Shown: piece after piece, positions 1-30,663 of the stretch
Numbering within the stretch: position 1 is the first letter of the stretch
Layout: every line of letters begins with the position of its first letter
Assembly (NCBI GenBank): GCA_030652805.1
Contig: JAUSPT010000099.1
Coordinates: forward strand, 1-30,663
Source of the DNA: a bacterium
GTDB taxonomy: Bacteria > JAHJDO01
Length of the DNA: 30,663 bases
Direction of reading: 5' to 3'
Program-made: the position numbers and the translations under genes
The notes under the pieces: model-generated
Seen by the model: only the letters and a program-made list of their open reading frames with translations
What the model was told of the DNA's origin: nothing
Databases searched by the model: none

Positions 1-4
1 AAAA

Positions 5-141
5 AAATGATACTATATATCAATATCAATCAAGCTGGAAAGGAGGTGGCAGAGAGCTTGAATTGTCGTGGCGTTTCTACGTATAAAGTAAAAATGCAAA
101 AAAAGTTGAAAAGATCAACTTTTTATAACTAAACTATAACG
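5..141 (+). repeat. Left copy of perfect 137-bp terminal inverted repeat
   Basis: This stretch is identical, base for base, to the reverse complement of 30527-30663. The identity stops abruptly at base 141, and four further A residues precede it at 1-4. It contains a 10-bp perfect hairpin (100-109 pairing with 115-124, loop AAAGA), a purine-rich AAAGGAGGTGG stretch near 40-50 and two TATAAC hexamers (124-129, 135-140). No open reading frame of note was seen. It may be the end of an interspersed repeat or insertion sequence present in inverted orientation, or an assembly-graph overlap of about 141 bases. Confidence 0.95.
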
Positions 142-148
142 CTAGTTT

Positions 149-175
149 AATCCCGAAGAAATTTGGGATTTTTTT
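149..175 (+). terminator. Intrinsic terminator or attenuator just upstream of ribD
   Basis: AATCCC (149-154) pairs with GGGATT (165-170) and is followed directly by five more T residues. The T-run ends 20 bases before the ribD start, leaving little room for a promoter between them. It could end an upstream transcript or act as a leader attenuator for the riboflavin operon. No FMN-riboswitch aptamer core was recognised upstream. The stem is short, so its strength is uncertain. Confidence 0.55.
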
Positions 176-195
176 AGTTTAGCTGTAGGAATTAA

Positions 196-1302
196 ATGAT
201 TAACGAAGATATAAAATTTATGAAACTAGTTTTAGCACTGGCAAGGAAAGGAGAGGGGTATACATCTCCTAATCCAATGGTAGGAGCACTTATTGTTAAA
301 AATGGACAAATTATTGGAAGAGGATATCATTCGCGTGCTGGAGCGAATCATGCAGAGGTTTGTGCTATTAGAGATGCTGGTAAAAAGGTAAGCCATGGAA
401 CATTGTATGTGAATTTGGAACCATGTGTTCATACCAATAAAAAAACACCTCCATGTGTGCCGGCTATTATTGAAAATGGATTGAACAGAGTAGTAATAGG
501 GATGATAGATTCGAATCCGTTAGTAAAAGGCAGTGGTATGCGAGCATTAGAAAGCGCCAATATTCAGGTTGTATGCGGAGTTATGGAAAAAGAAGCAAAG
601 GAACTCAACAAGGTTTATATCAAATATATAACAACTAAACTGCCATTTGTTACAGTTAAATATGCAATGAGTGTTGATGGTAAAATTGCCACAAGAACAG
701 GTGATTCAAAATGGATAAGCAATGATAAATCCAGAAGGTTTGTGCACAGATTAAGAAGCATATCTGATGCAGTTCTTGTTGGAGTAGGTACTGTTATTAA
801 AGATAATCCTCGTCTTACACCAAGACACGGTGGTATTACAGATAGAATGCCAATGAGAATAATATTGGACAGTAGCGCAAGGATTCCTATGGAATCAAGA
901 ATTTTGGATACTAGAGAGGCGGTTACTATCGTTGTAGTTACAAAAAGAGCTCCTAAATCCAATGTTGAAAAACTGAAACAAATGGGGATTGAAGTAATAT
1001 GTTGCAAAAGCGATAAAAGCAATCTGGTTGATATTTATGACCTGCTTAGTAAATTAGGTAAAAAAGGTATTGCAAGCATCCTTGTTGAAGGCGGCTCAAG
1101 AGTTATATCCTCATTTATGGAAGAAAGAGCAGTAGACAGAATTTGTGCTTTTATTTGTCCCAAAATAATAGGTGGAAAGACGGCATTAGTTCCTTTTGTG
1201 AGCAGGGGAGTAAGTAGAATAAAAGATGCAGTTTCCCTGAAGGATATTAAAGTTAGAAGATTTAAAGATGATATAATGATAGAAGGATATCCGAACTGGT
1301 AA
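196..1302 (+). CDS. ribD: RibD: bifunctional diaminohydroxyphosphoribosylaminopyrimidine deaminase / 5-amino-6-(5-phosphoribosylamino)uracil reductase
   Basis: RibD catalyses the second and third steps of riboflavin synthesis from GTP in the cytosol: zinc-dependent deamination, then NADPH-dependent reduction of the ribosyl side chain. The N-terminal deaminase domain (about 1-145) has the zinc and catalytic signature His52-Ala-Glu54 and Cys77 with Cys87 in PCVHTNKKTPPC. The usual GR before TPPC is NK here. The C-terminal reductase domain (about 146-368) shows VKYAMSVDGKIAT and ILVEGGSRVISSF. The length of 368 residues is normal for the family. A weak ribosome site (TAGGA) lies 5 bases before the ATG. 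It is the first gene of ribD-ribE-ribBA-ribH, with ribE starting 3 bases after its stop. Confidence 0.96.
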   Translation: MINEDIKFMKLVLALARKGEGYTSPNPMVGALIVKNGQIIGRGYHSRAGANHAEVCAIRDAGKKVSHGTLYVNLEPCVHTNKKTPPCVPAIIENGLNRVVIGMIDSNPLVKGSGMRALESANIQVVCGVMEKEAKELNKVYIKYITTKLPFVTVKYAMSVDGKIATRTGDSKWISNDKSRRFVHRLRSISDAVLVGVGTVIKDNPRLTPRHGGITDRMPMRIILDSSARIPMESRILDTREAVTIVVVTKRAPKSNVEKLKQMGIEVICCKSDKSNLVDIYDLLSKLGKKGIASILVEGGSRVISSFMEERAVDRICAFICPKIIGGKTALVPFVSRGVSRIKDAVSLKDIKVRRFKDDIMIEGYPNW

Positions 1303-1305
1303 TAT

Positions 1306-1935
1306 ATGTTTACAGGAATAATTCAGGGAATAGGTAGTATTCTTAGAATAAAAAAAAGTGCTCAGACGTGGGAATTTACCATTGCATCGAAAAGCATGGA
1401 AAGCTCAAATATAGGAGATAGTATTGCCGTTAATGGAGTTTGTTTAACTATTACAAAAATAGATGGGAAAGATTTCTCAGTGGATGTAATTAATGAAACT
1501 TTACAAAGGACGAATCTTGGTTTATTGCGTATGGGAGACGGAGTTAATATTGAGAGACCTCTGCGTGTTGGAGATCAATTAAGCGGGCATTTTGTTCTGG
1601 GACATATTGATAATACAGGAACTATTATATCCACAGTTCTTGGCTCTGGGGGAATTCTTGAAGTAGAAACAAAGGATGAGATTATGACCTATATTGTTGA
1701 GAAAGGTTCTATAGCTGTTGACGGGGTAAGCTTGACAGTTGCCGAAGTTTATAAAAAGAGTTTCAAAGTCGCGCTTATTCCGCATACTACCAGCATTACA
1801 ACATTGCGTAATAAAAAAATAGGAGATATTGTCAATTTAGAGGTAGATATATTGGGGAAACATGTTGCCAAAATTTTAAAACATAAAGAATCAAAGCTGA
1901 GTTTAGGCTTTTTGGAAGAAAAGGGGATAATCTAA
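1306..1935 (+). CDS. ribE: Riboflavin synthase alpha subunit
   Basis: Riboflavin synthase dismutates two molecules of 6,7-dimethyl-8-ribityllumazine into riboflavin and the pyrimidinedione that RibH re-uses. The protein begins with the hallmark MFTGII and contains two homologous lumazine-binding barrels. The first has VNGVCLTI and GHFVLGHID; the second has VDGVSLTV and [10 protein letters not shown], ending in a short C-terminal helix. The length of 209 residues is usual. It starts 3 bases after ribD and ends 2 bases before ribBA, so translational coupling is likely. Some databases call this gene ribC. No unusual features were seen. Confidence 0.97.
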
Positions 1936-1937
1936 AT

Positions 1938-3149
1938 ATGAAGAAATATAAGTTCAACACAATCCAGCAAATAATAAAGGATATTAAAGAAGGGAAATTT
2001 GTTATTGTAGTGGATGATGAAAACAGGGAAAACGAAGGAGATCTGGTTATAGCAGCAGAGAAGATAACTTCAGATGGAATTAATTTTATGGCAAAGCATG
2101 GCAGGGGCCTAATCTGTGTTCCTATGACAGAAAAACGCCTGAAAGAGTTAAAAGTTGACGCTATGGTGCCTGATAGTTCCGACCGGCTGGATACGGCTTT
2201 TACCGTATCAGTTGATGCAAAAAAAGGTATAACAACAGGTATATCAGCTCATGACAGGGCATTAACTGTAAAAAGACTTATAGACTTCAAGGCAAAGCCG
2301 AATGACTTAACAAAGCCCGGACATATTTTTCCACTAAAAGCTAAAGCTGGAGGTGTGTTGGAAAGAGCCGGGCATACAGAGGCATCTTTGGACCTGGCAG
2401 AACTGGCTGGATTATATCCTGCGGGTGTGATTTGTGAAATAATGAATGAAGACGGAACCATGTCAAGGGTTCCTGAACTTATTAAGTTTGCAAAACAGTA
2501 CAATTTGAAAATATGTACAATAGCAGACCTGATTAAATATAGAGGAAAATTCGGGAAATTAATCAAAAGGATTGTAGAGACGAAACTACCGACAAAATAT
2601 GGACAATTTAGACTCATTGCCTATGAAGACATAATAGATCACTCTGTTCATGTTGCACTTGTGAAAGGAGATATTAAAAATAAGAAGGATGTGCTTGTAA
2701 GAGTACACTCGCAATGCTTAACAGGAGATATATTGGGTTCATTAAGATGTGATTGCGGCGACCAATTGTCTCAATCATTAACAGAAATTCAAAAACAAGG
2801 CGAAGGAGTGCTTCTTTATATGTCTCAGGAAGGCAGAGGAATTGGCCTTGCAAATAAATTACGTGCATACAGTCTTCAGGATGAAGGCTTGGATACAGTT
2901 GAAGCGAATGTAAAGCTTGGTTTTCGTCCAGATTTAAGGGATTATGGAATTGGAGCCCAGATACTAGTAGATCTAGGACTAAAAACTATACGTCTCTTAA
3001 CAAATAATCCGAAGAAGATTATTGGATTGCAAGGCTATGGACTGAAGGTTACAGAGAGAATTCCTATCGAAGTTGAACCGACTAGTGAGAACAAAAAATA
3101 TCTCAAGACAAAGAAAGAGAAATTAGGGCATATACTGAGGCATATATAG
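1938..3149 (+). CDS. ribBA: RibBA: 3,4-dihydroxy-2-butanone-4-phosphate synthase / GTP cyclohydrolase II
   Basis: This fusion supplies both precursors of lumazine. The N-terminal DHBP synthase (about 1-200) splits ribulose 5-phosphate and shows the acidic metal-binding loop [12 protein letters not shown], plus [19 protein letters not shown] and [13 protein letters not shown]. The C-terminal GTP cyclohydrolase II (about 205-403) opens GTP. It has the three zinc cysteines Cys260, Cys271 and Cys273 in [16 protein letters not shown], then [13 protein letters not shown] and a [12 protein letters not shown] nucleotide-site stretch. Both active-site sets look intact, so it is probably functional in both halves. 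The length of 403 is typical. A 60-bp A-rich spacer (3150-3209) with no clear gene or hairpin separates it from ribH. Confidence 0.97.
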
Positions 3150-3209
3150 AGTAAAATAATAAATTTCAAATAACAAACAAAAAAATCAAAAAACAAACAG
3201 GGGGTAAAA

Positions 3210-3677
3210 ATGAAAGTGTATGAAGGGAAACTAGTTGTTGAAGGAAAGAAGTTTGGTGTTGTTGTATCAAGGTTCAATGAGTTCATTACATCAAAGATGC
3301 TGGATGCGTGCATAGACACACTCAAGCGTCACGGCGCTAAGGATGAAGAGATAGCTGTTACCTGGGTGCCTGGATCATTTGAGATTCCGTATGCAGCAGA
3401 TAAGATGGTAAAAACGAAGAAGTATGACAGTGTTATTTGTATTGGCGCATTGATTCGCGGTGGCACACCTCATTTTGACTATATAAGCTCACAGGTAACA
3501 AAGGGAATAGGCCAAGTCTCTCTCTCTACAGGAGTGCCTGTGATATATGGTGTAATTACCTGCGATACATTGGAGCAGGCAATTGAAAGAGCAGGAACAA
3601 AATCTGGAAACAAGGGCAGGGACGCCGCTCTCTCAGCAATTGAAATGGTAAATCTGTTTGATGAGATAGGAAAGTAA
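3210..3677 (+). CDS. ribH: 6,7-dimethyl-8-ribityllumazine synthase
   Basis: Lumazine synthase condenses the RibD-derived aminouracil with the RibBA-derived butanone phosphate, giving the substrate of riboflavin synthase. It commonly forms pentamers or 60-mer capsids. Family signatures are VSRFNEFIT near the N-terminus, WVPGSFEIP in the substrate site, and [14 protein letters not shown] carrying the catalytic-site histidine. The length of 155 residues is standard. A good ribosome site (AGGGGG) lies a few bases before the ATG, unlike the coupled starts of ribE and ribBA. The stop codon touches the nusB start codon directly, the frequent bacterial ribH-nusB arrangement. Confidence 0.97.
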
Positions 3678-4115
3678 ATGGGAAGTCGGAGAAAAGGAAG
3701 AGAACTTGTTCTGACACTGTTGTATAGAACAGAGTTTTCTAGTGATAAAAACATAAAGCGAGCTATAGAAAATATTATCAAACTTGATACTGAACAGTAT
3801 GGATCAGATACAAGAGATTTTGCAGAAGATTTATTTAGAGGAGTACTTGCAAATAGAGAGATAATCGATAAACTTCTTGAGAAATATCTGGAGCACTGGG
3901 AGATAAACAGAGTAGCAGTTATAGATAAAAGCATAATGAAAATGGCTATACATGAGATACTCTTTAGAAATGATATTCCTGATGTCGTATCCATTAATGA
4001 AGCAGTGGAGTTGGCCAAGAAGTATAGTACAGAGAAGAGCGGAGGATTTGTTAATGGAATTCTTGACAGGATAAGAAAAGATAAAAGGGGAATATTGAAA
4101 TCTATAAATGAATAG
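3678..4115 (+). CDS. nusB: Transcription antitermination protein NusB
   Basis: NusB is a small all-helical RNA-binding protein. With NusE (ribosomal protein S10) it binds boxA RNA and helps RNA polymerase resist termination in rRNA operons. The N-terminal GSRRKGRELVLTLLY matches the NusB start, and the middle and C-terminal helices (VIDKSIMKMAIHEIL, NEAVELAKKYSTEKS, FVNGILDRI) are diagnostic. The length of 145 residues is usual. It follows ribH with no spacer and overlaps the next gene by 8 bases, so it is co-translated within the flavin operon. Confidence 0.96.
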   Translation: MGSRRKGRELVLTLLYRTEFSSDKNIKRAIENIIKLDTEQYGSDTRDFAEDLFRGVLANREIIDKLLEKYLEHWEINRVAVIDKSIMKMAIHEILFRNDIPDVVSINEAVELAKKYSTEKSGGFVNGILDRIRKDKRGILKSINE

Positions 4116-5895
4116 AAACAAAATTGAGGAAATAGCTCTCTGGCTCAGCACAGGATTTCTGGCATTTCTGGTTCTATTTAGACCATTAGTCTCAGGAATA
4201 AGCTATCCATGGTCAAATACTGTATGTCAGCTTACTATTTTGCTAATTTTAGCAGTTTGGATTACTAAGTGTATCTGGCTGGGTAGATTTAGCCTGGTAA
4301 AAACATCCCTATATATTCCAATATTAAGTTTTGCGTTTTTTGTCATTTTATCCTGTATATACTCAGTTAATCTTAATGCCAGTTTAAAACAAGCCTATAT
4401 TATTGTTCCAAATATCTTATTGTGTTTTTTAGCCATAAATATTATTAGGGAAAAGAAACAAGTTTTTATAATCACGGCATGTCTGGTACTAGCAGCAACC
4501 GTTGTTTCTCTTTATGGTATTTATCAGTATTTCTGGGGGTTAAATGAGACAAGAAACTGGGTTCTTCAGCAAGACACACAATTCCCTATAGAACTTCTTT
4601 CCAGACTGGGTATAAATGAAATCTTTTCAACCTTTGTCTACCCGAACGCGTTAGCAGGATATCTTTTGTTAATACTGCCTCTTTGTATTTCCTTATTTTT
4701 TATTTCTAAATCTTTTTATAGGTTGTTACTTAGTGTGGCAGCAGCGAGTGTTGCTTTATGTCTTTATCTTACATATTCCAAGGGAGGATGGGGGATTTTT
4801 TTAATATTGGGCTTAGTGTCAATTCTGATTTTGATGTATAAGAAATTCAGGCATAAGAAGGGATTTTACATAGTTTCAATATCAGCAATAGTTGGGCTGA
4901 TCATATTCTCTGCGATATTCCTGAAAATTGTTGATAGAACTTATATGATCCATGACACGTTAGGTTCTTTTAAGGTAAGGTTAAATTACTGGAAGGCGTG
5001 TCCGGGTATGGTTAGAGATTTTCCATTTGGCAGTGGCATAGCTACATTTGGAAACATTTATCCAAAGTACAAGGTCCCACAGGCAAGAGAGGTGCAGCTT
5101 GCACACAATAGTTTTCTGCAACTCTGGACTGAGATAGGAACCCTAGGTGTGTTGAGTTTTTTATTGGTATGGATTATGTTTTTCAGGGATTGGCAAAAGA
5201 CATTTCGCATTGCGTATGTAAAGATACTAAGTGTGGGCATATATATGGGATGTATTGCTTTTTTGATCCATAGTCTTGTTGATTTTGATTTCTATGTACC
5301 AGGAATATCAATGAATGTATGGCTGTTTATAGGAATGATAGAGGCACAAAAGCACAGAGGCACAAAGATAATAAAAATTAATTCATTCTTTGCAAAAGTA
5401 GTGTCTTCTATGTTTTTGGTTTTAGTTGTATGGGTAATGTCTGTTATTTTAGTCAGACCGTCAATTGCAGAGATACATAAGGACAAAGCGATTGATTATT
5501 TACGCAGTAATAATCTTGGACCTGCTGAAGAAGAACTTGAGACAGCAATCCGGTTTGATAAGACCAATGGTCAATACTACTCCTTGCTGGGAGAGATATT
5601 AAGACAAAAAGCCAGGTTTGAGGAAGCAATAGCTCTTTATAGAAAAGCAATAGCGCACAATAAATATATGCCGCATTATCACTTTGCTTTGGGAAAACTT
5701 CTTATTGTGAGAGGCAAAGGGAATAGTGTAATGATAGAAGAAGGTATTAAAGAATTCGAAACAACCGTAGAATTATATCCTACAAAGCCTTTCTATCTAA
5801 AAAATCTTGCATATATATATAGGCTTATGGGCAGGAATGAGGAAGCGGGTAATTTGCTGCTAAAGGCAGAGCAGATGGGAAAGATGCGTGAGTAA
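4108..5895 (+). CDS. O-antigen ligase / polymerase family membrane protein with C-terminal TPR repeats
   Basis: The first ~440 residues hold about ten or more strongly hydrophobic segments. The Wzy_C/WaaL signature near the C-terminal end of the membrane part reads AHNSFLQLWTEIG, with His333 in the expected large periplasmic loop. The family transfers or polymerises undecaprenyl-linked glycans, for example O-antigen onto lipid A core. Residues from about 460 to 595 are soluble and contain tetratricopeptide-like helical repeats (AEEELETAIRFD, YSLLGEILRQKARFEEAIALYRKAI, LKNLAYIYRLMGRNEEA), which may bind partners. Ligase plus TPR is a recurrent architecture in candidate phyla and Deltaproteobacteria. 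It overlaps nusB and pepP by 8 bases each. The exact glycan substrate cannot be told from sequence. Confidence 0.82.
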   Translation: MNRNKIEEIALWLSTGFLAFLVLFRPLVSGISYPWSNTVCQLTILLILAVWITKCIWLGRFSLVKTSLYIPILSFAFFVILSCIYSVNLNASLKQAYIIVPNILLCFLAINIIREKKQVFIITACLVLAATVVSLYGIYQYFWGLNETRNWVLQQDTQFPIELLSRLGINEIFSTFVYPNALAGYLLLILPLCISLFFISKSFYRLLLSVAAASVALCLYLTYSKGGWGIFLILGLVSILILMYKKFRHKKGFYIVSISAIVGLIIFSAIFLKIVDRTYMIHDTLGSFKVRLNYWKACPGMVRDFPFGSGIATFGNIYPKYKVPQAREVQLAHNSFLQLWTEIGTLGVLSFLLVWIMFFRDWQKTFRIAYVKILSVGIYMGCIAFLIHSLVDFDFYVPGISMNVWLFIGMIEAQKHRGTKIIKINSFFAKVVSSMFLVLVVWVMSVILVRPSIAEIHKDKAIDYLRSNNLGPAEEELETAIRFDKTNGQYYSLLGEILRQKARFEEAIALYRKAIAHNKYMPHYHFALGKLLIVRGKGNSVMIEEGIKEFETTVELYPTKPFYLKNLAYIYRLMGRNEEAGNLLLKAEQMGKMRE

Positions 5896-6967
5896 GATGT
5901 ACAAAGAGCGTATTAAAAAGCTAAGAAAGGAGTTGGGTAAGTCAGGACTCAAATTTTTTATTGTTACAAACATACGGAATTGTCTTTATTTAACAGGCTT
6001 TACCGGCTCTGAAGGTGTGGTACTCATTACTCCAACATTGGTTTGTCTTATTGTTGATTTCCGGTATATAGAACAGGCGCAGGAGGAGGCAAAGAATACA
6101 AAAGTCATTAAAAGAGAAGGGGCTTTGCACTTGTTGTTACGAGATGTATTGAAGAAATATAAAAATGAAGAAATTGCTTTTGAGTCAGATTCCATAACCT
6201 TTAAAAAGCATAAAGAGATAAAAAAATCATTACCACAGAATCGTCTTGTGCCAACATTGAATGTAGTGGAAGGGTTGAGGGCTATTAAATATGGAGGAGA
6301 GATCGCTTTAATAGAAAAGGCAGTAAGAATCAGTGATGAAGTGTTTAAACATATCTGTGATTTTATTAAACATGGTAGAAGTGAGATCAATGTTGCAGCA
6401 GAGATAGAACATGTGGCAAAAAGAAAATGGTCCTCTTGTGTGGGGTTTGATACAATAGTACTTTCAGGAGAGAGAACATCACTTCCTCATGGGGCGCCGT
6501 CGCAGGATTTATTAAAAAACGGCATTGTTCTTTTGGACTTTGGGTGTGTGTTTTCAGGTTATAACTCAGATATCACAAGAACTATATTTCTCGGGAAAGC
6601 AACAGCGAAGCAAAAAGAAATCTACAATATTGTTTTGGAAGCACAGAAAATTGCTATTAAGAGCGTAAGCCCTGGAGTAAAAGTATCCTGTATAGATAAA
6701 GTAGCGCGTGATTATATAGCTGATAAAGGATATAGCGAATACTTTGGACATAGCACTGGTCATGGTGTTGGATTGGATGTACACGAGCTTCCTGCTATAT
6801 CAAGTAAAAGCGATGAAGTATTACAGTCAGGCATGATTTTTACAATTGAGCCTGGCATATACATTCCGGGATGGGGCGGCATCAGGATAGAAGATATGGT
6901 GGAGGTAACAGACAATGGATGTAAAATTATAACAAAGTCATCAAAAGAAATTATAGAGATTTTGTAA
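5888..6967 (+). CDS. pepP: Xaa-Pro aminopeptidase (M24B metallopeptidase)
   Basis: This cytosolic dinuclear-metal aminopeptidase removes an N-terminal residue that precedes proline. The N-terminal creatinase-like domain (about 1-125, NIRNCLYLTGFTGSEG) is followed by the pita-bread fold. All five metal ligands are visible: Asp217, Asp228 (DFGCVFSGYNSDITRT), His292 (GHSTGHGVGLDVHE), Glu321 (FTIEPGIY) and Glu335 (IRIEDMVEV). The length of 359 fits the short YqhT-type subfamily. The start given is GTG, 8 bases inside the ligase gene; an ATG at 5897 is an alternative. In many genomes this gene sits directly before efp. Here the island separates them, and the last ~101 bases of this gene recur as a diverged copy at 16485-16585. 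Confidence 0.94.
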   Translation: MSKMYKERIKKLRKELGKSGLKFFIVTNIRNCLYLTGFTGSEGVVLITPTLVCLIVDFRYIEQAQEEAKNTKVIKREGALHLLLRDVLKKYKNEEIAFESDSITFKKHKEIKKSLPQNRLVPTLNVVEGLRAIKYGGEIALIEKAVRISDEVFKHICDFIKHGRSEINVAAEIEHVAKRKWSSCVGFDTIVLSGERTSLPHGAPSQDLLKNGIVLLDFGCVFSGYNSDITRTIFLGKATAKQKEIYNIVLEAQKIAIKSVSPGVKVSCIDKVARDYIADKGYSEYFGHSTGHGVGLDVHELPAISSKSDEVLQSGMIFTIEPGIYIPGWGGIRIEDMVEVTDNGCKIITKSSKEIIEIL

Positions 6968-6974
6968 ACGCTTT

Positions 6975-7013
6975 TGTCATTGCAATCTTGTAGGGGCACA
7001 GCGTGCTGCGCCC
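6975..7013. repeat. Composite intergenic repeat, left flank of the island
   Basis: TGTCATTGC, then AATCTTG, then TAGGGGCACAGCGTGCTGCGCCC. The same two building blocks (a TGTCATTGC/GCAATCTC element and a GGGCAC-type palindrome) occur in reverse orientation at 15621-15722. The left copy seems internally shortened, because the inner arm of the TCATTGC element is missing. Such modules resemble dispersed intergenic palindromes, but no family name can be assigned from the sequence alone. Confidence 0.6.
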
Positions 7014-7019
7014 TTTTTT
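6994..7019 (+). terminator. Rho-independent terminator of the rib-nusB-pepP operon
   Basis: GGGCACAGC (6994-7002) pairs with GCTGCGCCC (7005-7013) over nine positions with one A-C mismatch, followed by six T residues. It lies 26 bases after the pepP stop and before the island's first promoter-like site, so it would separate core from accessory transcription. Confidence 0.75.
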
Positions 7020-7020
7020 C

Positions 7021-7049
7021 TTTATGGTTTGGGGATGGTGGGGTATAAT
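7021..7049 (+). promoter_or_regulatory. Putative promoter of the restriction-like operon
   Basis: A perfect TATAAT box (7044-7049) lies 28 bases before the ATG at 7077. The element 17 bases upstream (TTTATG) is only a poor -35 match, so the call rests mainly on the -10 box and on its place right after a terminator. Confidence 0.45.
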
Positions 7050-7076
7050 GGGAAAAATATGAAAGATTGGTAAAAA

Positions 7077-10000
7077 ATGACTAACGATTCGACATTTATT
7101 ACAAACACTAAAACCAAAAAGCTGAAGAGTCGGCTTATTGAATTGATTCAAAAAAGCGATGAACTGAAGTTTCTGGTCGGTTTTTTCTATTTTTCAGGAA
7201 TCAAAGAACTGTATAAAGGACTAAAAGAAAATCCGGATGTTAATATCAAAGTTTTAGTTGGCTTGAATGTTGACAAAACCAATTTAGGATTGGTTGAATT
7301 TGAAGATAATGACAGCGAGATATCCGACGAAGAAAAAAGCTATAGATTCATTCAGTCAGTAAAGAAATCTTTAAATTCAGAAGATTTTGATACAGAAGAA
7401 TTTTATCGGCAGGTCAGATATTTTATTTCGCTTATCAAAGAAGATAGATTAATAATCAGGAAAACATATAATCCAAATCACGCTAAAATTTACCTGTTTA
7501 AATTAGAAGAGGGTCAGGTTGGCAAAAGAAATCTATTCATCACCGGAAGCAGTAATTTAACAAAAGCCGGCGTTTCCGCACAACAGGAATTCAATGTTGA
7601 AATAAGCGATTACGGATTTAAAGAGGCTGATGATTATTTTGACGTTTTGTGGAATGATGCAGTAAAAATAACAGATGATGATGTCACTAAAAGAAAATTA
7701 ATAGAAGTTATTGAAAAAGAATCCATTATTAAAGATATCACTCCATTTGAAGCCTTTGTTTTGGTCTTAAAAACCTATCTTGATTCATTTGAGAAAAAAG
7801 AAATAAGCGAGTCTCTTATAAAAACTATGGAAGACAACGGTTATATTCCATACGAATACCAGCTGGACGCAATTGGGCAGGCGCTTGCTATTATTGAGAA
7901 AGATAACGGAGTAATTATTGCGGATGTTGTTGGCTTGGGAAAATCCGTAATTGCTTCTGCTGTTGCAAAAGAATTAAAAAAGCGCGGTATTATTATCTGT
8001 CCTCCGGGCATTATTGGAGATAAGAACAAAAATTCAGGATGGAAAAAGTATGCTGAGGAGTTTGGACTGCGTGATTGGGAAGTGCGTTCGTCAGGAGATA
8101 TGGAAAATACTGCAGCATTTATCAAAAAGACAAAAGATATTGAAGTTGTAATTATTGATGAAGCCCACCGTTTTAGAAATCAGGATACAAAGGATTATGA
8201 ATATCTAAAAAACATCTGCCGCAATAAAATCGTAATCCTGCTTACTGCTACTCCGTTCAACAATAAACCCGGTGATATTTTATCTTTATTGAATCTGTTT
8301 ATTACACCCAAAAAGTCGTCAATTACGCTGGAAAACAATCTTGTAGATAGATTTAAGGCGTTCAAAGGAGTTTTTGACCGTCTCGGCTTTATAAAAAAAT
8401 ATTGGAATTCCGCAAATGAATATAAAAGAAGAAAGGCAGAGGCTTACTATGAAGCACTCTTTGAAGAAAAGCCTATTGATTTAAGAAAGGTAAAACAACG
8501 CTCACATTATCTGGCCGGACAAATTCGGGATGTAATAGAGCCTGTTACTATTCGGCGAAATCGCCTTGATCTGCAAAATAATCCTCTTTACAAAAATGAG
8601 GTCAAAGATTTGTCCAAAACAAAAGACCCTGAGGAGTGGTTCTTTGAATTATCAAAAAGTCAGTCAGAATTTTACGACAAAGTTATCAGCGATTATTTTG
8701 GAGACCCTGATGATGGAGGACAGTTCAATGGTGCCATTTATCGGCCTTTTGAATATGAAGTGGAGCAAAAAAGAATTACCAGTGAAAAATTAAATGAACA
8801 AGAGAATTTCCAATTTATCCAACAGCGTAATTTGTACGATTTTATGCGCCGCTTGGTTGTAAAACGATTTGAAAGCTCTTTCGGTTCTTTTAAGAGAAGT
8901 ATAGAGAACTTTAAAAGAATCACAGAGATCGTATTGGACTTCATTAATAAAACCAATAAATATATTCTTGATCGCTCTCTTTTAGAAAAAATATATACCT
9001 TGAATCTAGAACAGATTGAAGAATATTTAAAAGACTATTCTGAAAAAATAAGGAGCGGAGATTATCCAAAGAATCATAAAGTATACAAGGTGGATAAGTT
9101 TAAATATAAAGATAATTTCATTGCGCATATTAAAGCGGACCTGATTCTTTTTGACAATATTCTGAAAGAGCTGTCAGCATTGGATTTGGTAAAGGATGAT
9201 CCTAAAACAGACTGCATGTTAAAGCATGTTAAAAATATCTTAAAACGGAAACCGAAGGAGGACGAACCTAGAAGAAAAATAATTATTTTTTCCGAATATG
9301 TTGATACAGTTAAGTATCTTGAGCCAACACTAAAAAAGCATTTTGGCGAAAGAATGCTTTTTGTAACAGGAGATTTATCCTCTAATAAAATTTCTCAGAT
9401 AAACAAAAATTTTGACGCTTCATTTGATGGACAGGAAGACAAATACGATATCCTGCTCTCTTCTGACAGAATATCGGAAGGGTTCAATTTGAACCGAGCC
9501 GGCATGGTAATTAATTATGATATTCCATGGAATCCTGTGCGGGTGATTCAGCGTGTCGGACGCATTAACCGCATCAGCAAAAAGGTGTTCAATAATCTTT
9601 ACATTGTCAATTTCTTTCCAACTGAGAAAGGCGCAGAACTGGTCAAATCACGTGAGATCGCAGCCAACAAAATGTTTTTGATCCATTCCACTTTAGGGGA
9701 AGACTCCAAGATATTTGATATTGACGAAGAACCCTCGCCATCAAGGCTGTTCCAAAAGATCCAGCAAAATCCGGATAAATTGGAAGAGGAAAGCTTTTAC
9801 ACAAAAGCCCAGAAAAAATTCATGGAGATTAAAAAAGAAAACCCCAAGTTAATTGAGGAATTAAAAGATTATCCGACAAGAATAAAAACCGCTAAAAAAT
9901 TCAAGGAGAACGAGCTTCTGGTTTTCTTCAAAAAAGGCCGCTTATATATTCGCGCCATAAAGCAGAATGAAGATAAAAGCAATCAGGTATATCAAGTTTC

Positions 10001-10442
10001 TTTTGAAGAAGCGTTTGACAAAATTCTATGCGAGAAAAACGAGCCAAAACTCTCTCTTAGCGGTTCTTTCTGGGAATCCTATGTAAAAATCAAAAAATTC
10101 AAGGAATACAGGCATATTCCCGCAAGTGATCAAAGCATAGAACAAAAAGCATTGATTAACTTAGGAAGTTTTATTTCAAAGCCATGGGAATCATTTCTGC
10201 CTCATCTGGATTTTTTAAGAACATTGCGTGAGGACATAATAGATTACGGCACGCTTGCCGATTACACTCTACGCCGCATTTCTAATTTAGGAAGTTCAAG
10301 CGAAACTAAGCAAAAGGAAATTCTTCTAAATATCGTTGCTTTAAAACATGAGCTTGGAGAGGATTATCTGCAAAAAGAAAAAGAAAGGCAAAAAGATCTA
10401 ACAAAAGAAATAATTATTGCCATTGAAAATCAAAAGCTATGA
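7077..10442 (+). CDS. PLD-nuclease / SNF2-type superfamily 2 helicase (restriction-like subunit)
   Basis: A 1121-residue protein with two recognisable parts. The N-terminal ~180 residues form a phospholipase-D-type nuclease half-site: His135-x-Lys137 (NHAKIYLF) followed by GSSNLT at 157-162. The Asp of a full HKD motif is replaced (Lys142), as in several PLD-like restriction nucleases. An SF2 helicase follows: Walker A GLGKS at 286-290, DEAH at 361-364, LLTATPFNN as motif III, IIIFSEYVDT starting the second RecA lobe, SEGFNLNRA, and QRVGR at 825-829 (arginine finger). The C-terminal ~250 residues are unassigned. Its last 4 bases overlap the start of the methylase gene, so the two probably act together as a DNA-translocating nuclease and its protective methylase. 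It could also serve as a stand-alone defence effector. Confidence 0.85.
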   Translation: MTNDSTFITNTKTKKLKSRLIELIQKSDELKFLVGFFYFSGIKELYKGLKENPDVNIKVLVGLNVDKTNLGLVEFEDNDSEISDEEKSYRFIQSVKKSLNSEDFDTEEFYRQVRYFISLIKEDRLIIRKTYNPNHAKIYLFKLEEGQVGKRNLFITGSSNLTKAGVSAQQEFNVEISDYGFKEADDYFDVLWNDAVKITDDDVTKRKLIEVIEKESIIKDITPFEAFVLVLKTYLDSFEKKEISESLIKTMEDNGYIPYEYQLDAIGQALAIIEKDNGVIIADVVGLGKSVIASAVAKELKKRGIIICPPGIIGDKNKNSGWKKYAEEFGLRDWEVRSSGDMENTAAFIKKTKDIEVVIIDEAHRFRNQDTKDYEYLKNICRNKIVILLTATPFNNKPGDILSLLNLFITPKKSSITLENNLVDRFKAFKGVFDRLGFIKKYWNSANEYKRRKAEAYYEALFEEKPIDLRKVKQRSHYLAGQIRDVIEPVTIRRNRLDLQNNPLYKNEVKDLSKTKDPEEWFFELSKSQSEFYDKVISDYFGDPDDGGQFNGAIYRPFEYEVEQKRITSEKLNEQENFQFIQQRNLYDFMRRLVVKRFESSFGSFKRSIENFKRITEIVLDFINKTNKYILDRSLLEKIYTLNLEQIEEYLKDYSEKIRSGDYPKNHKVYKVDKFKYKDNFIAHIKADLILFDNILKELSALDLVKDDPKTDCMLKHVKNILKRKPKEDEPRRKIIIFSEYVDTVKYLEPTLKKHFGERMLFVTGDLSSNKISQINKNFDASFDGQEDKYDILLSSDRISEGFNLNRAGMVINYDIPWNPVRVIQRVGRINRISKKVFNNLYIVNFFPTEKGAELVKSREIAANKMFLIHSTLGEDSKIFDIDEEPSPSRLFQKIQQNPDKLEEESFYTKAQKKFMEIKKENPKLIEELKDYPTRIKTAKKFKENELLVFFKKGRLYIRAIKQNEDKSNQVYQVSFEEAFDKILCEKNEPKLSLSGSFWESYVKIKKFKEYRHIPASDQSIEQKALINLGSFISKPWESFLPHLDFLRTLREDIIDYGTLADYTLRRISNLGSSSETKQKEILLNIVALKHELGEDYLQKEKERQKDLTKEIIIAIENQKL

Positions 10443-13400
10443 GCAGGGATATTTTAGACAGCATAATTAATGATTTTGACTCTGAAAAATTCGCCAGATT
10501 TTTTCGTGAAAAGAACAGATCCGCTTTTGCGCCAAGAAAAGAAGAACTGCTTCATTATGATGATGAAGATTTTAAAAACGGCTTGAAGCTTGGCGAGATT
10601 GCGTTTACGGATGCAAAATTGTTTGTATGCACTTTTCAGGTATCCAATCCGCTCTCTGAAAGAAGCGGCAAAAAGGCGCAGTATGAGAAAGCCAAGAAGA
10701 TTCTAAAAATCCATCGGGAATATAGCGCAGGCATTTTTATTTTCTATGATGCAAACGGCAATTTCCGTTTTTCTTTGATTTACGATATCCCTCATGGAAA
10801 TAAAAGAGATTGGAGCAATTTCCGCAGATTTACTTATTTTGTCAGCAAGGAATTTACAAACAAAACATTTCTCAAGCAGATTGGCGAAAGCGACTTCTCG
10901 TCATTGGAAAAAATCAAGGAAGCGTTTAGTGTTGAGAAGGTTACCAAAGAGTTTTATGAAGATATTGCCAACTGGTATTTTTGGGCGGTTAAGCATAGTA
11001 CTTTTCCGAAAGACGCTGAGGTGGAGAACGGCAGAAACATAGCAGTCATTCGCCTTATTACCAGAATTATTTTTATCTGGTTTATGCGAGAAAAAGAAAA
11101 TTTGGTCCCAAATGATTTATTTAAAGAGAATAAGATCAAAACAATTCTTAAAGATATATCATCAGACGTTTCAACTTACTATAAAGCAGTTTTGCAGAAC
11201 CTATTCTTTGCCACATTAAGTACCAAAAAAAATGAAAGAGATTTTCGCAATGAAAAAAGATTCCAAGGGAAAAATAAAGATTTTGGAAATCAGTATGTGT
11301 ATCGTTATCACGGTCTTTTTAGTTCACCGGACGAAATTAAAACTTACTTTGGAAAAATTCCCTTTTTAAATGGTGGTCTTTTTGAATGTTTAGATGATGG
11401 AATAAATAATTATTATGTTGACGGTTTTACTGAGAGAAAAGAATATCAACCAATAATTCCGAATTTCCTTTTTTTTGGCGGGGAGCAAAAAGCAGATCTC
11501 AATACCGCTTACGGCACAAAAAACAAAACCTACAAAGTTAGAGGGCTTTTAAACATTCTTTCATCGTTTAATTTTACTATTGATGAGAACTCCCCGGATG
11601 ATCAGGACATAGCTCTTGACCCCGAGCTTTTGGGTAGAGTCTTTGAAAATCTTTTGGCAAGTTTTAATCCGGAAACATCCACCACTGCTCGTAAAGCTAC
11701 CGGCAGTTATTACACCCCGAGAGAAATCGTTGATTATATGGTATCAGAGTCGCTTAAGGCGTATTTTAAAACGCATCTTTCGGCTATTTCCGATTTAGAT
11801 AAAAAAATAGAGCAGCTTTTTTCAACAGGAAGCGAAGAAAATCCTTTTGACAAATCGGAGTCAAAAAAGATCGTAGAACTGATTGAAAGTGTCAGAATTG
11901 TTGATCCTGCGGTTGGTTCCGGCGCGTTTCCAATGGGCGCGCTTAATAAATTGGTATTTATCTTAAATAAAGTTGATCCGGGTAATGAGCTTTGGAAACA
12001 TGCCCAGCTTTCGGCGGCGGATACAATACCCGATCCGCGCATCAAACAAGATACCAAAAACCGTATTGAAGAATTTTTCAAAGGTAAAAACGCGGATTAC
12101 GGACGAAAACTGTACTTGATCCAAAAATGTATTTATGGAGTGGATATTCAACAGATTGCGGTAGAGATCGCCAAACTGCGTTTTTTTATTTCGCTTTTGG
12201 TAGATGAAAAAATTGACAGAAATCATCCTGATGGGAATTGGGGCATTGAACCATTGCCGAATCTTGATTTTAAAATTATGCAGGGCAATAGCCTGCTTGA
12301 AGAGTATGAGGGCGTAAAACTTTTTGATGAAAAATTTATTACTAGTATTGATTTTGATAAACAAAAACTCATTGGATCAATAAAACAGAAACAGTCAGAA
12401 TTGCAAAAAGAATATTTAGATCTTCACGCAAAAAATAAACTTACAAAAATTAAGCAGGCAGAATTAAATGAAGAGTTAAAAAAACTTGATAAACAATTGA
12501 AAGGTTTAAACAAACAGGACAATAAAACTGAAGAAGCCACGGGGCTCTTTGACGTCCAAAATGAGGCAAAACAAAAAAGAGAGATGTTGAAGCGACTTCA
12601 CAAAGAATTTTTTGAAACTAATGAGAAAGAAACAAAGGAGAAAATTAAAAAACAGATTGAGAAAATTGGGTGGGATCTGATTGAAGCCACGCTTAAAGAG
12701 CAGGACAAAACATCTGAACTTAAAAAAATAGAGCAATTCAAAAAATCAAACACAAAACCATTCTTTCTCTGGAAACTTCATTTTGCAGATGTTTTTGAAA
12801 ATGGTGGTTTTGATATTGTAATTGCCAATCCGCCGTATATTGGTGAAAAAGGTCATAAAGAAATTTTCGACCCAGTTCATAGCGGAAATCTTAAGAAATA
12901 TTATCAAGGCCAGATGGATCTATTTTATTTCTTTTTTCACCTTGCCCTAAATCTTGGGAAACAGGATTCTAGTGTTGCTTTTATAACCACAAATTATTAT
13001 CCGACCGCTACCGGTGCACGGAATCTGCGGATAGACCTTAGTAATCGTGCGACGATTAAACAACTCATTAATTTTGGCGAGTTAAAGATTTTTGAATCCG
13101 CCCTTGGTCAGCACAATATGATCACGATTTTTCAAAAAGAAAACAATAAAAACGCTATAGCTAAAACTCGTATTACAAAAAGGAAGGGGGATTCTAGCTC
13201 GGAGATACTACAGGCAATTGTCGAAGGAACAGATACACAAACAGATTATTTCCAAGTAGCTCAAGGCGATTTATATGATGGAGAAGAATACTACATTAGA
13301 TTGGCTGGTAATTCTATGGAGAGTAATGATCCGACTCAGTCTACTATTAACAAAATTAAGCAGCAAGGCGTATTATTGTCGATGTTGTGCAATGTAAACG

Positions 13401-14227
13401 TGGGGCTATATACAGGGGCTGATAAGGTAAGCAATAGTTACATTCAAAAGTATTCGTTAAAGATGGATAAGAATGAAGGTATTTTTATTATAACCAGGGA
13501 AGAGATGAAGATGTTGAACCTGAATAGTCTTGAACGATCTAAAATTAGTTCTTTTTACAAAAACTCTGATATTTTCAGGTGGCATACCAAACAAAACCCC
13601 GATTTATTTTTAATCAATATATCTTATCCTGAGAACAAAGACATAGACCTCAAAAAAATTCCCAATATATTTAGACACGTTTCAAAATACGAGAAAATTT
13701 TACGGCACAGAAAGTCTAACGACAATGGACTACGTGCGGTAATCGCGGCTGGTTATTGGTGGTCGTTTACAATCAGGCAAATTGATTTCAATAAGCCTAA
13801 AATAGTTGTTCCTCAAAGAAGTCCACGAAACACCTTTGGTTATAATGAAGTCCCTTGGTATGCAAGTGCTGATGTTTATTTTATTACCGAAAAAGATAAA
13901 TCAGTTTCATTAAAATACATTTTAGCTCTTCTTAATTCAAAACTCTATTATCTTTGGCTTTATAATCGGGGCAAAAGGAAAGGGGAAACACTAGAACTTT
14001 ATCAGCAGCCACTTTCTGAAATTCCAATTAAAAAAATATCTCTTGATGATCAAAAATCATTTATTGAAATCGTTGATAAAATTTTGTTAATTACCAAAGC
14101 TATCAATTATTTAGAAAATCCCGAAAAAAAAGAAGAAGTCAAAGAATACGAACGTCAGATTGATCAAATGGTTTATAAGTTGTATGGATTGACGGAAGAG
14201 GAAGTTGCTTTAGTTGAGGCAGTATGA
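10439..14227 (+). CDS. Eco57I/TaqI-type DNA adenine methyltransferase (modification/specificity subunit)
   Basis: A 1262-residue class-I SAM methylase. The N-terminal ~400 residues have no motif I can name. The catalytic domain starts near YYTPREIVDYM; motif I is DPAVGSGAF (489-497) and motif IV is NPPY (797-800), the N6-adenine signature. A long Lys/Glu-rich insertion, probably coiled coil, lies between them (about 640-780). The C-terminal ~400 residues have TaqI_C-like target-recognition features (YWWSFTIRQIDFNKPKIVVPQ, LALLNSKLYYLWLY). Size and order recall type IIG or type I-ISP enzymes, but the helicase and nuclease reside in the preceding gene, with which it shares an ATGA overlap. Motif I has Val where Cys is commoner in the family. 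No PD-(D/E)xK site is certain in the N-terminus. Confidence 0.87.
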   Translation: MSRDILDSIINDFDSEKFARFFREKNRSAFAPRKEELLHYDDEDFKNGLKLGEIAFTDAKLFVCTFQVSNPLSERSGKKAQYEKAKKILKIHREYSAGIFIFYDANGNFRFSLIYDIPHGNKRDWSNFRRFTYFVSKEFTNKTFLKQIGESDFSSLEKIKEAFSVEKVTKEFYEDIANWYFWAVKHSTFPKDAEVENGRNIAVIRLITRIIFIWFMREKENLVPNDLFKENKIKTILKDISSDVSTYYKAVLQNLFFATLSTKKNERDFRNEKRFQGKNKDFGNQYVYRYHGLFSSPDEIKTYFGKIPFLNGGLFECLDDGINNYYVDGFTERKEYQPIIPNFLFFGGEQKADLNTAYGTKNKTYKVRGLLNILSSFNFTIDENSPDDQDIALDPELLGRVFENLLASFNPETSTTARKATGSYYTPREIVDYMVSESLKAYFKTHLSAISDLDKKIEQLFSTGSEENPFDKSESKKIVELIESVRIVDPAVGSGAFPMGALNKLVFILNKVDPGNELWKHAQLSAADTIPDPRIKQDTKNRIEEFFKGKNADYGRKLYLIQKCIYGVDIQQIAVEIAKLRFFISLLVDEKIDRNHPDGNWGIEPLPNLDFKIMQGNSLLEEYEGVKLFDEKFITSIDFDKQKLIGSIKQKQSELQKEYLDLHAKNKLTKIKQAELNEELKKLDKQLKGLNKQDNKTEEATGLFDVQNEAKQKREMLKRLHKEFFETNEKETKEKIKKQIEKIGWDLIEATLKEQDKTSELKKIEQFKKSNTKPFFLWKLHFADVFENGGFDIVIANPPYIGEKGHKEIFDPVHSGNLKKYYQGQMDLFYFFFHLALNLGKQDSSVAFITTNYYPTATGARNLRIDLSNRATIKQLINFGELKIFESALGQHNMITIFQKENNKNAIAKTRITKRKGDSSSEILQAIVEGTDTQTDYFQVAQGDLYDGEEYYIRLAGNSMESNDPTQSTINKIKQQGVLLSMLCNVNVGLYTGADKVSNSYIQKYSLKMDKNEGIFIITREEMKMLNLNSLERSKISSFYKNSDIFRWHTKQNPDLFLINISYPENKDIDLKKIPNIFRHVSKYEKILRHRKSNDNGLRAVIAAGYWWSFTIRQIDFNKPKIVVPQRSPRNTFGYNEVPWYASADVYFITEKDKSVSLKYILALLNSKLYYLWLYNRGKRKGETLELYQQPLSEIPIKKISLDDQKSFIEIVDKILLITKAINYLENPEKKEEVKEYERQIDQMVYKLYGLTEEEVALVEAV

Positions 14228-14292
14228 AAAATAGAAAGAGATAAAAATAAAGTTCATATATCAATTGTTAGAATAAATAATAAGGAGAAATC

Positions 14293-14793
14293 ATGGCAGA
14301 TATTATTAAAACATTACTGATGCTAAAAGGGAAAGTTTTAGATGCAGTAAATTTTGAACTGTTGCGAAGAGCCTACGAATTACAAAACCAAAATATTGAA
14401 CAATTAAAAAACAACAATGAAGCACTCAAGGAAAGCAACACCCTCTTACGAGATAAAGCCAATCGATTAGAGAGCGAAAACAATGAATTTAAACAAAACA
14501 TCAAAAACTTAGAAAAAAAGATAAATTCAATCAATAATAACAAGATGTCTCAAGAACTATCGGAAGTTGCTGAAGCAATATTACTCGAATGCAAGGGAAA
14601 AGATAAAAAAGAATTTGGAGCGGAAGATATGATAGAAATTTTATCATATAGAAAACTAGAAATTGAAGGAGCTATTAATGAGTTATCAAAACTTAAGCTA
14701 ATTTCCGTATATGAGACACCTTTAATGGGAGGAATTCGTTACGATTTAACTCCTAAAGGAACAGAATTCGTGCTTAAAATTCATAAGGGATAA
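14293..14793 (+). CDS. Coiled-coil protein with C-terminal winged-helix-like domain
   Basis: Function not recognised. The 166-residue product has a short N-terminal helix, then an Asn/Glu/Lys-rich coiled coil from about 30 to 85 (ELQNQNIEQLKNNNEALKES and following heptads). Residues ~90-166 resemble a winged helix-turn-helix: EDMIEILSYRKLEIEGAINE as HTH helices, then LKLISVYETPLMGGIRYDLTPKG as the wing. Such a layout suits a DNA-binding regulator or an accessory subunit that oligomerises. A strong ribosome site (AAGGAGA) lies just before the ATG. It follows the methylase by 65 bases without an obvious terminator, so it may be co-transcribed with the restriction-like pair. Its base composition matches the helicase-methylase genes. 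Confidence 0.7.
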   Translation: MADIIKTLLMLKGKVLDAVNFELLRRAYELQNQNIEQLKNNNEALKESNTLLRDKANRLESENNEFKQNIKNLEKKINSINNNKMSQELSEVAEAILLECKGKDKKEFGAEDMIEILSYRKLEIEGAINELSKLKLISVYETPLMGGIRYDLTPKGTEFVLKIHKG

Positions 14794-14825
14794 TAATGCC
14801 TAAAAAAATGGGGTAATCTGCTTTT

Positions 14826-15572
14826 ATGTCAGATGAAACATACAATCATCAGCTTTCTTGTTTAGGCGAGGTCTATACATTCTTTACGACTTCAGCGGTT
14901 GCAAAAAATCCTAGGGATTTCTCAAATCTTGAGGAACACTTGAGTGAGAGAAATATGGATTCAAATATTCTTAATGCATCTGAAGCTTTTGTTGCTGCTA
15001 CGGAGATTGAAAAAAAATTCATTGGTCCTGCGATTCTTCTTTATGTTTCATCTGTAAATGCTTTTGCGCCTGGACCAGACGTTGAGTTGCGGGAGCAAAT
15101 ACGCGGTGCTAAGAAGATATTCAAAGAGCTTAACATCATAAACAATCCAGATGTAAAGGCAACCTATGACGCTGCTTACGATAAAGCCAATTTTGTTCGA
15201 CTGACGAAATTTTTGGAATCAGAATTTAGCGAGGCATTAAAGCAATCATCATTGGGTTATAAAAACGACATTATAGACAAGATTGCAAAAGACATAGTTG
15301 TTGCTTCTCATAAGACAAGGCATGAGGGGAAGATTGATCCACACAAGAAGTGTATTTTTATAGGTGCAGGTAGTTCTTTGTATGTTCTAGATGAAAAGGA
15401 TGAGAAGAAACTCGCGGCTGGGAAACGCTTATATTTTGGTGCTCCCATTAATACAATTCATCAAACAAATTTTGGTAGTAAGCCACTCTTACGTCCTGCT
15501 AAGTTTGGTAGCGCATACTGTATTATGAAACACTTTAAAGATTGGGTAGAGAAAATTGAAAAGAAACCTTAA
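14826..15572 (+). CDS. Hypothetical protein, 248 residues
   Basis: No family recognised. The product looks soluble and cytosolic: no signal peptide and no membrane segment. Its first half is probably helical (EKKFIGPAILLYVSSVNAFA, then ELREQIRGAKKIFKELNII). A Gly-rich strand-turn (KKCIFIGAGSSLYVLDEKDE) sits near 175-195. A stop codon lies 12 bases upstream in frame, so the ATG at 14826 is the first possible ATG, but no clear ribosome site precedes it. A six-codon remnant starting with ATGCCTAAAAAA (14796-14816) sits in the gap, which hints at past rearrangement. Being last before the right-hand palindromic repeat, it may be island cargo linked to the restriction-like genes. Confidence 0.6.
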   Translation: MSDETYNHQLSCLGEVYTFFTTSAVAKNPRDFSNLEEHLSERNMDSNILNASEAFVAATEIEKKFIGPAILLYVSSVNAFAPGPDVELREQIRGAKKIFKELNIINNPDVKATYDAAYDKANFVRLTKFLESEFSEALKQSSLGYKNDIIDKIAKDIVVASHKTRHEGKIDPHKKCIFIGAGSSLYVLDEKDEKKLAAGKRLYFGAPINTIHQTNFGSKPLLRPAKFGSAYCIMKHFKDWVEKIEKKP

Positions 15573-15620
15573 CCATCTGAATTCCCCAATCAAATCAAAG
15601 AATGACACAACAAAGCAAAA

Positions 15621-15722
15621 GGGCACGGCACGCCGTGCCCATACGGAACAAAATGGGAAGACGACGAATATTATAAAAACGAGATTGCTTCATCCCGAAG
15701 GATTTCGCTCTTCGCAATGACA
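15621..15722. repeat. Composite intergenic repeat, right flank of the restriction island
   Basis: GGGCACGGC (15621-15629) and GCCGTGCCC (15632-15640) form a perfect 9-bp hairpin. After 40 bases comes GAGATTGC (15681-15688), which pairs through its ATTGC with GCAAT in GCAATGACA (15714-15722), enclosing an inner GAAG/CTTC-type stem. The two modules are those of 6975-7013 in opposite order and orientation. Apart from this repeat, the 219 bases between 15573 and 15791 hold only the promoter-like site at 15736. Confidence 0.65.
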
Positions 15723-15735
15723 GAGGGGAAATTAT

Positions 15736-15766
15736 TTGCCACAGATTATATCATTTATGATACAAT
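15736..15766 (+). promoter_or_regulatory. Putative promoter with palindromic operator for the nucleotidyltransferase pair
   Basis: TTGCCA (15736-15741) and TACAAT (15761-15766) could be -35 and -10 boxes with a rather long 19-base spacer. The palindrome TATCAT-TT-ATGATA (15749-15762) runs into the -10 box, as expected for an autoregulated toxin-antitoxin promoter. A strong ribosome site (AAAGGAGA) and the gene start follow. Confidence 0.4.
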
Positions 15767-15791
15767 AAGGTTTCAAAAGGAGACGGGGTAA

Positions 15792-15998
15792 ATGGATAGA
15801 ATGCCACGACTTGATAAAAAAGCATTGTCAGTTGGGACTCTTGATGACATAGAAGATGAAAAGGCTTTTTGGCTTTCTCAAAGCGGGCGGAAACGATTAG
15901 CTGCTATAGAGTTGAATCGGAGGATGGTATATGGAAAAGATAGAGTTACATCCAGACTTCAAAGATTTTTTGAAACTTCTGAACTCTCGATGCGTTGA
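15792..15998 (+). CDS. Small antitoxin-like partner of the downstream nucleotidyltransferase
   Basis: A 68-residue acidic/basic protein whose layout (LDKKALSVGTLDDIEDEKAFW, then RKRLAAIELNRRMVYG, then TSRLQRFFETSEL) recurs upstream of DUF6036-type nucleotidyltransferases in many bacteria. The last 68 bases overlap the next gene in another frame, so the two are co-translated. By analogy with AbiE-like and MNT-type systems it may neutralise that enzyme. This role comes from gene pairing, not from a known motif. A ribosome site AAAGGAGA precedes the ATG. Confidence 0.62.
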   Translation: MDRMPRLDKKALSVGTLDDIEDEKAFWLSQSGRKRLAAIELNRRMVYGKDRVTSRLQRFFETSELSMR

Positions 15999-16380
15999 CT
16001 ATTTACTAGTTGGCGGGTATGCCGTTGGTTATTATGGCTATCCTAGAGCAACAGGTGATATGGATGTCTGGATAGCTGTTACTCCAGACAGCGCTCGTAA
16101 AGTACGTAAAATATTTTGTGATTTTGGTATGTCTGCCAGTGACATCTCGGAAAGTTTCTTTTTGGAAAAAGACAAGGTAATTCGAATGGGATATCCACCT
16201 GTGCGAATAGAGGTTATTACTGGAGCTTCTGGAGTAGATTTTGCGGAATGTTATTCTCGACGGGAAATAGTTGATATTGACGGAATATCTGTCAGCTTTA
16301 TATCAATTGACGATCTCAAAAAGAACAAAAAAGCAAGCGGAAGGCATAAAGATTTAGAGGATTTGGAACATTTGCCATAA
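15931..16380 (+). CDS. Nucleotidyltransferase-fold protein (DUF6036/AbiEii-like), possible toxin
   Basis: A 149-residue protein with the minimal nucleotidyltransferase signature VGGYAVGYYG (Gly28-Gly29) followed by Asp43-Met-Asp45 in RATGDMDVW, the metal-binding DxD pair. Downstream, PPVRIEVITGASGVDF supplies the strand that usually carries the third acidic residue. Related enzymes (AbiEii, MenT, MNT) transfer nucleotides to tRNA or to protein partners and act as toxins. Here the target is unknown. The C-terminus (FISIDDLKKNKKASGRHKD) is typical of the family. It begins inside the preceding small gene (68-base overlap) and seems complete. It is probably accessory cargo, distinct from the Phd/RelE pair downstream. 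Confidence 0.75.
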   Translation: MEKIELHPDFKDFLKLLNSRCVDYLLVGGYAVGYYGYPRATGDMDVWIAVTPDSARKVRKIFCDFGMSASDISESFFLEKDKVIRMGYPPVRIEVITGASGVDFAECYSRREIVDIDGISVSFISIDDLKKNKKASGRHKDLEDLEHLP

Positions 16381-16419
16381 TCAATCGCTCTAAACGTCAT
16401 TGTCTGAAGCGAACAGTCT

Positions 16420-16585
16420 AAAAAATAAAAGAGTTGTTATGAAATCAATAAATAATATTAAAAACGGCAATGTGATAAAGCTAAATGGGGCGGCATCAGG
16501 ATAGAAGATATGGTGCAGGTAACAGAAGATGGATGTAGAATTATTACGAAGTCATCCAAAGAAATAATAGAGATTTTGTAAACGC
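16420..16585 (+). pseudogene. Chimeric remnant: efp 5' end fused to pepP 3' end
   Basis: Bases 16420-16490 duplicate the start of efp: upstream A-rich stretch, weakened ribosome site (AAAGAGTT against AAAGGAGTT), ATG at 16439-16441 and 17 codons. Bases 16485-16585 duplicate the last 101 bases around the pepP stop (6871-6971), with 8 substitutions and no indel. The parts join in the shared ATGGGG (16485-16490; also 6871-6876 in pepP and 17298-17303 in efp), out of frame, so the reading frame from the ATG stops after 21 codons at 16504. Half of the pepP-part changes are silent and the others conservative, so the copy may have diverged while functional, for instance in a related strain. It is a recombination scar, not a working gene. 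Confidence 0.9.
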
Positions 16586-16617
16586 CAAGTAAAATGGCAA
16601 TTTATTTGGCGAATGTA

Positions 16618-16646
16618 TTGACATTTATGTTGTCATATGATATGTT
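16618..16646 (+). promoter_or_regulatory. Promoter and operator of the phd-relE pair
   Basis: TTGACA (16618-16623) and TATGTT (16641-16646) are separated by 17 bases. The inverted repeat TGACA-7-TGTCA (16619-16635) overlaps the -35 box and spacer, a typical place for antitoxin-mediated autorepression. An imperfect hairpin (16584-16593 with 16601-16610) lies just upstream, and the ribosome site GGGAGGG follows before the ATG at 16668. Confidence 0.7.
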
Positions 16647-16667
16647 TTAATTGGGAGGGAAAATATT

Positions 16668-16937
16668 ATGATAACTGTTAAGGAAAATACTACGTTTGTG
16701 GGGGTTTCGGAGCTCAGGTCAGGGATTGAGAAAATACTTGAAAAAGCGCGTAAAGGACTTGTGATTATCGAAAAAAGACATAAACCAGCTGCTGTTATTA
16801 TGTCAAATGAAGAATATGAACATATTCAGCATGTATTAGACACTGCTGAAGATCTTGTTCTTGGCTTCATTGCTGATAAACGCTACAAGAGCGGCACGGC
16901 TGGGGATTATATTGATATTGAAACCCTTCTGAAATAA
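16668..16937 (+). CDS. Type II antitoxin, Phd/YefM family
   Basis: An 89-residue antitoxin. The N-terminal ~55 residues carry the Phd/YefM fold used for dimerisation and operator binding (VGVSELRSGIEKILEKAR, then KPAAVIMSNEEYEHI). The C-terminal ~30 residues (IADKRYKSGTAGDYIDIETLLK) would be the flexible part that wraps the toxin. It lies directly before a RelE-type toxin gene, and its promoter contains an inverted repeat, consistent with autoregulation. The ribosome site GGGAGGG is strong, favouring antitoxin over toxin synthesis. The pair sits between the efp/pepP scar and the intact efp gene. Confidence 0.88.
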   Translation: MITVKENTTFVGVSELRSGIEKILEKARKGLVIIEKRHKPAAVIMSNEEYEHIQHVLDTAEDLVLGFIADKRYKSGTAGDYIDIETLLK

Positions 16938-16950
16938 TTTAGTGATTGCG

Positions 16951-17241
16951 ATGTGGAAGATAAAGATTCATTATCTTGTTCTCAAAGAAGATTTTAAGAA
17001 AATAGATAGGCATGACCATTCCGTTATCCTCAAAACAATCTACAAAAAATTAAGTATTGAGCCGGGAAAATATGGAGCTCCTCTTCGCGGTAACTTGAAA
17101 GGATATTGGAAATTAAAAATATCACATTACCGAGTTGTGTATCGTATAGAAAAGAAATTAATTCAAGTTCTGGTTTTAAAAGTCGGCATGCGTAGAGACG
17201 AAGAAGTTTATAAAGAAATGTTTCGTCGAATAAAAAAATAA
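16951..17241 (+). CDS. Type II toxin, RelE/ParE superfamily
   Basis: A small basic protein of 96 residues from the ATG at 16951. An in-frame GTG at 16942 would add three residues, but family members usually begin close to the MxWKIxYH-like start. The RelE core is clear: LRGNLKGYWKLKISHYRVVYRI followed by VLKVGMRRDEEVY, with the basic and aromatic residues used by ribosome-dependent mRNA interferases. It could also be a ParE-like gyrase inhibitor, since the subfamilies are hard to split by eye. Neither start has a good ribosome site, so translation may depend on coupling with the antitoxin gene that ends 13 bases upstream. Its stop codon is 10 bases before efp. Confidence 0.87.
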   Translation: MWKIKIHYLVLKEDFKKIDRHDHSVILKTIYKKLSIEPGKYGAPLRGNLKGYWKLKISHYRVVYRIEKKLIQVLVLKVGMRRDEEVYKEMFRRIKK

Positions 17242-17251
17242 AGGAGTTACA

Positions 17252-17809
17252 ATGATATCAATAAATAATATTAAAAACGGCAATGTGATAAAACTGAATG
17301 GGGAGTTGTTTACTGTCATTTATTTTCAGCATGTTAAGCCGGGTAAGGGCGGAGCGTTTGTCAGAACAAAATTTAGAAATTTCAAGACAGGCGCAGTGAC
17401 CGATAAGACCTTCAGGGCCGGAGAGAGTGTAGAGGATGTCCGTATCGAGGAAAAGAAGCTGCAGTATATTTATAATTCAGGAGACGATTACTATTTTATG
17501 GATCTTAAGACATACGAACAAATGCCGATAAGCAGGATAATCATAGGCGAGAGTGCGGAATTTCTCAAAGAGGAATGCGAGTTAACAGGCATCTACTGTG
17601 AAGACAAGCTTGTTAATGTGGAAATGCCAAACTTTGTAAACTTAAAAGTTACCAACACATCGCCCAGCAAAAAGGGAGACACAGCTTCAGGTGGATCTAA
17701 GCCTGCAACTCTTGAGACAGGGGCTGTTATACAAGTTCCTGTTTTTATAAACCAGGGTGATATACTAAAAATTGACACAAGAAGTCGAAACTATATTGAG
17801 AGGGTTTAG
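17252..17809 (+). CDS. efp: Elongation factor P
   Basis: EF-P enters the ribosomal E site and relieves stalling at consecutive prolines. The product has the three-barrel layout: N-terminal KOW-like domain (1-65), OB domain (about 66-128) and C-terminal OB domain ending DTRSRNYIERV. The loop KPGKGGAFV places Lys32 where the modified lysine of E. coli EF-P sits. The length of 185 is normal. A ribosome site AAGGAG is 5 bases before the ATG, shared with the tail of the toxin gene. No own promoter is visible between toxin and efp, so expression may depend on the phd-relE promoter now placed upstream. The first 17 codons also exist as the scar copy at 16439. Confidence 0.96.
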   Translation: MISINNIKNGNVIKLNGELFTVIYFQHVKPGKGGAFVRTKFRNFKTGAVTDKTFRAGESVEDVRIEEKKLQYIYNSGDDYYFMDLKTYEQMPISRIIIGESAEFLKEECELTGIYCEDKLVNVEMPNFVNLKVTNTSPSKKGDTASGGSKPATLETGAVIQVPVFINQGDILKIDTRSRNYIERV

Positions 17810-17820
17810 CCCTTTTATTT
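17799..17820 (+). terminator. Weak terminator overlapping the efp stop codon
   Basis: AGAGGG (17799-17804) can pair with CCCTTT (17810-17815), one pair being a G-T wobble. The loop TTTAG contains the TAG stop, and a T-rich run follows. The stem is short; it may only reduce read-through into accB, which has its own promoter immediately after. Confidence 0.4.
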
Positions 17821-17848
17821 TGACAAATATTGGTTGAAACAATATAAT
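17820..17848 (+). promoter_or_regulatory. accB: Perfect consensus sigma-70 promoter of the accB operon
   Basis: TTGACA (17820-17825) and TATAAT (17843-17848) with exactly 17 bases between them. Transcription should start near 17854-17856, only about 15 bases before the accB ATG and right at the ribosome site AAGGAGG (17857-17863), giving an extremely short 5' leader. This promoter could serve all genes to pckG. Confidence 0.85.
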
Positions 17849-17869
17849 CCAGAGGTAAGGAGGCGAATA

Positions 17870-18313
17870 ATGAATATTAAAGAGTTAAAGGAAATTATTG
17901 CAATATTTCAAGAAGCGGATATAGAAGAACTTGAAGTAGAGAGAGAGGATGCAAAGATCAGGCTTAAGCGGCACTCAGAGCCTGAAGTAAGGCATATAGT
18001 AGCACAACCACATACATCAGTTGTAGAGTCAATAAAGCCCGATATAGGCAAAGTTGAAGAGAAAAATGAAGGGCTTGTTGAGATTAAAACTCCAATGGTA
18101 GGTACATTTTATAAAGCGCCTGCTCCAGATGCAGACCCATTTGTTGATATTGATGCAAAGATAAGTGAGGATACAGTTGTATGTATAATTGAAGCAATGA
18201 AGTTGATGAATGAAATAAAGGCTGATGTTAACGGACGGATAGTAAAGATACTTGTTAATAATGGCCAGCCTGTAGAATTTGGGCAGACTTTGTTTCTAGT
18301 AAAACCAGAATAG
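17870..18313 (+). CDS. accB: Biotin carboxyl carrier protein of acetyl-CoA carboxylase
   Basis: BCCP carries biotin between biotin carboxylase and carboxyltransferase in the first step of fatty-acid synthesis. The start at the ATG 17870 is chosen because AAGGAGG ends 6 bases before it; an in-frame TTG at 17834 lies upstream of the predicted transcript start. The 147-residue product has an N-terminal helix ([20 protein letters not shown]), a linker with Pro/His/Val, and a C-terminal biotinyl domain (about 70-147). That domain has the thumb [18 protein letters not shown] and the biotinylation site EAMKLMNE, with Lys111 as attachment lysine. accC follows 13 bases later, the usual accBC arrangement. 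Confidence 0.95.
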
Positions 18314-18326
18314 GGATTTTAAGTAT

Positions 18327-19679
18327 ATGTTTTCTAAAATACTCATTGCAAATAGAGGCGAAATAGCTGTCAGGATTATAAGGGCGTGTAAGGAGCTTGG
18401 TATAAAGACTGTTGCTGTTTATTCTGATGTAGACAGGGATTCTCTGCATGTACAGTATGCAGACGAGGCAATATGCATAGGCCCTGCATCTTCAAAGGAT
18501 AGTTATTTAAATATCCCGAGTATAATTAGTGCTGCTGAAATAGCAGATGTTGAGGCAATACATCCTGGATATGGATTTCTTGCAGAGAACGCGCATTTTG
18601 CTGAGATATGCAAATCATGTCAGATAAAGTTTATAGGCCCGTCGCCGGAAATAATACGCTTGATGGGCAATAAGTCAGAAGCGTTAAAGACTATGAAAAA
18701 GGCAGGATTACCAATTATGCCCGGGAGCGATGGGATTATAAAAGACAAAGAAGAAGCAGTGGAAGTGGCAAAGAAAATAGGATATCCTGTAATGATAAAA
18801 GCTTCTGCTGGAGGTGGCGGCAAGGGTATGAGAATAGCCCATAATGATGGTAAGCTGGTGAGCCTGCTTATGACTGCACAGGCAGAAGCAAATGCAGCAT
18901 TTGGAAATTCAGATATATATATTGAAAAGTATCTGGAAGAGCCAAAACATGTAGAATTTCAGATATTAGGCGATAACTTTGGAAATATTATACATCTTGG
19001 AGAAAGAGACTGTACAGTCCAGCGCAGACATCAGAAGTTAATAGAAGAGTCTCCAGCTCCAGCAGCGACAGATGATTTAAGAGTAAAGATGGGGAACATG
19101 GCTGTAAAAGGGGCAACGCAGGTAAATTACACAAATGCAGGGACTATGGAGTTTTTGCTTGATAAAAATGAAAGATTCTATTTTATGGAAATGAATACAA
19201 GACTGCAGGTAGAGCATCCAGTAACAGAGCTTGTAACTGGTGTTGATATTGTAAAGGAACAGATAAAGATAGCTGCTGGGAAAAAATTGCAATATACGCA
19301 GGACAGCATAAGACAACGCGGATGTGCGATAGAATGCAGAATAAATGCTGAAGATGTTAAAAATGGATTTTTACCATCACCAGGTGTGATTACAGGTTAT
19401 CATTCCCCGGGTGGTCCAGGAATAAGAGTGGATAGTTACGTGTATAATAGCTACTCTGTACAACCATTTTACGATTCACTAATAAGTAAATTAATTGTGC
19501 TGGCAGAGGATAGAAGTCAGGCCATTGAAAGAATGCAGAGGGCATTGGATGAATATGTAATAAATGGCATAAAAACAACCATTGATTTTCATAAACTGGT
19601 TTTTAGCGATTCTGCTTTCCAAAAAGGAGTCATATCCACTGATTTTGTGGAAAATTTATTAAAAAAAGAACAAAAATGA
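18327..19679 (+). CDS. accC: Biotin carboxylase subunit of acetyl-CoA carboxylase
   Basis: AccC uses ATP and bicarbonate to carboxylate the biotin of AccB. The ATP-grasp architecture is complete. The N-terminal domain ([20 protein letters not shown]) is followed by the glycine-rich lid [14 protein letters not shown], the HxxERDCxxQRR(H)QK substrate stretch ([16 protein letters not shown]), and the catalytic metal-site stretch MEFLL...[18 protein letters not shown]. The C-terminal biotin-carboxylase domain includes ECRINAED and FYDSLISKL. The length of 450 is standard. No carboxyltransferase genes (accA, accD) occur in the window. It overlaps or abuts the asp23 reading frame. Confidence 0.97.
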
Positions 19680-19690
19680 AAGGAGATGTT

Positions 19691-20095
19691 ATGGAAGAAG
19701 AACGGGAAGTAAAGAATAATTTGGGAACAGTCAGGATAAACAATGAAGTAGTAGCAGTCATTGCAGGTATGGCGGCTACAGAGATTCCTGGCGTTACCTG
19801 TATGAGCGAGGGCATTGTTGGAGGCATTACGGAGATATTTGGTAAAAAAGGCGCGGACAAAGGTGTGAAAGTAGAGATTGGAGAAAAAGAGGTTAACATT
19901 ACACTGGCTATTGTTGTTAAGTACGGAGTGCAGATTCCTGAAGTGGCTCTGCAGATTCAGCAAAATGTGAAGAAGCAGGTTGAGAAAATGAGCGGACTTT
20001 TGGTATCAAAGGTCAATATTAATGTGGGAGGTATTCATTTCCCTAAAGAGAAAAAAGAACCTGTCAAACAGGACAAAGTAAAGGAGAAGAAATGA
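19691..20095 (+). CDS. Asp23/Gls24 family envelope stress protein
   Basis: Asp23-domain proteins are small soluble proteins that gather beneath the membrane by binding the AmaP anchor; in Firmicutes they rise with alkaline or envelope stress. The 134-residue form starts at 19691, where AAAGGAGA stands 5 bases upstream. A longer frame begins at 19676 inside accC. The domain reads GTVRINNEVVAVIAGMAATE, IPGVTCMSEGIVGGI, then NITLAIVVKYGVQIPEVA and VNINVGGIHF, followed by a Lys/Glu-rich tail ([16 protein letters not shown]). Location next to an AmaP-like gene supports the call. Its role in this lineage is unproven. Confidence 0.9.
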   Translation: MEEEREVKNNLGTVRINNEVVAVIAGMAATEIPGVTCMSEGIVGGITEIFGKKGADKGVKVEIGEKEVNITLAIVVKYGVQIPEVALQIQQNVKKQVEKMSGLLVSKVNINVGGIHFPKEKKEPVKQDKVKEKK

Positions 20096-20664
20096 GTGAT
20101 CAAGGAATAGGCACTAGATTAATTGCGGCATTTTCAATTCTTGTGCTTTTAATTGTTGGTTTACTTCTTGTTATGTTTTATATTTCACCGCAGTTTTTTA
20201 TTGAAGATGGTTATAAAGCACTTGGAGAATTTTATGCAGACAAAGACATAAAGATGGCCATTGGTTGTACAGGGGCATTATTTGTGCTTTTAAGTATAAT
20301 TCAGATTTGTGTCTCGTGTTTCAGGCTGAGGAAAGAGCAGGCGTTTTCGTTTGAGAATTCTAACGGAAAAGTAAAAGTTGCATTTAGCGCCATAGAAGGG
20401 TTCGTAAGAAGACGAGGATTGGAGATTAAGGAAATAAAAGATCTTATTCCAAAGGTTTATATAACTAAAAACGGTTTGCAGATAAAGAGTAAGGTAATAT
20501 TAAAATCAGATGTAGATATTCCATCCTCTACCAGTAAGCTGCAAGAGTCTATAAAAAACTATGTGGGTGATGTACTTGGTATTAAGGATCTTACTTCCGT
20601 AGAAATATATGTAACTAAAATAGCTAAGTCTGAGATCAAGAGAGCTGAAGAGGACATTAAGTGA
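20092..20664 (+). CDS. amaP: AmaP-like alkaline shock response membrane anchor protein
   Basis: A 190-residue protein with two hydrophobic segments (about 10-32 and 55-78) joined by a short loop. A ~110-residue cytosolic domain follows, weakly like the Asp23 fold (FSNSNGKV-type start, [45 protein letters not shown]). In Staphylococcus AmaP tethers Asp23 to the membrane. The gene shares a 4-base overlap with asp23 upstream and another with clpX downstream, so the three are translated together. The name is based on order, length and topology, as the sequence family is divergent. Confidence 0.75.
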
Positions 20665-21893
20665 TAAAAGATTCAAGATTCCCGAAATGTTCTTTTTGCG
20701 GTAAGGCACAAATGGAGGTGAGCAAGCTTGTTGCAGGAACAAATGCTTATATTTGTGATGAGTGCATTCTTCTGTGCAATAATATACTGAAACAGGGACA
20801 GAAACATCGTAGTGATGATGAGGAAAGAGAAATTTCTATACCAAAGCCGGTAAATATAAAAAAGGCGTTGGATCAATATATTGTTGGTCAGGAAAAAGCA
20901 AAAAAAATTCTGGCTGTAGCGGTTCATAATCACTATAAAAGGATAAAAGCCAGTGCTAAATCAGATGATGTTGAACTGGAGAAGAGCAATGTTCTTCTTA
21001 TTGGGCCTACCGGATGTGGAAAGACTCTACTTGCCAGGACTTTGGCAAGAATTATCAATGTTCCGTTTGCCATTGCAGATGCAACAACTCTTACTGAAGC
21101 AGGGTATGTTGGAGAAGATGTTGAGAACATAATTCTGAAGCTCCTCCATGCAGCAGACTTTAATGTAAAAAAAGCTGAAAGAGGTATTATCTACATAGAT
21201 GAAATAGATAAAATTGCTCGTACCACAGATAATATATCTATTACCAGAGACGTTTCAGGAGAGGGTGTACAGCAGTCCTTGCTTAAATTAGTCGAAGGCA
21301 GTGTTGCAAACATTCCTCCGCAGGGAGGAAGGAAACATCCTCAGCAGAAGTATATTCAAGTAAATACATCCAATATATTATTCATTTGCGGAGGCACATT
21401 TAATAGTTTGGATAAAATAGTCCAGGCAAGGGCAGGAAAGGGAACTATTGGGTTTAGAGGCAGTTCAAGAGTGGAGAAACAGGATATGTTGAAAAACTTA
21501 CTGCCGGAAGATTTAATAAAATTTGGATTAATTCCTGAATTTGTTGGCAGACTGCCTATAATAGGGATTCTGAATAAATTGGATAAATTAGCTCTCATAG
21601 ATATATTGATTAAACCTAAGAATGCGTTAACAAAGCAATTTAAAAAGTTTTTCTCAATGGAAAATGTGAAATTAACTTTTACAAAAGAAGCGATTTCTCT
21701 TATTGCTGAGCAAGCTGTTAAACTTGGAACAGGCGCTAGAGGACTGCGTTCTGTAATAGAAGATGTTATGCTTGAGATTATGTATGATATCCCTTCAAGA
21801 GAAGATGTTGAAGAATGTATTATATCTGGAGATGTGATCAATAAAAAAATCCCGCCTATTATTATAACCGGAAAGAAAACAAAAATTGCCTGA
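20661..21893 (+). CDS. clpX: ATP-dependent Clp protease ATP-binding subunit ClpX
   Basis: ClpX is the hexameric AAA+ unfoldase that feeds substrates to ClpP. The zinc-binding domain has Cys10, Cys13, Cys32 and Cys35 (CSFCGK and CDEC). The AAA+ module has Walker A GPTGCGKT, the pore loop region [15 protein letters not shown], Walker [12 protein letters not shown] and arginine-containing sensor regions ([15 protein letters not shown]). The IGF-type loop that docks ClpP appears as GTIGFRG. The 410-residue length is normal. The start codon is GTG inside the GTGA overlap with amaP. ClpP and trigger factor, frequent neighbours of clpX, are absent here; lon follows with an 8-base overlap. Confidence 0.96.
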
Positions 21894-24195
21894 TAGATTC
21901 CCTCTTATTCCCATCAGAGATATTGTTGTGCTTCCATATATGATAGTCCCGTTATGGATTGCCAGAAGCAAGTCTATTCTTGCTGTAGAAAAAGCTATGG
22001 CAGGTTCAAAGAAGGTCTTATTAGTAGCGCAAAAGAATGCTCATATAGAGGATCCAAACCCTGAGGATATATACGAAGTTGGAACAATTGGAGAAATCCT
22101 GCAGGTGGTGAAAAATCCGGATGGGTCTATTAAAATATTGATAGAAGGTACAGATAGAGCAAAAATAATAAGATATGTCAATACAAGAGGAATATTTGAG
22201 GTAAAAACAGAAAAGATAAAAGAACCCTCCGAAAAGACGCCAGAAATAGAAGCCTTGATGAGAACAGTTATAAAATTATTTCAGAAGTATGGAGAATTAA
22301 ATCCTAAAATACCCAGAGAGTTTCTGGGCTCACTTAATGATCTCAATCAGCCTGGTAGATTAGTGGATGTAATTGCTTCTCATATTGCAGTCAAAATGGA
22401 AGCCAAACAACAGATTCTGGAATCCTTTCAGCATGAAGACAGATTGAGAAAAATAATAGAAATACTTATGGGAGAGGTAGAGATTCTTGGTGTTGAGAAA
22501 AAGATCCAGGGGCGAGTTACAGAACAGATTGGTAAAACACAAAAGCAGTTTTATCTGCAGGAGCAGATGAAAGCAATAGAAAAGGAGCTGGGAAAGGGTT
22601 CAGAAGAGGGAGGCGAGTTTGCTGAGCTTAAAGCAAAAATAAAAGAAGCTAAGATGACAAAAGAGGCTGAAGAGAAAGCGAATAAAGAGCTTGAAAAGCT
22701 GACAAAGATGCATTCAATGTCTCCGGAGGCAACTGTAATTCGTAATTATCTGGACTGGCTGATTGGGGTTCCATGGAGCAAAGAAACGCAGGATAAATTG
22801 AACATAAAAAAGAGTGAGGAAATTCTCAACCAGGATCATTATGGACTGGAAAAGGCTAAGGAAAGGATACTGGAATTTCTGGCGGTAAGAAAGTTAGTAA
22901 AAAAGCTTAAAGGCCCAATACTTTGTTTTGTGGGACCGCCTGGCGTTGGAAAAACATCTCTGGGAAGGTCCATTGCTCGTGCATTGGGGAGAAAGTTCAT
23001 AAGGGTTTCCCTTGGCGGAGTAAGAGATGAAGCGGAGATTAGAGGACATAGACGAACATATATAGGAGCTCTGCCTGGGAAGATAATCCAATCACTCCGA
23101 AAAGTCGGTAGTAGAAATCCAGTCTTTCTACTTGATGAGGTTGATAAAATGAGCGTTGATTTTCGCGGGGATCCGTCTTCGGCATTGCTTGAAGTACTAG
23201 ACCCTGAACAGAATCATGAATTTAATGATCACTATCTTGAAGTGGATTTTGATCTTTCTAACGTATTATTTATAGCAACGGCAAATATTATTCATAATAT
23301 CCCTCCTACACTACTTGATCGTTTTGAAGTAATAAATTTTTCAGGCTATACAGAGATAGAGCAGGTAAAAATAGCAAACCAGTTTTTAATAACAAAACAG
23401 CTAAAAGCCAATGGGTTGAATAGTAACTTGCTTGAAATTTCAGATAAAACCATTCTCAGTATAGTAAGACACTATACACGCGAAGCTGGAGTGAGGAATT
23501 TGGAGAGAGAGATTGCATCTATATGTAGAAAAACAGCAAAACTGATTGTTGAAAAAAAGAGGACAAAAAAAATAAAAGTACTTCCAGGTAATCTTTCTGA
23601 TTTTCTGGGAAATAAAAAATTCAGATATAATAAAGGAGAGGAAAAAGAAGAAATTGGAGTTGTCACTGGTCTTGCATGGACAGAGGTTGGAGGAGAGATA
23701 TTATCAATAGAGGTTGCTGTAATGGCTGGAAAAGGAGAGCTTATTTTAACAGGTCAGTTAGGAGATGTTATGAAGGAGTCCGGCCAGGCATCGCTCAGTT
23801 TTATTCGCTCTAAAGCAAAAGAACTTGGTCTGGCAAAGAATTTCTATAAGAACATTGACATACATATTCACGTTCCTGAAGGAGGCATCCCAAAGGATGG
23901 TCCTTCTGCAGGTGTTGCAATGGCAGTTTCTCTGGCTTCTGCACTTACTAAGAAACCCATTAAGAAGGATATTGCCATGACAGGAGAAATAACGCTCAGG
24001 GGAAACGTCTTGCCGGTAGGAGGTATAAAATCTAAAGTTCTGGCAGCTCACAGGAGTAATATAAAGACAATTATTCTGCCTCAGGAAAACAAAAAGGATC
24101 TTGATGATATTCCTTTAAATGTAAGAAAAAAGATAAAATTCTTTTTTGTAAAAAATACTGATCAGATCTTTAAAAAGGTGGGGATTTTAAAATAA
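21886..24195 (+). CDS. lon: ATP-dependent protease Lon
   Basis: Lon is a homohexameric AAA+ serine protease for damaged and regulatory proteins. The 769 residues comprise the N-terminal LAN domain ([19 protein letters not shown] onward, about 1-200) and a helical/coiled region to about 300. The AAA+ module has Walker A GPPGVGKT at 350-357 and Walker [11 protein letters not shown]. The C-terminal protease domain has the Ser674 (DGPSAGVAM) and Lys717 ([11 protein letters not shown]) dyad. The start is TTG, 8 bases inside clpX; no ATG lies near the conserved N-terminus, so TTG seems right. The C-terminus is somewhat shorter than that of E. coli Lon. It is part of the accB-to-pckG unit. Confidence 0.97.
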
Positions 24196-24209
24196 GCGAA
24201 AGGGTTATA

Positions 24210-26093
24210 ATGCAAGAGAAATATACGGAATTGCTTAAGAAAAAATGCACAGAAACAAGTTATAGAAAGCTAATGGCATTGGATAATGCGAAACTTTATG
24301 ATTTTGTTGGAAAGTATGCAGAGCTTTGTAATCCTGATTCGGTTTTTATTGGCGATGGTTCTGATGAAGATGCTCAGTATATAAGGAATAAGGTATTAGA
24401 AACCGAAGAGGAAAGAAAACTCGCTGTTCAGGGACATACAATTCATTACGACGGCTACAATGATCAGGCGCGTGATAAGGCGCAAACTAAATATCTTCTT
24501 TCTGAGGGAATGGAGCTCGGGGTCAGTCTCAACACAATAGACAGAGAAGAAGGGATACGAGAAGTCCATGAATATCTAAAAAATAGTATGGCTGGAAAGG
24601 AGATGCTGGTTTTGTTTTTCTGTCTTGGTCCAACTAATTCCGAATTCTCCATTCCATGTGTTCAGATAACTGATTCCAGTTATGTTGCGCATTCAGAATA
24701 TATTCTTTATAGGAGAGGATACAGACAGTTTGAGAGAATCGGCAATTCTGAGGATTTCTTCAGGATTATGCATAGTGCCGGTGCTCTGGAAAACATGGTA
24801 AGCAAGGATGTAGATAAACGCAGAGTATATATAGATCTTGAGGAGAACATTGTATATAGCACAAATACCCAATACGCAGGTAACACAGTTGGACTTAAAA
24901 AGCTCTCTCTAAGACTTGCTATTCACAAGGCATCAGGAGGAGATTGGCTTGCTGAACACATGTTAGTTATGGGGGTGCATGGTCCCGATGGAAGAGTTAC
25001 CTATTTCACAGGAGCTTATCCAAGCGCCTGCGGTAAAACATCAACTGCTATGATGAGAGGGGAGAGCATTGTAGGTGATGATATAGCATATTTAAGACAT
25101 AAAAAGGGTAAAGTCTATGCAGTAAATGTTGAGAGCGGAATATTTGGAATTATTCAGAATGTTAATGCAAAGGATGATCCTTTGATATGGGAAGTTTTAA
25201 CCTCTCCTAATGAAGTGATCTTCTCTAATGTTCTTGTAACAGAAGACAAAACTCCTTTTTGGCTTGGAGACGGTAGAGAGATACCTGAGAAAGGGATTAA
25301 CCATTCAGGGGAATGGGTAAAAGGGAAAAAAGATTCAAAAGGCGCTGAGATTACACATTCTCATAAAAATGCAAGATATACAGTCAAGCTTCGTTCTCTT
25401 AAGAATTTAGATCCTAAACTGGATGATGCTCAGGGAGCAGAAACAAAAGGGATAATCTACGGCGGAAGAGATTCAAGCACATGGCCTCCTGTTCAGCAGT
25501 CTTTTGATTGGGCGCACGGAGTAATAACAATGGGAGCGTCTCTGGAATCAGAGACTACATCCGCAACATTAGGAAAGGAAGGCGTCAGAGAGTTTAATCC
25601 TATGTCTAATCTTGATTTTGTTTCCGTTTCGCTCGGAAGATATATTAGCAATCATCTTAAATTTGCAGATTCCCTGGATTCTCCGCCTGCGATTTTTGCA
25701 GCCAATTACTTTCTTAAAGACAGTAAAACCGCTGAATATGTGACAGGTATGCAGGATAAGCGTGTATGGATTAAATGGATGGAACTGCGGGTTAATAATG
25801 ATGTGGATGCAATTAAAACTCCCACAGGTTATATCCCGAAATATGAGGACCTTAAAAAATTGTTCAAACAGGTTCTTGATACCGATTACGCAGAAGAAGA
25901 CTACATAAAGCAGTTCACTTTGAGAATACCTGAAAATCTTCAAAAAATTGAGAGAATCACAGAGATATATAAAACAAAGGTCTCAGATACCCCGGATATT
26001 CTTTTCAGCATTCTTGAAGAGCAGAAGAAACGGCTGAAATCTGCGCAGGAAAAATACGGGGATTATATAGCACCAGAGCTTTTCTGCAAGTAA
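24210..26093 (+). CDS. pckG: Phosphoenolpyruvate carboxykinase (GTP type)
   Basis: This enzyme interconverts oxaloacetate and phosphoenolpyruvate with GTP/GDP and links the TCA cycle to gluconeogenesis. The 627-residue length fits the GTP family. The kinase-1a loop PSACGKT is at 271-277, with the family's active-site Cys274 inside it. Other signatures are GDDIAYLRHKKGKVYAVN (metal-binding region), ESGIFGI, and GGRDSSTWPPVQQSFDWAHG. Compared with better-known members a few residues differ (GKTST for GKTN-L), so the protein belongs to a divergent branch. Its start is 14 bases after lon, probably in the same unit. Its stop codon is formed by the first bases of the attC-like repeat A. Confidence 0.93.
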   Translation: MQEKYTELLKKKCTETSYRKLMALDNAKLYDFVGKYAELCNPDSVFIGDGSDEDAQYIRNKVLETEEERKLAVQGHTIHYDGYNDQARDKAQTKYLLSEGMELGVSLNTIDREEGIREVHEYLKNSMAGKEMLVLFFCLGPTNSEFSIPCVQITDSSYVAHSEYILYRRGYRQFERIGNSEDFFRIMHSAGALENMVSKDVDKRRVYIDLEENIVYSTNTQYAGNTVGLKKLSLRLAIHKASGGDWLAEHMLVMGVHGPDGRVTYFTGAYPSACGKTSTAMMRGESIVGDDIAYLRHKKGKVYAVNVESGIFGIIQNVNAKDDPLIWEVLTSPNEVIFSNVLVTEDKTPFWLGDGREIPEKGINHSGEWVKGKKDSKGAEITHSHKNARYTVKLRSLKNLDPKLDDAQGAETKGIIYGGRDSSTWPPVQQSFDWAHGVITMGASLESETTSATLGKEGVREFNPMSNLDFVSVSLGRYISNHLKFADSLDSPPAIFAANYFLKDSKTAEYVTGMQDKRVWIKWMELRVNNDVDAIKTPTGYIPKYEDLKKLFKQVLDTDYAEEDYIKQFTLRIPENLQKIERITEIYKTKVSDTPDILFSILEEQKKRLKSAQEKYGDYIAPELFCK

Positions 26094-26132
26094 CGCTAAA
26101 GTAGCAGTAAACGTTCAATAATAATGTTCGGC
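26090..26132 (+). repeat. attC-like repeat, copy A (right half only)
   Basis: Begins GTAACGCTAAAGTAG, where the TAA is the pckG stop, and ends GTTCGGC (26126-26132), one base from the integron core GTTAGGC. About 38 of its 42 bases match copy B. No matching left inverse core (GCCGAAC) was found. Might be the array's first recombination site, or simply a member of a dispersed repeat family. Confidence 0.5.
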
Positions 26133-26150
26133 ATAGAAAGGAAGGCTATA

Positions 26151-26588
26151 ATGGCAGTTATGAAGAAGGTAAAATCCCGTGAGTTATTCATGGGAAAGTT
26201 AAGTCATAGTGGTGATTTGTTGGAAGAAATCACTGACATTTGTCGAAAGAAAAATATTCAGCTTGGACGCATCGAAGCACTCGGAGCCGTTCAGAAGGCC
26301 CGTCTTGCATTTTATAATCAGCAAACGCGTGAATACCAGTTCTTTATAATAGATCAACCGCTAGAAATCACTAAACTTGTGGGGAATATCTCGCTTAAAG
26401 ATGGAACCCCAATTGTCCATGCACATGTTACTCTGGCAGACAAAACAGGAAAAACCTATGGTGGGCATCTTGCGCCAGGAACAGTGATTTTCGCATGTGA
26501 ATTTATACTGGAAGTCTTTGAAGGTCCGATTTTTGAAAGAGGATTTGACAAAGAAACCGGACTGCCTTTGTGGGCAATGTCGGAATAA
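26151..26588 (+). CDS. PPC/DUF296 domain protein
   Basis: A 145-residue single-domain protein of the PPC (plant and prokaryote conserved) family, found in bacteria as trimeric proteins and in plants joined to AT-hooks. The fold signatures are SRELFMGKLSHSGDLLEEI, RIEALGAVQKARLAFY, GTPIVHAHVTLADK with HxH, and GGHLAPGTVIFACEFILE. The histidines form a possible metal site. The ATG at 26151 is preferred because GGAAGG precedes it; an ATG at 26124 lies within repeat A. Bacterial function is not established (DNA-binding or metal-dependent roles have been proposed). It stands alone between repeats A and B and ends just before a terminator. Confidence 0.83.
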   Translation: MAVMKKVKSRELFMGKLSHSGDLLEEITDICRKKNIQLGRIEALGAVQKARLAFYNQQTREYQFFIIDQPLEITKLVGNISLKDGTPIVHAHVTLADKTGKTYGGHLAPGTVIFACEFILEVFEGPIFERGFDKETGLPLWAMSE

Positions 26589-26590
26589 GG

Positions 26591-26617
26591 GAAAAAGGAG
26601 ACAGCGACCTTTTTTTT
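26591..26617 (+). terminator. Rho-independent terminator after the PPC gene
   Basis: AAAAAGG (26592-26598) pairs perfectly with CCTTTTT (26608-26614) around a nine-base loop, followed by further T residues to 26617. It starts 3 bases after the stop codon at 26588. Confidence 0.65.
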
Positions 26618-26625
26618 AAAACGGG

Positions 26626-26659
26626 GTCAAATCTTTATCATTGACAAAGCATGCCACAT
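26626..26659 (+). repeat. Short repeat D, copy 1, with promoter-like elements
   Basis: Starts GTCAAATCTTTATCATTGAC and matches 28 of 32 bases (26627-26658) of the copy at 28043-28074. It includes TTGACA (26641-26646), and TATTTT (26663-26668) lies 16 bases downstream, so it could bring a promoter to the next gene. It sits where the left half of repeat B would be expected. Confidence 0.6.
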
Positions 26660-26694
26660 ATCTATTTTTATTGAGATTTTAAGCAATTTGAGCT

Positions 26695-26741
26695 ATGGTA
26701 ACGCTAAAGTAGAAGTGACTGTTCAATAATTAATGTTATGC
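26695..26741 (+). repeat. attC-like repeat, copy B (right part)
   Basis: ATGGTAACGC and following bases through GTTCAATAAT to GTTATGC (26735-26741). GTTATGC is the exact reverse complement of GCATAAC at 27565-27571, which lies at the stop codon of the gene that starts after this repeat. This is the pairing integron cassettes show between their beginning and the left core of their own attC. Confidence 0.55.
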
Positions 26742-26754
26742 TTGAGGTGAGAAG

Positions 26755-27570
26755 ATGATCGTAGCAGGCTGGATTGTATGGGTTTTGTCTCTGTCATTTT
26801 TCCTTGGTTTCTTATTTTTCAACAGGAGGTGCGCCAAGGAGAAGAAGCCAATTCATGCAGCTCTTCATGTCCAATTGATCTTCTTGCTACTGTCCATCGT
26901 GATTTTCGCATTCGCTTCGTTTAACAGATTGCATCTATTGTGGGTTGTGCCTTCCAGTCTCATCCTTGGTTGGGTAGTTGCATTTGGAATTCTACCATTA
27001 CCTGTGATAGGCACTGCTCTCAGGGATATTCTGTTGCTATTCGCACACGTTTTCTTTTTGGGTACGGATTGGGAATTAGGGGGATACCCCTGGGAGATTG
27101 CTGTCGCGCGGACCGTTGCTTCTCGTGCATCCATGCAGCATGACAAATCACCTGAGGAATTCGAATCAGCCATCAAGGAGCGTCAAGAGCTGCTGTTTGG
27201 ATACTACCTGTATTACAAGGGCATCAAATTCCTGCATTCTGCTGGCTTCCATGACAACACAACTATGGATAGCACAAACTTTCATTACTCGCAAATCAAG
27301 GAACGTAACACTAAGTCTGTTCTGGAGGCGAAGGAACTTCTTGCTATGGTCAAACGTGGCGAAAAAGATGTGACGCACTTGAGTGAATTCGTTTTCCCAC
27401 CGATTCACGGGCCAGGCCTAGATGAGATGACAGGACGCGCAAAGGCTTTGGTAAGAGCATATGAGAGGGTTTTCCCCGGGAGACCAAGTGACCGGGAACT
27501 TACTGAAGAAGAATATTTTGCTCTTAATGACGCTGCGATGTCTGAATGGCCTGTAGATGACAAAGCATAA
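26755..27570 (+). CDS. Hypothetical four-TM membrane protein (cassette-like gene)
   Basis: Function not recognised. Four hydrophobic segments fill the first ~105 residues (about 1-23, 35-56, 60-80 and 84-105, the latter two with PSSLILGWVVAFGILPLP). A ~165-residue hydrophilic domain rich in charged residues follows (PEEFESAIKERQELLFGYYL, KGIKFLHSAGFHDNT, VLEAKELLAMVKRGEKD), ending YFALNDAAMSEWPVDDKA. A ribosome site GAGGTGAG precedes the ATG. The gene is visibly richer in G and C than the core genes, suggesting separate origin. It is bounded by repeats B and C; its stop lies inside the left core GCATAAC of repeat C. No homologue or partner is known to me. Confidence 0.72.
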   Translation: MIVAGWIVWVLSLSFFLGFLFFNRRCAKEKKPIHAALHVQLIFLLLSIVIFAFASFNRLHLLWVVPSSLILGWVVAFGILPLPVIGTALRDILLLFAHVFFLGTDWELGGYPWEIAVARTVASRASMQHDKSPEEFESAIKERQELLFGYYLYYKGIKFLHSAGFHDNTTMDSTNFHYSQIKERNTKSVLEAKELLAMVKRGEKDVTHLSEFVFPPIHGPGLDEMTGRAKALVRAYERVFPGRPSDRELTEEEYFALNDAAMSEWPVDDKA

Positions 27571-27636
27571 CAATGGCATGAAGACGAACTGGTAACATTA
27601 AAAAAAAGTGACTGTTCAATGATTAATGTTTGATGC
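27565..27636 (+). repeat. attC-like repeat, copy C (most complete, 72 bp)
   Basis: Left core GCATAAC followed by AATGGCATGAAGAC, centre GGTAACATTAA, then GTGACTGTTCAATG and right core GTTTGATGC (27628-27636). AACATTAA and TTAATGTT form a perfect 8-bp hairpin arm in the middle. GTTTGATGC is one base from GTTAGATGC, a usual right core in integron cassettes. The preceding stop codon lies within the left core, as is common in cassettes. Confidence 0.55.
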
Positions 27637-27662
27637 ACGATGTCTATGAGGAGTAATTAGTC

Positions 27663-28004
27663 ATGGGAATACTTGATCACGCTAAAGAATTGGCTGAGCT
27701 CATCAAGAAGTATAATGACCAAGATCTCTACCAACGCATTGTCGACCTGCGAGATGAAATTTTTGCTCTGCGTGAGAAAAATCTAAATTTGAAGGAAGAA
27801 CTCAGAGTCATCAAGGCGGACAGAGATGTAGAAGCGCAGTTGACGAAAGAACGTAATGTATACTTCAGGGTCGATCCCAACGGGACTCGTAGCGGTCCCT
27901 ATTGCATGATGTGTTGGGATTCAGATCGCAAACTTGTGAACCTGACGCAGGAAGATGGGGGATACACTTGGTGTCTAAGGTGCATTAAAGAATCAAAAAA
28001 ATAG
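27663..28004 (+). CDS. Coiled-coil protein with C-terminal four-cysteine zinc ribbon
   Basis: Function unknown. The 113-residue product begins with an amphipathic helix and coiled coil (AKELAELIKKYNDQDLYQRI, VDLRDEIFALREKNLNLKEE to about residue 60). It ends with a zinc-ribbon-like module with Cys81-x2-Cys84 (CMMC) and Cys104-x2-Cys107 (CLRC). YFRVDPNGTRSGPYCMMCWD resembles small ribbon proteins met in mobile or accessory loci. A ribosome site GAGGAG lies about 10 bases before the ATG. The gene stands alone between repeat C and a left core GCATCGAAC 3 bases after its stop, hence a candidate cassette. It could bind nucleic acid or another protein. Confidence 0.72.
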   Translation: MGILDHAKELAELIKKYNDQDLYQRIVDLRDEIFALREKNLNLKEELRVIKADRDVEAQLTKERNVYFRVDPNGTRSGPYCMMCWDSDRKLVNLTQEDGGYTWCLRCIKESKK

Positions 28005-28006
28005 CA

Positions 28007-28074
28007 GCATCGAACAACCACATGCAAAAAAGTAAAAAACGATCAAATCTTTATTATTAACAAGGCAGGCCACA
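28007..28074 (+). repeat. Left half of an attC-like site followed by repeat D copy 2
   Basis: GCATCGAAC (28007-28015) complements the right core GTTTGATGC of repeat C at 8 of 9 positions and is one base from GCATCTAAC of known attC sites. The usual right half is missing. Instead TCAAATCTTTATTATTAAC (from 28043) begins the second copy of repeat D. The same replacement is seen at 26626, so D may insert at or recombine with these sites. Confidence 0.5.
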
Positions 28075-28099
28075 AACACACTACGATTAGGATAACAGC

Positions 28100-29557
28100 A
28101 TGGCTCTTTTAACCAAATCAAAATACCTTGCAGGGCTTCAGTGTTCAAAACTCTTATGGATGCTTGTCAAAGCGAAGGATAGAATTCCTGCGCCGGCTGA
28201 AGATGCTCAATTCAGAATGGATGCCGGAACTGAAGTCGGTATTCTGGCTAAACAATTATTTCCCGAAGGCATTGATATGCCGACTGATGATTTCATGCGG
28301 AATATTTATTTGACAAAGGATAGTCTGTTGGAAAATGTGCCGCTTTTTGAAGCAGGAATCATGGCTAATAATTGCTATTCAAGAATTGACGTTCTCAAGC
28401 CAAATGATGACGGGAGCTTTGATATTATTGAAGTCAAATCAGGAACAAAGGTTAAAGAAGAGAATGTTCACGATGTTTCTTTTCAAAAACATTGCTGTGA
28501 AATGGCAGGGCTAAAGATTGCGAAATGCTGTTTGTGCTTTATCAATAATCAATACGTCAGGCAGGGCGATATCAATGTGAGGGAACTGTTCTCCATTCAG
28601 GATATAAGTATGGAGGTTGCTGAAGCTCAGCAGGGTATTCAGGAGAGAATCGCTAAGATGGCTGATGCCATAAGATTGAGCAGATGCCCTTTGGTTTTGA
28701 TAGGCAGACACTGCGATTCTCCCTATACCTGCAACCTAAAAGATGAATGCTGGGAATTTCTGCCTGAAAATAATATTTTCACACTCTGCGGAGGCGGGGG
28801 AAAAAGCGCTGAGCTCTTCAATAACGGCGTACACAGCATAGCGGATATTCCTGACGATTTTAGACTTACAGATAAGCAGGATATCCAGAAGAAGTGCGGG
28901 CAAACAAGGGAATGCCATGTTAACACTTTCGGAATAAAGCAGTTTCTTGATACATTGAATTATCCTCTCTATTATCTGGATTTCGAGACCTTTTCTCCGG
29001 CAGTTCCCGAATATGATAATTCCAGGCCATATCAGAAGATTCCGTTTCAGTATTCTCTCCATATTCAGCAGAAAGATAACAAAACAGAGCATTTTGAATT
29101 TCTAGCGGAAGGAAGCAAAGACCCAAGACCTGCATTATTAAAAAATCTCAAAGGAGTTCTTGGAACGAAGAGCAGTATTGTTGTTTATAATCAATCATTT
29201 GAGAAAGGCGTTTTAGATGAGTTAGCAAGAAATTTTCCCGGATATCAGGATTGGGTCAATGAAATACTTCCAAGAATAGTAGATCTGCTGATTCCTTTCA
29301 GAAACTTTTACTACTATAATCCATCTCAGCAAGGCAGTGCCTCTATAAAAAAAGTCCTTCCGGCGATTACGGGAGAAAATTACGGAGAAATGGAGATCGC
29401 AACCGGCGAAGATGCAAGTATGCAATTCTTTAAAAGCCACATTAAAAGTAAATCAAACAATAAAGAAGAAATAAGAAAAAACCTGTTAAAATACTGCTGT
29501 TTGGATACTGAGGGAATGGTGTTGATCGTCAGCGAATTGAAAAAGTTTGTGAATTAG
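28100..29557 (+). CDS. DUF2779 protein: Cas4/RecB-like nuclease fused to DEDD-type exonuclease
   Basis: A 485-residue protein with two nuclease-like modules. The N-terminal module resembles Cas4/AddB: Asp97 and Glu111-Val-Lys113 (IEVKSGT) form a PD-(D/E)xK centre. Cys15 (LQCSKLLW) with Cys205, Cys211 and Cys217 could hold the [4Fe-4S] staple typical of those enzymes. The C-terminal DUF2779 part has RNase-H-like exonuclease motifs: Asp294-x-Glu296 (YLDFETF), a second motif around YNQSFEKGVL and YCCLDTEGM (Tyr-x3-Asp). No cas genes or recombination partners lie nearby, so it seems a stand-alone DNA or RNA processing enzyme, maybe linked to repair or defence. It sits alone between repeat D copy 2 and degenerate repeat E. 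Confidence 0.85.
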   Translation: MALLTKSKYLAGLQCSKLLWMLVKAKDRIPAPAEDAQFRMDAGTEVGILAKQLFPEGIDMPTDDFMRNIYLTKDSLLENVPLFEAGIMANNCYSRIDVLKPNDDGSFDIIEVKSGTKVKEENVHDVSFQKHCCEMAGLKIAKCCLCFINNQYVRQGDINVRELFSIQDISMEVAEAQQGIQERIAKMADAIRLSRCPLVLIGRHCDSPYTCNLKDECWEFLPENNIFTLCGGGGKSAELFNNGVHSIADIPDDFRLTDKQDIQKKCGQTRECHVNTFGIKQFLDTLNYPLYYLDFETFSPAVPEYDNSRPYQKIPFQYSLHIQQKDNKTEHFEFLAEGSKDPRPALLKNLKGVLGTKSSIVVYNQSFEKGVLDELARNFPGYQDWVNEILPRIVDLLIPFRNFYYYNPSQQGSASIKKVLPAITGENYGEMEIATGEDASMQFFKSHIKSKSNNKEEIRKNLLKYCCLDTEGMVLIVSELKKFVN

Positions 29558-29564
29558 ATAAACC

Positions 29565-29606
29565 ATGGTAATATCAGGGCAGAAGTTATTGTTTAATAAT
29601 CAATAT
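29565..29606 (+). repeat. Degenerate attC-like repeat, copy E
   Basis: Starting ATGGTAA, it aligns without gaps to copy B (from 26695) with 30 of 42 matches. Eleven of the 12 differences are transitions. The right core GTT is lost, so the site should be inactive. The lipoprotein gene follows. Confidence 0.45.
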
Positions 29607-29636
29607 AAAAACGAGGGATTTTGGGAGGGAAAGAGA

Positions 29637-30419
29637 ATGAAATCAATTAGGGCTCTATTAGTTATCCTGTTATTTTCTATTGTTTTATCCGGCTGCAATA
29701 CAATTAACAAACCGAATATATCGTCTGAAGAGAATGAATTTCAGTTATTAACGGAAGATTATCCGCCTTTAACATTTGAGAGAGATGGAGAGATAACGGG
29801 ATTTGGTACGGAAGTTGTGCGTGAAATTATTCGCAGATTGAATATTGCGGATAATATTCGCATTCTGCCATGGAAAGAAGGATACGATTTATGTTTAAAA
29901 GAGGCTAACGTGGTTCTCTTTACAATGAAACGCACAGAATTGCGAGAGAATCTTTTTCAATGGATTGGACCTATCGGAAGTAATAATACAATTTTTTATG
30001 CAAAGAAAGGTTCCGGAATCAAAATCGATAGTATGGATGATGCAAAGAAAGTATCAAAAATCGCAACCTGCTCTGCATGGTTTTCCGAACAAGACCTTAA
30101 AGATGCCGGTTTCACCAATCTTGTTAGTTCCCCTGTTCCAACAGAAAATGTTCGTCAATTGGTAGAAGGAGAAGTTGCCCTTTCGATTTTTACTGATATC
30201 ACAATCCCTGAAATTGCGATTCAGGCGGGATATTCTATCAATGATCTGGAACCTGTTTTCGTCGTCAGTACAGGTCATTTTTATATTGCGATTTCCAAAA
30301 CTACTCCTCAGAGTTTGGTAGATTTGTGGAAACAGGCTTTTCAAGCGATGTACGAGGATGGGACTTTTAAAAGGATATATGCTAAATGGATTCCGAATGG
30401 CACTATCCCGGTCTTATAA
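29637..30419 (+). CDS. Periplasmic solute-binding lipoprotein (SBP_bac_3-like)
   Basis: The start at 29637 gives a classic lipoprotein signal MKSIRALLVILLFSIVLSGC with Cys20 for lipid attachment, and GGGAGGG stands 9 bases upstream. A longer frame from 29565 would begin inside repeat E and is unlikely. The mature 240 residues have the amino-acid-type binding fold: FQLLTEDYPPLTFERDGEIT, FGTEVVREIIRRL, RILPWKEGYDLCLKEANVV, then VALSIFTDITIPEIA and DLWKQAFQAMYEDGTFKRIY. It resembles family-3 transporter-associated or sensor-type binding proteins. No permease or ATPase gene is nearby, so it may serve a transporter encoded elsewhere or have a signalling role. The ligand cannot be read from sequence. 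Confidence 0.85.
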   Translation: MKSIRALLVILLFSIVLSGCNTINKPNISSEENEFQLLTEDYPPLTFERDGEITGFGTEVVREIIRRLNIADNIRILPWKEGYDLCLKEANVVLFTMKRTELRENLFQWIGPIGSNNTIFYAKKGSGIKIDSMDDAKKVSKIATCSAWFSEQDLKDAGFTNLVSSPVPTENVRQLVEGEVALSIFTDITIPEIAIQAGYSINDLEPVFVVSTGHFYIAISKTTPQSLVDLWKQAFQAMYEDGTFKRIYAKWIPNGTIPVL

Positions 30420-30526
30420 TAAGAAAAAAGGAATCGGAACGGAAACGGTCGTTCATGGGCAGAGATGGGGTGCGATGCACAGCGGCTATTTCTCTGACCC
30501 CGCGATTGCAAATCCTCTGGTCAAAA
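30420..30526. other. Non-coding tail before the terminal repeat
   Basis: No gene seen. It holds a small hairpin GTGC-GAT-GCAC (30470-30480). On the minus strand GGGGTCAGAG (30501-30492) resembles the start of repeat D copy 1 (GGGGTCAAAT), possibly another dispersed-repeat fragment. No terminator with a T-run follows the lipoprotein gene. Confidence 0.4.
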
Positions 30527-30663
30527 CGTTATAGTTTAGTTATAAAAAGTTGATCTTTTCAACTTTTTTTGCATTTTTACTTTATACGTAGAAACGCCAC
30601 GACAATTCAAGCTCTCTGCCACCTCCTTTCCAGCTTGATTGATATTGATATATAGTATCATTT
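30527..30663 (-). repeat. Right copy of perfect 137-bp terminal inverted repeat
   Basis: Exact reverse complement of 5-141, including the 10-bp hairpin with the TCTTT loop on this strand. The neighbours of the repeat differ at the two ends, so the boundary of identity is sharp (base 141 against base 30527). See the left copy for possible explanations. Confidence 0.95.

Follow-up and report, generated by a model that had tools for sequence, protein, structure and literature searches.

What is the repeat that follows pckG in this bacterial genome, and what are the genes that lie behind its copies? The window, by which we mean the whole stretch of 30,663 nucleotides that was analysed, holds three copies of the repeat (A, B and C), each of which ends at G↓TT, where the arrow marks the crossover. 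The copies lie at 26090-26126, 26698-26735 and 27591-27628; a preliminary description had placed them correctly and had read the shared ~42-nt repeat as the attC site of integron cassettes. For copy B the repeat core is 26698-26735, and the homologous DNA extends back to ~26663, revealing a longer element that we call E. The features of the region, all on the forward strand, are as follows.

26090-26126, forward: copy A, a right-hand fragment of E (delta-E) joined to the 3' terminus of pckG
26126/26127, forward: crossover G↓TT of copy A
26097-28086, forward: interval that varies between relatives, bounded by the conserved pckG and DUF2779 genes
26124-26588, forward: PCC-domain (PF03479) gene, a 154-aa frame, inside the variable interval
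26617-26658, forward: dispersed non-coding repeat D3, copy 1, immediately 5' of E copy B
26663-26735, forward: copy B, a full E (promoter motif and attI-like site) as delimited by a 42-copy alignment, ending at G↓TT
26671-26699, forward: predicted promoter within copy B, with -35 TTGAGA (26671-26676), 17 nt and -10 TATGGT (26694-26699)
26736-27628, forward: cassette 2, which starts TTATGC and has the G of copy C as its last base, with a 9-mer complement between start and end
26755-27570, forward: ORF (271 aa) of cassette 2, without matches in Pfam or PADLOC
27563-27571, forward: R'' of cassette 2, AAGCATAAC, complementary to GTTATGCTT at 26735
27591-27628, forward: copy C, delta-E (the right 38 nt of E) joined to an attC left arm
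27629-28015, forward: cassette 3 up to its R'', starting at copy C, with the 3' half of its attC absent
27663-28004, forward: ORF (113 aa) of cassette 3, without matches in Pfam or PADLOC
28007-28015, forward: R'' of cassette 3, GCATCGAAC, which pairs with GTTTGATGC at 27628
28033-28074, forward: repeat D3, copy 2, in the place expected for the rest of the cassette 3 attC

The start/end complementarity that had been claimed for the cassettes was borne out, as cassettes 2 and 3 each have an R'' that is complementary to their own start. For cassette 2 this is the exact 9-mer complement between GTTATGCTT and AAGCATAAC, which overlaps the end of the 271-aa ORF at its stop codon. For cassette 3 the pairing between GTTTGATGC and GCATCGAAC, the latter just 3' of the stop of the 113-aa ORF, covers eight of nine positions with the mismatch being a G-T wobble. 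The GC content of the cassette 2 ORF is 46% versus 39.5% for pckG and 37% for the window. The PCC-domain gene is not established as a cassette, since no complement of the copy A start, GTTCGGC, was found between it and copy B.

The ends of these two cassettes were also analyzed. Cassette 2 ends with R'' and the beginning of an attC left arm, after which come the rightmost 38 nt of E (copy C). When this end is folded as an attC the bottom strand gives -2.8 kcal/mol with a z of -0.1, which is no better than background. The cassette 2 end is probably best described as a hybrid of an attC arm and E, that is, a cassette end of the delta-attI type. Cassettes ending in a truncated attI are known in class 1 and class 2 integrons, and those tested are functional (PMC12901181). 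Cassette 2 is like them in ending in a truncated attI-like copy instead of a complete attC, but differs in that it retains the left attC arm and in that the parent attI-like element is dispersed over the chromosome. For cassette 3 no R' GTT was found upstream of the next gene, and its attC is truncated. Because the window has no intact attC, the proposed CALIN reading (clustered attC sites without intI) is a poor fit to it. The two D3 copies, one adjoining E copy B and the other the truncated end of cassette 3, are 81% identical, and REP-like sequences are also present 5' of many E copies in relatives. A search of Rfam returned no match anywhere in the window.

The anatomy of E was defined from an alignment of 42 copies, of which 40 come from five genomes of the genus to which the window belongs, and the other two from elsewhere. 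Similarity sets in abruptly ~75 nt before the GTT and ends abruptly at the GTT, with flanks that are random, so that E is a discrete ~73-nt element composed of -35 TTGAGR, 17 nt, -10 TAnnnT, ~35 nt and G↓TTRRRY. Its best-conserved parts are TTGA, the 17-nt spacer, TAnnnT and the 17 nt GTTCAATRATTAATGTT. The arrangement TTGA-N19..22-TAnnnT occurs in 23 of the 42 copies versus 1.9% of random 60-nt windows; within the window region alone the count of promoter-like matches is at chance level. In 38 copies an ORF start lies no more than 60 nt from the GTT, and the median gene start is ~18 nt downstream of G↓TT. The tails mostly read GTT-R-(G/T)-R-Y, which is near GTTRRRY, with a slight bias at tail position 4 that stems from a GTTA-biased search pattern. 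The core, AATRATTAATG↓TTRRRY, is similar to the published minimal delta-attI2 site AATAAAATGTTRRRY (PMC12901181). As judged by sequence, E appears to carry a cassette-promoter (Pc) motif, and with it a predicted promoter, upstream of an attI-like site.

A search for more copies, as had been suggested, showed that E is widespread in the window genome (G000; 2.0 Mb, 102 contigs, 95.6% complete), in which 8 contigs carry at least 11 copies in total, with at least eight of these in addition to copies A to C (on contigs C7, C32, C34 with two, C50, C70, C73 and C87). All five genus genomes, whose records include the MAGs CSMAG_1431, CSMAG_1337 and CSMAG_2459, have 4-11 copies each by pattern search, numbers that are minima, versus 0-2 matches to the reversed pattern. 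These five represent the entire family, order and phylum in the genome set that was searched. A stricter pattern applied to 84,980 species genomes yielded two genuine cases outside the genus, namely L107 from bacterium RS_15_20 and L100 on a contig within a Candidatus Tenebribacter mawsonii MAG. Pattern matches in L099 (Bacilli) and L102 (Bacteroidetes), where similarity is confined to the pattern, were dismissed as chance, as were three viral matches, and no E was found in plasmids, phages or viral contigs. At L107 (5950-6345) the apparent tRNA gene directly before E, recognized by eye, is split by a ~330-nt intron-like insert.

Gene cassettes with an R'' complementary to their own start are present behind E. 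Specifically, an exact 8-mer complement of the E tail occurs 150-2000 nt downstream of 10 of the 42 copies versus 0.76 expected, and an exact 9-mer complement downstream of 6 versus 0.17 expected, while no 8-mer complement occurs upstream of any copy. This agrees with the integron rule invoked in the preliminary description, by which a cassette supplies its right core from its own start. The complements are located at, or just past, the end of the first downstream gene, and for ~16 of the 42 copies the ORF that follows has an R'' at its end. Several of the R''-bearing loci continue into a canonical attC with bulged L''/L' stems, such as L036, L090, L091, L096 and L107 where the arms pair around one extrahelical base (by eye in L096). 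The attC of L036, TTCTAACAAGACGGTTGGAGG...CCTCAGACGCACGTTATAA, is an example. At L100, E is followed by two linked cassettes, with the second starting GTTATACG and ending CGTATAAC. A loosely parameterised comparison of L''/L' stems with shuffles gave p<=0.05 in 4 of 23 candidates. The downstream attCs at L078, L083 and L089 appear decayed, a recognisable R'' is absent downstream of ~26 of the 42 copies, and some copies precede ordinary genes of the URO-D family (L040) or ClpP-like type (L037). The genes behind E are diverse and include a methyltransferase, a PHP domain protein, a GNAT acetyltransferase, an Mrr-like nuclease and many without a family.

These results bear directly on the possibility that each repeat serves as the attC of the cassette before it and that the arrays are CALINs. 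The R''/R' complementarity at 26735/27563 and 27628/28007 is compatible with this reading, as is the fact that cassette 2 does terminate in copy C. However, the true attCs downstream of E have a different sequence each time and are unrelated to E, an R'' partner is present upstream of only 2 of the 42 copies versus 3.5 expected, and the copy C site folds no better than background. Furthermore, E contains a promoter motif, and what precedes it is not a cassette but pckG or, at L107, a gene that resembles a tRNA. The attC reading is thus largely refuted and we regard it as very unlikely. The genome-wide scatter of the repeat, which the preliminary description had itself counted against an attC, is indeed observed, yet the scattered copies precede cassettes. 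What had been called an attC is more plausibly the right end of an attI-like element situated 5' of cassettes that have unrelated attCs.

Comparison of strains for cassette change, another check that had been proposed, was informative. Among species of the genus, orthologous E copies exhibit left-flank homology up to the GTT followed by differing genes. For example, L080 and L092 are homologous from -999 to +3, and L040 and L093 from -2265 to +7, with different cassettes beyond. The L089 and L078 pair also breaks at the GTT on the left, with G004 having one cassette and G002 two other cassettes, after which a common right flank, CACTTTCTTTTG..., restarts ~3-8 nt after the last GTT. In addition, a single cassette gene recurs, with 95.5% identity across 558 aligned nt, behind two diverged E copies in G000 and G001 whose flanks are unrelated. 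At the pckG locus the homology with G001 ends at 26096, 3 nt beyond the pckG stop, and restarts at 28087. The content between pckG and the DUF2779 gene is wholly different in G001, which has its own E followed by a lipoprotein-like gene, and also in G004, which has no E there. Insertion of cassettes at E would account for these changes and is well supported by the comparative evidence. The DUF2779 protein at the edge of this interval (28100-29557) has a weak N-terminal match to a Cas4-like nuclease (PADLOC).

The same comparisons address whether E could be a regulon promoter or leader, or a small non-autonomous transposable element, with complementarities that are coincidental. A dispersed element located 5' of genes, equipped with a promoter motif, often adjoined by REP-like repeats and in many copies lacking a visible attC could look like this. 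We consider it very improbable given the cassette-complement statistics, the different cassettes held by orthologous E copies and the occurrence of the same cassette at different E copies.

We conclude that E is probably an attI-like site for cassette insertion, equipped with a predicted promoter of its own (a 'Pc-attI' module), that is dispersed and detached from an integrase. The downstream complements, the cassette change at orthologous copies and the common cassette at unrelated copies all indicate that E behaves like an attI, and its sequence is that expected of an attI-type site receiving cassettes at G↓TTRRRY. In the proposed mechanism, circular cassettes with ordinary, diverse attCs would be inserted at G↓TT, where E ends on the right, by an IntI-type recombinase that acts in trans or acted in the past, and the promoter within E would then drive transcription of the inserted gene. 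Promoter activity is predicted here from the motif, and IntI is the presumed recombinase. In the window, cassette 2 would have entered at E copy B, and copy C, the right end of E, would have taken the place of part of its attC, with cassette 3 behind. Perhaps E spreads via such delta-attI ends of cassettes.

A different view is that cassettes inserted genome-wide at generic attG or secondary sites (GWT), with E being a dispersed repeat that contains a good secondary site. IntI-mediated insertion at such sites is known (Loot et al., 2024, cited in PMC11023631; PMC10127599), and E loci resemble these sites in having cassettes at chromosomal positions without intI, with no integrase nearby. This view is unlikely, since 42 sites have a conserved stretch of ~73 nt that stops precisely at G↓TT and contains a promoter motif in the position it would have in an integron platform, whereas generic attG sites are short degenerate motifs that have just a few bases in common. 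As a long conserved element, E falls outside the attG class.

We also searched for an integrase that could act on E. With the IntI profile TIGR02249, none of the seven E-bearing genomes (the five genus genomes plus G005 and G006) exceeded the cut-off; the earlier statement that the window contains no integron integrase was right. As a control, 7 of 124 Cloacimonadota genomes were positive, indicating that the search is sensitive enough. At the Cloacimonadota IntI loci E was not found, and a chain search for attC arrays, with linked cassettes on a Kovacikia plasmid as the shape control, gave no convincing array. As the seven E-bearing genomes are all drafts (MAGs), a contig with an integrase may have been lost, although loss from all seven is unlikely. 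The sole tyrosine recombinase in the stretches around E copies is in L077 (5780-6664), and it is the best IntI-profile match in the genus at 108.9 bits, which is under the cut-off. Given this score and its distance of several kb from the E copy on that contig, we take it to be unrelated to E. IntI is distinguished by an extra patch-III domain, and no IntI with this domain was found beside an array.

In the window genome the partial IntI-profile matches, the sole recombinases that the profile picks up there, skip model region ~185-243 and look Xer-like without the IntI insert. This would be in keeping with XerC/XerD as the recombinase and E as a dif-like site, as would the right end of E, TTAATGTTA, which to our eye recalls a XerD arm. 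However, the exchange point would fall inside this XerD-like arm, and to our knowledge folded attC sites are substrates of IntI in all known cases. We therefore hold a Xer-based system to be highly unlikely and retain an IntI-type recombinase in the attI-like reading of E.

E can be compared with known systems in several respects. It is like the attI and Pc of class 1 and class 2 integrons in having a predicted promoter upstream, a G↓TTRRRY crossover, cassettes directly downstream and a core close to the delta-attI2 minimum. A described attI adjoins intI and is typically present once per integron (PMC9024848, PMC9668308), whereas a genome has many scattered copies of E, none of them found beside intI. 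The E loci are thus not integrons as defined by the presence of intI. The CALIN label fits only in part. E-locus cassettes occur without an integrase, as do those of CALINs, but they have a conserved attI-like/promoter element in front and are mostly single. Two or more clustered attCs without intI are present at L100; the window has one hybrid and one truncated site. IntegronFinder 2.0 by default requires two attC sites, a threshold that single cassettes fall below (PMC9024848).

There is perhaps an even chance that these genomes contain a distributed integron, with some ten promoter-bearing attI-like platforms across the chromosome, each with one or two exchangeable cassettes, and with no resident integrase. 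Cassette traffic in such a system would depend on a recombinase that is supplied in trans or not yet recognised. Sites of the attI type are poorly described beyond class 1, and the standard tool does not search for them (PMC9024848), so that integrase-less platforms would be missed or recorded as stray attC sites. In the open-access literature searched, we found no account of dispersed, promoter-bearing, integrase-less attI-like elements. If E is functional, then each cassette would be behind its own copy of a promoter instead of queueing in one array behind one promoter, which would change the view of cassette expression and turnover. A functional E would also offer genomes without IntI a testable route into cassette exchange, and it predicts a recombinase that acts in trans or has gone unrecognised.

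Other mobile or defence-like genes were observed in these regions. After pckG in G001 (L129, reverse strand) there is a toxin-antitoxin-like pair, named by eye as nucleotidyltransferase/HEPN-like, between repeated 3' ends of the preceding host gene (~5880-5950 and 7130-7201). A HicAB-like pair, also named by eye, is located in L078 (G002) between ~3850-4000 and ~4480-4600, the duplicated 3' end of a host gene. The gene-end copies flanking these modules are 73 to ~110 bp long, as if insertion had duplicated the gene end. Genes resembling a REP-associated (Y1-type) transposase were recognized by eye in the pckG hotspot of G004 (L128, 6782-7282, reverse strand) and directly 3' of an attC in G000 (L034, from ~8940). 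Finally, positions 7077-14227 of the window contain a two-gene defence-like unit that codes for a 1121-aa PLD/SNF2 helicase with DrmD/BrxH-like PADLOC matches and for a 1262-aa protein resembling a type IIG restriction-methyltransferase.
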